Translations under genes and position numbers: made by a program
Notes under the pieces: generated by a model
The model's database searches: none
The model's input: the letters and a program-made list of their open reading frames with translations, nothing else
Told to the model about the DNA's origin: nothing
Part shown: positions 1 to 64,000 of the stretch, piece by piece
How the letters are laid out: every line of letters starts with the position of its first letter
Numbering within the stretch: the first letter of the stretch is position 1
Source of the DNA: Alistipes sp.
GTDB lineage: Bacteria; Bacteroidota; Bacteroidia; Bacteroidales; Rikenellaceae
Reading direction: 5' to 3'
DNA: 64,000 nucleotides
NCBI GenBank assembly: GCA_017437045.1
Contig: JAFSBY010000040.1
Span: forward strand, 1-64,000

Positions 1-12
1 ATTACGAGGCTT

Positions 13-1044
13 ATGCGTTCTTCGATTCTTATTATCTATACGGGAGGGACGATCGGTATGAAGACCGACGTCGAGACCGGAGCTCTGGTCCCCTTTGATT
101 TTAGTGCTATCTATGAGGAGTTCCCCTCGCTCAAGCGGCTCAACGTGGACCTGGAGGTGCAGACGATGTCGCCGGTGATCGACTCGTCGAATGTCTCGCC
201 CGAACATTGGGTGACATTGGCCGAGCTGATCCGCTCGCAGTATGATCGGTATGACGGATTTGTCGTGCTGCATGGCACCGATACGATGTCCTACACGGCC
301 TCGGCCTTGAGTTTCATGTTCGAGAATCTGGCCAAGCCGGTCATCTTTACCGGTAGCCAAATCCCGATCGGCGTGTTGCGCACGGACGGTCGTGAGAACC
401 TCATTACGGCCATCGAGATTGCCGGAGCACGCGATGCCGAGGGGCGACCCGAGGTTCCCGAAGTGGCCCTCTATTTCCAAAATCATCTCTTCCGTGCCAA
501 TCGCACTACGAAGCGCAGCGCCGAGGCCTTGAGTGCCTTCTATTCGTACAACTATCCCCCGTTGGCCGATGTCGGAGTCAATATCACCTACCACCGCAAC
601 CTGATTTTGCGCCCCGAGCGATACGACGAACCGTTGCGCGTGGCCACCCGGCTCTCGTCGGAACTGTGTGTTGTGAAACTCTTCCCGGGCATCAACGAGC
701 CGATCTTGCGGGCGGTGCTTGCCGCTCCCGGCTTGAAGGCGGTGATCCTGGAGACCTATGGCGCCGGCAATGCTCCTACGGCCGATTGGTTCATCGCACC
801 GTTGCGGGAGGCGATTGAGCGAGGTGTGGTAGTCTTGAATATCACCCAATGTAAAGGCGGATGTGTTGCAATGGAGCTCTATGAAACCGGTTTGCGACTG
901 CAGCAGGCAGGTGTGGTGAGCGGATACGACATGTCCACCGAGGCTGCGGTGACGAAATTGATGTATTTGCTGGGGCAATCGTTACCTTATGAGACCTTGA
1001 AGGAGGCTTTGGAGCGACCACTTCGTGGAGAAATTACACGATAG
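13..1044 (+). CDS. ansA: Type I (cytoplasmic) L-asparaginase
   Basis: Hydrolyses L-asparagine to aspartate and ammonia. The N-terminus has the catalytic motif TGGTIG with Thr13, and HGTDTM near residues 87-92 supplies the second Thr-Asp pair. The 343 residues and two-domain layout fit the AnsA type. No signal peptide precedes the motif, so the enzyme should be cytoplasmic. The ATG at 13 lies just before the conserved beta-strand and is a sensible start. A 353-bp gap follows, so it is not obviously co-transcribed with the next operon. The family is clear. AnsA versus a related amidohydrolase or the GatD subunit is decided by length and the lack of extra domains. Confidence 0.93.
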   Translation: MRSSILIIYTGGTIGMKTDVETGALVPFDFSAIYEEFPSLKRLNVDLEVQTMSPVIDSSNVSPEHWVTLAELIRSQYDRYDGFVVLHGTDTMSYTASALSFMFENLAKPVIFTGSQIPIGVLRTDGRENLITAIEIAGARDAEGRPEVPEVALYFQNHLFRANRTTKRSAEALSAFYSYNYPPLADVGVNITYHRNLILRPERYDEPLRVATRLSSELCVVKLFPGINEPILRAVLAAPGLKAVILETYGAGNAPTADWFIAPLREAIERGVVVLNITQCKGGCVAMELYETGLRLQQAGVVSGYDMSTEAAVTKLMYLLGQSLPYETLKEALERPLRGEITR

Positions 1045-1397
1045 GGGCTTGCATGAAAAAAAATTTTTTCTTATATTTCGGTCGATTAAGTGTGCTTTTT
1101 CCGCGCGAATGGGTGGCAAGAAGCACGCGATAATAGGCGCAATACGTTGTTATACAATGTGTTGTGTGTTTTTGGGCGAAAATCATCGTCGAAGGGCTTG
1201 TGTGTGTTAATCGGCGTTGATGGTCGTCAAAACGGGTCGGGAGCCGGCTGGCTGTTTGGCTCGATGGATAAAAAGATGAACTTTTTTGAAAAAAATTTTA
1301 CCCAAAGAAAGGCGATAGAGAGCCTTGTGACGCGAAAGTAAAACCAAAACAAAATAACAAACAAAACAACTAACAATCAATTTTATCTAACACAACT
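1045..1397. other. Intergenic region before the exbB operon
   Basis: No credible coding sequence was found in these 353 bp. A palindromic A/T stretch lies just after ansA near 1058-1071, with no GC stem that would make it a standard terminator. A near-match to the -7 box (TATATTTC) is seen around 1073, but no exact TAnnTTTG exists. The last 60 bp are A-rich and pyrimidine-poor, typical of Bacteroidetes 5' leaders before the ATG at 1398. Confidence 0.5.
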
Positions 1398-2195
1398 ATG
1401 AAAAAACTTTTTTTGATTCTGACGGTTGCTCTGTTCTCGTTGGGTACCGTTAACGCGTTTGCGCAGGAGGCTGAGGCCGCTGCCGCTACGGAGGAGGTTG
1501 CAGCTGTTGAGGCTGTAGAGGCTGAGGCTGCTGCTGAGGCTGTTGAGGGCTCGCTTGAGGGTGAGACGATGCACCACGTGCTGATGCAGAAGTTCCTCGA
1601 GGGTGGTTGGGGCTGGATGTTGCCCGTGCTGCTCTGCTTGGTGCTGGGTCTGGCTATTGCCATCGAGCGTATTCTCTATCTGTCGATGTCGTCGATCAAC
1701 ACGAAGAAGTTCATCGCCAAGGTTGAGGAGGCTCTCCAGAATGGTGGTGTAGAGGCTGCCAAGGAGGTTTGCAAGAACACGCGTGGTCCCGTTGCCTCGA
1801 TCTACTGGCAGGGTCTGGATCGCTACAACCAGGGTCTCGACGCAGTTGAGAAGGCTGTTGTATCGTACGGTTCGGTTCAGACGGGTCAGATGGAGTCGGG
1901 TCTTTCGTGGATCGGTCTGTTCATCGCTCTTGCCCCGATGTTGGGTTTCATGGGTACGGTAGTAGGTATGATCGGTGCATTCGACGCTATCCAGGCTGCA
2001 GGTGACATCTCGCCGACGCTGGTTGCCGGTGGTATTAAGGTCGCCCTGTTGACCACTCTTATGGGTCTTATCGCTGCTGTGATTCTGCAGATTTTCTACA
2101 ACTACATCATCGCCAAGATCGACTCGCTCGTAAACCGCATGGAGGATGCTTCGATCACGCTGATGGATATCCTGACCGCTTACAACAAGAAATAA
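1398..2195 (+). CDS. exbB: MotA/TolQ/ExbB proton channel family protein
   Basis: Inner-membrane proton channel subunit expected to drive TonB-type or related energy transduction together with the ExbD proteins encoded downstream. The N-terminus (MKKLFLILTVALFSLG) is a signal peptide or first helix. It is followed at about residues 24-52 by a low-complexity Ala/Glu/Val stretch, then a membrane helix (about 68-92). The conserved pair of C-terminal helices includes the motif PMLGFMGTVVGMIGAF and a second helix near KVALLTTLMGLIAAVI. The 265 residues are typical once the leader is counted. First gene of a four-gene operon. The Ala/Glu tract is unusual for E. coli ExbB. No tonB gene is in view. 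Confidence 0.92.
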   Translation: MKKLFLILTVALFSLGTVNAFAQEAEAAAATEEVAAVEAVEAEAAAEAVEGSLEGETMHHVLMQKFLEGGWGWMLPVLLCLVLGLAIAIERILYLSMSSINTKKFIAKVEEALQNGGVEAAKEVCKNTRGPVASIYWQGLDRYNQGLDAVEKAVVSYGSVQTGQMESGLSWIGLFIALAPMLGFMGTVVGMIGAFDAIQAAGDISPTLVAGGIKVALLTTLMGLIAAVILQIFYNYIIAKIDSLVNRMEDASITLMDILTAYNKK

Positions 2196-2242
2196 TCATT
2201 GCGATCGATCGCAGTTATTAATTCTTAAAAGAGAAGAACATT

Positions 2243-2668
2243 ATGAAAGCATTTAAGAATATTTTGCTGGCGACCCTGATGGTGATCACCGTATTGCTTC
2301 TGGCTTACGCGATCTTCACCGGCGGATCGGATGCAGCAATTAGCTGGAACCTCATCTGGGGTTATATCCTCCTGGGTGGTGCCGTTTTGGCTGCTGTACT
2401 CGGTGCGCTGTGGGGTATTATCCAGAGCCCTTCGGGCGGTAAGAGTTCGTTGGCTTCGTTGGTGTTGATCCTGATCGTTATCGGTGCCGCTTATTTCATT
2501 GCAACCGGTCATGAGGAGCCGATCAAGATCGTTGATCTGCAGAACAATGGTTTCTTTGGTTTGCAGGAGACCATTATTACCGAGGTTAGCATTATCGTGA
2601 CCTACGTAGCATTTGCCGCATCGTTCTTGGTGGCTCTTGTTACGGAGATCTGGGCAGCATTCAAATAA
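2243..2668 (+). CDS. Small integral membrane protein of the ExbB-ExbD operon
   Basis: 141 residues with about four predicted membrane helices (roughly residues 8-26, 36-60, 69-88 and 112-137). I recognise no catalytic motif or named domain. It sits between exbB and the first exbD, 47 bp after one and 9 bp before the other, so it is almost certainly co-translated and probably belongs to the same membrane complex or assists its assembly. That functional link rests on position only. It could equally be a lineage-specific accessory subunit. Confidence 0.75.
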   Translation: MKAFKNILLATLMVITVLLLAYAIFTGGSDAAISWNLIWGYILLGGAVLAAVLGALWGIIQSPSGGKSSLASLVLILIVIGAAYFIATGHEEPIKIVDLQNNGFFGLQETIITEVSIIVTYVAFAASFLVALVTEIWAAFK

Positions 2669-2677
2669 ACGTAAACT

Positions 2678-3283
2678 ATGGCTTCAAATAAAAGAAAAGT
2701 ACCAGAAGTCAACAGTAGCTCGCAGGCCGATATTGCCTTCTCGCTGTTGATCTTCTTCTTGGTAGCAACGACCATGAACACCGATACGGGTCTGGCGCGT
2801 ATGCTTCCCCCGATGCCCCCTGAGAATCAACAGCAGGAGGACATCAAGGTGAAGGAGCGCAACCTCTTCCTGGTGCTCATTTCGGGTAACGGTGCTATCA
2901 TGGCCGGTACGCCTAACAACCAGGAGATCATCGACCTCCGCCAGCTTACGGAGAAGGCGAAAGAGTTCGTCCTCAATCCGTATAATGACGAGAATCTTCC
3001 CGAGATGAAGGAGGAGGAGTTCGATCTTCCCGATGGTTCGAAGTGGGTTTACCCTGTTAGCCAGGGTGTGATCTCGCTTCAGACCACGCGTGATACGGGT
3101 TACCAGGCTTATATCCAGGTGCAGAATGAGTTGACGCGTGCCTTCAACGAGATCCGCGATGCTGTTGCCGAGACGAAGTTCGGTGCCAAGTTTGCTGATC
3201 TGCCGGAGGAGCAGCGCGCTATTGTAACCAAGGCAGTACCTCTGAAGATTTCGGAGGCCGAGCCGCGTAACATTAAAAAGTAG
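2678..3283 (+). CDS. exbD: ExbD/TolR-family biopolymer transport protein (long form)
   Basis: Single-pass inner-membrane partner of the ExbB channel. The N-terminal helix QADIAFSLLIFFLVATTM carries the conserved aspartate (Asp18) that takes part in proton conduction, and the rest is a periplasmic domain. At 201 residues it is longer than the usual ~140. The extra length is an insertion around residues 95-145 (acidic, with NPYNDENLPEMKEEE) inside the periplasmic domain. It starts 9 bp after the preceding gene and is followed 9 bp later by a second exbD, a tandem arrangement common in Bacteroidetes. Confidence 0.92.
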   Translation: MASNKRKVPEVNSSSQADIAFSLLIFFLVATTMNTDTGLARMLPPMPPENQQQEDIKVKERNLFLVLISGNGAIMAGTPNNQEIIDLRQLTEKAKEFVLNPYNDENLPEMKEEEFDLPDGSKWVYPVSQGVISLQTTRDTGYQAYIQVQNELTRAFNEIRDAVAETKFGAKFADLPEEQRAIVTKAVPLKISEAEPRNIKK

Positions 3284-3292
3284 TAACAGGTT

Positions 3293-3763
3293 ATGGCAGT
3301 AATGAATAAAAAGGGCAAGAAAGAGTTGCCCGCAATTTCGACCTCGTCGCTTCCTGACGTGATCTACATGATCCTGTTCTTCTTCATGGTTTCGACCACG
3401 ATGCGCGACCAGGAACTGTTGGTTCGTTACAAGCTCCCCGAGGCAACCGAGGTGCAGAAGCTCGAGAAGAAATCGCTCGTCAGCTACATCCACATCGGTC
3501 AGCCCTCGCTCTCGATGCAGGCCAAGTTCGGTACTGCACCGCGTATTCAGCTCAACGATTCGTACAAGACGACCAAGGATATCCTTGATTTCGTAGCTGC
3601 CGAGCGAGATCAGCTCAGTGAGGCAGACCGCGCCCTGATGACCGTGTGTCTGAAGGCTGACGGCATGACGAAGATGGGTATCGTAACCGACGTAAAGCAG
3701 GAGCTTCGTCGTGCAAATGCACTGAAGATCAACTACGCTGCTGCGAAGTCGCTCGGCTACTAA
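3293..3763 (+). CDS. exbD: ExbD/TolR-family biopolymer transport protein
   Basis: Second ExbD paralogue, 156 residues. The single membrane helix contains SSLPDVIYMILFFFMVSTTM with the conserved Asp at residue 22. The periplasmic part is a normal ExbD domain ending in LKADGMTKMGIVTDVKQELR, the segment usually next to the C-terminal TolR fold. It lies 9 bp after the longer exbD and closes the operon at a strong bidirectional terminator. Two different ExbD chains probably form a heterodimer in the ExbB pore (inference from the tandem arrangement). Confidence 0.93.
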   Translation: MAVMNKKGKKELPAISTSSLPDVIYMILFFFMVSTTMRDQELLVRYKLPEATEVQKLEKKSLVSYIHIGQPSLSMQAKFGTAPRIQLNDSYKTTKDILDFVAAERDQLSEADRALMTVCLKADGMTKMGIVTDVKQELRRANALKINYAAAKSLGY

Positions 3764-3781
3764 AGCCTTGTCGAATAGTTC

Positions 3782-3817
3782 AAAAAAATGGCCTCCAAAC
3801 CGGAGGCCATTTTTTTT
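3782..3817. terminator. Bidirectional terminator between exbD and rnhB
   Basis: A perfect 9-bp stem (ATGGCCTCC and GGAGGCCAT) with a 5-nt loop is flanked by seven A on the left and seven T on the right. It can therefore stop the exbB operon on the plus strand and rnhB on the minus strand. Confidence 0.93.
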
Positions 3818-3867
3818 GCGGCATTATCTTATTGGATCGGGAAAGGAAGAGCAGCTCCTCCCACCCA

Positions 3868-4464
3868 TTAGAAAAGCTCAAGTTGTCCACGGTCGTGGTT
3901 GAAGGTGAGCCGATGATGGGGCGAGAGGCCATGTTCCCGAATGGCCAATCGGTGGTCGCGGGTCGGGTAGCCTTTGTTCTTCTTCCAATGGTAGTAGGGA
4001 TACTCCTCAGCGATATGAGCCATGTAGGCATCACGATGGGTCTTGGCCAGCACAGATGCTGCCGCGATATCGGCAAAACGACCGTCGCCCTTGACGAAAC
4101 AAGCATAGGGAATATCGAGCGTTGTGCGAAAACGATTGCCGTCGATCGCTAAGAATTGCGGTCGCGGATCGAGCTTGGCTGCGGCAAGCGACATCCCTTC
4201 GAAGGAGGCATTGAGGATATTGATCTCGTCGATGCGTTCGGCCGAGACCGCCTCTACGGCCCAAGCCAGGGCCTCGCGTTCGATCACTTCGCGCAAGATC
4301 TCGCGGTTGCGCTCGGTCATCTGCTTCGAGTCGTTGAGCAGCGGATGGTGGAAATCGGGGGGAAGGATAACCGCGGCGGCAAAGACCGGTCCGGCCAAAC
4401 ATCCGCGCCCGGCCTCGTCACATCCGGCCTCCAAGAGCTCATATTGACTGCATCGTTCCAACAT
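3868..4464 (-). CDS. rnhB: Ribonuclease HII
   Basis: Cleaves the RNA strand of RNA-DNA hybrids and removes single ribonucleotides misincorporated into DNA. The motifs are complete: GCDEAGRGCLAGP with the first catalytic Asp-Glu pair (about residues 14-26), NDSKQ, AIDGNRF with a catalytic Asp, and ADIAAASVLAKTHRD with the last acidic residue. The 198 residues are standard. It is divergent from the membrane-protein gene at 4545 and convergent with exbD. Confidence 0.97.
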   Translation of the reverse strand: MLERCSQYELLEAGCDEAGRGCLAGPVFAAAVILPPDFHHPLLNDSKQMTERNREILREVIEREALAWAVEAVSAERIDEINILNASFEGMSLAAAKLDPRPQFLAIDGNRFRTTLDIPYACFVKGDGRFADIAAASVLAKTHRDAYMAHIAEEYPYYHWKKNKGYPTRDHRLAIREHGLSPHHRLTFNHDRGQLELF

Positions 4465-4490
4465 TGTTTCTTCGCTTTTTGGTTTCGGCG

Positions 4491-4520
4491 TTGTAAAGTT
4501 ACGAATTATTTGTAATTTTG
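4491..4520 (+). promoter_or_regulatory. Bacteroidetes promoter for the gene at 4545
   Basis: TTG (4491-4493), 19 nt, TAATTTTG (4513-4520): an exact match to the known Bacteroidetes primary-sigma pattern. Transcription would start near 4527, so the TTG codon at 4518 cannot be the start and the ATG at 4545 is preferred. Confidence 0.8.
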
Positions 4521-4544
4521 TCCTTCGATAGAGAGCCTTTTTCC

Positions 4545-5546
4545 ATGAAATTCTCCGTAGTCAGACAATCCTTTCTGCTGGCCTTTATGAGCCTGCTGGC
4601 ACTCGTGGTCGTAGCCGTGTATATGGCTCCGGCGGGGGTGGCACCGGCCGATCTGCGTGCAGGGTTTTCGGTCGAGGAGCTGCCGATCGCTCCGTTGGGG
4701 GCGTATCTGGCCCTCTTTGAGGCCTCATGGCCGCTCCTTGCGAAGTGGATTGCCGGATTTCTGATGCTGGTGGCCGGTGCTACGTTGGCCCGCATCACGA
4801 TTCGTTATAACCTCTATGCGATCAATACCTGCCTGGCATTGCCGCTCTATGGGGTGGTGATGTGCGGCGCGGTGATGGGCGACTCGATGCTGACGGCCGT
4901 CGTGGGATCGTTGCTGATGACCTGGAGTGTGAAGAATATCTGCCTGGGCTATCGCAACGGCTTTGGGTTTGATCGCCTCTTTCGTGGGGCGATGTGGCTC
5001 TCGATCCTGGTGCTGCTGATTCCCGCAGCTGCGCCCCTCCTCTTGGCGCTGCTGTTAGCCTCGGCGCAATTCCGTCGCTCAACGCGTGAGCAGGTGGTCG
5101 CCCTCTGCGGGTTGTTGTTGCCCCCTTTGACCCTCTGCTACCTGAATTGGGCGTTGGGTGGCGATCTGTATGCTCCGATGATTGCCCTCTATCGCCTCTT
5201 CCTGCAGGGCGAATGGCTGGGGTTGGTGATGACCTCTGCATTGGTCGATCGGCTCTTCTTCTGCCTCCTGGCCGGTGCCACGTTAATGGCCGCCCTGCTC
5301 TTCTCGGTGAATAGCTATGCCCTCAATACGAAGGCCCGCCACGTGCTGAATTTCATCTGCCAGATCTGGCTGCTTGCCTTCTCCCTGCCGCTGCTACCCG
5401 CCGCATCGGTCGATTTGTTGGGCCTCTTTGCCGTGCCGTGCACCTTGTTGCTCCCGGTGCTCTTTATTCGTATCCATTATTCGATCGCCCGCATCCTCTA
5501 TCCGCTCTTGGTTGCGGCCGCTGTGGCCTCGCTTTTTCTACGATAG
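4545..5546 (+). CDS. Polytopic membrane protein, possibly DUF6427-like
   Basis: 333 residues dominated by hydrophobic segments, about eight to ten membrane helices with short loops. No catalytic motif is visible. Its size, helix pattern and Bacteroidetes setting resemble the DUF6427 family, but that is a similarity by eye and not a firm assignment. The start at 4545 is chosen because a promoter (4491-4520) places the transcript start just upstream. It stands alone as a single-gene unit, divergent from rnhB. It could be a transporter-like or envelope-assembly protein. Confidence 0.6.
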   Translation: MKFSVVRQSFLLAFMSLLALVVVAVYMAPAGVAPADLRAGFSVEELPIAPLGAYLALFEASWPLLAKWIAGFLMLVAGATLARITIRYNLYAINTCLALPLYGVVMCGAVMGDSMLTAVVGSLLMTWSVKNICLGYRNGFGFDRLFRGAMWLSILVLLIPAAAPLLLALLLASAQFRRSTREQVVALCGLLLPPLTLCYLNWALGGDLYAPMIALYRLFLQGEWLGLVMTSALVDRLFFCLLAGATLMAALLFSVNSYALNTKARHVLNFICQIWLLAFSLPLLPAASVDLLGLFAVPCTLLLPVLFIRIHYSIARILYPLLVAAAVASLFLR

Positions 5547-5609
5547 GTGGGATAAATCCTTTGTTTAGTCGGAATCGTCCTGCTTCCCGCCTCATTCTCC
5601 CTTTTTGTG

Positions 5610-5640
5610 TTGTGGTATACAATTAAATATTGTATATTTG
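5610..5640 (+). promoter_or_regulatory. Promoter with embedded palindromic operator for the AraC gene
   Basis: TTG (5610-5612), 20 nt, TATATTTG (5633-5640) is a perfect Bacteroidetes promoter. Inside it, arms TATACAAT (5616-5623) and ATTGTATA (5629-5636) form an 8-bp perfect inverted repeat around a 5-nt spacer. A further half-site ATACAAT lies at 5651-5657, 34 bp from the first. The layout suggests a repressor or autoregulator site. Confidence 0.7.
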
Positions 5641-5684
5641 TGTATCGAAAATACAATATTCTAATCAAAACCACAACCAAATCC

Positions 5685-6602
5685 ATGATGATCTCGGAGA
5701 CCACAACCAAGATGCACGATGAGCCGATGATCGTGAAGTATGTAGAAAAGAGCCGTACGGGCATTGAAATGTTACACCTATCGCGTTTTGCCATTGGCTG
5801 TCTGATGCGGGGTGAGATGTACCTCTATGACGGAGACAAACGTCGCCAGATTCAGCGCGGCGAACTCTTCTTTTTGGGTATAGGCCGCCACTATGTGGAG
5901 TATGTGCCCGATGACACTCTCCCCTTTGAAATGATTCTGTTCTATTACACATCGCAGGATCTTCAGCGTGTATTGATGCACCTGACGGTGACCTACGGCC
6001 TGGAAATTACGAATAATCACAGCTGCGAACGGTGCCGCAAGCAGTCTTGTGTCGTGGTCGAGCCGGGTGCTGCGTTGTTTGGATTCTTTCAGGCGCCAAA
6101 CAGCTATTTGAAAGAGGCCTCGTTGGTACACAACGAGACGGCCGAGAGTCTGAAGATGACCGAATTGGTCTATCTGATCGTTTCGCAACGCGACGGATGT
6201 ATGAAGAGCCGCCTGCTCGGATCGGCCGATAAGGATCATGGCTCGTTCGAGCAGGTGATCTATAGTCATATTTTTCAATCCATCTCGATCGAAGAGCTGG
6301 CCATGAAGACCAACCGTTCGCTAACCTCGTTCAAGAAGGAGTTCCGCCGCCACTTTCACGAACCACCCCACAAATGGTTTGTCAATCAACGGCTCAATCA
6401 TGCTCGTTTACAGCTGATTGCTACGACCAAGTCGATCTCGGAGATCGGCAACGAGTGTTCGTTTCCCAATACCTCGCATTTCATCAAACTCTTCAAGCGG
6501 GCCTATCATCTGACCCCTGTGGCCTATCGACAGCGTCATCTGCAACATCGTGCTGCGGTCTCCGCCGAGGAGAAGAAAGGAGCATACGCGGAGGCGCAAT
6601 AA
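5685..6602 (+). CDS. AraC-family transcriptional regulator
   Basis: About 305 residues. The N-terminal half (to about residue 190) is a cupin-like sensor region with a Cys cluster (CERCRKQSC). The C-terminal ~100 residues carry two helix-turn-helix motifs: IEELAMKTNRSLTSFKKEFR, then SEIGNECSFPNTSHFIKLFK followed by the typical TPVAYRQ end. The start at 5685 (two adjacent ATG codons) is preferred over the in-frame GTG at 5607 because the promoter -7 box ends at 5640. A palindrome between the promoter boxes suggests autoregulation. The Cys cluster could sense metal or redox state (inference). Its target genes are unknown. Confidence 0.88.
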   Translation: MMISETTTKMHDEPMIVKYVEKSRTGIEMLHLSRFAIGCLMRGEMYLYDGDKRRQIQRGELFFLGIGRHYVEYVPDDTLPFEMILFYYTSQDLQRVLMHLTVTYGLEITNNHSCERCRKQSCVVVEPGAALFGFFQAPNSYLKEASLVHNETAESLKMTELVYLIVSQRDGCMKSRLLGSADKDHGSFEQVIYSHIFQSISIEELAMKTNRSLTSFKKEFRRHFHEPPHKWFVNQRLNHARLQLIATTKSISEIGNECSFPNTSHFIKLFKRAYHLTPVAYRQRHLQHRAAVSAEEKKGAYAEAQ

Positions 6603-6698
6603 TTCTAAAAAAATTACGAAATAGAATTATATTAAAAATTTTTAATTATAAATTATCATAAAAAACCGATTAAAAACTGAAAAATATCATAAAAAGAT

Positions 6699-6728
6699 TT
6701 GGTAGAATCAAAAAAAGCCTTACCTTTG
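6699..6728 (+). promoter_or_regulatory. Promoter of a candidate small RNA
   Basis: TTG (6699-6701), 19 nt, TACCTTTG (6721-6728) is an exact Bacteroidetes promoter. No coding sequence follows before a terminator at 6781-6813. Confidence 0.75.
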
Positions 6729-6734
6729 TTATAC

Positions 6735-6813
6735 AAAAGTGGGGTTCTCCCACACTCATTAACCTAACTAACCTAACCAGGGGGCCAGCGTCGTGAGACT
6801 GTCGGCCCCTTTT
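6735..6813 (+). ncRNA. Candidate small RNA of about 80 nt
   Basis: The segment lies between a two-box promoter and an intrinsic terminator. It begins with a hairpin (GTGGG 6739-6743, CCCAC 6749-6753). A single-stranded stretch with repeated CTAAC/CCTAACC units follows (6760-6778), then the terminator stem. No start codon with a sensible frame is present. It could be an sRNA, or the attenuated leader of a transcript that sometimes reads through toward the gene at 7081. I do not recognise a known family. Confidence 0.45.
6781..6813 (+). terminator. Terminator of the candidate small RNA
   Basis: GGGGCC (6781-6786) pairs with GGCCCC (6804-6809). An inner GTC/GAC pair closes a GTGA loop, and four T follow. 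Confidence 0.7.
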
Positions 6814-7080
6814 CTGTTGGGTTGGGGGAGAGGTGAACGGCCATTTTCTGTTGGGGGAGGTGTGTGTTTTCTGTTATGAGGAGGCGAGAGCAGGGTGGAA
6901 ACCGGTTCCCCCTTTTTCTGTTGGGGATGGCTGATTGAATGGCGTGTTTCGGTTGCGAGGGCTCTTGTTTGTTGCGTAAGGGATCGCTTGTAGGGGATAA
7001 AAAAAGAAAAAGTTTCCGGATGTGATAAACAAAGAGGCCCGAGGTGTCTCTTATTGGGTGTTACCAATCTTGTTTTGAGC
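6814..7080. repeat. Intergenic region with a recurrent CTGTTGGG motif
   Basis: Non-coding as far as I can see. The string TTTTCTGTTGGG or a near variant occurs at about 6810, 6844, 6867 (TTTTCTGTTATG) and 6915. A related TTTTCTGTTGGA sits in the loop of the terminator at 9116-9153. No exact TAnnTTTG promoter precedes the gene at 7081. Confidence 0.5.
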
Positions 7081-9087
7081 ATGAAGCATCTTCTTGTTAG
7101 CTGTTTTTTGTGGCTGTTGCCACTTGCCGCATCGGGGCAGAGCGATCTCTCTCGCATGGTTTGTGATCAGACGTGTAAGGAGGAGGCCTCGACCAATCCT
7201 CCCAAGCAGGTCCAATCGACGGTCACGCAGGAGCCGCGTCGTACGCCTGCGGTTGAGCCGACCGCACCGGTCAAATCGGCTAATGCGGTGAAACCGTCCT
7301 CTGCGGTTGAGCCCTCCGAGCCGGGTTATGCCGTAGTCTCTCCATTGGGGCTGCCCACCGTGCCTTTTATTGCGCCGTCAGCCCCTCTTGAGAGCTTGGA
7401 GGGGAAGACCATTGCTGTGGTGGGAGGGAGCTTTATGGCTGCAATTACGCATCCCGAGATCAAACGCCTGATCCTGGCCCATGCCCCCTCGGCAAAGGTG
7501 TTATTGCTCGACGAGATTGGGGCTGCCGGTGTCTATCCGGCACCGGGCATTACTCGTCGCGCCAAAGAGCAATTTCAAGAGCAACTGCGCAACAAGGGGG
7601 TGGATGCAGTCATTTCGGGAAATTGTGGTTGCGGATTATGTACCCCGAAAGAGGTGGGATCATGCCTTGCAGCCGAATATTTAGGCATCCCCTCGGTGGC
7701 CATTGCCGCTCCCGGATTTGTGGAGCAGGCCCGCTATACGGCGCGCAACAATGGTGTCGCCTACCTGCGTGTTGCGGAGTATCCGGGTGCCTTTGCAACG
7801 CATAGCCGTGAGGAGCTGTTGCGCCATACGCGCGAGGAGCTTTGGCCGCAGATTCTGAAGGCTTTAACCTCTTCGGCACAACCGGTTGAGCCGACGAATA
7901 AGGGGGCACAACAGGGTATCCGAGACGATGTGTTCTACGGTACGTTGCAGGAGGTGAATGACTATTTCGCCCAAATGCAGTGGTCGGACGGGTTGCCGAT
8001 CATTCCTCCCACCTTTGAGCGTGTCGAGGCATTCCTGCGTTATACAGATCTGAAGTGGGACGATACGGTGGCGGTGCTCCCCGTTGCCCATCGAAATACG
8101 ACCGCCTGGCATGTGGCCGTCAATGGGGTGATGGCGGGTTGTAAGCCGGAGTTTATGCCCATTCTGGTTGCGCTGACCGAGGCGTTGGGTGCTCCTGAAT
8201 TTCGCCGTACGATCGCCAGCACCCATGGCTGGACCCCCTATTGTTGGATCAATGGTCCCGTAGCACGACAGTTGGGCATCGAGTCGGGTCAGGGTGCTAT
8301 CTCGGCCGCAGCCAATGCCTCGATTGGGCGATTTTTGAACTTGGCTTTGATGAATCTGTGTGGCTATTATGTCACGCAGAATCGTATGGGCAGCTTTGGC
8401 TATCCGATGCCTTGGTGTCTGGCCGAGGATGAACAGGCTTGTAAAGCCGTGGGTTGGAAACCCTACCACGTGCGACAGGGCTATGGGGCAAACGAGCAGA
8501 CCGTCACCCTCACCTCGGCCTTGCTGTGGGGAAACAACATGGCCCCCTCGACCAAAGAGCCGCACCATCTGATGGAGCTCATTGCCTGGGATATCACCGA
8601 GCGCGGACAGTTTGCGCTGGGTAGTGGTCGTCAATTCACCCACCGTACGATCTTGCTGACGCAACCCGTAGCGGCCATCTTGGCTACGAAGTATCGCACC
8701 CCCGAACAGTTAGAGCGCACCCTGATTCGCACGGCTCGTCGTCCGCTTCATGAGCGTATTTTGGCTAACTATTACGCCAATCCTGGGAGTTCTCCCGAGG
8801 AACGCCATAACCTGCAACGGTGGAGCGGTCACCTGCGTCGTAGCGAGGAGGCATCGCCCACGCCGCCCCCCGCCTGGATCCCCTCGACCGACGATACGAT
8901 CGAGACCATCGCCACGATGAAGGAGGGGATGACCGCCTTTATTATCACCGGCGATGAGAGCCGTAACAAGCTCCAAACCATGCCCGGAGGCGGTTTCAAG
9001 ACGGTGCAGATTCAGTTGCCGCGCCAATGGGATCAGCTGATGGAGGAGGCCGGTTATGCGCCGTTGCAGACCTTTAAGATTCCGTAG
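7081..9087 (+). CDS. Exported UGSC-family (selenoprotein-type) protein, two-domain
   Basis: 668 residues. A signal peptide (MKHLLVSCFLWLLPLAASG) is followed by a Pro/Val/Ser-rich linker to about residue 90. Next is a UGSC-like domain (about 95-265) whose cysteine motif reads GNCGCGLCTPKEVGSC, followed by LAAEYLGIPSVAI as in the family. A long second domain (about 275-668) begins DVFYGTLQEVNDYF and contains the conserved stretches SDGLPIIPPT and VNGVMAGCKPEFMPI. In family members the key position can be selenocysteine; here all are Cys. The reaction is unknown; thiol redox chemistry is plausible. The ATG at 7081 is chosen over an upstream TTG (7054) because it opens directly into the signal peptide. 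Monocistronic, ending at a strong terminator. Confidence 0.75.
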   Translation: MKHLLVSCFLWLLPLAASGQSDLSRMVCDQTCKEEASTNPPKQVQSTVTQEPRRTPAVEPTAPVKSANAVKPSSAVEPSEPGYAVVSPLGLPTVPFIAPSAPLESLEGKTIAVVGGSFMAAITHPEIKRLILAHAPSAKVLLLDEIGAAGVYPAPGITRRAKEQFQEQLRNKGVDAVISGNCGCGLCTPKEVGSCLAAEYLGIPSVAIAAPGFVEQARYTARNNGVAYLRVAEYPGAFATHSREELLRHTREELWPQILKALTSSAQPVEPTNKGAQQGIRDDVFYGTLQEVNDYFAQMQWSDGLPIIPPTFERVEAFLRYTDLKWDDTVAVLPVAHRNTTAWHVAVNGVMAGCKPEFMPILVALTEALGAPEFRRTIASTHGWTPYCWINGPVARQLGIESGQGAISAAANASIGRFLNLALMNLCGYYVTQNRMGSFGYPMPWCLAEDEQACKAVGWKPYHVRQGYGANEQTVTLTSALLWGNNMAPSTKEPHHLMELIAWDITERGQFALGSGRQFTHRTILLTQPVAAILATKYRTPEQLERTLIRTARRPLHERILANYYANPGSSPEERHNLQRWSGHLRRSEEASPTPPPAWIPSTDDTIETIATMKEGMTAFIITGDESRNKLQTMPGGGFKTVQIQLPRQWDQLMEEAGYAPLQTFKIP

Positions 9088-9115
9088 TTCTGTTCGATGA
9101 AGGGCTTCAAGTAGC

Positions 9116-9153
9116 AGGGGCTGTCGCAACTTTTCTGTTGGACAGCCCCTTTG
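9116..9153 (+). terminator. Terminator after the UGSC-family gene
   Basis: The 10-bp stem AGGGGCTGTC (9116-9125) pairs with GACAGCCCCT (9141-9150), and T residues follow. Confidence 0.88.
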
Positions 9154-9177
9154 GTTGCTTGGAGGCGATGCTCCCGT

Positions 9178-9804
9178 TTAGAAGGAGATACCTACGCGGA
9201 AACCGAAATTCTGGAGTCCATCGACGCTGTAACTGAGCAGGTCGGAGCTGTTCGTTGCGTAGCTGTAGAACATCGCCACGTGGAACCCAAAGCGCATGTC
9301 GGGTCGCGGGAAGATCGAAACACCCACCTCGGGCGAGAGGTAGAATCCCCACGAATCGGTGTACTGTTTGTAGACGTAATAGTAGGAGGAGATCTGTGCC
9401 CACGAAGCACCGAGTTTGAGGCCGGCATAGGGCTCGAACATGCTATCCTTGAGGAAGATGTAACGGCTCGAAACGCCAAATGGCAGTTGGAAGATGGCAT
9501 GCTTCTGGCTGGTGGTCAGCGCCTGATTGCCGGCCAGGTCGAGCGTCTGGCGGGGCAGCTTCTTGAAATTGGTCTGGTAGTTCAGAAAACCACCGATGGT
9601 GATCTGGTCGGTCAGGAAATAACCTCCTTCGACCTGCATACCCCAACCCGAGAAGTCGTCGGCAAAGTCATTTCCGATCGGCATACCCATCTGCCAATCG
9701 ACGTTGAAATAGGCGTTGGGGAGAATCTGTGCCCGAGCACGCGGCGTGGCCACAAAGAGCAGCACGGCAAGGGCTGCCAGGGTGATATGAAGTGATTTTT
9801 TCAT
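9178..9804 (-). CDS. Outer-membrane beta-barrel protein
   Basis: 208 residues. The N-terminal signal peptide runs to about residue 25 (ends ATPRARAQ). The rest shows alternating hydrophobic/aromatic beta-strands with Gly-rich turns, for example GGYFLTDQITIGGFLNY and PYAGLKLGASWAQI, and it ends in VGISF, a typical barrel C-terminus with terminal Phe. This is a small outer-membrane barrel of about eight strands with unknown cargo or role. It lies 25 bp downstream of the DUF4136 lipoprotein gene and is probably co-transcribed with it. Confidence 0.82.
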   Translation of the reverse strand: MKKSLHITLAALAVLLFVATPRARAQILPNAYFNVDWQMGMPIGNDFADDFSGWGMQVEGGYFLTDQITIGGFLNYQTNFKKLPRQTLDLAGNQALTTSQKHAIFQLPFGVSSRYIFLKDSMFEPYAGLKLGASWAQISSYYYVYKQYTDSWGFYLSPEVGVSIFPRPDMRFGFHVAMFYSYATNSSDLLSYSVDGLQNFGFRVGISF

Positions 9805-9829
9805 CGTATAAAAGGCTTTTTTCGTGTGG

Positions 9830-10501
9830 TTATTTTTTCAGATAGGGCGACTGCGTAAATCCCTGCTCAATGGCCTGCGAGGCATCGGTAATGTCGATCG
9901 TCTGCCGATCGTTGAGCAGACCGCTCACGTAGAGATTCCAGATTACGGGCAGACTCTTTCCCGAACCGGATTCGCTGCGAAGATTGACCATTTCGGCCAA
10001 CAGTGATCCGGTCGTATAGCCATAATAGACAGCCGCATAGGGGTAATACCACCCATACCAGGGACCCCAATAGCCCGGGTCCCAATAATAGGGGTAATAG
10101 CTCCACCAATAGGGGTTGTTGTAGCCCACAAAGTAGGTGGTGTCTTCCACATAGCTGAGTTGAAAACCTACGTCGGCCGAGGCGCGTATGGTGGGGTCGA
10201 GTACCCGTTCATAGCCGCGCTCATCCATCTGGCTGACAAAGGTGTTGATGAGTGTCAGGGCGTCGGTGTCCTTCCAATATTTGGCCACTTTGTTGCCCTC
10301 CTTATCGACAGCATTCGAGCCTATGATCAAGATGCTGTCAGGGATGTAATAGGTTGAGATGGTCTCGAACGACGTCTCGGTATCGGCGGTCGTATAGACC
10401 AGATACTCATCTCTCAGACCCGACGTCGAGGGGTCTTTCTGGCAGCTCACCAGCAGAAGGGCTGCGAGCACCCATACCCATGTGAGGTGTTTGATTTTCA
10501 T
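9830..10501 (-). CDS. DUF4136-domain lipoprotein
   Basis: 223 residues. The lipobox LLVSC places a lipidated Cys at residue 20, so it should be anchored in the envelope. The domain pattern fits DUF4136: YLVYTTADTETSFETISTYYIPD, then a segment YERVLDPTIRASADVGFQLSY that is usual in this family, and GSLLAEMVNL near the C-terminus. A remarkable Tyr/Trp/Pro-rich stretch lies at about residues 126-165. The function of DUF4136 is not established. It is the upstream gene of a two-gene unit with the outer-membrane barrel. Confidence 0.85.
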   Translation of the reverse strand: MKIKHLTWVWVLAALLLVSCQKDPSTSGLRDEYLVYTTADTETSFETISTYYIPDSILIIGSNAVDKEGNKVAKYWKDTDALTLINTFVSQMDERGYERVLDPTIRASADVGFQLSYVEDTTYFVGYNNPYWWSYYPYYWDPGYWGPWYGWYYPYAAVYYGYTTGSLLAEMVNLRSESGSGKSLPVIWNLYVSGLLNDRQTIDITDASQAIEQGFTQSPYLKK

Positions 10502-10566
10502 ATTGCCGAAATGTTAATGTTGTACAGTTCGGCCAAAAATCAAATATTGTGCCCTGCTGAAATTTT

Positions 10567-11067
10567 TTATGCCAGCAACTTCTCAAAAGCCACCAAATAA
10601 CGGCTCTCGAAACAGATCACGCCACAGCGCGTAAAGCCCAATTTGGGCAGCAACTGTTGCATGACCCGATTATCGGCATGCGTATCGCATCGAAAACTGA
10701 TCGCTTGACCCCGCGCCAAGGCCTCGACCTCCTCCATGAAGCGGATGCCATAGCCGAGGCGCAAGACCCGCTCATCGACACACATGCGGTGCACCACCAC
10801 GTAACGTTCCTCGGTGGTGAGCCACGCTCCGTCGATCTGACGATAGGCCGGCTCACCGGTGAAGATCACCGCTCCGTAGCACACCACGCGATCGTGTTCT
10901 TCGATCACATAACCCACCCCGTCGGCTATATCTTGGGCGATGCACGCCGGGTTGGGATAGCCGTGTTGCCACTGATCAACCCCCGCCTCGCCCAACCGCC
11001 GAATCGCGGTCTGCATCATCCGCCAAATGACCTCACTGTCATGGATGGTAGCCTTTCTGAATCGCAT
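10567..11067 (-). CDS. GNAT-family N-acetyltransferase
   Basis: 166 residues with the GNAT fold: an N-terminal MRFRKATIHDSEVIWRMM helix, a central strand VVVHRMCVDERVLRLGYGIRFMEEVEALA with a degenerate acetyl-CoA loop (RLGYGIRF in place of Q/RxxGxG/A), and a C-terminal DTHADNRVMQQLLPKLGFTRCGVI, the usual N-x-x-x-x-x-x-Y/L-x-K-x-GF element. The substrate is unknown. It is the last gene of the minus-strand operon HAD-rdgB-folE-kinase-GNAT, 21 bp after the kinase. Confidence 0.88.
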   Translation of the reverse strand: MRFRKATIHDSEVIWRMMQTAIRRLGEAGVDQWQHGYPNPACIAQDIADGVGYVIEEHDRVVCYGAVIFTGEPAYRQIDGAWLTTEERYVVVHRMCVDERVLRLGYGIRFMEEVEALARGQAISFRCDTHADNRVMQQLLPKLGFTRCGVICFESRYLVAFEKLLA

Positions 11068-11088
11068 GGTTTGGGTTGTGTAAGTCGG

Positions 11089-12927
11089 TTAGAATTTAGC
11101 AATAGCACGGGTTCCACCATACCCGCTTTTGGGTGTATCTTCAGTTTTTCCGTAGAACATATTGACTATGTATACGCAGCAAGAACCAGTTTCAGGAGAA
11201 CGACCATCCTGATACAAAGATTGCCGACGGGTACCTTCGGTGGATGACCAATACCAATGCCAACCGGATTTGTCCACGTTATCTAATAGAACGCCTCCTT
11301 TTTTAGCAATTGTTTGATTCACGATATCATGGACGTGCTTATTGAGCGTAAACACCTTGAGTTCTTCAATAGCTGGCAAATACCATCCCTCGCCTAAGTC
11401 GGCACACCAAGCAAAGGCCGGGTATTTCTTGTACCAATTCGGCCGTTGCTGTACGGCTTTCATATTGGCCAGACCATCCGTTTTGCTTGAAGCCTTAATC
11501 CAACGGACGTTTTCGTTGTCATTAGAGGTCCATTGCCGAGATATTTTGGGAACAGCCATATTGATAATTTTGCCGTGACGACCCGAGGCATCGACCTCAA
11601 AGACCACGCCCTCTTTGCCATTTACGTTGTAGTAATCACCTACTTGGAAAACACCATCACGTCCTTTCCCGGCATCAACCATTTGAGCAATACGCTCTTT
11701 TTCGGCTTTTTCTAAACTATCTTTAACAAAAGCTTCACGTACGATACGTTGGTGTTCTGCTTGCTCTTTGGATATTTTTGCATTGCGATATACCCAAAAA
11801 CAACTTGCCATCATCAGCATGATTAGGATCATCCATCCCCAATTTTTAGGGCTTTTTGCTGTTGGTTTGGTAGGTTGAGTAAGGTTTGGGTGGGTTGTTG
11901 GAGGTTCATCCACTTCTGTGCAATCGCTATGCTTTGCCTCGTCTATGATAGTGGCCTCGGCAGCGGGGTCGTTGTAGACGGTCTTCTCCTCGGGGGCGGG
12001 AGCGACCGGTGGAGTAGCCGCTGTGCCATCCAAGGCTTTCAGGAACTCGGCCACCGTGGCGTAGCGGTTGCGCTTCAGACCCTCCATGGCCTTGGCGACC
12101 ACGGCAATAGTCCGTTTGCTCACCCCTTTGGCGGTGAGTTTCTCGGCGGGGAAACCCTCGTTGAGCAAGACCGAGGCCTCGGCCGGCCGTTCGCCCGTCA
12201 GCATCTTGAAGAGGGTTGCTCCCAGGGCATAGACATCAATCGCAGCGGCAAATTGTCCGCCCTCGCGGTAGTTGGCTTGCTCGATCGGGGCATAACCCGG
12301 CGTGCCACCACCGATCGTGGTGCTCGATTCGGGTGCACCCTCCTCGTCGTATTGCTTGGAGAGACCAAAGTCGATCAGGGCAACCGAGCCGTTTTTGCGC
12401 AGCATCACGTTGCCCGGTTTGAGGTCGAGGTGGAGGATCTTCTCGCCGTGCATATAGTCCAAAGCCGAACCGATCTGGCGGGCATAATCCAGCGCAACGG
12501 CCTCGCTCAGGCCGCCCTGCGCAGCGATCAGCTCATCCAACGAGCCACCCTCGCAGAACTCCATGGCGTAATAGACCGTATTGTTGGCCTCGAAGGATTC
12601 GAGTACGCGGACGATGTTCGGATGGCGCAGTTTGCTCAGATTCTGTGCCTCGCGGGCAAATTTGCGGCGGTAGTGTTCGTAGATGCCGCCCTGCGATCCG
12701 CCGCTGACCTGCGAACCTTTGCGCTCGTTTAGATCGCGCATGAAGAACTCTTTGACCGCCACTCGAATTTCGCTTTCAAAGGTTCCTAATGCTCCCTCGA
12801 CCTGTACGACGGTGGACGCCAAATAGGTGATGCCGAAAGTACCTTGTCCCAGTACTCGCTCGATGGTGTAGCGGTAAGTTGCTCCTTGCAAGAGACTGCC
12901 GCTGGCCAGATGATTCGTAATAGCCAT
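11089..12927 (-). CDS. Transmembrane Ser/Thr protein kinase with C-terminal periplasmic domain
   Basis: 612 residues. The N-terminal Hanks-type kinase domain (about 15-290) has the Gly loop VLGQGTFG, the ATP lysine in VAVKEFF, the catalytic loop HLDLKPGNVM, the metal site DFG and the APE-like APIEQ. The usual Arg of HRD is Leu, so this is a non-RD kinase with the catalytic Asp intact. A Pro/Thr-rich linker leads to one membrane helix (about 370-388), then a charged helix and a C-terminal domain (about 415-612) similar to DUF1566/FISUMP-type domains (GWYLPAIEELKVF, WYWSSTE). It follows folE by 12 bp. The C-terminal part may sense an envelope signal (inference). Confidence 0.9.
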   Translation of the reverse strand: MAITNHLASGSLLQGATYRYTIERVLGQGTFGITYLASTVVQVEGALGTFESEIRVAVKEFFMRDLNERKGSQVSGGSQGGIYEHYRRKFAREAQNLSKLRHPNIVRVLESFEANNTVYYAMEFCEGGSLDELIAAQGGLSEAVALDYARQIGSALDYMHGEKILHLDLKPGNVMLRKNGSVALIDFGLSKQYDEEGAPESSTTIGGGTPGYAPIEQANYREGGQFAAAIDVYALGATLFKMLTGERPAEASVLLNEGFPAEKLTAKGVSKRTIAVVAKAMEGLKRNRYATVAEFLKALDGTAATPPVAPAPEEKTVYNDPAAEATIIDEAKHSDCTEVDEPPTTHPNLTQPTKPTAKSPKNWGWMILIMLMMASCFWVYRNAKISKEQAEHQRIVREAFVKDSLEKAEKERIAQMVDAGKGRDGVFQVGDYYNVNGKEGVVFEVDASGRHGKIINMAVPKISRQWTSNDNENVRWIKASSKTDGLANMKAVQQRPNWYKKYPAFAWCADLGEGWYLPAIEELKVFTLNKHVHDIVNQTIAKKGGVLLDNVDKSGWHWYWSSTEGTRRQSLYQDGRSPETGSCCVYIVNMFYGKTEDTPKSGYGGTRAIAKF

Positions 12928-12939
12928 GGCAGCGCTGCT

Positions 12940-13545
12940 TTAACGATATTTGTGGGATATCAGATTCATAAACTCCTCGCGGGTGCGATGATCCGAGAGG
13001 AAGATGCCCGTAAAGGCCGAGGTGGTCGTGGCCGACTGCTGCTTCTCCACACCGCGCATCTGCATGCACATGTGGCTCGCCTCGATCACCACGGCTACAC
13101 CCATCGGGTTCAGGGCCTCCTGAATGCAGTCGCGGATCTGTACGGTCAGTCGCTCCTGCACCTGCAGGCGGCGCGCAAAGCACTCCACGACGCGGGCAAT
13201 CTTCGAGAGTCCGGTGATGTGGCCGTTGGGGATGTAGGCCACGTGTGCCTTGCCGTAGAAGGGCAGCAGGTGGTGTTCGCACATCGAATAGAGTTCGATA
13301 TCCTTGACCAGCACCATCTGTTTATACTCCTCGCGGAACATGGCCGAGCGGATAATCTCGAGCGGATCCTCGGCATAGCCCTTTGTCAGAAAACACATCG
13401 CTTTGGCCATGCGCTCGGGCGTTTTGATCAGCCCCTCGCGCTCGGGATCCTCGCCCAGCAGACGCAGAACCTCGGTGTAATGCTCCTTGAGCCGTTCGAT
13501 CGTCTCGGGGTTGTAGAGCTCCCCTCTCTTGTAGTTTGTCTCCAT
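12940..13545 (-). CDS. folE: GTP cyclohydrolase I
   Basis: Converts GTP to 7,8-dihydroneopterin triphosphate, the first step of tetrahydrofolate synthesis and a source of queuosine precursor. The zinc and catalytic motifs are complete: [36 protein letters not shown], and [13 protein letters not shown]. The 201 residues are standard with start METNYK at 13545. Upstream in-frame sequence overlaps rdgB and is not part of the protein. The gap to rdgB is 11 bp and to the kinase 12 bp. Confidence 0.97.
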
Positions 13546-13556
13546 CGTCTGTGCTC

Positions 13557-14138
13557 CTATTTTTCGGTTTGGTGCAGGTAGTCCACTAATTTGCGCACGG
13601 CACGCCCACGATGCGAGATGCCGTTTTTCTGCTCGGCCGACATCTCGGCAAAGGTACGATCGAAGCCCTCGGGTACAAAGAGCGGGTCGTAGCCAAACCC
13701 TTCCGAGCCGGCCTCGTGGTCGATGATGCGACCCTCGACAATCCCCTCGAAGAGGTGCTCCTTGCCCTGCTCGATCAGGCAGATCACCGTGCGGAAACGG
13801 GCCCGACGATTCTCCTCTCCGGCCAGATTTTTCAGCAACAGGCGGTTGTTGGCTGCAAAGTCGTGACCATCGGTGGCATAGCGGGCTGAATGCACCCCGG
13901 GGGCACCATTCAAGGCCTCGACCTCCAGCCCCGTGTCGTCGGCAAAGCAGTCCAAGCCCGTACGTTCGAAGAGGTAGCGGGCCTTTTGGCGGGCGTTGCC
14001 CTCGAGGGTTTCGGCCGTCTCGGGGATCTCCTCGTCGATGCCGCATTGGCGCGGGGTGACCAATTCGTAGCCGTCGCCCAGCACGGCCTGTACCTCGCTC
14101 AATTTGTGGGCGTTGTTGGTTGCAAAGATGATTTTCAT
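13557..14138 (-). CDS. rdgB: XTP/dITP diphosphatase (Ham1/RdgB)
   Basis: Hydrolyses non-canonical purine triphosphates such as dITP and XTP, keeping them out of DNA. Family signatures are present: [12 protein letters not shown] near the N-terminus, [20 protein letters not shown] with the catalytic Asp pair, GFGYDPLF, and [11 protein letters not shown] at the C-terminus. The 193 residues are typical. Its ATG overlaps the TAA of the upstream HAD gene by one base, which implies translational coupling. Confidence 0.97.
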
Positions 14139-14980
14139 TATTTTCCGATTGTCATTTTTTCCAATTTATCGTCCAGATCCATCTTGTCGATGATTGTCTT
14201 TACGACCCGATCCAGCTCGCTCCCTTCGGAGTAGTCGGCCGGCGAGACATGGTTCACGCGGTTGTCGTGAATCAGCGTGGATAACGTTTGTCGTGCGCCT
14301 CGTTGCTCGGGGTTGAAGACAGCGATCGAGTGGCCGCCAAAGTTCTTGACCAGGCGCATGCAGGGGATGTCGGTCGTACCATCGCCCACGTAGATCATGT
14401 GTTTGAAGGGTACAGGCCGCTCATCTTCGGGGATGTAGCGATTGACCAGCGTCGAATCGAAGACCGACTCGACCCCCTTGTTGATCTTGAAGATAAATTG
14501 TGTCTTGTTCGTATAATTAACCGCCACGCCGGGCCAATAGGCGATGCCATCAACATCGTAGAGGAACGAGCAGGCGTAGATTTTGCGAAATTCATGGGCG
14601 ATCTCGGTTCCCTCGATGATCTCGGTGAGGCCCGACGAGTTGATGTAGTGCAGGATGCGGATGCCGCGCTCCTCGCCATAGCGGTTGATGCGCCCGAACC
14701 ACTCCTTCACACCGCGATAGAGGGCCACCTTGCGACCCGATTCGCGGAAGGCTTCACGGCGCAGCGAGAGCCCCTTTGATTTGGCCTCCTGGATCATGCG
14801 GGCCATGTAGGTGAGCACCATGTCGGCATCCTGCTCCTCGGCCAGCGTGTTGGCCTCGGTCCAAAACTCTTTGTTGCTCTTACCCACGGCGGGTATAAAG
14901 TCATACTCCTGCATGTTGCCCGGAGCCAGCGTGCCATCGAAATCGTAGATCAAGGCGATCGTAAAACGGGGATTTTCCAT
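14138..14980 (-). CDS. HAD-superfamily hydrolase
   Basis: 280 residues. Motif I is DFDGTL (nucleophile Asp near residue 12), a Ser-containing motif II is HYINSSG, and motif IV is [15 protein letters not shown] large cap region is inserted between motifs I and II, and a helical C-terminal tail follows. It should be a phosphatase with unknown substrate. The ATG at 14980 begins MENPRFT just before motif I; the longer in-frame extension has no support. It is the first gene of the five-gene minus operon and overlaps rdgB by 1 bp. Confidence 0.88.
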
Positions 14981-15120
14981 CGAATTGTTTGGTTTAAGGG
15001 TTAAAGTTACAACTTTTTTCGACCAAATGCAATCGAAAAGTTTATTTACGCCCAAGTAAACTCTCTTTTCTTGAATTTCGCAGGTTGTAAGATTCCGCTT
15101 TTGTATACCTGTTCAATCCA

Positions 15121-15162
15121 ATAGGGGGTTGTCTAACAAACATTGTCCAGACATCCCCCTAT
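15121..15162. repeat. Long imperfect inverted repeat downstream of the GH32 gene
   Basis: A 14-bp arm (15121-15134) pairs with 15149-15162 with one mismatch; the core is five G opposite five C. The loop is 14 nt. There is no strong U-tract on either side, so it may be a Rho-independent-like stop for GH32, an RNA element, or a relic of a mobile-element end. Confidence 0.45.
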
Positions 15163-15186
15163 AAATTCTATTATGAAGCAACTTTT

Positions 15187-16836
15187 TTATTGTTTATGCT
15201 TGTAGATCGACTTCATCTGCCAAGCATCGGCCTTGAGCAGTTGGGCCGGCAGACCAACTGCACGAATCGAGACCAGACGGCTGGCATCGAGGGCTGGATA
15301 AGGGCGCAGCACAAGGCTCTTGCGCTCGTTGGCAAAGACCTCCACGATGCTACGGTCGATGAAGATATGCAGCTTGAGAATTTCGCCCTTTGCCAAGAAG
15401 AAATCGGCGATCTCGGGCTGACGTATGCCTACCAAATCCGACACGGAGCTATGGGTTGCGTCCAACATCAGGGTCGAGGTGCGAATTTTGCGTTTCGAGG
15501 TGCGAGCCGTGTTCGGATAGCCGGCTTCGCGCATCACGACGATACGCGTGTACTCCTCCTTTTCAGGCGATTGCAAGACGTTGATCTCGATCGTTTTGCA
15601 CTTCTGCAGGTCGATCTCTAACGCCAACTCTACGACATTACCCTCGATGTTGGGTAGTACTACCTCCTTGTTTGCCTCCAGGGGCATGTTCGAGATGTTT
15701 TGATGAGCCCCACGCAACGATTGATAGTCGCCATAGGGTTTCTCTACAAGCTGGTCATACTCGTCGAGCGAAAGCAGACGCGGCAGGGTCATGATTTCGT
15801 TGAAGCCGGCTCCTTCGCGAGCAGCCGAGGCGCGTTTCATGTTGAAGATGGCTACCACACCGTCGCTGTTTGGATCGGGGGAGGCCGAGGGGGCGTGGAA
15901 ACCGCCACGACCCGTAGGTCCGTGGTTGAAACCGCCACCATCGTAAGCTATCAATTTCTGACGCTCGGTATCGTATGTGCCCAGCGTGTAGTGACCTCCG
16001 CTGTAATGGCTGAATGAAAGTAGAATATGCTTACCGGTCGAGCCGATGGGCCAGAAATAGGGACAGGCTCGGTCGTCGTTCGAGGTGAAGAACTGATCCT
16101 TTTCGACAAAGGGGTGCAGATAGGTCCACTTCTTTAGATCTTTCGAGCGGAAGAGATACTCCACCGGACGGCGAATCTTACCAACTCCCTCCTCTTTACT
16201 ACCCGAGAGAGCGTAGTAGTACTCTCCCTCGCGCCAGATGCAAGGGTCAAAGACCTTGTAGGGGGCTTTCTCGCCTTTGGCGGGGGTACGTACCACCGGA
16301 TTGGGCAGACGCTCCCAATTGAGGAGCAGCGGGTCTTTCGAGATGGCAATATAGTTGCCATATTTGGGCGTGTGGTGGATTGCAATCACACGATCCTCCT
16401 CGACTAACGTAGTTCCCGAATAGATTTTCCAGTCATCTTTTTCGGGATAGAGGGCCCACGGAAGATCCTCCCAGTGGATCAGATCGTCACTGACAGCGTG
16501 TCCCCAATGTTGTATCTTGCGATCGCGGGCTATAGGGTAAGCCTGATAGAACATGTGCCATTTCCCCTGCCAGAAACAGAGACCGTTCGGGTCATTGAGC
16601 TTACCATCGGGGGCCGAGAAGTGGTAATCGGGACGCCAGCGATCGGCTGCATCCAGTTCCTCGCGTAGCGTAGCAAACTCTTTCAGTGTGGGGTTGTTCT
16701 TCAATTCGGTTTGTTGCTTATCAAGCGTATTAGAGAAGGTGTAGCGTGGAACCTTGTCGCACTCCTCGGTCTGAGCAAAGAGCGAAGTGCTGCTAATGAC
16801 CGTCAAAGCGAACAAAAAAAGTTTTGTGAATCTCAT
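15187..16836 (-). CDS. Secreted GH32-family (fructosidase-like) protein with altered catalytic motif
   Basis: 549 residues with a signal peptide (ends SLFAQ). The N-terminal five-blade propeller starts HFSAPDGKLNDPNGLCFW, which contains the nucleophile Asp82. The transition-state Asp of the RDP motif is kept as FDPCIW (Asp197). The expected ECP motif with the acid/base Glu reads RACP, so position 257 is Ala. A C-terminal beta-sandwich (about 385-545) includes LHIFIDRSIVEVFAN, a GH32 hallmark. GH32 enzymes cut beta-fructosyl linkages. Without the acid/base this one may use a different residue, have another substrate, or be inactive. It has its own promoter and is divergent from the nitroreductase. 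Confidence 0.85.
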   Translation of the reverse strand: MRFTKLFLFALTVISSTSLFAQTEECDKVPRYTFSNTLDKQQTELKNNPTLKEFATLREELDAADRWRPDYHFSAPDGKLNDPNGLCFWQGKWHMFYQAYPIARDRKIQHWGHAVSDDLIHWEDLPWALYPEKDDWKIYSGTTLVEEDRVIAIHHTPKYGNYIAISKDPLLLNWERLPNPVVRTPAKGEKAPYKVFDPCIWREGEYYYALSGSKEEGVGKIRRPVEYLFRSKDLKKWTYLHPFVEKDQFFTSNDDRACPYFWPIGSTGKHILLSFSHYSGGHYTLGTYDTERQKLIAYDGGGFNHGPTGRGGFHAPSASPDPNSDGVVAIFNMKRASAAREGAGFNEIMTLPRLLSLDEYDQLVEKPYGDYQSLRGAHQNISNMPLEANKEVVLPNIEGNVVELALEIDLQKCKTIEINVLQSPEKEEYTRIVVMREAGYPNTARTSKRKIRTSTLMLDATHSSVSDLVGIRQPEIADFFLAKGEILKLHIFIDRSIVEVFANERKSLVLRPYPALDASRLVSIRAVGLPAQLLKADAWQMKSIYKHKQ

Positions 16837-16878
16837 ATTTGAATGTTTTAGTGGTGTTAAATCGATATAACCTCTTTA

Positions 16879-16908
16879 CAAAAGTAGTAAAAAAGAGTCA
16901 AATGGCAA
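16879..16908 (-). promoter_or_regulatory. Promoter of the GH32 gene
   Basis: Read on the minus strand: TTG (16908-16906), 19 nt, TACTTTTG (16886-16879). An exact Bacteroidetes match 43 bp before the ATG. Confidence 0.78.
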
Positions 16909-16940
16909 ATGTTTTTTTTGTGGAATTTAGTGGGTTGTAT

Positions 16941-16971
16941 TTGTATTTAGGCGGGCATTGTACTATCTTTG
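16941..16971 (+). promoter_or_regulatory. Promoter of the nitroreductase gene
   Basis: TTG (16941-16943), 20 nt, TATCTTTG (16964-16971). It places transcription start near 16977 and supports the ATG at 17003. Confidence 0.78.
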
Positions 16972-17002
16972 TTTCTACTTTTTGCAAAACAAGATTTTGA
17001 GT

Positions 17003-17530
17003 ATGGATTTCAAGACCCTTATCGAGAAGCGTCGCTCGATTCGTAAATACGATGCTCGCCCTGTTCCGCAGGAGGTGGTCGATCGGTTGGTAGCCGCCAC
17101 ACTGACCGCCCCCTCGTCGCGCAATTCGCACTCGACCCACCTGATGGTGATCGACGATGCGGAAACGATTGCCCGCATGGCTCAGATGCGTGATTATGGC
17201 GCGGCTTTTCTAAAAAGTGCACCATTGGCCATCGTTGTGATGGGTGATCAATCGGTGACTGATAAATGGTTGGTTAATGCTTCTATTTCGGCAACGATAC
17301 TCCAGTTGGCTTGTGTCGATGAGGGGTTAGGTTCGTGTTGGGTGCATGCCGATCAGAGCTTGCAACGTAAGGATGAGCCTGATGGACCGAAGGCCGATGC
17401 CTTCCTGCGCGAGATGCTCCCCATTCCCGACCATTTTGGGGTGTTGTGTGTCATGGCCATCGGCTATTCGGATTTTGAGCCGGCACCGCTGCCGGAGTGG
17501 GATCGAGAGGCTCATCTGCACCGCCTATAA
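17003..17530 (+). CDS. Nitroreductase-family flavoprotein
   Basis: About 175 residues. It begins MDFKTLIEKRRSIRKYD, the FMN-binding RRSxRxY signature, followed by APSSRNSHS and, near the C-terminus, VLCVMAIGY. This family uses FMN and NAD(P)H to reduce nitro compounds, quinones or flavins. The true substrate cannot be read from sequence. The ATG at 17003 is chosen because the promoter lies at 16941-16971. Monocistronic, ending at a strong bidirectional terminator shared with the convergent YfhO gene. Confidence 0.9.
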   Translation: MDFKTLIEKRRSIRKYDARPVPQEVVDRLVAATLTAPSSRNSHSTHLMVIDDAETIARMAQMRDYGAAFLKSAPLAIVVMGDQSVTDKWLVNASISATILQLACVDEGLGSCWVHADQSLQRKDEPDGPKADAFLREMLPIPDHFGVLCVMAIGYSDFEPAPLPEWDREAHLHRL

Positions 17531-17545
17531 TACGGTCATGTTACT

Positions 17546-17586
17546 AAAAGGGGCTGTCTCAACAAGCGTGTTGAGGCAGCCCTTTT
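17546..17586. terminator. Bidirectional terminator, nitroreductase/YfhO
   Basis: Long stem from AAAAGGGGCTG plus CTCAACA (17546-17564) to TGTTGAG plus GCAGCCC (17569-17582) with one small bulge. Four A precede and four T follow. Confidence 0.9.
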
Positions 17587-17608
17587 GTGATTCTTGGGTT
17601 GGGGTTGT

Positions 17609-20098
17609 TTACGCCTTCGGCCGCTTGGCGAAGAAGATCCACACGGCCACAAGACCACCGAGCAGAATGATCAGCGAGGCGACGAGTGTGATCGCCTCTA
17701 CGGTGGTCCAATTCGGGGCGCGGAAACGCCACTCGACAGTATGGTTGCCGGCCGGAAGATCCATGGCGCGCAATACATAATTGGCACGCAGGTAGGGAGC
17801 CTCTACCCCATCAATATAGGCCTTCCACCCCTTGTCGTAGAAGATCTCCGAGAAGACGGCTATGGCCTCCCGATCCGATTCGTAGCGGTAGGTGAGGTGG
17901 TTGGGCTGATACTTCTCGAGCGTGATGCGGCAATTCGAGACGTCGCTCTGCAGGGCCTTGAGCTGCTCGGCATCGCGGCCTGCCACCACGGCTGTTTTGC
18001 GCAAATCGACCTCTCCGAGCATCGTGATCTCGGCCTCGGCTGTCGGGGCCAGAGCCACCTGCTCGACGAACCATGCAGGGCCAAACTCCGTGCCGCGGCG
18101 GAGGGCTTTGGGGGCCTTGCTTTGCTCGTCGGGGATGATCAGATAGCGCGTGTTGAGCATGTCGAGGATGCGGTCGTCGCATGTACCCAGATAGCGGTCG
18201 ATCAGATCCTGATAGCGGGCGAGTTTAGCACCATGATAGCCACCCACCGAGCGGTGGAAATAGGAGGTTGTGGCATCGTTGAAGGGGCTTACCGTGAGGT
18301 TCAGCACGCGGAATCCGGGCTCCTTGTCGGCCAGGATGGCACGATCGGCTGCCGTGGCCGTGATGCGACGGCGCGAGGCGGGCTGGAAATCCTCGTGCGA
18401 GACGAAACGCAGATCGACCGGAACGAGGTCAATCAGGACGACGGTTGCCAGCGAGAGGGCGAGGGTCAGTTTACCAATGCGGCGCAAGACAAAGAGCAGT
18501 ACACCGCCGGCGGCCAAGGCCACCATCAATGCCGAACGTAAGGCGTCGGCCTGCATCATCGAGATGCGCTCCTCGACCATGGCGGCTGCGAGAGCCTCAC
18601 CCCACTCGATGTCGATGCCGCGATTGATATACTCCTGCAACTGGTTCGAGGCCAGCAGGTCGTGCATGTAGCCCACCATCATCTTGGTGGTCTCCGCCTC
18701 GCCAAACGAGAAGAGCGACCCTCCGAAAAGGGCCATAAGCAAGGCCAGGCCACCGACACAGCCTGCAGCCCAGGCGACTGCCTGCATCAATCGTGTGTGT
18801 GTCAGTTGGCTGCGCAACAACTCATACAGACCCAGCGCAGCCAGCAGGGGGACGATCCACTGCACGACGCAGAGGGTCATCGAGACGGTACGGAACTTGT
18901 TGTACCCGGGCAGGTAATGAAAGGCCCATTCGGTAAAGCCCATAAAATTGCGCCCCCAAGCGAGAAGAATCATCACCACCAGCACCGCGACAATCCACCA
19001 ACGATTGCGCGAAGAGGTGAGTATCAGACCGAGCACAGCCAAGAAGATGATGGCGGCGCCCAGGTAGGTCGGACCGGCCGTATAGGGTTGCCCGCCCCAA
19101 TAGGTGGGCAGCATCTCGGCGATTCCGTCGAGTCCGATTTCGTGCGCGGCGGCCGCTACCGGTCCGTCGGCCGAGAAGGTGGTGGCCGATTCGCGTCCGG
19201 CAAAGTCGGGGATCAGCATGTTCCAGCTCTCGGCTATGCCGTAGCTCCAAGCCGTGGCGTAGTCCAGGTCGAGCCCCTCTGCCGCATTGGCCTCCGAGGT
19301 GGCCTCAGCGACCAATTCCGAGCCGCCACGAATCGTCTCGGGGGTATGTTGCATGGTGTACCAGAGCGGTGCAAAGTTCGAGAAGAGGGCCACCAGACCG
19401 GCTGCAGCCAACAGGGCGGTACGCGCCAAGAAATCCTTGAATCGCTTGGCGACGACCGACGAGACGCCTTCGCTGATCCAGAAGGCTGCCATGGCCATCA
19501 GGAAATAATAGGTGATCTGCGGGTGGTTGGCTCCGATTTGTAGCGAAGCTGCCACGGCAGTCAGGGCCGCGCCGTACCACTTGTTGTGGCGCATGGTCAT
19601 CCATGCACCGCCCATCATAAGCGGGGCCCAGACCATGGCCCACATCTTCGTAACGTGGCCGGCCGCGATAATAAGCGGGAAATAGGTCGAAAAACCATAC
19701 GCCAACGCCGGTACAATGGCCAGGTAGGGATTGACCCGACAGATGCGCAGCATGATCCACATCGAGAGCATGGCAAAGAATAGGAAGGCCATGGGTGTAG
19801 CGAGCAGATTTTTCACGCGGCCGATGCTCTGCACGACGAGTTGTGCCGGATAGCTCACATCAATCAGATAGGCCGGCATGCCGCCAAACATGGCGCCGGT
19901 CCATTGGGGGTCTTCGCCCGTCTCGGCGCGCATCTGCTTGATCTCCTGCGCCATGCCGTCGTATTGCATGGTGTCGTGCTGTTGCAGTCGCTTGCCGCCA
20001 AATTGGGGGGCAAAATAGAGTGCCGAGGCGACAAAGAAGATCGACAGCGCAGCCAGCAGGGGCAACATCCGCTTGGCAAGGTGTTTTATTTGGTTCAT
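17609..20098 (-). CDS. YfhO-family membrane protein
   Basis: 829 residues. The N-terminal ~560 residues form 12 or more membrane helices, starting with a short MNQIKHLAKRMLPLLAALS segment. The C-terminal ~270 residues form a soluble domain (PGFRVLNLTVSPFNDATTSYFHRSVGGYHGAKLARYQDLID, interrupted by loops) typical of YfhO/DUF6541-like glycosyltransferase-related proteins, and end with a last helix. In Gram-positive bacteria YfhO takes part in lipoteichoic-acid glycosylation. Here a role in transferring sugars from polyprenyl carriers is inference; the divergent polyprenyl synthase gene is consistent with it. A TACCTTTG box lies at 20146-20139 upstream, without a clear -33 box. Confidence 0.88.
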   Translation of the reverse strand: MNQIKHLAKRMLPLLAALSIFFVASALYFAPQFGGKRLQQHDTMQYDGMAQEIKQMRAETGEDPQWTGAMFGGMPAYLIDVSYPAQLVVQSIGRVKNLLATPMAFLFFAMLSMWIMLRICRVNPYLAIVPALAYGFSTYFPLIIAAGHVTKMWAMVWAPLMMGGAWMTMRHNKWYGAALTAVAASLQIGANHPQITYYFLMAMAAFWISEGVSSVVAKRFKDFLARTALLAAAGLVALFSNFAPLWYTMQHTPETIRGGSELVAEATSEANAAEGLDLDYATAWSYGIAESWNMLIPDFAGRESATTFSADGPVAAAAHEIGLDGIAEMLPTYWGGQPYTAGPTYLGAAIIFLAVLGLILTSSRNRWWIVAVLVVMILLAWGRNFMGFTEWAFHYLPGYNKFRTVSMTLCVVQWIVPLLAALGLYELLRSQLTHTRLMQAVAWAAGCVGGLALLMALFGGSLFSFGEAETTKMMVGYMHDLLASNQLQEYINRGIDIEWGEALAAAMVEERISMMQADALRSALMVALAAGGVLLFVLRRIGKLTLALSLATVVLIDLVPVDLRFVSHEDFQPASRRRITATAADRAILADKEPGFRVLNLTVSPFNDATTSYFHRSVGGYHGAKLARYQDLIDRYLGTCDDRILDMLNTRYLIIPDEQSKAPKALRRGTEFGPAWFVEQVALAPTAEAEITMLGEVDLRKTAVVAGRDAEQLKALQSDVSNCRITLEKYQPNHLTYRYESDREAIAVFSEIFYDKGWKAYIDGVEAPYLRANYVLRAMDLPAGNHTVEWRFRAPNWTTVEAITLVASLIILLGGLVAVWIFFAKRPKA

Positions 20099-20219
20099 GG
20101 TTTGTGTCTTTTGTTGATTCGAGCTGTTTATTGACCATCAAAGGTACGAAAAAAAGCAGATTTGCGACCACTGTTCGCAAGAAAATGCGTATATTTGCAA
20201 CATATAGAGCTATCTTTTT

Positions 20220-21209
20220 ATGATTACACTCGATTCGATACGCGAGCCGGTACTCCGTGAATTGGCCGCTTACGATGCCTTTCTTGAACGTCACTTCTCG
20301 GCCGAAGGCGATCTGATTAGCGAAATGTTGCACGAAGTGCTCTCGTCGCGCGGCAAGGGGATTCGCCCCTTGTTGGTCTGTCTGTCGGCGGCCATGAATG
20401 CCCGCACGGCCGGAGCCGCCGGTGGTCAGCGTGTCTCGTTGGCGGCCATGTTGGTCGAGATGATCCACACCGCATCGCTCATCCATGACGATGTGATTGA
20501 TGAGTCGGATACGCGTCGCGGACGCCCCTCGATTGCCGCTATTTGGCAGTCACATAAGGCGGTTTTGTTGGGTGATTATATCTTGGCTCGAAACGTGGAT
20601 ATCGGCATGCGCAGTGGCCAGTTTGATCTGGTCTCCCATACGGTGGGGGCTATTGCCACGCTGTGCGAAGGGGAGATTTTGCAGGATGTGTGTGCCTCGA
20701 AGCAGGACATCACGTTGCGGCAATACCTCGATATTATTTATAAGAAGACCGCCTCGTTGTTGGGGATCAGTGCCTCGGTCGGAGCCTTGGCCGTAGGTGC
20801 CACGCGCGATCGTGTGACGACGATGCGACGTTTTGGCGAGGCGCTGGGTATGGCCTTCCAGATGCAGGACGACATTTTGGATTATGCCCCTTCGGCTGCT
20901 ACGGGTAAACCGCGCGGAAATGACCTGCGCGAGGGCAAGATCACCCTACCGCTACTGACCGTACTGGAGCAACTGCCCACGGAGCGTCGTCAGGAGGTGG
21001 TGGCGCAGTTGGAGCGTTGCCGCACGGATGAGACGGCTGTCGAGGCGTTGCAGCAGTTAGTTCGTGAGGCGGGAGGTCTGGAGATGGCAGCCCGCATGAT
21101 GCAGGGCTATATCAACAAAGCCACGCAGATGTTAGCCGAGTATGCCGATTCGCCCTATCGTACCTCGCTCATCAACCTATGCGGATATATTGTCGAACGC
21201 AATAAATAG
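20220..21209 (+). CDS. Polyprenyl (octaprenyl-type) diphosphate synthase
   Basis: Makes long-chain all-trans prenyl diphosphate, the side chain of menaquinone, by repeated addition of isopentenyl diphosphate. Both aspartate-rich motifs are present: DDVIDESDTRRG (first, near residue 90) and QMQDDILDYA (second). GKGIRPLLV near residue 43 binds diphosphate. The 329 residues suit a long-chain synthase. A TATATTTG box lies at 20190-20197, only 22 nt before the ATG. It is divergent from YfhO. Chain length cannot be fixed by eye. Confidence 0.92.
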   Translation: MITLDSIREPVLRELAAYDAFLERHFSAEGDLISEMLHEVLSSRGKGIRPLLVCLSAAMNARTAGAAGGQRVSLAAMLVEMIHTASLIHDDVIDESDTRRGRPSIAAIWQSHKAVLLGDYILARNVDIGMRSGQFDLVSHTVGAIATLCEGEILQDVCASKQDITLRQYLDIIYKKTASLLGISASVGALAVGATRDRVTTMRRFGEALGMAFQMQDDILDYAPSAATGKPRGNDLREGKITLPLLTVLEQLPTERRQEVVAQLERCRTDETAVEALQQLVREAGGLEMAARMMQGYINKATQMLAEYADSPYRTSLINLCGYIVERNK

Positions 21210-21254
21210 GAGACCTCGTCAGCCATACTAATCCACGACGATCGGCTCAATAAT

Positions 21255-21296
21255 GAGGGATGCTCACTTTTTTCGAGGAGCATCCCTCGTTTTTTG
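21255..21296 (+). terminator. Terminator after polyprenyl synthase
   Basis: The 11-bp perfect stem GAGGGATGCTC (21255-21265) pairs with GAGCATCCCTC (21278-21288), followed by a six-T run. Confidence 0.93.
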
Positions 21297-21338
21297 TGAA
21301 AAAATGACTACCTTTATCCAACTAAAACCGATTGAATC

Positions 21339-23801
21339 ATGAAATTGAACCGACTTTTGCTGCTTTTCGGATTGTGTGCAACGGCTTGTGCCGAGCAGAC
21401 CGATCCGCAACCGCTCTTTTTGACCTATGATCGTCCGGCCGAGCGATGGGTGGAGGCCCTGCCGATTGGCAACGGTCGCTTGGGTGCGATGCACTATGGC
21501 GGTGTGCAGCACGATGAGTTCCAGCTCAACGAGGAGAGCGTTTGGGGTGGATCGCCCCACAACAATGTGCGACCCTATGCCGCCGAGGGGTTGGATTCGA
21601 TTCGCACGCTGCTCTTTGCCGGCAACAATGAGCAGGCACAGAGGCTGTGTGGTCGCTACTTGAGTGCCGAGCGAGCCAATGGCATGCCCTATCAGACAGT
21701 CGGTTCGCTGCATTTGGATTTTGACCTTGGAGAGCAACCCGTGACCGATTACGTGCGTCAGTTGGATTTGGGACAAGCCCTTTCGACCACCTCGTTCCGC
21801 GTAGGGGATGTGGCATATACCCGCCAGGCCTTTGCTTCGTTTGCCGATGATCTGATTTTGATCCGTCTGACCGCTTCGCAACCCGGAGCGATCACCTTGA
21901 AGGCACATTATACCACCCCTTATACGGATGGTGTATGCAGCCGTGCCGAGGGCGATCGCCTCACCCTGCAGGGGCGCGCGGACGACCATGAGGGTATTCC
22001 GGGGGTGGTGCAATTTGCGGCTCGGGCACGCTTGGTGGCCGAGGGAGGTGCGATGCACGCCGAGGGCGACTCGTTGTTGTGTGTGACAGGAGCCGATCAG
22101 GTCGATATTCTGCTCTCGATCGGAACCAATTTCAAAAATTATCAGGATGTTTCGGGCGATGCGCTGGCCGAGGCCGAGCGGCGTATTGCGGCCTTCTCGG
22201 AGGACTTTGACCATGCGCGGGAGGCCCACACGGCGGCCTACCGAACGCTCTTCGACCGCGTGAAGATCGACCTGGGCCGTACGGAGCAGGCCGATAAGAC
22301 CACCGATCGACGAGTTGCGGAGTTTGCCTCGTCGTTCGATCCCGAGTTGGCGGCTCTTTACTTCCAATTTGGCCGTTATCTGCTGATCAGCTCCTCGCAA
22401 CCCGGCGGCCAGGCTGCCAATTTGCAGGGCATTTGGAACTACCAGCGACGAGCTCCGTGGGATGGGAAATATACGACCAATATCAACCTCGAGATGAACT
22501 ATTGGCCGGCCGATCCGACGGCTCTGCCCGAGCTGCAGGAACCGCTCATGCGCCTGATTCGGGAGACAGCCGTGCAGGGACGCGATGCGGCAGCCATGTA
22601 TGGTGCTCGCGGCTGGACGCTGCACCACAACACCGACATTTGGCGATCGACGGGTGCGGTCGATGGCCCCTCGTATGGCATTTGGCCCACCTGCAATGCC
22701 TGGTTCTGCCAGACACTGTGGGATCATTACCTCTACACGGGCGATCGAGCCTTTTTGCAGGAGCACTACCCGTTGATGCGCGAGGCGTGCCGTTTCTATT
22801 TCGATTTCCTGGTACGTGAGCCACGCTACGGCTATTTGGTCGCAGCCCCCTCCTTCTCGCCCGAGAATCGTCCGCAGGTCGAGGGTCGCCGTACCTTTTC
22901 GGTGGTGCACGGCACGACGATGGACAACCAGATGATCTGGGATCTGTTGCAGAACACGCAGGTGGCCGCTTCGATCGTGGGTGACGAGGGTGCTTTTGTC
23001 GATTCGTTGCGTCTGGTCGCCGAGCAGCTGCCTCCGATGCAGATTGGCCGTTACGGACAGTTACAGGAGTGGTTGGAGGATTGGGATAATCCGGAGGATC
23101 ATCACCGCCATATTTCGCACCTTTGGGGCCTCTATCCGGGTCGTCAGATCACCCTCGATCGGCCGGCACTGATGGCAGCAGCGCGTCAAACGCTCGAACA
23201 TCGCGGAGACCCCTCGACCGGCTGGTCGATGGGCTGGAAGGTCTGCTGCTGGGCTCGTCTGGGGGATGGCAATCGCGCCTATAAGTTGCTGACCGAGCAG
23301 CTGCAACCCACGACGGCCGAGAAGGGTCAGGATGGCGGTACCTACCCCAACCTCTTCGATGCCCACCCGCCCTTCCAGATTGATGGTAACTTTGGCTGCA
23401 CGGCCGGTATTGCCGAGATGTTTGTGCAGAGCCATGCCGGAGCGGTCGATCTGTTGCCGGCCTTGCCCGATGTGTGGCGTGAGGGGTCGATCGAGGGGTT
23501 GCGTACGCGTGGCGGTTTTATCGTTGAAGCGTTGCATTGGCGTGAAAATCGCCTGCAAGAGGTGACTATTCGTTCGACGCTCGGCGGGGTGCTGCGGCTT
23601 AGAAGCCGCACGCCACTTACGGGTGCAGGGCTGTTGCCGGCCGAGGGCGAGCCGTCGAATCCGTTGCTGATGCCGCAGCCGATTCTCGAGCCAAAGAGCA
23701 GCGACGCGGTTACACCCGTTGCCGAGGCAGAGCAGACCCTCTATAGCTACGATCTGCCGACCGAGCCGGGTCAAAGCTACACGCTGCAAGCAGCCTTATA
23801 A
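21339..23801 (+). CDS. GH95-family alpha-L-fucosidase (lipoprotein)
   Basis: 820 residues. The N-terminus has a lipoprotein-type signal (LCATAC, Cys18). Family signatures run through the protein: [17 protein letters not shown] and [10 protein letters not shown] in the N-terminal beta domain, then the (alpha/alpha)6 barrel with [25 protein letters not shown] and [18 protein letters not shown]95 enzymes release alpha-1,2-fucose from host and plant glycans by inversion; some prefer L-galactose. No SusC/SusD pair is nearby, so it is an orphan carbohydrate enzyme. The upstream TACCTTTA is one base from a -7 box. Confidence 0.93.
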
Positions 23802-23891
23802 CACGCTGCCGATCAGCGCGTGCGAGCGCGGATAAGTTGCCGTGCCACGAAGAGGGAGATTAGTGCCAAAAGCATAACGAGGGGGCTTGGG

Positions 23892-24596
23892 TTAGATGTA
23901 ATCGTACGCATAGCGACAGATCGTGTCGGCGATCAGTCGGTGACCCTGCTCGTTGGGGTGGATGCCGTCCTTGCAGAAGAGCGAACGGTAGTTGCGCTCT
24001 AACAGGAAGGGCGACGTGATGTCGATGATCGGAACCCGTAGCAGGGCGGCCAGTTTGAAGAGCTCGAGGTTGTACATCTCGTGCCAGCGGTTGATGTTGT
24101 CGAGCGATCCGCCCAGCCAGTCGAAGACATTCTTGCGTTGGCCCTCGTCCATCGAGCCGGTGACCGCCTCGAAATAGCTATCCGAGACGATCGGCGGGAG
24201 CGACAGCAGCACGGGCTGCGAGCCGAGCCGTTGTACGCCGGCGATCAATTCGTGGTAACAGGCGGCAAAACTACGCAGGGGCGTGAGTGGCTGATGCTCC
24301 TTGTCGGGTGCATCGGCAATCTCTTGCCAGCGGAAGTCGCAGTCGTTGCCGCCAAACTCCATGACGACATACTCCGAGGCGGCCACCTGGTCGCTGCGAC
24401 GCTCCAAGTCGCGCAAGGCGTGACGTGTGGTGTTGCCGAAGCGGCCGTGGTTGTTGATCGTAAGCCCCAGCCGGTTGCTGCAACGGGTCGAGAAGTTCTC
24501 ATCGAGTAGGGTATAGCGCGGAGATTGGGTAGCCGATTTACGATCGAGGATGATGCCTCGCATGATCGAATCGCCAAAAGCTGTAATCTGTTTCAT
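23892..24596 (-). CDS. SGNH/GDSL hydrolase
   Basis: 234 residues. It starts MKQITAFGDSIMRG, with the block I Ser in GDS at about residue 9. Block III is EFGGNDCDF (GxND), and block V is CKDGIHPNEQGH, with the Asp-x-x-His catalytic pair. The family hydrolyses esters, acyl or acetyl groups. No export signal is seen. The ATG at 24596 is chosen because the motif follows at once; the upstream extension looks non-coding. Its neighbours, GH95 and a LytTR regulator, give no clear pathway. A TAGTTTTG box lies at 24639-24632. Confidence 0.88.
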   Translation of the reverse strand: MKQITAFGDSIMRGIILDRKSATQSPRYTLLDENFSTRCSNRLGLTINNHGRFGNTTRHALRDLERRSDQVAASEYVVMEFGGNDCDFRWQEIADAPDKEHQPLTPLRSFAACYHELIAGVQRLGSQPVLLSLPPIVSDSYFEAVTGSMDEGQRKNVFDWLGGSLDNINRWHEMYNLELFKLAALLRVPIIDITSPFLLERNYRSLFCKDGIHPNEQGHRLIADTICRYAYDYI

Positions 24597-24706
24597 GGTC
24601 TTTTTCGTTGTTTTTGTGTGGAACGACACTGCAAAACTAACGCCGCAAACTCGCCCTGCGAAGCAATCGGGATTGTGACGGGATTTTTGTGACTTTCGGC
24701 CCTTTT

Positions 24707-24782
24707 TTGGGATCAAAACGCGATTATTGGGACTAATTTACTATATTTGCGCATTCGTCACACCCTAAAATTGGGACCAAAT
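24707..24782 (+). promoter_or_regulatory. Imperfect direct repeats upstream of the LytTR gene
   Basis: TTGGGATCAAAA (24707), TTGGGACTAATT (24727) and TTGGGACCAAAT (24771) share the core TTGGGA(T/C)(C/T)AA. The first two start 20 bp apart, close to the spacing of LytTR half-sites. A TATATTTG -7 box sits at 24742-24749 between the second and third copies. Confidence 0.5.
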
Positions 24783-24783
24783 T

Positions 24784-25587
24784 ATGTTTGAATTGCCTGC
24801 CGTTTATCGAACTTTTGCCGCACAACTCCTCTTTGCGTTGGTGCTGCCGCTCTTCTTCTTTGTCTTTGTGCTGATCTATCGCCCCTTTGGCATGGAGCAG
24901 GAGTTGCTGCTCGGAAATCTCTCTTTTGGCGTGAATCTGACGCTGATGAGTTGCATTCTGTTTGGTGTGGTCGCCCTGATGCGACTGTTCCTCTACCTCC
25001 TGCGGCGGCGCATCGGTCGGTTGAGCCTGATAGTTTGGTCGTTAGGCGAGATTACGGTGGCCGCCCTCTTTGTGGGGTTGTATGCCTATCTGATGGAGCA
25101 TCGTGCGGAACCCTATTTTTTGGTCGTGGCGCAGGCCTATGGGTGGCTCTTCCCGGTGTTGATCTTCCCCTATGCGTTGCTGATGTTGGCGCTGGATCTG
25201 CGTGCCCGACTGACCGCCCCGCTTGCCGAGCCGGCTGAGGATCAGAAGATGCGCTTCTACGATGAGCGTAAAAATCTGAAGTTGGTCGTTACGGCCACCT
25301 CGGTGCTCTATATCTCGGCCGAGGAGAATTATGTCAATATCTACTATTTGGAGGGCGATCGGATGTGTAACTACCTGTTGCGCAATTCGATGAAGTCGAT
25401 CGAGGAACTTTGCCTCGCGGGCGGTCTGGTGCGTTGCCATCGCTCCTTCTATCTCAACCCGCGCCGCGTGAAGGCACTGCGCAAAGAGCGCGAGGGGCAG
25501 ATCGTGGCCCAGCTGGATGTGGTCGGTGCGCGCGAGATTCCCGTCACGAAACGCTATTACGACGCCGTGGCCGAACAACTGCAGTAG
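24784..25587 (+). CDS. Membrane-anchored LytTR transcriptional regulator
   Basis: 267 residues. The N-terminal ~145 residues contain four membrane helices, and a short charged linker follows. A LytTR DNA-binding domain (about 160-265) has LVVTATSVLYISAEENYVNIYY and LVRCHRSFYLNPRRVKALRK. There is no receiver domain, so it is not an ordinary LytTR response regulator; the membrane part is probably the sensor. Direct repeats upstream suggest it controls itself. Its other targets are unknown. Confidence 0.9.
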   Translation: MFELPAVYRTFAAQLLFALVLPLFFFVFVLIYRPFGMEQELLLGNLSFGVNLTLMSCILFGVVALMRLFLYLLRRRIGRLSLIVWSLGEITVAALFVGLYAYLMEHRAEPYFLVVAQAYGWLFPVLIFPYALLMLALDLRARLTAPLAEPAEDQKMRFYDERKNLKLVVTATSVLYISAEENYVNIYYLEGDRMCNYLLRNSMKSIEELCLAGGLVRCHRSFYLNPRRVKALRKEREGQIVAQLDVVGAREIPVTKRYYDAVAEQLQ

Positions 25588-25762
25588 GCAGCAGTTGTTG
25601 GTGTGCATGCTGATTGCCGATCGGACGAAGTCTTGTTCCGATCGGTCCATTTTTGCGTAGAAATGGGGTTTTTTAGCTCATTTTGTAAAATAGTGTGGTC
25701 GTTATGCTGTTTTTCCAAACTTTTTTCCTATTTTTGCATCAATTGGGAAAAAGTAATCTTAA

Positions 25763-26644
25763 ATGCCGAAGTTGTATGACCAGGTAAGAGGGATCGGAAA
25801 ACCGGATTGGCTTAAAATCCGACTGCACCGTACGGCCGACTATGCTGCCGTGCGTCGAATCGTCGAAGAGCATCATCTGCACACGATTTGCAGCAGCGGA
25901 CGTTGTCCGAATCAGGCGGATTGTTGGAGTCGCCGTACCGCAACCTTTATGATCCTGGGTGAAATCTGTACACGCGGATGCCGCTTCTGCGCCACGCAGA
26001 CCGGACGTCCCCTTCCTCCCGAGGCCGAAGAGCCACAGCGGGTAGCCGAGAGTGTACGGCTCATGCAACTGAAGTACGTGGTCTTGACCTCTGTCACGCG
26101 CGACGACCTCGACGATGGTGGCGCAGCCCATTGGGCGGCAACCGTAGAGGCGATCCGCAAAGAGAATCCGAAAGCCGCTATAGAGCTCCTTATTCCCGAC
26201 ATGGATGCCAAAGCATCGCTCTTAGATGTGATCTTGGCATCGAAGGCCGATATCGTCGGCCACAACATCGAAACCGTCGAACGGCTGACCCCCGAGGTGC
26301 GCTCGCGTGCCCGCTACCGTACGAGTCTGGCTACGCTGCGCTATTTGCATGAGCAGGGTGCCGTGACCAAGAGTGGCGTGATGGTCGGTCTGGGTGAGAC
26401 GGATGACGAGGTGTTGCAGACGCTGCGCGACCTGCGTGATGCAGGGGTGCAGATCGTGACCCTCGGTCAGTACCTTCGACCTTCGTTGGAGCACTACCCC
26501 GTAGCGGCGTATATCACTCCCGAAAAATTCGAATGGTACCGCACCAAGGCCTTGGAGATGGGCTTCAGCTATTGCGCTTCGGCGCCGCTGGTTCGCTCCT
26601 CTTACCTGGCCGAGGAGGCATTGAAGAGCGTTAAAGAGGGGTAA
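25763..26644 (+). CDS. lipA: Lipoyl synthase
   Basis: Radical SAM enzyme that inserts two sulfurs into octanoyl groups on lipoyl domains. Both iron-sulfur clusters are visible: the auxiliary cluster CSSGRCPNQADCW, the radical SAM CTRGCRFC, and the C-terminal RSSYLAEE that supplies a Ser ligand. The 293 residues are standard. A TATTTTTG box lies at 25729-25736. It is the first gene of lipA-lipB-recJ, with lipB 2 bp downstream. Confidence 0.97.
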   Translation: MPKLYDQVRGIGKPDWLKIRLHRTADYAAVRRIVEEHHLHTICSSGRCPNQADCWSRRTATFMILGEICTRGCRFCATQTGRPLPPEAEEPQRVAESVRLMQLKYVVLTSVTRDDLDDGGAAHWAATVEAIRKENPKAAIELLIPDMDAKASLLDVILASKADIVGHNIETVERLTPEVRSRARYRTSLATLRYLHEQGAVTKSGVMVGLGETDDEVLQTLRDLRDAGVQIVTLGQYLRPSLEHYPVAAYITPEKFEWYRTKALEMGFSYCASAPLVRSSYLAEEALKSVKEG

Positions 26645-26646
26645 AC

Positions 26647-27330
26647 ATGGTGCAGATCGACTACCGGGATTTGGGTATAATGGCGTATGAGGCCTGCTGG
26701 CAGTTGCAACAGCAGCTCTTCGACGAGATACTCGCCCGTAAAGCGGCACACGAACCCCTTACGACGGCCGGCACGTTGCTCTTGGTGGAGCATCGGCCCG
26801 TCTATACGCTGGGTAAGAGCGGCAAGAGCGAGAATCTGCTGGTCGGTCGAGTCTATCTGGAGAGCCTCGGTGCCGAGTTCTTTCACATTGACCGCGGTGG
26901 CGATATCACCTTCCACGGCCCGGGCCAATTGGTGGGCTATCCGATTTTAGATCTGGAGCAGATCGGGATCGGGTTGCGCAGCTACATCGAGGCCCTCGAA
27001 GAGGCGGCAATCCGCACGGTGGCCCATTACGGCATCGTGGCCGGACGCATGGCCGGAGCTTCGGGTGTCTGGATCGAAGAGCCGGGGCGTGCACCGCGAA
27101 AAATTTGCGCCATAGGCGTTCGTTCGTCGCGTTTTGTGACGATGCACGGCTTTGGCCTCAACGTATCGACCGACCTGGAGTGGTTCAGCCGCATCAATCC
27201 GTGCGGATTTGTGGATCGCGGGGTGACGTCGATCGAAAAAGAGATAGGGCACACGGTTCCGATGGAGGAGGTGAAAGCCCTTATTACAAACCATTTATGC
27301 GAAATATTAAATGTTAAAATATATAAATAA
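26647..27330 (+). CDS. lipB: Octanoyltransferase
   Basis: Moves octanoate from acyl carrier protein to lipoyl domains, giving the substrate of LipA. The signature RGGDITFHGPGQLVGYPI is at about residues 78-95. Lys in PRKICAIGVRSSRFVTMHGFGLNV and Cys in RINPCGF form the catalytic pair. The 227 residues are typical. It starts 2 bp after lipA and ends 8 bp before recJ. Confidence 0.97.
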   Translation: MVQIDYRDLGIMAYEACWQLQQQLFDEILARKAAHEPLTTAGTLLLVEHRPVYTLGKSGKSENLLVGRVYLESLGAEFFHIDRGGDITFHGPGQLVGYPILDLEQIGIGLRSYIEALEEAAIRTVAHYGIVAGRMAGASGVWIEEPGRAPRKICAIGVRSSRFVTMHGFGLNVSTDLEWFSRINPCGFVDRGVTSIEKEIGHTVPMEEVKALITNHLCEILNVKIYK

Positions 27331-27338
27331 AATCGCTT

Positions 27339-29099
27339 ATGCCTATAGAAAAACGCTGGGTAGTGAAGCCGCAGGGCGACCCCGCGACGGTGGCTATACT
27401 TGCCACCGAGCTCGGGATCTCGCCTGTGTTGGCCAATCTGCTCGTACAACGAGGCATAGACACAGTAGAGAAGGCGAACAAGTTCTTTAGACCTGATCTG
27501 CACGATCTGCATGATCCCTTCCTGATGAAGGATATGGATCGCGCTGTAGAACGTGTCGAGCAGGCCGTACGCCGTGGCGAGAAGATCATGGTGTATGGTG
27601 ATTACGACGTGGATGGCTGTACGGCCGTTGCGTTGGTCTATAAGTTCTTGCGCCAGATCGGGCACAAAAACCTGACCTTCTACATTCCCGACCGCTATAC
27701 CGAGGGGTATGGCATCTCGGTTCGGGGTATTGATGTGGCCGCCCGCAAGGGGGTAAGCCTCATCATAGCCCTCGATTGTGGCATCAAAGCCACCGAAAAA
27801 GTGCTCTATGCAAAGACCAAGGGGGTTGATTTCATCATCTGCGATCACCACCTTCCGGCCGAGGAGATCCCTCAGGCCGTAGCTGTGTTGGACCCCAAGC
27901 GGGTCGATTGCTCCTACCCGTTCGACGAGTTGTCGGGCTGTGGTGTCGGCTTCAAATTGGTGCAGGCCTACGCCCAGAAGAACGGAATTCCCTTTGCCGA
28001 TATCCTCGATCTGCTGGACCTGCTGGTCGTGTCGATCGCCTCGGATATCGTGCCACTGACCGACGAGAACCGTATTTTGGCCCATTTTGGCTTGCAAAAT
28101 CTCAATCGACGCCCCTCGAAGGGTCTGCTTTCGATCATCAAGATTTGCGGGCTGGATAAGCACCAAATCACGATCGACGACATCGTCTTCAAGATCGGCC
28201 CCCGCATCAATGCTGCCGGCCGTATGCGGATGGACGAGAACGACGAGAATGCCTCGCCTTCGGGAGGCCATGCGGCTGTCGAGTTGCTCATCGAGGGTAA
28301 CGAGGCCGAGGCGGCCAAATTTGGTGAGGTGATTGACGCCTACAACCAGGATCGTAAGTCGATCGACCGCTCGGTGACGCAGGAGGCTCACGACTATATC
28401 GAGAATAATCCGGATCTGAAGGCCCTGAAGAGCACGGTGATCTATAATCCGAAGTGGATGAAGGGCATTGTCGGCATTGTCGCTTCGCGTCTGATTGAGA
28501 CCTATTACCGCCCGACTGTGGTGCTGACCATGAGCAACGGTTTTGTGACCGGCTCGGCGCGCTCGGTGCCCGGATTTGACCTCTACCAGGCGGTGGAGTC
28601 CTGCTCTGACCTGCTGGAGAACTTCGGCGGCCACATGTATGCTGCCGGTCTGACGATGCGTCCCGAGCATGTCGAGGAGTTTACGCGTCGCTTTAACGCC
28701 TATGTCGAGGAGCACATTGATCCGCAGATGTTGGTGCCGCAGGTCGATGTCGATAGCGAGTTGCTCTTCTCGGATATTACGAACGAGTTCCGCTACCACC
28801 TGAATCGCTTCCAGCCCTTCGGCCCGGGCAATGCTTCGCCGGTCTTCGCCACGCGTAGTGTGAGCAACCAGGGCGATGCCAAGCTGGTGGGTGTCGATCT
28901 GGAGCACCTGAAGATGGATCTGATCCAGCGACAGAAGCCCAATACGCGCGTTCCGGCCATTGCTTTCCAGCAGCCGACCCATTATGAGTGGGTGCGGAGT
29001 GGTCGCCCGATCGATGTCTGCTATCAGATTGTCGAGAACCACTATCGCGGCATGGTGACCACGCAGTTGCGTGTCAAGGATTTGAAGCCGATCAAGTAG
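27339..29099 (+). CDS. recJ: Single-strand-specific 5'-3' exonuclease RecJ
   Basis: Degrades single-stranded DNA in recombination and mismatch repair. The DHH phosphoesterase motifs are present: VYGDYDVDGCTAVALVY, LDCGIK, IICDHHLPAEE, then IASDIVPL and GPRINAAGRM. The DHHA1 part contains SARSVPGFDLYQAV and FGGHMYAAGLTM, and an OB-type C-terminal region follows. The 586 residues are normal. It closes the lipA operon at a strong terminator. Linkage to lipoate genes looks organisational rather than functional. Confidence 0.96.
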   Translation: MPIEKRWVVKPQGDPATVAILATELGISPVLANLLVQRGIDTVEKANKFFRPDLHDLHDPFLMKDMDRAVERVEQAVRRGEKIMVYGDYDVDGCTAVALVYKFLRQIGHKNLTFYIPDRYTEGYGISVRGIDVAARKGVSLIIALDCGIKATEKVLYAKTKGVDFIICDHHLPAEEIPQAVAVLDPKRVDCSYPFDELSGCGVGFKLVQAYAQKNGIPFADILDLLDLLVVSIASDIVPLTDENRILAHFGLQNLNRRPSKGLLSIIKICGLDKHQITIDDIVFKIGPRINAAGRMRMDENDENASPSGGHAAVELLIEGNEAEAAKFGEVIDAYNQDRKSIDRSVTQEAHDYIENNPDLKALKSTVIYNPKWMKGIVGIVASRLIETYYRPTVVLTMSNGFVTGSARSVPGFDLYQAVESCSDLLENFGGHMYAAGLTMRPEHVEEFTRRFNAYVEEHIDPQMLVPQVDVDSELLFSDITNEFRYHLNRFQPFGPGNASPVFATRSVSNQGDAKLVGVDLEHLKMDLIQRQKPNTRVPAIAFQQPTHYEWVRSGRPIDVCYQIVENHYRGMVTTQLRVKDLKPIK

Positions 29100-29124
29100 T
29101 TACTCCATCGGCATAAACCAATGC

Positions 29125-29154
29125 AAAAGGGGATCCTTTCGAGGATCCCCTTTT
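29125..29154. terminator. Bidirectional terminator, recJ / CD225 gene
   Basis: Perfect 12-bp stem AAAAGGGGATCC (29125-29136) and GGATCCCCTTTT (29143-29154) around a 6-nt loop. Confidence 0.92.
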
Positions 29155-29173
29155 GTGTTACACCGCATATCGA

Positions 29174-29473
29174 CTAATAGTAGTAATCGTAGGCATCATA
29201 CTCATTAAGTGCTACGAGCAGCACTACCACATAAATTAGGTAAAGTACCCAGAAGGCGATACCGCAACCAAACGCCCACCAAAACCATTTTTTGGCTTTT
29301 GCGTTGGCCTCGGCAGCAGCTACATCGTCTCCGGCGCCATGCTTGCTGTTTGCGATGGCAGCATAGACGATCGAAGGAATACCGAAAGGTGTACAGCAGA
29401 AGATGGACGAAAGAATCGCCCATACCAAGAAACTTTTATGCTCAACGGGTGCAATAGGTTTGTTGTTTTCCAT
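29174..29473 (-). CDS. CD225/dispanin-family small membrane protein
   Basis: 99 residues with two membrane helices. The first carries the family motif in FLVWAILSSIFCCTPFGIPSIVYA. The short loop AAAEANAKAKKWFWWAFG follows, then the second helix, and the tail is acidic and Tyr-rich (DAYDYYY). Bacterial CD225 proteins resemble the membrane-hairpin region of the interferon-induced transmembrane proteins; their function is unknown. The ATG at 29473 is preferred over an in-frame TTG two codons earlier. A TACCTTTG box is at 29533-29526. Confidence 0.85.
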   Translation of the reverse strand: MENNKPIAPVEHKSFLVWAILSSIFCCTPFGIPSIVYAAIANSKHGAGDDVAAAEANAKAKKWFWWAFGCGIAFWVLYLIYVVVLLVALNEYDAYDYYY

Positions 29474-29553
29474 AATCAACGAGTTTTAGAGCGTTAATAA
29501 ATCCATTTTGGCCCAAAGGCTATTACAAAGGTAGTACAAAACTTTTTGAAACG

Positions 29554-29635
29554 ACCAAAAAACACCCAAAAAAGTGACCCACAAAAAAAGTGAGCCACTC
29601 CCTATGATCGGTCGTATCGAGACCAAAAAACACCC
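29554..29635. repeat. 15-bp direct repeat
   Basis: GACCAAAAAACACCC occurs at 29554-29568 and again at 29621-29635. The second copy overlaps the A-run of the fimbrillin terminator. No function is evident. Confidence 0.6.
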
Positions 29636-29658
29636 GCGAGCTGCAAACTCGCGGGTGT
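29625..29658 (-). terminator. Terminator of the fimbrillin operon
   Basis: The 11-bp perfect stem ACACCCGCGAG (29630-29640) pairs with CTCGCGGGTGT (29648-29658). On the minus strand the stem is followed by a six-T run. Confidence 0.92.
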
Positions 29659-29670
29659 AAATAAGAGGCT

Positions 29671-30552
29671 TTACTCCCACTCGCCGACCTCGCCGTCGAT
29701 CGAAATTTCGATCTTCTCCTGATCGGGCGAGGTGTTGAGCGTCACGGTGAAGGTGTGCTGCTTACCCGGGCGGAGCGAAATGCTGCTCTCCAAGAGATAG
29801 GCGATGCCCTCCATGGTGATCTCCACCAGCGGCGTTCTGCGCTGAATGAATTGAGGCACAACAATCGCATCGAAGGTATCCTCGTCCACCTGGCGCATTT
29901 TGATCGTTTTGTGGCCACCTTGATGATTGACCTCTACCGAGCCGATGCGCCAATCCACAAAGGCCGATGTGGCGGTGTTGTAGATGTGTACATCAATATC
30001 TTCGGGCAACTCTCCCTCGAACTTCGGGCCACGCACGATGTCCACCATGAGGCGCGTCATCATGTGGCGGAACTGCAGGTGCACGGTGCCGTCGGCACGC
30101 GTCACCGAGGTGGCTTTTGCCCACATCAAATCCGACTTCTCGTAGCCGCCCAATACGCCATCGGCCGACGGCTGCGACTGATCGGCTTCGACCTCATATA
30201 GGATGTCGTTCATCGACGCGGTGGGCTGATAGGGATAGAATCCGTAGAAGTCGCACGGATTTTCGCTCCAATAGAGCGTGCGGCCGCTTGTCCACTTCGC
30301 TCCGTCGTAGCTCATCTGCTCGTTGTTGAGGTAGTTACCCGAGGGCTGCACCTCGGCCACCTCGTCGCCGTTATACTCCACGGCATAGAGGCTCATCCGG
30401 TCGCCCTCCTCGAAGTGGGTCAGCGTTGCACGTGTCCCACCCATCGAAGCCTCAACGGTGATCTCGTTGGGCATCTCTTGCGCAAAATCATGTTCTTTGT
30501 CGCAACTTGCTGCCAGCAGCAGTATGACGGCAATACTTATATATTTTTTCAT
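29671..30552 (-). CDS. Fimbrillin-family lipoprotein
   Basis: 293 residues. The lipobox LLAASC gives lipid attachment at Cys17. The N-terminal half has the fimbrillin pattern: VEASMGGTRATLTHFEEGDRMSLYAV, then ENPCDFYGFYPYQ, SDLMWAKATSV and LQFRHMMTRLMVDI. The C-terminal half ends with RPGKQHTFTVTLN and a final acidic strand GEVGEWE. Proteins of this type form or anchor surface pili in Bacteroidales after lipid processing. It is the last gene of a four-gene operon, 17 bp after the M64 fusion gene. Confidence 0.9.
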   Translation of the reverse strand: MKKYISIAVILLLAASCDKEHDFAQEMPNEITVEASMGGTRATLTHFEEGDRMSLYAVEYNGDEVAEVQPSGNYLNNEQMSYDGAKWTSGRTLYWSENPCDFYGFYPYQPTASMNDILYEVEADQSQPSADGVLGGYEKSDLMWAKATSVTRADGTVHLQFRHMMTRLMVDIVRGPKFEGELPEDIDVHIYNTATSAFVDWRIGSVEVNHQGGHKTIKMRQVDEDTFDAIVVPQFIQRRTPLVEITMEGIAYLLESSISLRPGKQHTFTVTLNTSPDQEKIEISIDGEVGEWE

Positions 30553-30569
30553 AATCCTCTGTTTTTAGG

Positions 30570-33500
30570 TTATTTCAGCGGGCTGTCACCCATAAATTTC
30601 GGCGGCAGTTGTTTCTGTGCCGAGGCTGCCTGCCCTGCGCTTGCCTTCTCCACCAGCGTGCGCGTCACAAAATCGTTGTTCGAGGCATCGCGCACATCGT
30701 TGGCATAGAAATCCTCGATCGAGAACTCCTCGCCTGCGTAGCGTTTGATGCGCTCCACCATCTCCTGACGCTGGATGGCCGAGTAGTAGGGCACATTGTT
30801 GTTCATACACGAATTTGCCTCCGAGCGGTAGATGCCGCGCGAGTGGTAGTAGCCGCCCTCGTACATATCGACCACATTCGTGTAGTCGGGGTGCGCAAAG
30901 AGGTGCGCCCACTCCACAGTGTGGTAGTCCGCGTTGGTCGAGAGGTTGCGATACCAGCCGAGTGCCTTACCGTCGTTGAACGCATTGAGGTGTTTGCAAC
31001 AGGGGCACGTACAACTCTGAATAAATGCGTTGTGGTAGATATACTCATCGGCCAACTTCGCAAAGCCGTGACCACCCGCCTCGTGCTGCACGATGCCGCG
31101 GAAATCATACGGATAGGCGTCGCGGCTCATCGGGCAGACAGCGATGGCCGACCCGTCGCCCCACATGTAGCAGATGCCGCCATAGTCCTCCGTATTCTCG
31201 ACCATCACCACAAGCGTCCGGTTGAGGTTGCCCTCATCGACCGTGGCCGCCTTCATGGCATACTCGTAGGTCGCCTCGGTGTCGGGTGCGATGCCCTCGA
31301 GCGAGTACTGCGAGCCGAATTTGGCATCCTTCACCGTGTTCACCGTACCCATACCCGAATCGTCGGACATGCCGAATACGGTGTAGATGTTGAAATACTC
31401 CTTGTAGCTCTTATAAGGCTCGATGGCGAAGTAGTAGCCAATCGCCTCGTTGATGCCGTTGAGGTAGCTGCCTGTTGCGATGTCGCGCGCATCGAAGCAG
31501 TCGCCCATAAAGACAATGTTCACGCCCCCTCCTACGGTTGCCGTCTGGTTCGTCATCACCTCCCCGTCGCTATAATCGTAGTCATACTGTTGCACATCCA
31601 TCGTTACGCGACGATCCTTACTCTCGAGCAGGAAGACAATCTCGCCCGCACGACCCGTGTGGGTCTCGCTCTTCCAATTACCATTGGTGCCCATTACCTC
31701 AAAGGTAAAGGTGTCGCTCGTGCGGGGCATCTCGCTGACGCTTACCGTCACCTCGGTGCGGCCCACGCCGCTTGCGGGGGTTACCGTCACCCATTCGGGC
31801 GTGCTCTCCACCTGCCAAGCCTCGCCACTCGGCACACGGAGCAGATAGCTCTTGCTGTAGGCGGCATTGAGCGTGCGGATATGCTTGCGCGCGATGGAGA
31901 AGTCGTAGTAGGCGCTGATGCGATTGAAGTCCGACCACCCCGCTGCGGTCTGGTAGAGGGCTACCGACTGCTCGGGCACCTCGAGCGTCAAATTCTCCTT
32001 GCCAACACCGTTGAATGCCCCACTGCCCACCACCGGAGGTATCGTCGCATCGCACTGTAGCTTGGTCAGATAATAACAACCACTAAACGCATTGTTACCA
32101 ATCGTTGTTACGGTGGAGGGGATCACAACCGATGGTAATGTTGAGCAACCATAAAATGCTTTGCTACCAATAGACAGCAGCCCTTCAGGCAGTATAATCG
32201 GCTCTGAGAGGCGAAAGTTGTTGTCAAATGCACTCGAGCCTAATTTTACCAATTCGCTTTCCTCCTCAAATACCACTTTCGAGAAATTTGTACGGTCGAA
32301 AGCCTGCGATTCTATGATCTGTACTCCTTTGGGAATCACCAATTCACCTTGGAATTTAGTGTTAGAAAAAGCCAACTCGTCGATTTTGGTAAGGCTTGAG
32401 CTAAGCGTTAATTGCCCATTGAATGCACCAACATGAAAAGCATGGCGGCCTATACGCTTAATATTATTCGGAATCACTAAATCGCCGGTGAACGCACAGA
32501 AGGTAAAACAGCTGTTGGGGATTTCTGTTAATTGGGAGGGAATGGTCAGCGTACCACCCAGCATAGAGCAACTACTAAATGCAGAATCCCCAATACTCTC
32601 AAGGCTCTCGGGAAGGGTCAGCGTGCCGGCAAGCGAACTACAGCCATTGAATGCATAAGAACCAATTCTCTTCAGATTTACAGGAAGTTGCAGAGAATAT
32701 ATATTGGTTTTCTCGAATGCACCGGATCCAATCTCTATTACATCATCGGGAATAATCAGAGCACCGGAGAATGTGGTGGAATCAAAAGCGTAGTCGCCAA
32801 TTTTAGTAACCTTCTCGGGGAAGACAAAATTTACTAAAGACGATTTGTAAGAAAATGCAGACGCCGGGATTTCGTGATCGAGGTAGTAAGAAGTGCTCTC
32901 GTAGTAACGGACAACAACGGTTGCGCCCGGATAGCGAGCCGCTACCTCGTTGTTCGCCTCCTCGAGCGATTGCGGCATTTCGGTCGAAAAGTATTCAAAG
33001 CCCGTCTGGCCATTGATCGATCCGTGCCAATACCATTTGCAGCCAACAATCTCTGTCTCTTTGAGGTTGATCGACTGCAGGATCTCCATCTGATCGCGCA
33101 TAAAATAGAAATCGGCTGCATTGATCTTGCCGCTGATCTTCAGATTTTTGATCTTATTGGGGTTTTTCTTGGCCGCACGGAGCAGTTGGCCCAGCGTACC
33201 GGCCTCCTCCTGATGCACGACATAGTATTGGCGCGCCTCGCCGCCGTGGGTATCCAGATCGGCCACCCACTCGACGATCTCGGTGTTGATCAGCTGCAGC
33301 TCCACCTCGCCCGTGTGGCCCTTCTTGTTGAGCCGGATCGAGAATTTCGACTGCTTGCCCGCCTCATAGACAAAGCCTTCGCTCATCTTAAAGCGATGGG
33401 CAATGCCGTCGAGCGTAATCGAGAACAAGGCCTTGCCCGCCTCGACCGTCTGCGGCACGACAATGGCGCGGAAGCCCTCCGCATTGCTCTTCATCACGAT

Positions 33501-34190
33501 GCCCTCGCTCGGTGCCTCGCCCGTGGCGGTAGCGACACCCGTAGCGAGGTCGATGGCGGCCGTGCGGGTGGTGTTCATCACCAAGAGGCTCTTCTCCAAA
33601 GCGTCGAACTCGCCCGCAGCAAAGCCCTCACCCTCGACCAATACGACATGGGCACACGCCAAACGGTGCGAGAAGCGCAGCTTCACCTTCGCCTCGCTCG
33701 GGGTGATGTTCTCGGCCTTGGCCCACAAGAAGTCGGAAATGGCAAAGCCGTCGTGGGCATTCTTGCCCGACTGGTCTTGTGCCACCTCAAAGGCATAGGC
33801 GTTCACGCTGGCCGGATGATCGTAAGGATAGTAGGCGTAGAGATCGATGTTCGTCTCGGCATTCTTATAATAGACACCGCCCTGCGAATGCCACGTCAAA
33901 GCGGCCTCGTCGTAGGTGTAGCGGGCGTTATCGACCTGATTGCCCTCGTCGAGGAGCGTGCCGGCCTGCGTGTTGTCGTTGGTGTAGTTCACGCCATAGA
34001 GACCCACCTGATCTCCCTCGCAGAAACCACCGTCATCGACGCGCGAAATGTACTGCTGGTCGATACTGTTGTCAATCACAATGGGATAGGATACGCCCTC
34101 CATGGGGTTGTAGTCTATCCCCTCATCCTTTTGGCAGGCGGTCATCAACAAGGTCGCCAAACCAAATGCAAGAATAGTTTTGAGTTTCAT
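30570..34190 (-). CDS. Fimbrillin-like / leucine-rich repeat / M64 metallopeptidase fusion lipoprotein
   Basis: 1206 residues. The lipobox LMTAC lipidates Cys19. Residues ~20-310 are fimbrillin-like (DFLWAKAENITPSEAKVKLRFSHRLA region). Residues ~325-430 form a linker domain (LKISGKINAADFYFMRDQM). Residues ~430-770 are BspA-type LRR_5 repeats of IGDYAF / LPESLESIGDSAF type. Residues ~780-870 look BACON-like (STPEWVTVTPASG). Residues ~900-1165 are an M64 (IgA-peptidase-like) domain with VNIVFMGDCFD, the zinc motif HEAGGHGFAKLADEY (His1036, Glu1037, His1041) and the C-terminal EANSCMNN. It is probably a surface protease displayed with, or on, fimbrillins; the target is unknown. The LRR DNA is AT-richer than the rest. 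Confidence 0.85.
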   Translation of the reverse strand: MKLKTILAFGLATLLMTACQKDEGIDYNPMEGVSYPIVIDNSIDQQYISRVDDGGFCEGDQVGLYGVNYTNDNTQAGTLLDEGNQVDNARYTYDEAALTWHSQGGVYYKNAETNIDLYAYYPYDHPASVNAYAFEVAQDQSGKNAHDGFAISDFLWAKAENITPSEAKVKLRFSHRLACAHVVLVEGEGFAAGEFDALEKSLLVMNTTRTAAIDLATGVATATGEAPSEGIVMKSNAEGFRAIVVPQTVEAGKALFSITLDGIAHRFKMSEGFVYEAGKQSKFSIRLNKKGHTGEVELQLINTEIVEWVADLDTHGGEARQYYVVHQEEAGTLGQLLRAAKKNPNKIKNLKISGKINAADFYFMRDQMEILQSINLKETEIVGCKWYWHGSINGQTGFEYFSTEMPQSLEEANNEVAARYPGATVVVRYYESTSYYLDHEIPASAFSYKSSLVNFVFPEKVTKIGDYAFDSTTFSGALIIPDDVIEIGSGAFEKTNIYSLQLPVNLKRIGSYAFNGCSSLAGTLTLPESLESIGDSAFSSCSMLGGTLTIPSQLTEIPNSCFTFCAFTGDLVIPNNIKRIGRHAFHVGAFNGQLTLSSSLTKIDELAFSNTKFQGELVIPKGVQIIESQAFDRTNFSKVVFEEESELVKLGSSAFDNNFRLSEPIILPEGLLSIGSKAFYGCSTLPSVVIPSTVTTIGNNAFSGCYYLTKLQCDATIPPVVGSGAFNGVGKENLTLEVPEQSVALYQTAAGWSDFNRISAYYDFSIARKHIRTLNAAYSKSYLLRVPSGEAWQVESTPEWVTVTPASGVGRTEVTVSVSEMPRTSDTFTFEVMGTNGNWKSETHTGRAGEIVFLLESKDRRVTMDVQQYDYDYSDGEVMTNQTATVGGGVNIVFMGDCFDARDIATGSYLNGINEAIGYYFAIEPYKSYKEYFNIYTVFGMSDDSGMGTVNTVKDAKFGSQYSLEGIAPDTEATYEYAMKAATVDEGNLNRTLVVMVENTEDYGGICYMWGDGSAIAVCPMSRDAYPYDFRGIVQHEAGGHGFAKLADEYIYHNAFIQSCTCPCCKHLNAFNDGKALGWYRNLSTNADYHTVEWAHLFAHPDYTNVVDMYEGGYYHSRGIYRSEANSCMNNNVPYYSAIQRQEMVERIKRYAGEEFSIEDFYANDVRDASNNDFVTRTLVEKASAGQAASAQKQLPPKFMGDSPLK

Positions 34191-34216
34191 ATTGAGTTGA
34201 TTTTAAGGTTTTTTCG

Positions 34217-35140
34217 TTATTCTGCCGTGCCCTCGTTCTCCGAGCCGTCGCCCCAGCCATCGACGCCCATATTGGTGTCGGACGAGGGGATGGTCAGCTC
34301 GCGCATGAGGCGCTTGTATTTGTTGCGCTCGAATGTCAGGCTCTTATCCACCGTGAAGGTCTGCTCGCCACCGTAGTAGCCCCCAACCTTGACCGAGATA
34401 CCGCCCGCATAGGTCGCATGGGGTAGCACAAGCCAAAAATCGGTCGCCTCGGCCTCGCTCGTGCCGATTGCAACGCCCTCCGAGCAGCTGAGCGTGATGG
34501 AGGTCGCGGTGCCCGTCATCGTGAGCGTGGGCGTACCGCCATAGGTCGGCACCAACTGACACTTGCCCGCCAAAGGTTCACCGCCAAGGCTCGAAAGGGT
34601 GATCGACCCGACGGTCTGCCCCTCGGCACCCCACAGACGGATCAACAGGAAGCTGCACGCATTGCGGAAACGAAGGTCAAAATCGTCCAGATCGGCCGTA
34701 ATGGCCACCATGACATTTGCATCCTTGCCCACCGACCCGGCAACATAGGTCTGGGTTGCAGGAAGCGTGTATTGGATGTAGTCGGGCGTGCCATAGACAT
34801 ATTTGGTCGTCGAGGCATAGGGATAGACCGCATAGTAACGATCCAGGTCGTTGCCCGTGCCAAAGCCCTGCGATACGAACTCAAAATCGCCCGCATTGTC
34901 GCCATCTTCGCCCACAAACTTATACTTCTTGTTGCGCGTGATGCCCTCGAAGAGGGTGATCAGGTCGCCCGCATTCCAATGCAGACGGATCTGATCGTCC
35001 AAAAATACGCGCGACTCCTCCTCGGCAATGATGCCGTGGAAGGTGCGGCCTTCGGGAGTGAGGGTCGTGCCTTCGTCAATCTTGGTGCTACATGCCGCCA
35101 ACAGCAACACCAAAGCACCTAAAAATAACTTTTTCATCAT
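34217..35140 (-). CDS. Fimbrillin-like lipoprotein
   Basis: 307 residues. The lipobox LLAACS gives Cys17 (counted from the first of two Met codons). The fimbrillin-type order is present: a ligand-binding-like N-terminal part (RVFLDDQIRLHWNAGDLITLFEG), DRYYAVYPY, a core FDLRFRNACSFLLIRLWG, and the C-terminal KSLTFERNKYKRLM that resembles the fimbrillin-like end. The tail (GVDGWGDGSENEG) is acidic and Gly-rich. It lies 11 bp after the 35-codon gene and 26 bp before the fusion gene, so it is the second gene of the operon. Confidence 0.82.
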   Translation of the reverse strand: MMKKLFLGALVLLLAACSTKIDEGTTLTPEGRTFHGIIAEEESRVFLDDQIRLHWNAGDLITLFEGITRNKKYKFVGEDGDNAGDFEFVSQGFGTGNDLDRYYAVYPYASTTKYVYGTPDYIQYTLPATQTYVAGSVGKDANVMVAITADLDDFDLRFRNACSFLLIRLWGAEGQTVGSITLSSLGGEPLAGKCQLVPTYGGTPTLTMTGTATSITLSCSEGVAIGTSEAEATDFWLVLPHATYAGGISVKVGGYYGGEQTFTVDKSLTFERNKYKRLMRELTIPSSDTNMGVDGWGDGSENEGTAE

Positions 35141-35151
35141 GGATCGGCCGT

Positions 35152-35259
35152 TTAGATATCCTCATCAAATTCGGGGTTCTCCAACGAGCCGGCAAAACCC
35201 TGCTCAACGGCCATCTCAACCTCCTCGATCTGAGGCTCAACATAGATAAATTTGTCCAT
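35152..35259 (-). CDS. 35-residue peptide heading the fimbrillin operon
   Basis: Short gene reading MDKFIYVEPQIEEVEMAV, then EQGFAGSLENPEFDEDI. The layout (a Lys/aromatic start, an EP-x-x-E-x-x-E amphipathic section, GFAGS, and an acidic Pro/Asp/Glu end) resembles the small hypothetical peptides often found beside fimbrillin and surface-protein genes in Bacteroidales (from memory, not a database hit). It has no signal peptide. The stop is 11 bp before the next gene, which argues for co-translation. Immediately upstream of the ATG is a 12-bp inverted repeat. It could be a leader peptide, a precursor peptide or a chaperone-like partner; the function is unknown. Confidence 0.65.
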   Translation of the reverse strand: MDKFIYVEPQIEEVEMAVEQGFAGSLENPEFDEDI

Positions 35260-35260
35260 A

Positions 35261-35310
35261 GTAGTAAGAATTTTATTTGTTAAACTTTTCGTTTGCACAA
35301 TTCTTACTAC
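35261..35310. repeat. 12-bp perfect inverted repeat upstream of the peptide gene
   Basis: GTAGTAAGAATT (35261-35272) and AATTCTTACTAC (35299-35310) are exact reverse complements 26 nt apart. One arm ends a single base before the peptide ATG. It may be an operator, a recombination site or an mRNA hairpin hiding the start codon. No TAnnTTTG box was found upstream. Confidence 0.75.
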
Positions 35311-35832
35311 CCGCACCTCGGTAGTGGTATATTTTTTTGTATTAGAAACAGAAAGCGTGGTGCTGAAGGCTTATTTTTGGTAGATGAGGTTGTAGGAGAC
35401 CTTCGCAATCCAAATAAGCAACAGCCCCACGCCATACCCAATTGCAGGTATGACGCAGGAAGATGTCCGCTTATCCTCTTGCGTAATTAGAACTTCCTAC
35501 ATTCCATCTACGAGAATAAACTTACACTTTCCGCGTAAAATCAGTATGTTGCTACAAAATTAGCAAACAATTTCGGAAAATGTATCTTATGGGCCATCTT
35601 TTTTGCTGTTGCCGATGCAAAATTGCAAAGAACTCTCCTGAAAATCAAGATTGAAACAAAACTATGTTCTTTGTAGATTGGAGCAATGCTGTGCAGAAAA
35701 ACACCTGCCGCATAATCGTTTATGCAGCCATGTGGGCATGGCCTTTCAGCGGGGCTCGAACGGCGGCAGCAACCGACCATAGACAACTCTGCCGAGGCGC
35801 CACACGCTGAACGAGTGCCTTTATCAAACGAA
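35311..35832. other. Non-coding region between fimbrillin operon and tRNA-Leu
   Basis: No credible gene was found in 522 bp. Several hairpins occur: GCATAA/TTATGC (about 35710-35725), GCCATG/CATGGC (about 35727-35742), and a nested structure from TTCAGCG (35745-35751) to CGCTGAA (35805-35811) with an inner CGGCAG/CTGCCG stem. Part of it (GGGGCTCGAAC) resembles a tRNA T-arm, but the T-stem does not pair, so at best it is a degenerate tRNA relic. Confidence 0.45.
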
Positions 35833-35858
35833 ACAAGCGACCTATTCGGGTCGCTTGT
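35833..35858 (-). terminator. Terminator of tRNA-Leu
   Basis: The 10-bp stem ACAAGCGACC (35833-35842) pairs with GGTCGCTTGT (35849-35858), just downstream of the tRNA on the minus strand. Confidence 0.8.
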
Positions 35859-35862
35859 GAAG

Positions 35863-35944
35863 TGCGGATAAAGGGACTCGAACCCCCACGCCTCTCGGCA
35901 ACAGATCCTAAGTCTGTCGTGGCTACCAATTACACCATATCCGC
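35863..35944 (-). tRNA. tRNA-Leu (anticodon UAG)
   Basis: The 82-nt gene folds as a complete cloverleaf. The acceptor stem is GCGGATA with TATCCGC plus discriminator A. The D-arm contains AATTGGTAG. The anticodon stem is ACAGA/TCTGT with loop CTTAGGA, giving anticodon TAG. A long variable arm (TGCCGAGAGGCG) is typical of leucine tRNAs, and the T-arm is GGGGGTTCGAGTCCC. CCA is not encoded. It has its own promoter and terminator. Confidence 0.97.
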
Positions 35945-35956
35945 AGGTTTGTGGCA

Positions 35957-35986
35957 CAAAGGTAGGTAAAAATTCCTAAAACACAA
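35957..35986 (-). promoter_or_regulatory. Promoter of tRNA-Leu
   Basis: On the minus strand: TTG (35986-35984), 19 nt, TACCTTTG (35964-35957), 12 nt before the tRNA 5' end. Exact Bacteroidetes match. Confidence 0.85.
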
Positions 35987-36045
35987 CCTCCGACGATAAA
36001 CATTCCATTTTTTTAGCTACTTTTGTCGAAGTTAACGATTGCTTC

Positions 36046-37599
36046 ATGCCACAAAAACTGACTTTACGACTTTTGCCCCGCGAGGCGGCCGATGCAACGT
36101 GCTATACGGCACGTGCTGCCCGCGAATTGCGTATCGACGAGCGCTCGATCGCCCTGGTGCGGGTCGTGAAACGATCGATCGATGCGCGGCAACGCCAGCC
36201 GTGGGTCAATCTCTCGCTCGAGGTCTATGTCGATCAAGAGCCGCAACCGGCCCCCGTGCATTTCGACTACCCTTCGGTCGAGGGAAAAACCGAGGTAATC
36301 GTCGTCGGATCGGGCCCCGCCGGTCTGTTTGCAGCATTGCGACTCATCGAGTTGGGGCTGAAGCCGATCCTGCTGGAACGGGGTCGTGAGGTCTCGCTCC
36401 GCAAGACCGATATTGCCCGTATCAACCGAGGCGAAGGGGTCGATCCCGACTCCAACTACGCCTTTGGCGAGGGTGGCGCCGGCACCTTCTCGGATGGTAA
36501 GCTCTTCACCCGCAGCAAGAAGCGCGGCGACTACAACAAAGCCCTGCAAACGCTTGTCTTTCACGGGGCAAACCCGGAAATTCTGTACGAAGCACATCCC
36601 CATATCGGCACCGACAAGCTCCCCTACATCATCCGCAATATCTGCCGCACGATCACCGATTGCGGCGGCGAGGTACTCTTTGAGCGTCGCGTGACCGATC
36701 TGATCCTGCGGCAGGGGGTCCTCAAGGGTGTTGTCTGTGGATCGGAACGCATCGAGGGGGCTGCCGTCGTGTTGGCCACCGGCCATTCGGCACGCGACAT
36801 CTACTACCTGCTCCACGAACGCGGCATCCGTCTCGAGGCCAAGGCCTTGGCGATGGGTGTGCGCATCGAACACCCGCAGGCACTGATCGACCGCATTCAA
36901 TACCACCAGCCGGAGCGCGGGGAGTGGCTTCCCGCCGCCTCCTACTCCTTGGTCAGCCAGGAGCAGGGGCGTGGCGTGTACTCCTTCTGCATGTGTCCGG
37001 GCGGATTCATCGTCCCGGCCATGACCGATAGTGCCGAGTCGGTCGTAAACGGCATGTCACCCAGTGGGCGCACCTCGCCCTATGCCAATTCGGGTCTGGT
37101 AACCGAGGTCCGTGCTGCCGACTTTGCCCACCTGACGGAGCAATGGGGCGCTTTGGCGGGGCTCAAATTCCAGGAGGAGTTTGAACGCTTGGCACGGCGC
37201 GAAGGTGGTGATCGGCAGGTCGCTCCCGCGCAACGCGTAGCCGATTTCGTAGCCGGTAAGGCCTCCAATGCGCTCCCGGCAACCTCCTATGTGCCCGGCA
37301 TTACCCCTTCGCGGCTCGATCGGTGGATGCCCTCCTTCATTGCCGAGGGTTTACGGGCCGGTATCGCCACCTTCGGACGGCGCATGCGGGGCTTTGTGAC
37401 GAACGAAGCGATTGTGGTGGGTGTCGAGTCGCGTACCTCTACGCCGGTACGTATTCCGCGTGATGCCGAAACGCTCATGCACCCCGAAGTAGCCGGTCTT
37501 TTCCCCACAGGTGAGGGTGCCGGATATGCCGGAGGAATCATCTCGGCCGGATTGGATGGTGAGCGTGTAGCCGAGGCGGTGCGAAATTTCGTAAAATAG
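36046..37599 (+). CDS. FAD-dependent dehydrogenase (COG2509 type)
   Basis: 517 residues. The N-terminal ~85 residues form a ferredoxin-like domain of the family (SIALVRVVKRSIDARQRQPWVNLSLEVYVD, interrupted). The FAD dinucleotide fold follows with VVGSGPAGLFAALRLIELG (GxGxxG) near residues 86-104, and FGEGGAGTFSDGKLFTRSK is a hallmark of this group. Near the C-terminus VAGLFPTGEGAGYAGGIISAGLDG closes the FAD site. The substrate is not established. A TACTTTTG box is at 36018-36025. Single gene. Confidence 0.9.
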   Translation: MPQKLTLRLLPREAADATCYTARAARELRIDERSIALVRVVKRSIDARQRQPWVNLSLEVYVDQEPQPAPVHFDYPSVEGKTEVIVVGSGPAGLFAALRLIELGLKPILLERGREVSLRKTDIARINRGEGVDPDSNYAFGEGGAGTFSDGKLFTRSKKRGDYNKALQTLVFHGANPEILYEAHPHIGTDKLPYIIRNICRTITDCGGEVLFERRVTDLILRQGVLKGVVCGSERIEGAAVVLATGHSARDIYYLLHERGIRLEAKALAMGVRIEHPQALIDRIQYHQPERGEWLPAASYSLVSQEQGRGVYSFCMCPGGFIVPAMTDSAESVVNGMSPSGRTSPYANSGLVTEVRAADFAHLTEQWGALAGLKFQEEFERLARREGGDRQVAPAQRVADFVAGKASNALPATSYVPGITPSRLDRWMPSFIAEGLRAGIATFGRRMRGFVTNEAIVVGVESRTSTPVRIPRDAETLMHPEVAGLFPTGEGAGYAGGIISAGLDGERVAEAVRNFVK

Positions 37600-37676
37600 A
37601 AACTACTGATAATCAGGAAAATAATATTTGTTGATAAAAAATCTTCAAAATTTTTTGAATTTTTTTAATAAAAAAC

Positions 37677-37707
37677 TTGCACAGAAACGAAAAACCCCTT
37701 ATCTTTG
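37677..37707 (+). promoter_or_regulatory. Promoter of a second candidate small RNA
   Basis: TTG (37677-37679), 20 nt, TATCTTTG (37700-37707), preceded by a strongly A/T-rich stretch from about 37620. An exact and well-spaced match. Confidence 0.8.
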
Positions 37708-37712
37708 CACTC

Positions 37713-37808
37713 GAAGTTTTAAGGTTCATTTAGGTTAGTAGTTTTAGGTTGGTGAGGAAATCGACGAATCGCGGGCGTGCTGCTCGGATTCACGGTTTCC
37801 TTTTTTTT
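37713..37808 (+). ncRNA. Candidate small RNA of about 95 nt
   Basis: It runs from the promoter at 37677-37707 to a terminator-type hairpin. The 5' half is U/G-rich with repeated TTAGGTT units (37730-37750). The 3' half forms a long stem, GGAAATCG plus CGAATC (37756-37770) against GATTC plus GGTTTCC (37787-37800), followed by eight T (37801-37808). No plausible reading frame is present. The unit lies downstream of the FAD enzyme and convergent to rplS. I cannot match it to a named RNA family. Confidence 0.55.
37756..37808 (+). terminator. Terminator of the second candidate small RNA
   Basis: An imperfect stem of about 13 bp between 37756-37770 and 37787-37800 is closed by a GC-rich loop and followed by eight T. 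Confidence 0.7.
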
Positions 37809-37842
37809 GTGCCTTATCGGCAGGGGGAGTATGCAAAAACAA

Positions 37843-37874
37843 AACGGAGATTCCGCCATTGGGGAATCTCCGTT
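37843..37874. terminator. Terminator of rplS (bidirectional form)
   Basis: The 12-bp perfect stem AACGGAGATTCC (37843-37854) pairs with GGAATCTCCGTT (37863-37874). It has A residues before and T residues after. Confidence 0.9.
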
Positions 37875-37896
37875 TTTCGTTGAAGCTGTAATCGGA

Positions 37897-38271
37897 TTAC
37901 TTGTTCGTAACCTTGCGAGCCTCCTTGATGCGAGCCTTCTTACCGGTGAGCTTACGCAGGTAGAAGATACGAGCACGACGTACAACACCGATCTTGTTCA
38001 CCTCGATCTTGTCGATGTGGGGCGAGTAGAGCGGGAAGATACGCTCAACACCCACGCCGTTCGACACCTTGCGGATGGTGAACATCTTGGTCTTGCCCGA
38101 GCCCTTGATCTGGATTACCACACCACGGAAGCTCTGCAGACGCTCCTTATTACCCTCGACGATTTTGTACGTTACGGTGATCGTGTCACCAGCCTTGAAC
38201 GACGGTACGTCAGCATCCGTCTTCGGCCACATCTGCTCGTTTACGAGCTTGATGATTGCATCTTTGTTCAT
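37897..38271 (-). CDS. rplS: 50S ribosomal protein L19
   Basis: Large-subunit protein at the 30S-50S interface. 124 residues, with [64 protein letters not shown] and [20 protein letters not shown], the L19 signature sequences. Transcribed alone from a promoter at 38428-38457, giving a structured leader of about 150 nt that could mediate autoregulation. Confidence 0.98.
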
Positions 38272-38421
38272 TGTTGCAACATGTTTTTTAGTTTCACATC
38301 CAACATTCCCGCTGTACCAAAGCTACCATACCGAGGTTTTCCTCGCTCGATAATCCCCCGAACCAAAACGGTCGGTGCTGCTCCGCATACCCAATGAAAG
38401 AGGTTGATCTGCGCCCATTTG
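38272..38421 (-). promoter_or_regulatory. Structured rplS mRNA leader
   Basis: About 150 nt between the predicted transcript start and the rplS ATG. Two hairpins are visible by eye: CCGAACC/GGTCGG with one bulge (38358-38375), and CGAGG/CCTCG around a 4-nt loop (38332-38345). Ribosomal protein genes often carry autoregulatory leaders. Whether this one matches a known L19 leader family cannot be told here. Confidence 0.45.
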
Positions 38422-38427
38422 GGACTG

Positions 38428-38457
38428 CAAAAATAGGGCGTAAAATTCAAAAAACAA
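38428..38457 (-). promoter_or_regulatory. Promoter of rplS
   Basis: On the minus strand: TTG (38457-38455), 19 nt, TATTTTTG (38435-38428). Exact Bacteroidetes match. Confidence 0.82.
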
Positions 38458-38489
38458 AATTTCGCCTTGATTTTCAGTTAAAAAAGCGC

Positions 38490-38526
38490 AAAAAAAGGGG
38501 TATCACGACACCACGTCGGATACCCC
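38490..38526 (-). terminator. Terminator of the zinc-ribbon DUF805 gene
   Basis: Stem GGGGTATC (38497-38504) and GATACCCC (38519-38526), with an inner CGAC/GTCG pair. On the minus strand it is followed by seven T. Confidence 0.88.
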
Positions 38527-38560
38527 ACAATCTATTTCGCCACGTTGGCAGAGGGCCCGA

Positions 38561-39103
38561 TTAAGGCTCCGGACCAAATTCGTTCGTCCCCTTCTGACCC
38601 TCGGCAAGCAGCCAAATGAACAGGAATACGATGTTGGCAATCGGAATCAAGAAGAAGAAGATATAACTCCACGGACGACCCGTATCCTGCAGACGGCGAG
38701 CCGTAACAGCCAAGAAGGGGCAAATCATACCCAACTCAACGAAAAAGAGCGGCCACCCAAGAATGGGAATCCACGCCAATATCGCTACAAGACCATAGGC
38801 CAGATAGAACCAACCCAGCTCGGCGCGCATAGCACGCCCTTTGAAGTTGGCGTAGTTCTGAATGCCATGCTTGATTGCACCGACAAAAGTCGTCGGATCG
38901 ACATTCTTATCCTCGAGCATCGCCTTGATCTTGTTGGGCTTTTTCAGCTCATAACCACACTTCACGCAGATAATCGCCATCGGATCGGGTTTAGCACCAC
39001 ACTTGGGGCAATAGGTCGAACCATCACCCACGCGAACACCACATTTGAGGCAAACCGATGCCTGAGCATCTGACACCTCTGCACCACAATGTTTACAATA
39101 CAT
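38561..39103 (-). CDS. Zinc-ribbon plus DUF805 membrane protein
   Basis: About 180 residues. Three CxxC pairs form two or more zinc ribbons in the first 50 residues (MYCKHCGAEV, CLKCGVRV, YCPKCGAK, CVKCGYEL). A linker leads to a DUF805-type domain (about 80-175) with NYANFKGRAMRAELGWFYL, helices around VAILAWIPILGW, the conserved TARRLQDTGRPW, and a last helix. The function is unknown. The start at 39103 or 39115 (four codons earlier) cannot be decided. A promoter at 39243-39273 gives a leader of ~130 nt. Confidence 0.85.
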   Translation of the reverse strand: MYCKHCGAEVSDAQASVCLKCGVRVGDGSTYCPKCGAKPDPMAIICVKCGYELKKPNKIKAMLEDKNVDPTTFVGAIKHGIQNYANFKGRAMRAELGWFYLAYGLVAILAWIPILGWPLFFVELGMICPFLAVTARRLQDTGRPWSYIFFFLIPIANIVFLFIWLLAEGQKGTNEFGPEP

Positions 39104-39242
39104 ATATACCGGCATTTATTTACACCATCCGCACCCCGACAGTGGTTTGCAACTCGAAGACGTGGTGCCGAAAAGTCTGCCGGTCAGCCCCTAATTGGCT
39201 CCCACGCAAACTTACGCCCTCGTGAAAAAGAAATAGTTTACG

Positions 39243-39273
39243 CAAATATAACACGCGTGCAGGAAAAAAGCAA
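39243..39273 (-). promoter_or_regulatory. Promoter of the zinc-ribbon DUF805 gene
   Basis: On the minus strand: TTG (39273-39271), 20 nt, TATATTTG (39250-39243). It is divergent from the surE -7 box (TACCTTTG at 39306-39313). Confidence 0.78.
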
Positions 39274-39331
39274 ACGAAAAGCGGCAAAAATGCGGTGAAA
39301 AATTGTACCTTTGTTGCCAAATAAAGCATGT

Positions 39332-40108
39332 ATGATGAGCGAAAAATTGATACTTGTCACCAACGACGACGGCTACGCAGCTAAAGGTTTGCGGGCTGCG
39401 GTGGAGATTGCCCGCCAATTCGGACGGGTGATTGCCATTGCCCCCGAGGTGACACAAAGCGGCATGAGCCAGGCTATTACGATGTATAAGCCCCTCTTTT
39501 TGAAAAAGCAGCACGAGGAGCCGGGAGTCGAGATCTACTCCTTCTCGGGAACTCCGGTCGATTGTGTGAAGATGGCGTTCGACTACCTGTTGGCCGACCG
39601 TCGGGTCGATCTGGTCATCTCGGGCATCAACCACGGATCGAATGCCGCGATCAACGTCCTCTATTCAGGCACGATGGGTGCGGCTATCGAGGGTAGTTTC
39701 TATGGTTGTCCGTCGATCGGTCTGTCGCTCATTGACCACGATCTGAATGCCGATTTCGATGCCGCCGTTCAGTATGGCACCCAGATTGTTAAGCAGGTTC
39801 TCACGCAGCAGATCGAGCTGCCGCTCTGTCTGAATGTAAACTTCCCGATTGCTCGTCCCGAGCAGATTCAGGGTATCCGCATCTGCCGCCAGACGCGCGG
39901 TTATTGGCGCGAGGAGTTCTACCGCCGCGAAGATCCCAACCACCGTCCCTACTTCTGGCTCACGGGCGAGTTTATCAACCACGAACCGGAGGCTGAAGAT
40001 ACCGATGAATGGGCCTTGAAACACAACTATGTGGCCGTGGTGCCCGTCCAGGTCGATCTGACCGACTATCGCCGGATGGATATGTTGCACCGCATCCTGC
40101 CCGAATAG
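39332..40108 (+). CDS. surE: 5'/3'-nucleotidase SurE
   Basis: Metal-dependent phosphatase acting on nucleoside monophosphates, linked to stationary-phase survival. The N-terminus ILVTNDDGYAAKGLRA has the metal-binding DD pair. SQSGMSQAIT-like residues (VTQSGMSQAIT), FSGTPVDCVKMAF and SGINHGSNAAINVLYSGTMGAAIEG are all present. About 258 residues. The ATG at 39332 or 39335 is chosen because the -7 box TACCTTTG ends at 39313, which rules out the TTG at 39311. Confidence 0.96.
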   Translation: MMSEKLILVTNDDGYAAKGLRAAVEIARQFGRVIAIAPEVTQSGMSQAITMYKPLFLKKQHEEPGVEIYSFSGTPVDCVKMAFDYLLADRRVDLVISGINHGSNAAINVLYSGTMGAAIEGSFYGCPSIGLSLIDHDLNADFDAAVQYGTQIVKQVLTQQIELPLCLNVNFPIARPEQIQGIRICRQTRGYWREEFYRREDPNHRPYFWLTGEFINHEPEAEDTDEWALKHNYVAVVPVQVDLTDYRRMDMLHRILPE

Positions 40109-40132
40109 CACCATACGAGAAGGTGTTTGCAC

Positions 40133-40174
40133 AAAAAAGCCTGTCTAACTTTGCACTTGTTAGACAGGCTTTTT
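40133..40174. terminator. Bidirectional terminator, surE/polA
   Basis: The 11-bp perfect stem GCCTGTCTAAC (40139-40149) pairs with GTTAGACAGGC (40159-40169), flanked by six A and five T. Confidence 0.94.
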
Positions 40175-40194
40175 GTTGGGAAGAGTAGGGGAGG

Positions 40195-43083
40195 TTAATG
40201 CGCCTCCAACCAATTCTGGCCGACACCGGCATCGGCCGTCAGGGCAACTCGAAGCCGGGCTACACCCTCCATCGACTCTACCACAATCGTGCGGACGCGA
40301 TCCAACTCCTCACGCCACACATCGACCACCAATTCGTCGTGCACCTGCAGGATCACCCGCGAACGGATCCCTTCGGCCCGGAAACGACGAGCCACCTCGA
40401 CCATGGCCATCTTCATGATGTCGGCTGCCGAGCCTTGAATCGGGGCATTGACCGCATTGCGCTCGGCCACACCACGCGCCACAGCGTTGCGCGAAGCGAT
40501 GTCGTTCAGGTAGCGGCGGCGACCAAAAATCGTCTCCACGTAGCCCTTCTCGCGTGCCTTTTCGACCGAACTATCCATATACTCCTTCACCTTGGGATAG
40601 GAGCGGAAATAGCCCTCGATCAGCTCTTTGGCCTCCCGACGCGGAATCTCCAGTCGTTGGCTCAAGCCAAAGGCCGAAATGCCATAGATGATACCGAAAT
40701 TGGCCGTCTTGGCACGACGACGCTCCTCGCCCGTGACCGCCTCGATCGGCTTACCGAAAAGTCGGGCTGCCGTCGCAGCATGAATATCCTCCCCATGGAC
40801 AAAGGCGGCAATGAGCGACTCGTCGCCCGAGAGGTGAGCCATCAGGCGCAACTCGACCTGGCTGTAATCGACCGACAACAACAGATGCTCCTCGTCCGAA
40901 GGGATAAAGGCCTGACGGATGCGTTTGCCCAGATCGTCGCGCACGGGGATATTTTGCAGGTTCGGGTTGGTCGAAGAGAGACGTCCCGTAGCCGTAACTG
41001 CCTGATTGAACGACGTGTGAATACGTCCCGTAGTACGATTGACCAACAGGGGCAACGCCTCCACGTAGGTCGATAAGAGCTTCTTCACGCCGCGATATTC
41101 CAACACCAACCGCACGATACGATGTTCCGTAGCGAACGATTGCAGATACTCCTCATCGGTGCAGAACTGCTTCGTTTTGGTCATCTTGGGCTTCTCGGCG
41201 ATGCGCATCTTGCCAAACAGCACCTCGCCCAGCTGGCGCGTTGAATTGATGTTGAGGGTCGGCTCATCGGCCTCGGCGCGCACCTCGGCCTCCAGCTCGG
41301 CGAGTTTGGCTCCCAGCTCCACCCCATAGGCTGCCAACGCCTCCGAGTCGATGCACACACCGGCTCGTTCGATCTCGGCCAAGACGCGGATCATCGGCTC
41401 CTCCACCTCGGCATAGAGCCGCTCGAGGCCCATTTCGACCACCTGGGGATAGAGCACCTGTTTGAGTTGCAAGGTGATGTCGGCATCCTCGGCGGCATAT
41501 TCACACACCTTTTCGACCCCGACCAGATCCATCGTCAGCTGCTTGGCACCACGACCAATGAGCGATTCGATCTCGATGGGGTGGTAGTTCAGGTAGCGCT
41601 CTGCGAGGGCGTTCATGTTATGACGCGATTCGGGATCGAGCAGATAGTGCAGGATCATCGTATCGTAGAGGCGACCTCGCACCTCGATACCCAACTGCTG
41701 CAGGACCATGTAGTCGAATTTGATATTCTGACCCACTTTGGCGATCGCCTCGTTTTCAAACAAGGGCTTGAGCAGGGCAATATAGGCCTCCTTAGTGGCA
41801 ACATGAAAGGGGATATACCACGCCTCGTGCGGACGAATGGCGATCGAAAGCCCCACGATCTGGTCGTTGAAGGTGTCGAAGCCTGTCGTCTCCGTATCGA
41901 AGCAAAATTCCGGCTCGCGGCTCACCCGCTCGACCACCTCGCGCAACGCATCGAGCGAGCTGACCAACCGATAGTCATGCTCGACGGTTTGTGCCGAATC
42001 ATAGCTCGGCTGATCGAACAGCGACGGCTCACCCTCCGGCTCTAATTGCGCTACGATCGGCTCTGCGGCCGGTTGTGGGGCAGCCATGGCGGCAAACAGA
42101 TCGCCCTGTCCGGCCAACTTGGCCGATTTCAAGGCGGCCGATTTGGCACGGGCCATCTCGGCCAGCTGGCGTTGATCCTCCTGGCGCGGACGATCGGTCG
42201 GCTCCTCCACCGGAGCCAGATTCTGCAAATCGGCCATGAAGGCCTTGAAATCCAACTCGGCAAAGAGGGCTCGTAGGGTATCCAAATGGGGGGCACAGAT
42301 CGTCAGTTCCTCCTCGCGGAAGGGGATCGGCACATCGAGGCAGATCGTCGTCAGACGCTTGGCTAATAATAGCCTATCGCCCCAAGCAGCAATCTTTTCG
42401 CCCTGCTTTCCTTTGATCGAGGCCACGTTGTCGAGGATATTCTCGACCGTTCCCCACTCCTGCACCAATTTGCAGGCTCCCTTCTCGCCAATACCCGGCA
42501 CACCCGGAATATTATCCGATGCATCGCCCCAGATAGCCAAAATATCACGCACCAACTGCGGATCGTTGATGCCATATTTCGCAGCGATGGCGGCACAATC
42601 GACAATCTCGACCGAGCCGTCCGAACCCTTCTGTTTGTAGATCTTACAATGCTCGCGTACCAACTGCCCATAATCCTTGTCGGGGGTCACCATATAGACC
42701 TCGTAACCGGCCTCCACGCCGCGCTGCGAGAGGGTGCCAATCACATCGTCTGCCTCGTAGCCCTCAACCTCCAAAATCGGGATACACATCGCCTCGAGCA
42801 CCCGCTTGACATAGGGTAGTGAGGTGATGATATCTTCGGGGGTCTCGGCGCGATTCGCCTTGTATTCGGGATAGAGCTCCCGCCGGAACGAGCCACCCTT
42901 CGGATCAAAGGCCACACCCAACAGGTCGGGTTTTTCGCGCTTGAGGATATCGCGCAAAAATTTCACAAAGCCAAACACGACCGAGGTGTTCATCCCGGCG
43001 TGGTTGCGCATGGGCCGCCCCAGAAAGGCATAATAGTATTTGAACATCAATGCATAAGCATCGACCAAAAAGAGTTTTTTCAT
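40195..43083 (-). CDS. polA: DNA polymerase I
   Basis: 962 residues with all three domains. The 5'-3' exonuclease (about 1-290) includes KLFLVDAYALMFKYYYAF and DPKGGSFRRELYPEYKANR. An Ala/Gln/Glu-rich linker follows. The 3'-5' exonuclease (about 375-560) has FDTETTGFDTFN and the later catalytic acidic residues (DTMILHYLLDPE, YAAEDADIT), so proofreading should be active. The polymerase (about 570-962) has motif A LLSVDYSQVELRLMAH, motif B RRAKTANFGIIYGIS and motif C LQVHDELVVD. It acts in Okazaki fragment maturation and repair. Confidence 0.98.
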   Translation of the reverse strand: MKKLFLVDAYALMFKYYYAFLGRPMRNHAGMNTSVVFGFVKFLRDILKREKPDLLGVAFDPKGGSFRRELYPEYKANRAETPEDIITSLPYVKRVLEAMCIPILEVEGYEADDVIGTLSQRGVEAGYEVYMVTPDKDYGQLVREHCKIYKQKGSDGSVEIVDCAAIAAKYGINDPQLVRDILAIWGDASDNIPGVPGIGEKGACKLVQEWGTVENILDNVASIKGKQGEKIAAWGDRLLLAKRLTTICLDVPIPFREEELTICAPHLDTLRALFAELDFKAFMADLQNLAPVEEPTDRPRQEDQRQLAEMARAKSAALKSAKLAGQGDLFAAMAAPQPAAEPIVAQLEPEGEPSLFDQPSYDSAQTVEHDYRLVSSLDALREVVERVSREPEFCFDTETTGFDTFNDQIVGLSIAIRPHEAWYIPFHVATKEAYIALLKPLFENEAIAKVGQNIKFDYMVLQQLGIEVRGRLYDTMILHYLLDPESRHNMNALAERYLNYHPIEIESLIGRGAKQLTMDLVGVEKVCEYAAEDADITLQLKQVLYPQVVEMGLERLYAEVEEPMIRVLAEIERAGVCIDSEALAAYGVELGAKLAELEAEVRAEADEPTLNINSTRQLGEVLFGKMRIAEKPKMTKTKQFCTDEEYLQSFATEHRIVRLVLEYRGVKKLLSTYVEALPLLVNRTTGRIHTSFNQAVTATGRLSSTNPNLQNIPVRDDLGKRIRQAFIPSDEEHLLLSVDYSQVELRLMAHLSGDESLIAAFVHGEDIHAATAARLFGKPIEAVTGEERRRAKTANFGIIYGISAFGLSQRLEIPRREAKELIEGYFRSYPKVKEYMDSSVEKAREKGYVETIFGRRRYLNDIASRNAVARGVAERNAVNAPIQGSAADIMKMAMVEVARRFRAEGIRSRVILQVHDELVVDVWREELDRVRTIVVESMEGVARLRVALTADAGVGQNWLEAH

Positions 43084-43162
43084 GGATTCTTGATGGGTGA
43101 CGTCTTCTGAAAAGGTTCTATTGTGTAAACTAATTTTGAATTCTAAATTCTAAATTTTGCTT

Positions 43163-43612
43163 TTACGCATTGTCTTCGGCATACCACTCGGCAAACGAGG
43201 TGGCCGTTTCGTGCAGGCGCAGGCTGTAAAGCATCACCCCCTCGGGCAGTCGGGCCGCGATGCGGGCTGCAAAATCCGCCAACAGATGCTCGCACGTAGG
43301 GCGATAGTTCAGTCGCACCAAATTGGGCAACTCCTCCGGCAGTTGGCTGCACAGGCTGCACGACGGCGTGTCCTCCAACATCAGGGCATGGTCGAGCCGA
43401 TCGATCACCTCCTCGTGCACGATCTGTTTGAGCCTCCCAAAATCGAAGACCATGCCCCGATTCGGGTCTGCCGGATCCTCCGAAGGCTCCCCTTTGATGG
43501 TCACAAAGAGGCGATAGGAGTGGCCGTGTATGTTCCTACACGGCCCCTCATACCCCTCCAAGGCATGGGCCGCCTCGAACGAAAACTCTTTGGTTAAACG
43601 AATGACTGCCAT
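43163..43612 (-). CDS. queD: 6-carboxy-5,6,7,8-tetrahydropterin synthase
   Basis: Converts dihydroneopterin triphosphate to carboxytetrahydropterin in queuosine synthesis, downstream of the folE product. 149 residues. The zinc-binding His residues appear in FEAAHAL and in CRNIHGHSYRL, where the preceding Cys26 is the catalytic nucleophile. DFGRLKQIVHEEVIDRLDHALML and LRLHETATSFAEWY are family marks. It starts 6 bp after sppA and precedes polA by 79 bp. Confidence 0.95.
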   Translation of the reverse strand: MAVIRLTKEFSFEAAHALEGYEGPCRNIHGHSYRLFVTIKGEPSEDPADPNRGMVFDFGRLKQIVHEEVIDRLDHALMLEDTPSCSLCSQLPEELPNLVRLNYRPTCEHLLADFAARIAARLPEGVMLYSLRLHETATSFAEWYAEDNA

Positions 43613-43618
43613 CGTCTG

Positions 43619-45400
43619 TTATTCGATCGTCACCTTATAGGGCAGGTACATCACGATGCCCTGCTGCGAAAGAGCCTCCTGCAATTCGCGGTATTCACGC
43701 ACCATAACCCCCAGTTCCGAGGCCTCCCACGAAGCCTTCACTTGTCCCGAGAAGGCGGCAAAGAAGGCGGCCAAACCGGTCGGCGTCTCCAACTTCTCGA
43801 CCACGGCATAATCCTCGCCCAAGCCCGCCTTATCGGCCGCCAGAGCGATGGCCATGCGCAAACCGCCAATGCCATCTACCAGGCCGATTTGCTGGGCATC
43901 CACACCCGTCCAAACACGACCCTCGGCAATCTCCAAGACGCGCTCGATCGGCAGGTTGCGACCCTTCGAAACGTGGCCCGTAAAAGTCTCATAGACACGG
44001 TCCACACCGCGCATCACGGCAGCGCGCTCGACCTTGGTCAGCGGGGCAAGCGTTCCCATGCCCGACGAGGTATTGGTCTTCACGCCGTCGATCGTCACGC
44101 CCAATTTGTTTTGCAGGGCATCGCGCGTATTGAGCATCATACCGAATACACCGATCGAGCCGGTGAGCGTCATCTCGTTGGCCACAATCACATCGGCCGG
44201 GCAGGAGATGTAGTAACCACCGCTGGCGGCATACGAACCCATCGAAACTACCACCGGCTTTTCGGCCTTCAGCAGCTCCATCTCACGCCATACCACATCC
44301 GAAGCCAGGGCCGAACCTCCGGGTGAATTGACACGCAAAACGACCGACTTGACATCCTCATCGAGGCGTACCTCGCGGATCTTGGCAGCCAACGTGTTAC
44401 CATAGATATGCGGGCCGGTACCTTCACCGTCGACAATATCACCTTCGGCATAGACAATGGCCACCTGCGACGCGGAGAGGTTGTTCACATTCAAACCCAT
44501 CTGGGCTGCATAATCGCCCAGCGAAACCGAATTGTAGCCCTCGTCGGTCACCGTAACACCCAACTCGGTGAAGATCTCATTCATCTGATCCTCATAGATA
44601 GCAGCATCCACAAAACCATGCGCCACGGCCTCCGAAGCCAACGTCACCTCCAAATTGTCGGCGATACGATTCTGCTCCTCGATCGAAATACCGCGCGCCT
44701 CGGCTACCGCCTGCTGGATCGTCTTCCAATAGCTATCGACCATCTGTTGCATCTGGGCCTTGTTGGCCGGCGACATCTCCTTCAGGATGTAGGGCTCCAC
44801 GGCACTCTTAAATTTGCACGACGAGGGGCGGAACACCTCCACCTTCAGGTCGAGTTTGTCAAGCAGCCCCTTGTAGAACATCAACGAGGCCGAAAGACCC
44901 GACCAATCCATGCCTCCCTCCGGCTCGATGTAGATCTTATCGGCCACCGAAGCTAAATAGTAGGCACCCTGCGAATAGTTTTCGTTGTAGGCAACCACAA
45001 ACTTACCGCTCTTCTTAAACTCGATGATCTCGTTGCGCAGCTCCTCCAACGTAGCCGTTCCGGTCATCGCTCCACCCATACCATTCAGACGCAGATAGAT
45101 ACCCTTGATGCGATCGTCCGTTGCAGCGGCCTCCAGGGCTCGCATCACCTCCATCAGCGAGAGTTGCGGCATCGCCTCCATCGACATCAGATCCAATCCG
45201 GCCAACGGATCGGTCGAAGGTGAATCGGTGATGGCCTCTGCCAGGTCGATCTCCAACACCGAACCCTCTTCGATGGTGGTCATGCTCCCCTCTATCGAAC
45301 CGAGCATACCGATGAGCATGCTCATCCACAAAAATGAACTGATGGCCGAAGCGGCTATCACGGCCAATAAACAGGCCAAAAATGTCTTAAAAAATTTCAT
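43619..45400 (-). CDS. sppA: Signal peptide peptidase SppA, long (67K) type
   Basis: Inner-membrane serine protease that degrades cleaved signal peptides. 593 residues. One N-terminal membrane helix (about 5-30) is followed by two tandem ClpP-like domains. The N-terminal domain provides the general-base Lys (near YYLASVADKIYIEPEGG), and the C-terminal domain the nucleophilic Ser in GSIGVFGMML. RVNSPGGSALASDVVWRE is also a hallmark. It lies between a BNR lipoprotein gene (24 bp upstream) and queD (6 bp downstream). Confidence 0.95.
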   Translation of the reverse strand: MKFFKTFLACLLAVIAASAISSFLWMSMLIGMLGSIEGSMTTIEEGSVLEIDLAEAITDSPSTDPLAGLDLMSMEAMPQLSLMEVMRALEAAATDDRIKGIYLRLNGMGGAMTGTATLEELRNEIIEFKKSGKFVVAYNENYSQGAYYLASVADKIYIEPEGGMDWSGLSASLMFYKGLLDKLDLKVEVFRPSSCKFKSAVEPYILKEMSPANKAQMQQMVDSYWKTIQQAVAEARGISIEEQNRIADNLEVTLASEAVAHGFVDAAIYEDQMNEIFTELGVTVTDEGYNSVSLGDYAAQMGLNVNNLSASQVAIVYAEGDIVDGEGTGPHIYGNTLAAKIREVRLDEDVKSVVLRVNSPGGSALASDVVWREMELLKAEKPVVVSMGSYAASGGYYISCPADVIVANEMTLTGSIGVFGMMLNTRDALQNKLGVTIDGVKTNTSSGMGTLAPLTKVERAAVMRGVDRVYETFTGHVSKGRNLPIERVLEIAEGRVWTGVDAQQIGLVDGIGGLRMAIALAADKAGLGEDYAVVEKLETPTGLAAFFAAFSGQVKASWEASELGVMVREYRELQEALSQQGIVMYLPYKVTIE

Positions 45401-45424
45401 GGTTTATCCTCTTTTTTCGTTTGA

Positions 45425-46597
45425 TTACTGTTTTACCTCGGTTGCTCCGTTTACAACCATCTTCTCGGGGCTCTCGATCCACGGCAGCGCCTCCTTGGGC
45501 CAAACACCATCGACGATCGGTGCCTTGACCAATTTAGCCGGGTCGATCACCACATGCTTGATGCGCTTGCGATGCCACGAGTAGGAGATATGCACCAACC
45601 CGTCGCGCGTCTGGATAATCGACGGATAGGAGTACTGCACAGCACCCGTGCGGAACTCCAATACGGCAGCCGCCTCCCACGTCAGGCCATCCTCGGTGTA
45701 GGCCAAGGTCAGAATACCGCGTCCCTTGCGACCGCAGCTCTCATCCTCGCGGGTCGAGTGGTTGTAGACCAACAGGTGGCCACCCTCGCGGAGCGATACG
45801 GCATCGACGGCCGAGTTGTTGTTCGGCAGGGTCGTATTGGTCACCTCCGACCAGGTGCGACCGCCATCCTCCGACCAGCATTGTGCAATGCGCGTCAGCG
45901 AATCCTTGCCACCCGAACGAGCCAACAGCTGAATCTTCTCCTCGGAGTGTTTGAGGAAGGTCGGCTGAATGAGTTTGAAGGCCTTCGGGTCGTTCAGCAC
46001 CTCGCTGCGGGTCCAGGTTTTACCCTGATCGGTCGAACGCTCCACATGGATGCGCCAACCAGGACCACCCTCCATCGAACCACCGGCGAGAATCGTTCCG
46101 TCGGCCAGGTAGATCGGCTTATTGACCAGCGGTCCCGTAAACTCCTTATCCAGCGCACGCGAAGGACCCCACGTCTGACCCCCATCTACCGACTCCATCA
46201 CGCGACCATCGTTGATGTCGGGCGAGAGGTAGAAGAGTTGCAACGTATCGCCTCCACACTGCACAATGACCGGATTAAAGACCGAACCACCCAACTCCTC
46301 TTCGGCTTTAGCAACGGGCGTCGGGGTGCTCCAACCGCCACCAATCGGTTTGCGAGCCACCCAAATCTGCACATCGGGATGGCTTTCGCGCGTACCGCCA
46401 AACCAGGTACAGAGCAGATCACCATTCTCCAGCTCGATGAGCGACGAAGCGTGACAATCGCGGGTCAGACTATCCGGAAAGACAAACTCCTCCAAGACAA
46501 TAGCCTGCTTCGAGGTCGGAACCTCGACAGGAGCAGTACATGCCACCATAGCAGCACCCAAGGCGATTACGCCCAAAAATAGACTCTTTTTCATCAC
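45425..46597 (-). CDS. BNR-repeat sialidase-like lipoprotein
   Basis: 390 residues. The lipobox AMVAC lipidates Cys20. A six-blade propeller is indicated by several Asp-box motifs (SVDGGQTWG, STDQGKTWT, SEDGGRTWS) and the N-terminal SSLIELENGDLLCTWFGG, as in BNR_2 / predicted neuraminidase-like proteins (COG4692). The residues that define a true sialidase Arg triad are not obvious, so another glycan substrate such as rhamnose is possible. Regulation is suggested by a palindrome at 46660-46680 over the expected -33 box; TACCTTTG is at 46644-46637. First gene of the run sppA-queD-polA. Confidence 0.82.
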   Translation of the reverse strand: MMKKSLFLGVIALGAAMVACTAPVEVPTSKQAIVLEEFVFPDSLTRDCHASSLIELENGDLLCTWFGGTRESHPDVQIWVARKPIGGGWSTPTPVAKAEEELGGSVFNPVIVQCGGDTLQLFYLSPDINDGRVMESVDGGQTWGPSRALDKEFTGPLVNKPIYLADGTILAGGSMEGGPGWRIHVERSTDQGKTWTRSEVLNDPKAFKLIQPTFLKHSEEKIQLLARSGGKDSLTRIAQCWSEDGGRTWSEVTNTTLPNNNSAVDAVSLREGGHLLVYNHSTREDESCGRKGRGILTLAYTEDGLTWEAAAVLEFRTGAVQYSYPSIIQTRDGLVHISYSWHRKRIKHVVIDPAKLVKAPIVDGVWPKEALPWIESPEKMVVNGATEVKQ

Positions 46598-46659
46598 TTT
46601 TATCCTTTTTTTGTTAGTAGCTTTTCCTTCAATCTACAAAGGTATAAAAATTTTTCGTA

Positions 46660-46680
46660 TTTTATCGTTTTACGATAAAA
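46660..46680. promoter_or_regulatory. Operator-like palindrome between BNR gene and mrp
   Basis: Arms TTTTATCGT (46660-46668) and ACGATAAAA (46672-46680) are exact reverse complements around 3 nt. The site covers the expected -33 position of the minus-strand promoter whose -7 box is TACCTTTG (46644-46637). A regulator could thus block or replace -33 recognition. The plus-strand mrp -7 box TACATTTG is at 46718-46725. Confidence 0.6.
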
Positions 46681-46748
46681 AGAGGTAAATACCTTTATAT
46701 TTATGGAAAATTTACACTACATTTGCATCTTGAAAAGGTATATACTTT

Positions 46749-47801
46749 ATGGAACAAAACGTAAAAGAGTTATTGGGAACGATCCTGCATCCGGAGACCG
46801 AACAAGATATTGTTTCGAGTGGTCTGGTGGAGCATATCGCCGCCTCGGAGGCAGCCATCACGGTGGGGATTCGTTTTCCGAAGGGGCGTGATCCCTTTGC
46901 CGTAAAGATAAAAAACAGAGCCGAGGAACTGCTCAAAAGCCATTTTCCCGAGGCAAAGGTGCTCGTGATGGTCAAAGAGGGTGGAACGGCTAAACGTCCC
47001 GATCTGAAAGAGCAATCGACCACGGGCGACATCACGAAGGTGATCGCTGTTGCCTCGGGCAAGGGTGGTGTAGGCAAATCGACCGTAGCGGCCAATCTGG
47101 CTGTCACGTTGGCGCAAATGGGCTTTCGTGTAGGTCTGCTCGATGCCGACATCTACGGCCCTTCGCAACCCAAGATGTTCGGCGTAGAGGAGTACCTGCC
47201 CGATGCCGAGCAGGTCGATGGCATGGATCAGATCGTTCCGGCCGAGGCGTTGGATGTTAAGATCATGTCGATCGGCTTTTTCATTCGCCCGACCGATGCC
47301 TTGTTGTGGCGCGGAGCCATGGCAGTCAATGCTCTCAAGCAGATGATCCACCAAACGAAGTGGGGTGCGCTCGATTTTCTGATTTGCGACCTGCCCCCCG
47401 GCACGGGTGATATCCATCTGTCGATTATTGGCGAGTTGAAGATTGATGGCGCAGTGATCGTCTCCACCCCCCAACAGGTGGCTGTGGCCGATGTGGTACG
47501 CGGTGTGGAGATGTTCCGCAATCCGCAGGTTAATATCCCCGTTGAAGGCATTATTGAGAACATGGCCTTCTTCACCCCCGAAGAGTTGCCCGACAATCGC
47601 TATTACATCTTCGGACAGGGTGGAGCGCGTCGTGTAGCCGAACAATACGACGTGCCATTCTTGGGTGAAGTGCCTATCATCCAATCCATTATGGAGGGTG
47701 GTGATACCGGTCGTCCCGCCTCGACGATTGATCCGCGCGTGGAGAGTTGGTATCGGGAAATTGCCGACAAGTTGGTGGGCAGTGTGATGAAAAAGAGTTA
47801 A
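46749..47801 (+). CDS. mrp: Mrp/NBP35-family iron-sulfur carrier ATPase
   Basis: P-loop protein that carries or delivers [4Fe-4S] clusters. 350 residues. The N-terminal ~90 residues form a MIP18/DUF59 domain (LGTILHPETEQDIVSSGLVEHI, interrupted). The ATPase domain has the deviant Walker A GKGGVGKSTVAANLAV, LLDADIYGPSQPKMFG and ICDLPPGTGDIHLSI. The usual C-terminal CxxC is replaced by MAFFTPEELPDNRYYIFG, a variant I associate with Bacteroidetes. It is divergent from the BNR gene and followed by an origin-like region. Confidence 0.93.
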   Translation: MEQNVKELLGTILHPETEQDIVSSGLVEHIAASEAAITVGIRFPKGRDPFAVKIKNRAEELLKSHFPEAKVLVMVKEGGTAKRPDLKEQSTTGDITKVIAVASGKGGVGKSTVAANLAVTLAQMGFRVGLLDADIYGPSQPKMFGVEEYLPDAEQVDGMDQIVPAEALDVKIMSIGFFIRPTDALLWRGAMAVNALKQMIHQTKWGALDFLICDLPPGTGDIHLSIIGELKIDGAVIVSTPQQVAVADVVRGVEMFRNPQVNIPVEGIIENMAFFTPEELPDNRYYIFGQGGARRVAEQYDVPFLGEVPIIQSIMEGGDTGRPASTIDPRVESWYREIADKLVGSVMKKS

Positions 47802-48190
47802 CAAACGGTTCATAACGAGTTGATAAGTGGTTGATAAACGAGGGAAAAGTTTTCAAAGATTTTGCTTGCTTTTTTCAAATCAAGTCGGCTTAATCGCTTT
47901 TTTCAAGAAACCAAATTTATTTATCCCTTTTTATGCCGACGATAAAGAACCTTTTTTCAGCTCGAGATGTTGAAAACAACGACGTGTTAAGATGTGCATA
48001 AAGGATTTGAACAATTGTTTATATCTTACTGGAACGGTTGTTTTTCAAGGATAAAGAGAAAATAATAATAAAAAGAGAGGGTAGGCAGATGTTCAAACGT
48101 AACAGCGTCACTGACTTATTGACATTGTGAACAGGCTTTATTTTTATTCTTTCTATTTATTATTTATTAAAAAGTAAAAAATAAAAATTG
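47797..48190. other. Origin-like region (candidate oriC)
   Basis: Four tandem 11-bp units start at 47797, 47808, 47819 and 47830: GTTAACAAACG, GTTCATAACGA, GTTGATAAGTG and GTTGATAAACG. The core reads TTATCAAC on the other strand, close to a DnaA box. A perfect DnaA box (TTATGCACA, minus strand) lies at 47993-48001. From 48137 to 48188 only 3 of 52 bases are G or C, a possible unwinding element. No gene is seen in this 396-bp gap. Genes to the left (40.2-46.6 kb) run mostly leftward and those to the right (46.7-54.4 kb) rightward. Two parS sites lie 6 kb away. Confidence 0.5.
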
Positions 48191-48197
48191 AAAAGCG

Positions 48198-49127
48198 ATG
48201 GTTGAAAAACTTCGGGAGCGAATTGCCGCATTGAAAAAGGAGCGCAATGCGGTTATCTTGGCACACTACTATACCCTGCCGGAGGTGCAGGCCGTAGCCG
48301 ATTTCTTGGGAGACTCGCTCGCCTTGTCAATCAAGGCCCAAACGGTCGAGGAGCAGGTGATCCTCTTTGCCGGTGTGCACTTCATGGCCGAGACAGCCAA
48401 GGTGCTCTGCCCCGAAAAGCGGGTGCTGATACCCTGCCCCGAGGCGGGATGTTCGTTGGCCGAATCGTGCCCCGTGGCCGAGTTTGCCGCCTTCAAGGCG
48501 AAGTATCCCGACCATAAGGTGGTTTCGTATGTCAATACGACGGTTGGCATCAAGGCTCTGACCGATATCTGCTGCACCTCGTCGAACGCCTTGCAGGTGG
48601 TGCAGTCGATTCCCGAGGATCAGCCCCTGATTTTTGCCCCCGATCGGAATTTGGGTTCCTATATTCAAAAGCTGACCGGACGTAAAAATATGGTGCTTTG
48701 GGATGGTGCCTGCCTGGTGCATGAGCGTTTCTCGCTTGCGGGTGTGCAGGCCTTGAAGCGTCAATATCCGCAGGCGCGTGTGATTGTCCATCCGGAGTGT
48801 CGGGCCGAAGTGGTGGCCGAAGCTGATTTTGCCGGCTCAACCGCTGCTATGCTGACCTATTGTGAGCAGAGTGAGGCGGATACCTTTATTGTCGTGACCG
48901 AGGCGGGTATTTTGGCCGAATTGGAGAAGCGTATGCCGCAAAAACACTTCATTGCTGCCCCCACGATCGAGGGTAATGAGCCCTGCAACATGTGTCAAGA
49001 TATGAAACTCGTCACGTTGGAGAAGATTGTCGAGACGTTGGAGAAGATGAGTCCCGAGATCGAATTAGACGAAGAGACTCGTCGTCGTGCCGAACGTTCG
49101 ATTCGCAACATGATCGCCATTAAATAG
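48198..49127 (+). CDS. nadA: Quinolinate synthase
   Basis: Condenses iminoaspartate with dihydroxyacetone phosphate in NAD synthesis, using a [4Fe-4S] cluster. 309 residues. The N-terminal AVILAHYYTLPEVQAVADFLGDSLALS is the substrate-binding region. Cys ligands occur in VLCPEKRV, in WDGACLVHERFS, and in NEPCNMCQDM. No nadB or nadC lies next to it. The next gene starts 38 bp downstream after an AAAGGAG ribosome-binding site. Confidence 0.97.
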   Translation: MVEKLRERIAALKKERNAVILAHYYTLPEVQAVADFLGDSLALSIKAQTVEEQVILFAGVHFMAETAKVLCPEKRVLIPCPEAGCSLAESCPVAEFAAFKAKYPDHKVVSYVNTTVGIKALTDICCTSSNALQVVQSIPEDQPLIFAPDRNLGSYIQKLTGRKNMVLWDGACLVHERFSLAGVQALKRQYPQARVIVHPECRAEVVAEADFAGSTAAMLTYCEQSEADTFIVVTEAGILAELEKRMPQKHFIAAPTIEGNEPCNMCQDMKLVTLEKIVETLEKMSPEIELDEETRRRAERSIRNMIAIK

Positions 49128-49165
49128 TGAGAAGATAATATAATAATAAATAAAAGGAGAAAACC

Positions 49166-51292
49166 ATGAAAAAACTGTTTTTAACGCTTGCTGCTGCTTT
49201 TGTAGCGCTGTCGGCCGTGGCTGACGAGGGTATGTGGATGTTGCCCTATCTGCAAAAGATGAATGCGAAAGATCTGAAGGCAAAGGGTTGTAAACTCTCG
49301 ACCGAGGAGATCTATTCGATGAATAAATCGTCACTCCTGGATGCGATTGTGATCTTTGGTGGCGGGTGCACGGGTGAGATTGTCTCTCCCGAGGGTCTGA
49401 TCTTTACGAACCACCACTGTGGTTTCGGAGCTATTCAGTCGCTCTCGTCGGTCGAGCACGACTACCTGAAGAATGGTTTCTGGGCCCAGAACAATGCCGA
49501 GGAGATTCCGGCTCCGGGTCTGAAGGTGCGTTTTGTTCGCCAGATCATCGACGTCACGGCCGAGGTGTTGGGGAGTGTTCCCTCGATCGCCTCGCAGCAG
49601 GAGTATAATAAGATCGTTGCCGAGCAGGTGAAGCGAGTGACCGAAGAGTTGCAGCGTGCCAACCAGGGTAAGGATGTGATGATCCGCTCGTTCTTTGGTG
49701 GCAACCAATACTTCGCCTTCGTGCTGGAGGTCTTTTCGGATGTCCGTCTGGTGGGTACGCCTCCCCAGTCGATCGGTAAGTTCGGTGGTGAGACCGACAA
49801 CTGGATGTGGCCGCGCCACACGGGTGACTTCTCGATTTTCCGTGTCTATGCCGGTAAGGATAACCGCCCGGCCGAGTACTCGAAGGATAACCAACCCTAT
49901 CGTGCCGAGAAGTTCCTCAAGATCAATATTAAGGGTTACAAGGAGGGTGATTTTGCCATGGTGATGGGCTTCCCCGGCTCGACGCAGCGTTACATGACCT
50001 CGTACGAGATCGACTATATGCTCGAGGTGGACAATCCGCAGCGCATCTACATCCGTGGTGAGCGTCAGAAGATCTTAGCCGAGGATATGGCTGCCAGCGA
50101 TAAGGTACGTATTCAGTACGCCTCGAAATATGCCTCGTCGTCGAATTATTGGAAGAATTCGATCGGTATGTCGCGCGGTGTGCAGAAGCTGAACGTGAAG
50201 AGCCGCAAGGAGGCACAAGAGGCTTCCTATCTGGCTTGGGCCTACGCATCGACCCTGCCCGAGGAGGGTTATATCGACGCACTGAAGAAGATCGAGCAGT
50301 ACTATGCCGAGACGAAGGATGCAAGTGCTGATGTGCAATACATCCGTGAATCGATGATCAGCGCCATTGAGATTGTCGGCGTGGCTCGTCTGTTGATGGA
50401 TGGTGTGAATCTGAAGAAGAGTGTCAATGCGAAGGAGGTGATGCAGCGTGCACAGGCCTTCTACAAGAATTTCAACGAGCCGACCGATCGTCGCGTAGCA
50501 AAACGTATGTTGCAGATTGCTCGCGAGAATATGCGTCAGGTGCCGTCGTTCTATTCGCAGATCATCGACAAGGAGTTCGGCGGAGATATCGAGAAGTATG
50601 TCGATCATCTCTATGACAACACGGTGTTCCGCAGCCCTGAGGCTTTGGAGGCCTTCTTGAAGGATTTCTCGACCGAGAAATTGGCCGCCGATCCGGTGAT
50701 GCCGTTGGCTCGTTCGATCTATGTGAAGATGTATGACCTGCAGCGTAAGGTGGCCCAGAAGCGTCCGCTCTATGCAGAAGGTCATCGCAAATATATCGAC
50801 GGTCTGATGAAGCAGAATCCGAACAATGCTTGGTATTCGGATGCCAACTTCACGGTACGTTTGACCTATGGTAATATCCTGCCCTATTCGCCCGCTGATG
50901 GTGTACACTACAACTATTACACGACCCTGAAGGGTGTCATGGAGAAGGAAGATAAGAACAACCCGATCGAGTTTACGGTAGAGCCGCGCCTCAAGGAGCT
51001 CTACAAGCAGGGTGATTATGGTCGCTATGCCAACCAACAGGGTGAGTTGGTTACCTGCTTCCTCTCGAATCTGGATATCACGGGTGGTAACTCCGGATCG
51101 CCGGTGCTCAATGGCAAGGGCGAGCTGATCGGTTTGGCCTTCGACGGCAACTGGGAGGCCATGTCGGGTGATATTGCCTTCGAGCCGGAGTTGCAGCGTA
51201 TGATCGCAGTCGATGTACGCTACGTACTCTTTATTATCGACAAATTTGCCGGTGCCGAGTGGTTGCTCAACGAGCTGGTCATTGTCGAGTAA
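49166..51292 (+). CDS. S46-family dipeptidyl-peptidase, DPP7-type
   Basis: Periplasmic or outer-membrane exopeptidase that removes N-terminal dipeptides, feeding asaccharolytic or mixed nutrition. 708 residues with a signal peptide (ends VALSAVA). The chymotrypsin-like halves carry the catalytic His in TNHHCGFGAIQSLSSVEHDY (His83/84) and Ser643 in ITGGNSGSPVLNGKGELIGL. The residue 18 positions after the Ser is Gly661 (AFDGNWEAMSGD). In known S46 enzymes Gly here marks DPP7, with hydrophobic P1, and Arg marks DPP11, with acidic P1. It should therefore be DPP7-like. Confidence 0.93.
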   Translation: MKKLFLTLAAAFVALSAVADEGMWMLPYLQKMNAKDLKAKGCKLSTEEIYSMNKSSLLDAIVIFGGGCTGEIVSPEGLIFTNHHCGFGAIQSLSSVEHDYLKNGFWAQNNAEEIPAPGLKVRFVRQIIDVTAEVLGSVPSIASQQEYNKIVAEQVKRVTEELQRANQGKDVMIRSFFGGNQYFAFVLEVFSDVRLVGTPPQSIGKFGGETDNWMWPRHTGDFSIFRVYAGKDNRPAEYSKDNQPYRAEKFLKINIKGYKEGDFAMVMGFPGSTQRYMTSYEIDYMLEVDNPQRIYIRGERQKILAEDMAASDKVRIQYASKYASSSNYWKNSIGMSRGVQKLNVKSRKEAQEASYLAWAYASTLPEEGYIDALKKIEQYYAETKDASADVQYIRESMISAIEIVGVARLLMDGVNLKKSVNAKEVMQRAQAFYKNFNEPTDRRVAKRMLQIARENMRQVPSFYSQIIDKEFGGDIEKYVDHLYDNTVFRSPEALEAFLKDFSTEKLAADPVMPLARSIYVKMYDLQRKVAQKRPLYAEGHRKYIDGLMKQNPNNAWYSDANFTVRLTYGNILPYSPADGVHYNYYTTLKGVMEKEDKNNPIEFTVEPRLKELYKQGDYGRYANQQGELVTCFLSNLDITGGNSGSPVLNGKGELIGLAFDGNWEAMSGDIAFEPELQRMIAVDVRYVLFIIDKFAGAEWLLNELVIVE

Positions 51293-51335
51293 AACAGAGA
51301 TTGTAAACGCTATATAATAAAAGAGATCATCTAAG

Positions 51336-53381
51336 ATGGCAAACAAAGAGTTTAAGCGCTATTTGGTTACTTCGGCACTCCCCTATGCCAACGGACCGGT
51401 CCACATCGGTCACTTGGCGGGTGTCTATGTGCCTTCCGATATTTATGTACGTTATTTGCGCCTAAAGGGGTGTGATGTGGTGTCGATCTGTGGCTCGGAC
51501 GAGCACGGTGTACCCATCACGATCAAGGCCCGCAAGGAGGGTGTGACGCCCCAGGATATCGTCGATCGTTACCACAACCTGATCAAACGTTCGTTCGAGG
51601 GGCTTGGTATATCGTTCGATATCTATTCGCGTACCTCATCGCCTACCCACGCCGTGACAGCTTCTAATTTCTTCCGCAAACTCTACGACGAGGGTAAATT
51701 TATCGAGCAGAGCTCCGAGCAATTCTATGACGAGGAGGCCAAGACCTTCTTGGCAGACCGCTACATTGTGGGTACCTGCCCCAAATGTGGTGCCGAGCGT
51801 GCTTATGGCGACCAGTGCGAGAAGTGTGGTTCTACCCTCTCGCCCGACGAACTGATCGATCCGAAGAGTGCCGTTTCGGGCTCGAAACCGATCAAGAAGG
51901 AGACCAAACACTGGTATCTGCCTTTGAACGAGTATGAGCAGATGTTGCGTGAGTGGATCTTGGAGGGTCATAAGGAGTGGAAATCGAACGTCTATGGCCA
52001 GTGCAAGAGCTGGTTGGACGGAGGTTTGCAGCCGCGTGCCGTGAGTCGTGACCTGGATTGGGGTATTCCCGTGCCGGTGGAGGGTGCCGAGGGTAAGGTG
52101 CTCTACGTATGGTTTGATGCACCGATTGGCTATATCTCGGCCACGAAGGATCTGACCCCCGATTGGGAGAAGTATTGGAAGAGCGAGGATACGAAACTTG
52201 TCCACTTCATTGGTAAGGATAACATCGTCTTCCACTGCATCGTCTTCCCGTCGATGCTCAAGGCTCATGGCGAATTTATTTTGCCCGAAAATGTCCCCTC
52301 GAACGAGTTCTTGAACCTGGAGGGTGATAAGATTTCGACCTCGCGTAACTGGGCTGTTTGGCTGCACGAATATCTGGAGGAGTTCCCCGGAAAGGAGGAT
52401 GTGCTGCGCTATGTTTTGTGTGCCAACGCTCCCGAGACGAAGGATAACGACTTCACGTGGAAGGATTTCCAGGCTCGTAACAACTCGGAGTTGGTGGCCA
52501 TCTTGGGTAACTTTGTCAATCGTGCATTGGTCTTGACCCAGAAATATTACAACGGCGAGGTGCCCGCTTGTGGAGAGTTGAACGACTACGACCGCGAGAC
52601 GATCACCGAGTTGCAGGCCATCAAGGCCAATCTGGAGCACAACATCGAGACCTACCACTTCCGTGAAGCCCTCAAAGAGGCCATGAATTTCGCTCGAATC
52701 GGAAATAAGTACCTGGCGGACACCGAGCCCTGGAAAGTCGTTAAAACCGACCCGGAACGCGTAAAAACGATCCTGAACATTGCCCTGCAGATCACGGCCA
52801 ACACGGCGATCGCCATCGAGCCCTTCATGCCCTTCACGGCAGCGAAGATGATCTCGATGTTCGCTACCGAGAAATTTGGTTGGGAGGAGCTTGGCAAGAT
52901 GGATCTGATGAAGGCCGGCCATACGATCGGTAAGGCAGAATTGCTCTTCGAGAAGATCGAGGACGAGGTGATCCAAAAACAGCTCGATAAGTTGCAGTCC
53001 ACCAAGGAGGCCAATTTGGCTGCCGAGAAAGCTCAAAACGTTGAGGATCAGAAAGATAATATCTCTTTCGATGATTTCCAGAAGATGGATATCCGCGTGG
53101 CGACGATTCTGACGGCCGAGAAGGTTGCCAAGACCAAGAAGTTGTTGAAGCTGACCGTCGATACGGGTATCGACCAGCGTGAGATTGTGAGCGGTATTGC
53201 CGAGCACTTCACGCCCGAGGAACTCGTTGGTAAACAGGTACTTGTATTGGTAAATCTGGAGCCTCGCGAGTTGAAAGGCACGCTTTCGCGCGGTATGATC
53301 CTGATGGCGGAGGATGCCTCGGGTAAGCTGCGCTTGTTACAACCCAACGAGGCGGTCAATAACGGAGCAATCGTAGGATAG
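51336..53381 (+). CDS. metG: Methionyl-tRNA synthetase
   Basis: Charges tRNA-Met. 681 residues. The class I motif [16 protein letters not shown] (HIGH) is at about residues 14-29. The zinc knuckle is [18 protein letters not shown]. The second signature is [12 protein letters not shown] (KMSKS variant KISTS). A C-terminal tRNA-binding OB domain (about 565-681) has [20 protein letters not shown]. The full-length two-part architecture is typical. It lies 43 bp after the peptidase and 2 bp before ilvE. Confidence 0.98.
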
Positions 53382-53383
53382 AG

Positions 53384-54412
53384 ATGATGGAGTTGGCTGA
53401 TTGGGAGTGGTCGGAGCTTCGCTTCGACTACTACAAAACAGACTGCAACATACGTTACAGCTACGCCCCGGATCAGGGGTGGAGTCCGATGCAGATATCG
53501 ACCGACGAGACCCTGCCGGTGCCGCTGGCAGCAGCTTGTCTGCACTATGGATCGTCGCTTTTCGAGGGGCTGAAGGCTTTTCGAGGGGCGGACGGTCGTG
53601 TGCGAATTTTCCGCTTGGAGGAGACGGTGAAGCGGCTTCAGGCTTCGGCCGAGCGGCTCTGTATGCCGGTTCCTACGCGGGAGATGATCATCGAGGCTTG
53701 TACGGAGGTGGTGCGTCGCAACCTGCGACACCTGCCCCCCTATGGTACGGGTGCGGCGATGTATCTGCGTCCGGTCGAGATTGGTACTTCGACCAGCTTT
53801 GGCGTCAAGCCTTCGGACGAGGCGCTTTTCGTGGTCTTTTGTTCGCCGGTAGGTCCCTATTTCAAAGGGGGTATTCGCCCCATTCAGGTGGCCATTGACC
53901 GCGAACAAGATCGTGTTGCTGCACATGGTACGGGCGATGTGAAGATCGGTGCCAATTACGCGGCGAGCCTGCTACCCTACCGCCATGCGCGTGCGTTGGG
54001 TTGTGCCAGCGTGTTGTTTCTCGATCCGAAGGAGCACAAATATTTGGACGAGTGTGTGGCGGCCAATTTCTTTGCCATCCGTGACGGGAAATACATCACG
54101 CCCAAATCGCAGACGATTCTACCCTCGATTACCAATAAAACCCTGCGTCAGGTTGCTTTAGACATGGGTTTGGAGGTTGAAGAGCGGTTGATTCCGGTTG
54201 AAGAGCTATCGACCTTTGAGGAGTGTGGCTGTTGTGGCACGGGCGCGATCATTGCCCCTATTGGCAAGATTATCGACATGCAGACGGGTCAGGAGTATCA
54301 TTACACCGATTCGGTTGGTCCGGTGAGCTACAAACTCTATCAGCATCTGCTCGATATTCAATATGGAGTTGAGGAGGATCGACACAGCTGGAATACGATC
54401 GTAGAATTGTAG
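53384..54412 (+). CDS. ilvE: Branched-chain amino acid aminotransferase
   Basis: PLP enzyme for the last step of valine, leucine and isoleucine synthesis. 342 residues of fold type IV. Marks are LHYGSSLFEGLKAFRG, VRIFRLEETVKRLQASAERL, GDVKIGANYAASLLPYRHARALG (the PLP Lys is expected at KIGANYAAS or the following strand), CVAANFFAIRDGKYITPK, and ECGCCGTGAIIAPIG. The start at 53384 gives MMELADW, 2 bp from the metG stop, so translation is probably coupled. A parS-bearing palindrome follows. Confidence 0.93.
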   Translation: MMELADWEWSELRFDYYKTDCNIRYSYAPDQGWSPMQISTDETLPVPLAAACLHYGSSLFEGLKAFRGADGRVRIFRLEETVKRLQASAERLCMPVPTREMIIEACTEVVRRNLRHLPPYGTGAAMYLRPVEIGTSTSFGVKPSDEALFVVFCSPVGPYFKGGIRPIQVAIDREQDRVAAHGTGDVKIGANYAASLLPYRHARALGCASVLFLDPKEHKYLDECVAANFFAIRDGKYITPKSQTILPSITNKTLRQVALDMGLEVEERLIPVEELSTFEECGCCGTGAIIAPIGKIIDMQTGQEYHYTDSVGPVSYKLYQHLLDIQYGVEEDRHSWNTIVEL

Positions 54413-54436
54413 CACGCGCCCTTTATGGGAAACAGC

Positions 54437-54470
54437 AAACGGATGTTCCACGTGGAACATCCGTTTTTCT
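54437..54470. terminator. Palindromic terminator containing parS
   Basis: A 30-bp perfect palindrome (54437-54466) followed by T residues; its centre is parS site 1 (54444-54459). It can serve both as the stop for ilvE and mnmG and as a protein-binding site. Confidence 0.8.
54444..54459. promoter_or_regulatory. parS site 1
   Basis: TGTTCCACGTGGAACA is a perfect 16-bp palindrome identical to the known ParB-binding sequence of Pseudomonas and close to the general parS consensus. It lies in the ilvE-mnmG gap. Confidence 0.82.
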
Positions 54471-54505
54471 TTCTCTTTTGTATGTTTGATTAAGCGATGA
54501 GATTT

Positions 54506-54521
54506 TGTTCCACGTGGAACA
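54506..54521. promoter_or_regulatory. parS site 2
   Basis: A second exact TGTTCCACGTGGAACA, starting 62 bp from the first. Its end abuts the mnmG stop codon (54522). Confidence 0.82.
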
Positions 54522-56402
54522 CTATCGTCCAAATTTGATCAGCAATACGTTTACATCGGCCGGCGAGACGCCCGGAATGCGCGAGGCTTGCCCAATGGTT
54601 TTGGGCTGGATTCGAGTTAGTTTTTGTCTTGCCTCGATCGTTAATGATTGCATTTGCATAAAATCGAAGCCTTCCGGAATCAAAACAGCCTCTAATCGGT
54701 GTAGTTTTTCGGCATTTTGTTTTTCTCGTTCGATGTATCCTTTGTACTTGATCTGGATCTCTGCTGCCTCGATAGCCTCGTTGCTGATCTCCTCTTTGGT
54801 GAGGAATCGATCTAATTTGGGCAGGACCTTGCGAGCCCCCTCGATGGTCACGCCGTTGCGAACCAACAGATCGAAGAGCTTTTTTCCTTGCGTTAAGGGC
54901 TCCGATCCGACCGAAATCAAATAGTCGTTAATTTCGGCTATTTTGACCGATTGATTTTGCGCGAAGGAAATAAGCGATTCTACAGCCGATTTTTTTTGTG
55001 CAAATTCGCGCGCCCGTTTGGCCGAAATTAGGCCGATTTTTTCACCGAGCGGCGTGAGTCGCATGTCGGCATTGTCTTGTCGGAGCAGAATCCGATACTC
55101 GGCGCGCGAGGTGAACATGCGATAGGGTTCGTCTACACCCTTCGTCACCAGGTCGTCGATCAAGACACCGATGTAGGCTTCGTCGCGTTTCAGCACGATC
55201 GCCTCCTCCCCTACTCTGGCTCGGTGGGCATTGATGCCGGCCATCAGACCTTGTGCTGCCGCCTCCTCATAGCCGGTCGTTCCATTGACCTGTCCGGCAA
55301 AATAGAGGCCCTCGATGAGTTTAGTTTCGAGCGAATGGTGCAGCTGTGTAGGCGGAAAATAGTCGTATTCGATGGCGTAGCCCGGACGATAGATGTGCAG
55401 ATCCTCCAACCCTTCGATCCGATGCAACGCCTCCCATTGCACCTCCCAGGGCAACGACGACGAAAAACCGTTCAGGTAATATTCGTTCGTGTGACGACCC
55501 TCCGGCTCCAAAAAGAGCTGATGCTCCTCCTTGTCGGCAAAGGTGCGGAGCTTGTCCTCGATCGAGGGACAGTAACGCGGTCCGATGCCGTGAATCGTAC
55601 CATTGAAGAGCGGCGAACGGTCAAAACCGGTACGCAGCAGATCGTGTACCTCCTTTGAGGTGTACACCAAAAAACAGGGCAACTGTTCTTTAACCGGCTC
55701 TGTATCAGATGAAAACGAAAATTTTGCCGGATGCTCATCACCCCCTTGCACCTCCAATAGTTCGAAATTGATCGTGCGGGCATCGAGGCGCGCCGGTGTG
55801 CCGGTTTTCATTCTTCCAACCTCAAATCCACGGGCCGCGAGCTGTGCTGTCAGCCCCTTCGAGGCGGCATCTCCGGCGCGACCGCCCTCGGCATGCGAGG
55901 CTCCGCAATGCATCAGACCCTCCAAAAAGGTGCCGGCCGTGAGGATCACCTTCTCGCAACTGAACTCCACCCCCATGCGGGTTTTTACGCCACAAATTCT
56001 CGGTTGCGGCCCCTCCGTAAAGAGGAGTTCGGCAGCCGTATCTTGCCAAATATAGAGGTTCGTCGTGTTCTCCAACGTATGTCGCCACTCGGCCGAGAAG
56101 GCCTCCTTATCACACTGTGCTCGCGGGCTCCACATGGCGGCTCCTTTCGAGCGGTTGAGCATGCGAAATTGGATGGTTGTACGGTCGGTGATGATACCCA
56201 TCATACCTCCCAGGGCGTCAATTTCGCGGACAATTTGCCCCTTCGCTACCCCACCGACGGCCGGATTGCACGACATGGCAGCCAGCTTGGTCATGTCCAT
56301 CGTCAGCAACAACGTCCGCGATCCGAGTCGCGCGGCTGCCGACGCAGCTTCGCAACCGGCATGGCCGCCACCGATGACTATAATATCATAATGCAGGGTC
56401 AT
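54522..56402 (-). CDS. mnmG: tRNA uridine-5-carboxymethylaminomethyl modification enzyme MnmG
   Basis: FAD enzyme that, with MnmE, modifies U34 of certain tRNAs. 626 residues. The FAD fold begins DIIVIGGGHAGCEAASAAARLG. Further marks are CNPAVGGVAKGQIVREIDALGG, LTAGTFLEGLMHCG, GPRYCPSIEDK, FAGQVNGTTGYEEAAAQG, and a helical C-terminal region that binds MnmE (YLISVGSEPLTQGKK). Its ATG overlaps the ybeY stop as ATGA. mnmG (gidA) is near oriC in many bacteria, and two parS sites flank its 3' end. Confidence 0.98.
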   Translation of the reverse strand: MTLHYDIIVIGGGHAGCEAASAAARLGSRTLLLTMDMTKLAAMSCNPAVGGVAKGQIVREIDALGGMMGIITDRTTIQFRMLNRSKGAAMWSPRAQCDKEAFSAEWRHTLENTTNLYIWQDTAAELLFTEGPQPRICGVKTRMGVEFSCEKVILTAGTFLEGLMHCGASHAEGGRAGDAASKGLTAQLAARGFEVGRMKTGTPARLDARTINFELLEVQGGDEHPAKFSFSSDTEPVKEQLPCFLVYTSKEVHDLLRTGFDRSPLFNGTIHGIGPRYCPSIEDKLRTFADKEEHQLFLEPEGRHTNEYYLNGFSSSLPWEVQWEALHRIEGLEDLHIYRPGYAIEYDYFPPTQLHHSLETKLIEGLYFAGQVNGTTGYEEAAAQGLMAGINAHRARVGEEAIVLKRDEAYIGVLIDDLVTKGVDEPYRMFTSRAEYRILLRQDNADMRLTPLGEKIGLISAKRAREFAQKKSAVESLISFAQNQSVKIAEINDYLISVGSEPLTQGKKLFDLLVRNGVTIEGARKVLPKLDRFLTKEEISNEAIEAAEIQIKYKGYIEREKQNAEKLHRLEAVLIPEGFDFMQMQSLTIEARQKLTRIQPKTIGQASRIPGVSPADVNVLLIKFGR

Positions 56403-56827
56403 AATTGCCAGAATTTCAAATATTTATCCTCTTTGCGGTGCATTTGGGCGTTGGCTCGAGGGGTCTTGTCCTTTTGGCCACAGAGGTGGAGCACGCCGTG
56501 TACGACGACGCGGCGCATCTCTTCGAGGCGTGTAGCCCCATATTGGCGGGCGTTGTCGGCTACGGTCTCCACGTCGATGTAGATGTCACCGTGGATGATC
56601 CCTTCGCCCTTCAGATCGCTATAATCGAAGGTGATGATGTCCGTATAGTAGTCGTGGCCGAGGAATTGGCGATTCATCTCGAGCAGGCGTTGGGCCGAGC
56701 AGAAGATATAGTTCACCTCCCCCATTTGGTATCCTTCGGCGGCGGCAACCTCTTTGAGCCAGGCCGAGGTGCGACGTTTTTCGGGGAGTCGATAACGACA
56801 ATCGTCAGTATGGTAGTGTATAGCCAT
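56399..56827 (-). CDS. ybeY: Endoribonuclease YbeY
   Basis: Metalloprotein needed for 16S rRNA 3'-end maturation and ribosome quality control. 142 residues, with FLGHDYYTDIITFDYS and GDIYIDVETVADNARQYG. The zinc motif reads HGVLHLCGQKD, giving His110 and His114. The third metal ligand position, normally His, is Asp120 here. Asp could still bind zinc. It follows the EnvC-like gene by 9 bp and overlaps mnmG by 4 bp. Confidence 0.93.
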   Translation of the reverse strand: MAIHYHTDDCRYRLPEKRRTSAWLKEVAAAEGYQMGEVNYIFCSAQRLLEMNRQFLGHDYYTDIITFDYSDLKGEGIIHGDIYIDVETVADNARQYGATRLEEMRRVVVHGVLHLCGQKDKTPRANAQMHRKEDKYLKFWQL

Positions 56828-56836
56828 AGGTCAAGT

Positions 56837-57961
56837 CTATTGTTTGAAACATTTTGCGGCCGAGAGCTCCTCTTTGGGGTTGGGCGAATAGATGCCGAAG
56901 ACGATTTTGTATTCGGTCTCCATCGTGGCGGCATTGACCGATGCACCGACCGTTCCGAGCGGCTGGTTTTTGCCCACTTTTTGCCCCTTTTTAACCGCTA
57001 CGGTGCCCATGTTGGCATAGGAGGATATATATTCGCCGTGAGCCACGAAAACGTCGTATTTTGCCGTGATGCGGTTGCGTTTCACCTCGACCACAATACC
57101 CTCGTAGATCGAACGCACGGCAGCACCTCGACGACCGATCACCTCGGCCATGTTCCCCTTGTAGCGTTTCACCTTACCTTGTGCCACCGGCAGGTTCAAA
57201 TTCTTGGTCTTTCCGGAGAACGAGGCACCCTCTTTATTGCCCCGGATGAGTTTACGCAACTCGCTGATAGCCACGCTCAACTGCTCCTCCTGCTCCACTT
57301 TGCGCTTCATGGCTGCCCGTTCGCGTTGCGACATCTTTTTGATCTCGCCTTTGGCACTCTTCTGATCGCGTTGCAGGCGCTCCTTTTGCTTCGTGGCACT
57401 GCGCGATACGGAGTCGAGAGCCCGTTGCTGCGTGGTCAGCCTTGTACGTTCTTGGGCAAGTTGCAACTGCTCCTCTTCGATGCGTTGCAGCAGCCGTTCG
57501 CGCAGCAATGCCAATTCGCGGAGAGCCGAGATGCGACGAGCCGCATCGGAAAAGCTCTTGGCCGAAAATATATAGCTTAAGTAGTTGTGATACCGATGGT
57601 TACGATACGCTTCGCGCACCATCGAGGCATACAGCTTACGGTTTTGCTCGAGCGAGGCATCGAGCACGGTGGCGGTACTGTCGGCGCGAGCTATCTCGCT
57701 GCGAATCATCCCGGCCTCCTGTTCGGTTTCGGTGATGAGCTGACTGCGGGCCTCAATTTGGCGCGCCAAGCGTCGAGCACGCTCCTCGGTGGCCGAACGA
57801 CCCTTTTGGAGCTGTTGAATTTCCGCCTCTTCGCGGGCAATTTTCTGCTCCAATTCGGCAATCGCCTTGCGTTGAGCAGCAATGCGGGCATCGTTTTGTC
57901 CGAAGGCTGATAGGGCTACCAACAAGAGCATCAACAGCCCTATATAACGTATTGGTCTCAT
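56837..57961 (-). CDS. EnvC-like murein hydrolase activator (degenerate LytM)
   Basis: 374 residues. A signal peptide ends near residue 21 (LVALSAFG). A long coiled coil follows at about residues 25-105 and 140-240 (EQKIAREEAEIQQLQKG and similar). The C-terminal LytM/M23-like domain (about 265-374) has DVFVAHGEYISSYANMGTVAV and KVGKNQPLGTVGASV. The catalytic H-x-x-x-D and H-x-H zinc residues are missing, as in EnvC, which activates amidases without cutting the wall itself. It overlaps the TPR gene by 4 bp and should act in daughter-cell separation. Confidence 0.87.
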   Translation of the reverse strand: MRPIRYIGLLMLLLVALSAFGQNDARIAAQRKAIAELEQKIAREEAEIQQLQKGRSATEERARRLARQIEARSQLITETEQEAGMIRSEIARADSTATVLDASLEQNRKLYASMVREAYRNHRYHNYLSYIFSAKSFSDAARRISALRELALLRERLLQRIEEEQLQLAQERTRLTTQQRALDSVSRSATKQKERLQRDQKSAKGEIKKMSQRERAAMKRKVEQEEQLSVAISELRKLIRGNKEGASFSGKTKNLNLPVAQGKVKRYKGNMAEVIGRRGAAVRSIYEGIVVEVKRNRITAKYDVFVAHGEYISSYANMGTVAVKKGQKVGKNQPLGTVGASVNAATMETEYKIVFGIYSPNPKEELSAAKCFKQ

Positions 57962-59733
57962 GGCTTCTCGGTGGGGGTTTCAGCGGGTTTCTTGCTTTTT
58001 TCTGGGGCCGGCGTAGCCAATCGTTGCTCGATCTGCGCCTTGTCGTAACCCTTTTCGAGGGCGCGTTTCCAATAGGTCTCGGCCATGAAGCGTTTCCCCT
58101 CGGCATTGAGGATGTCGCCATAGTGGACGAGTAATTCAAGGCTCTTTTGTCCGTCGAGAGCTACGGCTCGTTGCTGGATTTTGCGTGCCTCTTCGAGTCG
58201 CCCCATCTTGAAGAGCACCCAGGCATAGGTGTCCATGTAGGTGGGGTTGTTGTCGGTCAGCTCTACTACCCGTTGGGCCATCTCGAGAGCTCGCTCCAGA
58301 TCGCGTCCTTCAAGCGAGAGAAAATAGGCCCAATTATTGAGTACCAGCACGTTGTCTGTATTAAACGAGAGCGCCTTTTCGTAGGCTCGGTAGCTTTGTT
58401 GAGCCCATTTCTTGGCGCGCGAGGGACGCTCCTCCCCTTCGCTTTGGCTGTGATAGACATCGCCGATCTGTCCCCAAATGACACTCCGCAACGAATCGGT
58501 CGTGGCGTACGATAACGAATTTTTGTAGGCTCGGATTGCTGCCGCATGGCGATTTTGGCGATAGAGTACGTTTCCTTCGGCCATGTGCAGTTCGACCCGC
58601 TCGGGAAAGAGATCCAACGCCCGCTTGACATAGAGTTGTACCGAGTCGTGTCGCTCCAGATAGCTTTCGATGTCGATCACCGTCAGGAAATACTCCTCCT
58701 GGGGTGGCGTGTCATTCAGGTGCGATTTGTAGTAGGCGAGCGCCTGTTCCAGCTCGCCCGAGGCGATCAGGTGGTTGGCATACAGCTCCACGATTTTCGG
58801 ATCGGTGGGGTAGAGGATGGCCAACAACGAGGCCAGATCGTTGATCTGGAAATAGTTGTCGCGGTAAAAGCTCCGGTCGGTCGTGAAGAGGGAGAATTGG
58901 CGAATCTTTTGCTCCTTGGTCATCTCCGGATGGGCAAAGAGGCGGCGATTCACCGTGAGCATGGCGGGGTAGTCCTGTCGGGCGTTGTAGTAGTCCGAGA
59001 GGGCCATCAGCGCACTGAGGCTCGTTGAGTCGATCTCCAGCGCTCGATCAAAATGGAGCCTCGCCAGCGAATCCTGCTTCGTGATGGCGAAGAGCTCGGC
59101 CAGGAGAACCCGATGTTCGACCTCGTAGGGCTCTTCGGCGACCAATTTCTCGGCCTCCAGAATTGCGCGGTCGGTCTGTTGGGTGGCCATGAGCAGCTGT
59201 CGTTTTAGGCGGCTCAGCAGCGGAATGCGGCCAAAGTTCACCTCGGCCGAATCGAGGACGATGATGGCCGAGAAGGGCTGTCCGGCCTGCTCATAGAGGG
59301 CGGCTAAGATACGATACAGGTCGGGATCTTTCTCCCGATCCAGCAGGCTCCGAAAGACCGGAAGCGCCTCGTCGTATCGTTGCAGGTAGAGGAGCGTCTG
59401 CCCATATTGGCGGTGATACCACTTGTTGGCCGAATCGAGCCGATAGGCCCGTCGCGCATATCTCAACGCCTCTTCCGGGTTGTCGGCGAGGTGGTAGGCC
59501 GAGAGCTCGAAATAGGCCGGCGCAAACGCCGAATCGGCCTCGATAGCCTCTTGAAGCAGCCGTTTTGCTTCGCTCTGGTTTTTGAAGATGGTGCGTTGTT
59601 TGACCGCCTCCGTATAACGGTGAACGCTTCGCAACGAGTCGGCCCATTGCGGTTTTGTCTCCTCTCCGCCTCCGACCGCAAAGGCCGTCGAGAAGAGGAG
59701 CACAGAGAGCCATATCGCTACAAAGCGTTTCAT
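57958..59733 (-). CDS. Tetratricopeptide-repeat protein
   Basis: 591 residues. A signal peptide (MKRFVAIWLSVLLFSTAFA) is followed by many TPR helices across residues ~45-560 (for example AYFELSAYHLADNPEEALRYARRAY and YMDTYAWVLFKMGRLEEARK, interrupted). A Pro/Lys-rich tail ends EKSKKPAETPTEKP. Such proteins are adaptors in the periplasm. Co-transcription with the EnvC-like gene suggests a role in envelope or division assembly (inference). The ATG at 59733 is chosen over 59757 because the signal peptide starts there. Confidence 0.86.
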   Translation of the reverse strand: MKRFVAIWLSVLLFSTAFAVGGGEETKPQWADSLRSVHRYTEAVKQRTIFKNQSEAKRLLQEAIEADSAFAPAYFELSAYHLADNPEEALRYARRAYRLDSANKWYHRQYGQTLLYLQRYDEALPVFRSLLDREKDPDLYRILAALYEQAGQPFSAIIVLDSAEVNFGRIPLLSRLKRQLLMATQQTDRAILEAEKLVAEEPYEVEHRVLLAELFAITKQDSLARLHFDRALEIDSTSLSALMALSDYYNARQDYPAMLTVNRRLFAHPEMTKEQKIRQFSLFTTDRSFYRDNYFQINDLASLLAILYPTDPKIVELYANHLIASGELEQALAYYKSHLNDTPPQEEYFLTVIDIESYLERHDSVQLYVKRALDLFPERVELHMAEGNVLYRQNRHAAAIRAYKNSLSYATTDSLRSVIWGQIGDVYHSQSEGEERPSRAKKWAQQSYRAYEKALSFNTDNVLVLNNWAYFLSLEGRDLERALEMAQRVVELTDNNPTYMDTYAWVLFKMGRLEEARKIQQRAVALDGQKSLELLVHYGDILNAEGKRFMAETYWKRALEKGYDKAQIEQRLATPAPEKSKKPAETPTEKP

Positions 59734-59765
59734 GATCGTATCGGTTTTTATCGGCAACCTTGCCC

Positions 59766-60809
59766 TTACAAGGCGCTGTCGAACTGGTGCAGGAAGCGCA
59801 CGTCGTTCTCGAAGTACAGACGCAGGTCTTTCACCCCGTATTTGAGCATGGCAATACGCTCAATACCCATACCAAAGGCGAAACCCGAATACTTCTCGGG
59901 GTCGATATTGATGGCTTTCAGCACGTTGGGGTCTACCATGCCGCAACCCATGATCTCCAGCCAACCCGTACCCTTGCAGACCGGGCAACCCTTGCCGCCG
60001 CAGAGGTTACACGAGACATCGACCTCGGCCGAAGGCTCCGTGAAGGGGAAGTAGGAGGGACGCATGCGGATCTGTGCCTGCTCGCCGAAGATCTCCTTGG
60101 CGAAGTAGAGCAGCGACTGTTTCATGTCGGCAAACGAAACACCCTCGTCGATGTAGAGACCCTCGATTTGGTGGAAGATGCAGTGTGCGCGATACGAAAT
60201 TGCCTCGTTGCGGAATACACGACCCGGGCAGATCACACGGATAGGGGGCTTTTGGTGCTCCATCGTGCGTACCTGAATCGACGAGGTGTGGGTGCGCAGC
60301 AGAATATCTTTGGGCGAGGGCTCCGAGCCTTGCTTCTCGATGAAGAAGGTGTCCTGCATGTCGCGGGCCGGGTGCTCGGGCGGGAAGTTCAGCGAGGTGA
60401 AGACATGCTGATCGTCCTCGATCTCGGGACCATCGGCCACGGTGTAACCCAAGCGGGCAAAGACCTCGACAATCTGGTTCTTAACCAGCGAGATGGGGTG
60501 ACGCGAACCCAGCTCCTCGGCCGTACCCGGGCGGGTCATATCGCCAATCGAAGAGGCCGATTCGGGGGCTGCATTTTGCAACTCCTCGCGCAGCGTGTTG
60601 ATGCGCTGTTGGATGGCCGTCTTCAGTGCGTTTAATTTTTGACCAAGCTCGCGCTTGAGTTCGGGGGCTACGGTTTTGAACTGATCCATCAGAGCCGTCA
60701 GTTCGCCCTTTTTGCCAAGCATGCGGATACGAAAATCCTCTACCTCGGCGGCTGTTTTGGGTGCAAATTCCTCTACTTGTTGCAGAAGGTGGTTGATTTT
60801 TTCAATCAT
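59766..60809 (-). CDS. pheS: Phenylalanyl-tRNA synthetase alpha subunit
   Basis: Catalytic chain of the alpha2-beta2 enzyme that charges tRNA-Phe. 347 residues. The N-terminal helical arm (MIEKINHLLQQVEEFAPK) leads to the class II core. TSLNFPPEHPARDMQDTF, LLRTHTSSIQVRTM and GRVFRNEAISYRAHCIFHQIEGLY are visible, and CNLCGGKGCPVCKGTGWLE is a Cys cluster often seen in this phylum. GFAFGMGIERIAMLKYG forms motif 3. A TAACTTTG box is at 60885-60878. pheT is not adjacent. First gene of pheS-TPR-envC-ybeY-mnmG. Confidence 0.97.
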   Translation of the reverse strand: MIEKINHLLQQVEEFAPKTAAEVEDFRIRMLGKKGELTALMDQFKTVAPELKRELGQKLNALKTAIQQRINTLREELQNAAPESASSIGDMTRPGTAEELGSRHPISLVKNQIVEVFARLGYTVADGPEIEDDQHVFTSLNFPPEHPARDMQDTFFIEKQGSEPSPKDILLRTHTSSIQVRTMEHQKPPIRVICPGRVFRNEAISYRAHCIFHQIEGLYIDEGVSFADMKQSLLYFAKEIFGEQAQIRMRPSYFPFTEPSAEVDVSCNLCGGKGCPVCKGTGWLEIMGCGMVDPNVLKAINIDPEKYSGFAFGMGIERIAMLKYGVKDLRLYFENDVRFLHQFDSAL

Positions 60810-60812
60810 ATG

Positions 60813-60843
60813 TTGAATGTTTACGCTTTTTTCTCTATTTTTG
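60813..60843 (+). promoter_or_regulatory. Promoter of the patatin gene
   Basis: TTG (60813-60815), 20 nt, TATTTTTG (60836-60843), giving a leader of about 50 nt to the ATG at 60901. It overlaps the 5' region of the divergent pheS. Confidence 0.75.
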
Positions 60844-60900
60844 ACCGGTCGCCCGATAACAAAGGCAACTAATCGCACAAAGTTAACAAAAAAAACCGAT

Positions 60901-63231
60901 ATGACGCGCATTTCTGCCCTCTTTCTCGCATTGTTCTTGCTCTTTGGTCCCGTTGTGGAGGCTCGGGAGCAGACCGAAAACCCGCCAAAAGGGGGTGTGG
61001 GCCTGGTCTTGAGTGGTGGTGGAGCGAAGGGTTTATACCACATTGGTGTCATCGAGGCGCTCGAAGAGCGGGGTGTGCCGATCGACTATGTCGCGGGCAC
61101 GTCTATGGGCTCGATCATCGCAGCCATGTATGCCTCGGGCTATTCGCCGGCCGAGATGCGCCAGATTGTCCTCTCGGGGCAGATTCAGGAGTGGGTGTCG
61201 GGGCGTATCGACCCCTCGAAATACAAGCCCTATTATCGGCAGCTGGGCAACTCTCCCTCGTTTATCAACCTTTGGCTTGATTTGAGTGATGAGGAGAAGA
61301 AGTTCCGTATGCCCTCTTCGCTGATCTCCTCGACGCAGGTCGATATGGCTCTTTTGCAACTCTTCACGCCCGCCTCTACGGCGGCCGATGGCGACTTCTC
61401 GCAACTGATGGTGCCTTTTCTCTGTGTCGCTGCGGATATGAATCGCCGCGAGCCGGTGACCCTGGTCTCCGGATCCCTGACCGAGGCGGTGCGTGCCTCG
61501 ATGGCTATTCCGCTGGCTTTCAAGCCGGTAAAGTCGGGCGAGAGACTCTTCTACGATGGCGGTGTTTACGACAATTTCCCCTGGCGGCCGCTCGATGAAC
61601 GCTATGCGCCCTCGCTCTTGATCGGCTCGATTTGTACGAGTGGTAACGTAGTGCCCAAAGAGGGAGATTCGATCATTGATCAGGCTCTGCTCATTGCCAT
61701 GGGTGGTACAGATTATACCCTGCCTGAAGGGCGCAGCGTGACGATTCACCGAGCTATCGAGGCCGGTATGCTCGATTTTGACGATGGGGCCGCGATCATG
61801 GATGCCGGCTACGAGGATACGATTCAACAGATCGACCAGATCCTTGCACGGGTGGGGCAGCCCCTTCCGGCCGAATACTATGCCGCGCGTCGTGAGGCTT
61901 TCCGTCAGAAGTGCCCACCGCTGATCTTCGACAACTATGAGTTGCGCGGTGCTACCGAGGAGCAGACGGCCTATATCCGTGATTATATGCGCGTGGACTA
62001 CCAGACCTTCGACGGACAGCGACAGATGTCCTTCGATCGGTTGCGCGATCTGATGTATGCCTTGATGTCCGGTAGCGACTACACGATGGATATCCCGGAG
62101 GCGTACTACAACCCCGCAACGGAGCGTTATACCTTCAGGGCCAATCTGCGTGCCCGCCCCAACTTCAAGCTGACCATTGGTGGAAATATCTCCTCGACGG
62201 CCTTCAACCAATTCTATATCGGCCTGAACTACCAAACGTTCGGTCGTACGGCCAACCGCTTCAGTGCCGACCTCTATTTGGGTCCGACCTACACCTGGGG
62301 AGCCCTTGGCGGGCGTGTCGATTTCTTCTGGAGCGACCCCTTCTTCCTGACCTACGGCTATAACTTCTCGACCAAGAACTTCCGCCATGGTTCGTTTGGA
62401 CGCATTGCGCGCGTCGATAACACCCTGCCGATCAAGAGTTCGGACAGCTACGGACAGCTGGGGTTGGGTGTTCGTCTGACCCACCGCAGCGTCTTCGATC
62501 TTAAGCTGCATGGCGGCCATACGAATTACCACTATTATCCCGACATTGCCGATCTCGACCACTCGGATCACACCCGCTTCTTCTTCCTCGGAGCCAAGGC
62601 CGAGGTGGCTCGCAACACGCTCGACAAATACCTCTATCCGACGCGTGGCTCCGACCTGCGCCTCTCGGCGATCTATATCTCCGGCAGCGAACGCTTCCGT
62701 GCCGCTTCTGCCAAGAATTTTTCGTCGGGTGACAACCGTAATTGGTGGGGTGCACGATTCAGTTGGACGAAGGTCTTTGATATGCCCTCGCTCAGTTGGT
62801 TCTCGTTGGGCCTGAATGCCGAGTCGGTCTATACGAATCACCCCGATTTTGGGGTGCCGGGAGCTTCGATGCTCTCCAAGCCCTCCTATGAGCCGATTCC
62901 GCACGCCAAGATGATCTTCATGCCCGACTTTTATGCCGATCGTTTTGTGGCCGGAGGTGTACAACCGACCTTCGATCTGATGCCCAACTTCTTCCTGCGT
63001 ACCGGCTTTTATGCCATGTATCGCAACAAGAACCACTATGCTTCGGGTACGCTGGTCGATTGGAAGGATCGCCAGATGCACTATATTGCCGAGTGTTCGC
63101 TGGTTTACCACACCCCGATCGGACCGGTGAATCTCTCCTTTATCAAGTATGATCTGAATAGCTGGCGCAACGCCTATCTGATGTTCAACTTCGGTTATCC
63201 GATCTTTGCCCCGAAGGGAACGTTCTATTGA
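60901..63231 (+). CDS. Patatin-like phospholipase with outer-membrane barrel (PlpD/RssA-like)
   Basis: 776 residues. A signal peptide (MTRISALFLALFLLFGPVVEA) is followed by a patatin domain (about 28-300) with the oxyanion loop SGGGAKGLYHIG, the nucleophile GTSMG and the Asp of YDGGVYDNFPW, all intact. A POTRA-like segment (about 320-400, with MRVDYQTFDGQRQMSFDRL, interrupted) and a 16-strand-type barrel ending NFGYPIFAPKGTFY follow. Such type Vd-like secretion proteins present or release a phospholipase at the surface. The start at 60901 places the signal peptide at the N-terminus and follows its promoter. Confidence 0.9.
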   Translation: MTRISALFLALFLLFGPVVEAREQTENPPKGGVGLVLSGGGAKGLYHIGVIEALEERGVPIDYVAGTSMGSIIAAMYASGYSPAEMRQIVLSGQIQEWVSGRIDPSKYKPYYRQLGNSPSFINLWLDLSDEEKKFRMPSSLISSTQVDMALLQLFTPASTAADGDFSQLMVPFLCVAADMNRREPVTLVSGSLTEAVRASMAIPLAFKPVKSGERLFYDGGVYDNFPWRPLDERYAPSLLIGSICTSGNVVPKEGDSIIDQALLIAMGGTDYTLPEGRSVTIHRAIEAGMLDFDDGAAIMDAGYEDTIQQIDQILARVGQPLPAEYYAARREAFRQKCPPLIFDNYELRGATEEQTAYIRDYMRVDYQTFDGQRQMSFDRLRDLMYALMSGSDYTMDIPEAYYNPATERYTFRANLRARPNFKLTIGGNISSTAFNQFYIGLNYQTFGRTANRFSADLYLGPTYTWGALGGRVDFFWSDPFFLTYGYNFSTKNFRHGSFGRIARVDNTLPIKSSDSYGQLGLGVRLTHRSVFDLKLHGGHTNYHYYPDIADLDHSDHTRFFFLGAKAEVARNTLDKYLYPTRGSDLRLSAIYISGSERFRAASAKNFSSGDNRNWWGARFSWTKVFDMPSLSWFSLGLNAESVYTNHPDFGVPGASMLSKPSYEPIPHAKMIFMPDFYADRFVAGGVQPTFDLMPNFFLRTGFYAMYRNKNHYASGTLVDWKDRQMHYIAECSLVYHTPIGPVNLSFIKYDLNSWRNAYLMFNFGYPIFAPKGTFY

Positions 63232-63252
63232 TGGCGGGGTGAGGGTGGCGCG

Positions 63253-63843
63253 TTAGCGCAAAAGCCGCAATGTCGTAAGCCCGTTCTGACGGCCCACCAC
63301 ATAGGTCAGTGAGGGAGCATCCGTGTCTTTATGGGCACGGAAATCGCTCATGGCCAACTCTTTGCCGAGGGTAAATTGCAGGCAGGAGAAGGTGTCGCCC
63401 ATCTGCATCTTGGCATTCTCACAACTCTCGGCCACAAACCGATTTTCACCCAGATAACGCACCGTGCAGAGACGGTCGGGCAGCCAGCCGATTTGCAAAC
63501 GGTCGCCCACCTTGAGGTTGCCGGTCGCAATCTGCTCGGCATTGAAGAGCTCCGATTCGCCGCTCGTTTCGCTGTGTAATTGTTCGCAGAAGGCACGCCA
63601 ATCACTTCCAGTAGCATATTTGGCCAACACATCGAGCGTACGCAGCGAGACGGTTTTATAGCCACGCGTCGAGTAGCCCCATACGCGCTCCAAGGTGCTC
63701 TCGGAGATATGCTGACGCTGCTCCATCTCGATCACGGCTACAAGGGCCAAGAAATCGGCATGCACGGCCAATCTCTTCTCAAAACGTTCCTCTACGCGTT
63801 GGCGCAGGGCGGCAATTTGCGGAATATCACTTCGTATGCTCAT
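63253..63843 (-). CDS. Uncharacterised HTH-like protein
   Basis: 196 residues. The N-terminal ~95 residues include ISESTLERVWGYSTRGYKTVSLRTLDVLAKY and DWRAFCEQL, the WGY motif region of a Bacteroidetes protein group that resembles a helix-turn-helix. The C-terminal half (about 105-196) is beta-rich with LKVGDRLQIGWLPDRLCTVRYLG and MQMGDTFSCLQF. I do not know its function; a regulator is plausible. It is divergent from a kinase gene, with 41 bp between the start codons. The ATG at 63843 is chosen because the upstream in-frame stretch overlaps the divergent gene. Confidence 0.72.
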   Translation of the reverse strand: MSIRSDIPQIAALRQRVEERFEKRLAVHADFLALVAVIEMEQRQHISESTLERVWGYSTRGYKTVSLRTLDVLAKYATGSDWRAFCEQLHSETSGESELFNAEQIATGNLKVGDRLQIGWLPDRLCTVRYLGENRFVAESCENAKMQMGDTFSCLQFTLGKELAMSDFRAHKDTDAPSLTYVVGRQNGLTTLRLLR

Positions 63844-63884
63844 CGTGTTACAAAAATAATGATTATCTTTGACAATCAAAACGA

Positions 63885-64000
63885 ATGACGATGCAGCAGG
63901 AGAGTGGTCTGTTTGTCGATCTGCCTGAAGAGGAGGGACCAAAAACGGGTTTTTACGACTTTAAGTTGTTGAAAACCACGGCTTATTCGCGGCTGTATGT
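63885..64000 (+). CDS. Start of a probable Ser/Thr protein kinase gene (partial)
   Basis: Runs off the right edge. The ATG at 63885 or 63891 (same frame) opens MTMQQESGLFVDLPEEE, then GFYDFKLLKTTAYSRLYV. This resembles the N-terminus of Bacteroidetes kinase-like proteins, where a phrase such as TAYSxLY precedes the ATP lysine. A TATCTTTG box at 63864-63871 gives a start near 63877, so 63891 fits slightly better. The kinase identity is tentative because only ~38 residues are visible. Confidence 0.5.
   Translation, partial: MTMQQESGLFVDLPEEEGPKTGFYDFKLLKTTAYSRLY

Follow-up and report, generated by a model that had tools for sequence, protein, structure and literature searches.

Gene and domain organization

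The analysed window, a 64,000-nucleotide stretch of an Alistipes sp. contig (JAFSBY010000040.1), carries on its reverse strand a set of genes that includes a 1206-aa lipoprotein of composite architecture. The following features were assigned:

30570..34190, reverse strand: 1206-aa lipoprotein with fimbrillin-like, BspA-type leucine-rich repeat (LRR), BACON-like and M64-like domains
34119..34190, reverse strand: signal peptide with lipobox Cys19 and export-signal-like CQKDEG, residues 1–24 (from the sequence, its relatives and the signal given in PMC5080379)
33267..34046, reverse strand: fimbrillin-like (Mfa_like_1) domain, residues 49–308
31956..32873, reverse strand: BspA-type leucine-rich repeats (LRR_5), residues about 440–745
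31575..31862, reverse strand: BACON-like beta-sandwich, residues about 777–872, below the Pfam cut-off
30705..31550, reverse strand: M64-like peptidase domain, residues 881–1162
31041..31085, reverse strand: expanded zinc motif HEAGGHGFAKLADEY, residues 1036–1050
30990..31013, reverse strand: Cys/His cluster CTCPCCKH, residues 1060–1067
30804..30812, reverse strand: SCM, residues 1127–1129, with the invariant Met of a predicted Met-turn
29671..30552, reverse strand: downstream fimbrillin-like lipoprotein, 293 aa
34217..35140, reverse strand: upstream 307-aa lipoprotein, fimbrillin-like by profile comparison only, with the C-terminal tail GVDGWGDGSENEGTAE
35152..35259, reverse strand: 35-aa micro-ORF MDKFIYVEPQIEEVEMAVEQGFAGSLENPEFDEDI heading the gene set, near-identical to a micro-ORF in locus L102
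29630..29658, reverse strand: terminator-like stem-loop past the downstream fimbrillin, a consensus match only

A Pfam profile search of the 1206-aa protein returned Mfa_like_1 (E 3e-51), LRR_5 (218.8 bits; cut-off 27.7) and Peptidase_M64 (PF09471; 50.7 bits; curated cut-off 26); BACON scored under its cut-off, with a fold match weaker than that of the LRR domain. Domain search and fold comparison thus confirm the initial annotation in reading fimbrillin-like, BspA LRR, BACON-like and M64-like parts in one chain, and structure prediction of the full protein places a fimbrillin fold at its N-terminus. At a pTM of 0.49 the model does not fix the arrangement of the domains, and it contains no metal.

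The N-terminal fold and the lipoprotein signal are shared with Bacteroidales fimbrillins (Mfa_like_1; PDB 4k4k, 3ufi, 3sy6, 4dgu), but here the fold belongs to a peptidase-like protein, as its N-terminal domain, and not to a free pilin. The second domain resembles BspA-type LRR surface proteins in sequence and fold, and the third shows a weaker likeness to BACON domains; in this protein both lie between the fimbrillin and peptidase domains.

Neighbouring genes and conservation of the architecture

A fimbrillin gene is the downstream neighbour of 79 of 82 related genes and the upstream neighbour of 41 of 70, counts that leave out other protease fusions. The C-terminal W tail of the upstream gene product recurs in 43 of 47 upstream lipoproteins; among other ORFs it occurs in 31 of 845, and among other ORFs with a lipobox in 14 of 274. 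The pattern used had been loosened after the tails had been seen; its stricter form gave 27/47. Several of the background ORFs with the tail are fimbrillins of the same sets. A later W-tail pattern, also made after the fact, gave 44 large, 10 small and 19 neither among 73 genes (background 74/6935). Nine of ten micro-ORFs stand, the one in L093 being the last part of a longer ORF that runs in from the edge of the contig; the micro-ORF pattern alone is not specific, since it produced 59 matches compared with 50 in reversed sequence.

The domain combination had been put forward as unfamiliar. The arrangement of fimbrillin, LRR, BACON and M64 parts is real, but it is not peculiar to one genome: a look elsewhere in Bacteroidales recovered it in every one of the 72 ORFs that reach 1,050 aa among the 79 closest loci. 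Cultured carriers include Bacteroides faecalis (L132) and Xylanibacter rarus (L112). Within open-licence papers we found no description of the fimbrillin–LRR–M64 architecture or of an HExxxH motif in M64. Beyond the order, 69 of 395 genomes of the phylum matched at E ≤ 1e-10, with the motif read solely in the returned loci L133–L162; only two genomes, the own one and another from the same order, reached an E of 1e-30. A gene set for a large surface protein with pilus-subunit-like, recognition and zinc-protease parts is conserved in gut Bacteroidales.

Predicted surface display and the fimbrillin-like domain

Cys19 of the lipobox is followed by Q-K-D-E-G, which fits the Capnocytophaga lipoprotein export signal C-X-K-(D/E)2-X as given in PMC5080379. 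A lipobox, judged by pattern, is present in 71 of 72 long relatives, and 62 of these 71 have at least two acidic residues in the six positions past the cysteine. The surface display proposed initially is supported by these features.

In the PDB, the entries that come nearest to the N-terminal domain are labelled as fimbrial or cell-adhesion proteins (4k4k_A, TM 0.69; 3ufi, 0.71 by target length; E about 1e-12 for both). A predicted strand (residues 39–43) lies ahead of R50 at a putative cleavage site, and the basic residue is conserved (Arg in 48/67, Lys in 19/67). A search of the own genome for Peptidase_C25 (gingipain-type) was uninformative, as the control was without a match too. The fimbrillin fold and the conserved fimbrillin neighbour make a pilus association plausible.

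An active surface lipoprotease could also carry the fimbrillin-like domain as a mere beta-sandwich spacer or partner-binding module, with no pilus or polymer. The surface-lipoprotein signal agrees with such a protein, as do the roughly 890 residues past the fimbrillin domain, unlike a simple polymerising pilin, and the 19 of 67 relatives that have Lys, not Arg, at the putative cleavage site. Likewise, no Mfa2-type anchor was found beside the gene set, the own genome having two weak unlinked matches, one of them over the cut-off. We nevertheless regard the spacer role as possible but rather doubtful, given the downstream fimbrillin neighbour in 79/82 related genes, the fimbrial or adhesive nature of the nearest structures and the W tail common to 43/47 upstream lipoproteins.

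An expanded zinc motif

M64 enzymes have HExxH, whereas HEAGGHGFAKLADEY reads HExxxH, a feature overlooked in the initial annotation. The full M64 motif, HEXXHXXXGXXD, is absent: HEAGGHGFAKLAD corresponds to HExxxHxxxKxxD, with one residue inserted. According to a 2025 survey of M64 (PMC12402451), its clusters keep HEXXHXXXGXXD, save one trypanosomatid cluster without catalytic residues.

H1036, E1037 and H1041 are invariant in 67 aligned relatives, but by construction, because those loci were found with the pattern HEAxGHG; therefore we read instead all 150 places listed by a profile-based scan of 268 genomes of the host's family, which were not chosen by motif. HExxxH followed by Asp or Glu occurs in 143 of them, HExxH in three, and the motif is lost in four, which are first genes of tandem trios. 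Each of the 143 HExxxH places has Lys, Arg or Leu where HEXXHXXXGXXD has glycine. We discarded the idea that the extra codon came from faulty sequencing or assembly, because 143/150 places, the window's own included, show the expanded spacing.

The insertion is not universal in the clade, since five genes read there have HExxH (L012/L047, L040, L293, L294, L295). In the tree the M64-like branch parts from classical M64 at 100% support, and a single origin of the insertion is compatible with the data but not demanded by them (AU p 0.26). With one residue more in its metal-binding motif than its known relatives, the zinc-protease part probably forms a new branch, with an unusual active site, within a known enzyme family. 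Its predicted zinc ligands are H1036, H1041 and D1048, with E1037 as the predicted general base.

The M64-like domain and its predicted metal site

By prediction, the C-terminal domain has the M64 (metzincin-type) fold. The Foldseek matches listed were M64, other metzincins and beta-sandwich chains; DPP III and other HExxxH folds were absent among them, and such a listing excludes neither these nor any other fold. Besides the spacing of the motif, the replaced glycine and the fusion to fimbrillin, LRR and BACON-like domains, the protein differs from the reference members of the family, ThomasA (Thomasclavelia ramosa), BF3526 (Bacteroides fragilis; PDB 9qdi/4df9) and BACOVA_00663 (3p1v), in its other cysteines. 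The structural zinc site of BF3526 consists of Glu and three Cys (E323, C398, C409, C412), according to PMC12402451. In the alignment the Glu is kept, other residues stand in for the CPVC cysteines, and the third Cys, C1128, falls one position off the classical residue. Fimbrillin-fused relatives have also gained a Cys/His cluster in the loop past the motif, CTCPCCKH (C1060 in 67/67, C1062 and H1067 in 62/67 aligned relatives, the M64 borders in this alignment and in the dN comparison being four residues off), which is missing from several other clade members. This new cluster may conceivably stand in for CPVC residue by residue.

With the family motif broken in two places, half of the structural zinc site gone and dead copies present in the same family, the inserted residue might have wrecked the zinc site and left a non-enzymatic binding protein on the M64 fold. 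We consider such a loss of function quite improbable: 143 of the 150 places, which were picked without regard to the motif, retain H, E, H and Asp/Glu, the M64 part has low dN/dS, and the dead copies display the look of an unconstrained motif, which the present one does not share. Three other families with HExxxH, DPP III (M49), TMCP1/KIAA0895L and TldD, are reported to be active. They differ from the present protein in fold and in third ligand, which is Glu for DPP III, a residue of an EEG motif for TMCP1 and Cys for TldD; here an Asp seven residues on and a metzincin-like fold are predicted.

A classical M64 IgA protease with added domains is very improbable, given the separate branch at 100% support, the absence of HEXXHXXXGXXD and a separate classical M64 in the own genome (427-aa frame, HEFGH), and an IgA-specific function is rejected. 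The sole backing for the IgA-protease label of the initial annotation is the Pfam name (Peptidase_M64, 'IgA Peptidase', matched over the cut-off), and the case calls for caution with labels taken from that name.

Divergence of the LRR domain

In each of 14 close pairs dN is higher for the LRR domain than for the protease; the pairs are not independent, because they share sequences. LRR dN/dS is below 1 (0.06–0.40 in the 11 of 14 pairs where it is defined), and so gives no hint of positive selection. The fimbrillin or the BACON part outpaces the LRR in single pairs. The faster LRR change relative to the protease is consistent with a role in recognition.

Proposed function

The protein is best read as a probably active zinc peptidase displayed at the surface, with a metal site expanded by one residue on a metzincin fold; its activity, substrate and incorporation into a pilus we infer. 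On balance, we narrowly favour the view that gut Bacteroidales have a conserved surface gene set of which this protein is the enzyme subunit: a lipidated, LRR-aimed, metzincin-fold HExxxH zinc peptidase with fimbrillin partners. Judging by its signal, the precursor would acquire a lipid at Cys19 and undergo export to the cell surface. Its N-terminal fimbrillin-like fold would pair with the fimbrillins of adjacent genes, possibly as the terminal subunit of a fimbria-like polymer, and the LRR domain would bind the target. In the C-terminal M64-like domain, a predicted metzincin-fold zinc peptidase whose zinc helix has one extra residue (HExxxH by sequence), zinc would sit on H1036, H1041 and D1048, with water activated by E1037; the extra residue may be absorbed by a widening of the helical turn, which DPP III also shows.

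We speculate further, while thinking it rather unlikely to hold in full, that this is the first metzincin-fold branch with a working HExxxH (as judged against open-licence papers), comprising protease subunits of fimbria-like polymers with motif-less structural paralogues and a target chosen by the LRR.

A branch common in one Bacteroidales family departs from the HEXXHXXXGXXD that PMC12402451 gives for M64 clusters. If the enzyme is active, a metzincin helix can take up one additional residue just as DPP III does, and one clade offers a natural series (HExxH, HExxxH, motif lost) for the effect of this expansion on catalysis. Through this architecture, peptidase domains are also connected with the fimbrillin systems used by gut Bacteroidales at their surface.

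Some of the tandem paralogues have lost the motif and are predicted dead copies, maybe serving as structural partners. TldD/TldE combines an HExxxH protease with a motif-less paralogue (PMC5810440), the gene trios here likewise carrying a motif-less paralogue; the same paper describes TldD/E as without structural similarity to other PDB proteins of its time.

An expanded zinc motif in an M64-like fold

The 1206-aa lipoprotein (30570–34190, minus strand) carries HEAGGHGFAKLADEY versus HEF-GHSFGGLADEY when aligned with two M64 peptidases, Bacteroides fragilis BF3526 (PDB 4df9; also 9qdi) and BACOVA_00663 (PDB 3p1v): an inserted residue places the second His one position further from the catalytic Glu. 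The zinc ligands of BF3526, given in PMC12402451 as H311, H315 and D322, correspond in this alignment to H1036, H1041 and D1048, with the same spacing from the second His to Asp. Unlike classical M64 proteins, the protein lacks the CPVC cysteines of the structural zinc site. A CxC....H cluster in the post-motif loop is common to the fimbrillin-fused relatives (C1060 in 67/67, C1062 in 62/67, H1067 in 62/67).

According to PMC12402451, HEXXHXXXGXXD, with Glu for Asp in some, is kept by all proteins across the M64 clusters, two of which are restricted to Bacteroidia; the exception is one trypanosomatid cluster without the catalytic residues. Fold and Pfam score place the window protein in the M64 neighbourhood. 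Because it departs from the catalytic motif characteristic of M64 in that literature, we do not file it under M64 but treat it as a sister branch that shares the M64 fold and has HExxxH.

Spread and origin of the motif

Of 268 Rikenellaceae genomes searched with a profile, 141 contained a match at E ≤ 1e-20, the best match being 1e-38 or better in 105 and between 1e-20 and 1e-28 in the remaining 36. The motif was read in every one of the 150 best-scoring places, window included: HExxxH with a third-ligand Asp (142) or Glu (1) was found in 143, HExxH in 3, and the motif was lost in 4. The profile is biased towards HExxxH, since 14 such sequences built it; the four motif-less genes were nonetheless picked up. 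At the position of the classical Gly, the 143 HExxxH places carry Lys (129), Arg (9) or Leu (5), and Gly in none.

In a sample of the order Bacteroidales, the M64 part of the window protein found a match at E ≤ 1e-5 in 105/393 genomes. Where the motif was read, clade genes there had HExxxH in 20/22 and HExxH in 2/22, and classical M64 domains HExxH in 43/43. In-clade scorers with HExxH (HEGSH, HEFSH, HEMGH) occur at the related loci L293, L294, L295, L012/L047 and L040, and may help in dating the insertion. The window's own genome also encodes a separate classical M64 protein (G000:C2:133068-133829, 427-aa frame, HEFGHLLMGLGDEY).

A tree of 83 M64 domains, with seven motif columns picked for exclusion (six of these lay among the trimmed columns), separated 42 classical domains from 41 others (ultrafast bootstrap 100%); support was equally 100% for one group made up of the 23 fimbrillin-fused domains. 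It was built without L293, L294 and L295, found later, and its non-classical branch includes two HExxH members. Forcing all HExxxH proteins together gave an AU p of 0.26, so this topology is not rejected, and both one gain with later losses and more than one gain are possible.

Tandem paralogues and predicted activity

Among the 150 best places, four contigs (L163–L166) hold three matches inside 12 kb. Each carries three fimbrillin-LRR-BACON-M64 paralogues in tandem, followed by one or two fimbrillins. In the four first genes Lys, Ile, Arg and Arg stand in place of the second His, and Pro (three) or Ser (one) in place of the Asp; the second and third genes retain HExxxH and Asp on all four contigs. 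These first genes are the only motif-less ones among the 150 places, and the losses are not independent, since three of the four look orthologous. The first gene at L166:607-4085 is split into two ORFs, a fimbrillin part and then an LRR-BACON-M64 part.

Judged from sequence, the window protein in all likelihood works like a zinc peptidase. This is favoured by the retention of the motif in 143/150 best places, by M64-part dN/dS of 0.03–0.11 (13/14 closest pairs where defined; pairs share sequences), by the reported activity of other HExxxH enzymes (DPP III, TMCP1, TldD) and by the trios, a natural control that agrees. Against it stand the absence of the classical Gly from all 143 places and a predicted model that is metal-free.

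Architecture among relatives

The initial annotation had proposed a chain joining a fimbrillin-like module, BspA-type LRRs, a BACON-like domain and an M64-like peptidase, and the same combination is conserved among close relatives. Scanning 84,980 species genomes with the expanded-motif pattern gave 577 stretches, 531 encoding a relative, and the best 79 loci, closest relatives only, were kept. HExxxH is present there by construction; the architecture is independent of the search pattern. Of their 85 M64 ORFs, 72 are at least 1,050 aa long, and without exception these match the fimbrillin, LRR and BACON-like parts of the window protein; the other 13 are truncated at contig ends (10) or short (L055, L080 over two ORFs, and the second copy at L098). 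Carriers include Alistipes and other Rikenellaceae, Prevotella, Bacteroides faecalis, Xylanibacter rarus, Butyricimonas, Mediterranea and Muribaculaceae, many records being animal-gut MAGs.

Other clade members combine BACON repeats with other LRRs without fimbrillin, or form larger fusions. Three of the latter with HExxxH (L167, L168, L169; 1539, 1762 and 1430 aa) have the M64 part towards the C-terminus and give no fimbrillin match.

Gene set and proposed mechanism

The gene set and the gene just after it, all on the minus strand of the window, are:
29174–29479 (−): 101-aa CD225-family protein (Pfam E 1.4e-16), directly after the gene set
29671–30552 (−): downstream fimbrillin-like lipoprotein
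30570–34190 (−): the 1206-aa lipoprotein
34217–35140 (−): upstream lipoprotein
35152–35259 (−): micro-ORF

A downstream fimbrillin gene is present in 79/82 cases with at least 700 nt 3′ (other protease fusions excluded from the count). The upstream slot is variable: in 41/70 cases it encodes a fimbrillin (27) or a protein related to the window's upstream one (14), and the upstream lipoproteins form several groups without BLAST similarity to each other.

Around the directly observed architecture, motif, conservation and neighbours, the following mechanism may be proposed. Since CQKDEG fits the lipoprotein export signal C-X-K-(D/E)2-X outlined in PMC5080379, the protein would be lipidated at Cys19 and then exported to the surface. 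Its fimbrillin domain may pair with the fimbrillins encoded alongside, because a predicted strand precedes the conserved basic R50, as the strand-exchange mechanism described in PMC5954841 requires. The LRR domain is a candidate target-binding module; its dN is higher than the M64 part's in 14/14 close pairs (pairs share sequences; another domain is faster in single pairs), with LRR dN/dS below 1 in the 11/14 pairs where it is defined. Substrate would then be hydrolyzed at the expanded zinc site.

W tails and micro-ORFs

A C-terminal tail with Trp 11–14 residues from the end, a pattern devised after examples were seen, occurs in 43/47 upstream lipoproteins, 31/845 other ORFs and 14/274 other lipobox ORFs of at least 200 aa. 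In 9/73 cases it sits on a bare micro-ORF just upstream.

Micro-ORFs of about 35–57 aa adjoin the 5′ side of the protease or its upstream partner in the window and at L054, L058, L059, L069, L071, L072, L076, L081, L097, L108 and others. Often they carry Pro and then E.G(F/Y)..S, and many end in the upstream-lipoprotein tail W...G.AE. NCBIfam searches with six of them gave nothing over a cut-off (one chance match, E 0.049), and Pfam searches with four gave nothing at E ≤ 0.1. The W tail is also found on a 1192-aa protein encoded between two protease genes (L063:9917-13492), with DUF4988, collagen-like and BACON matches.
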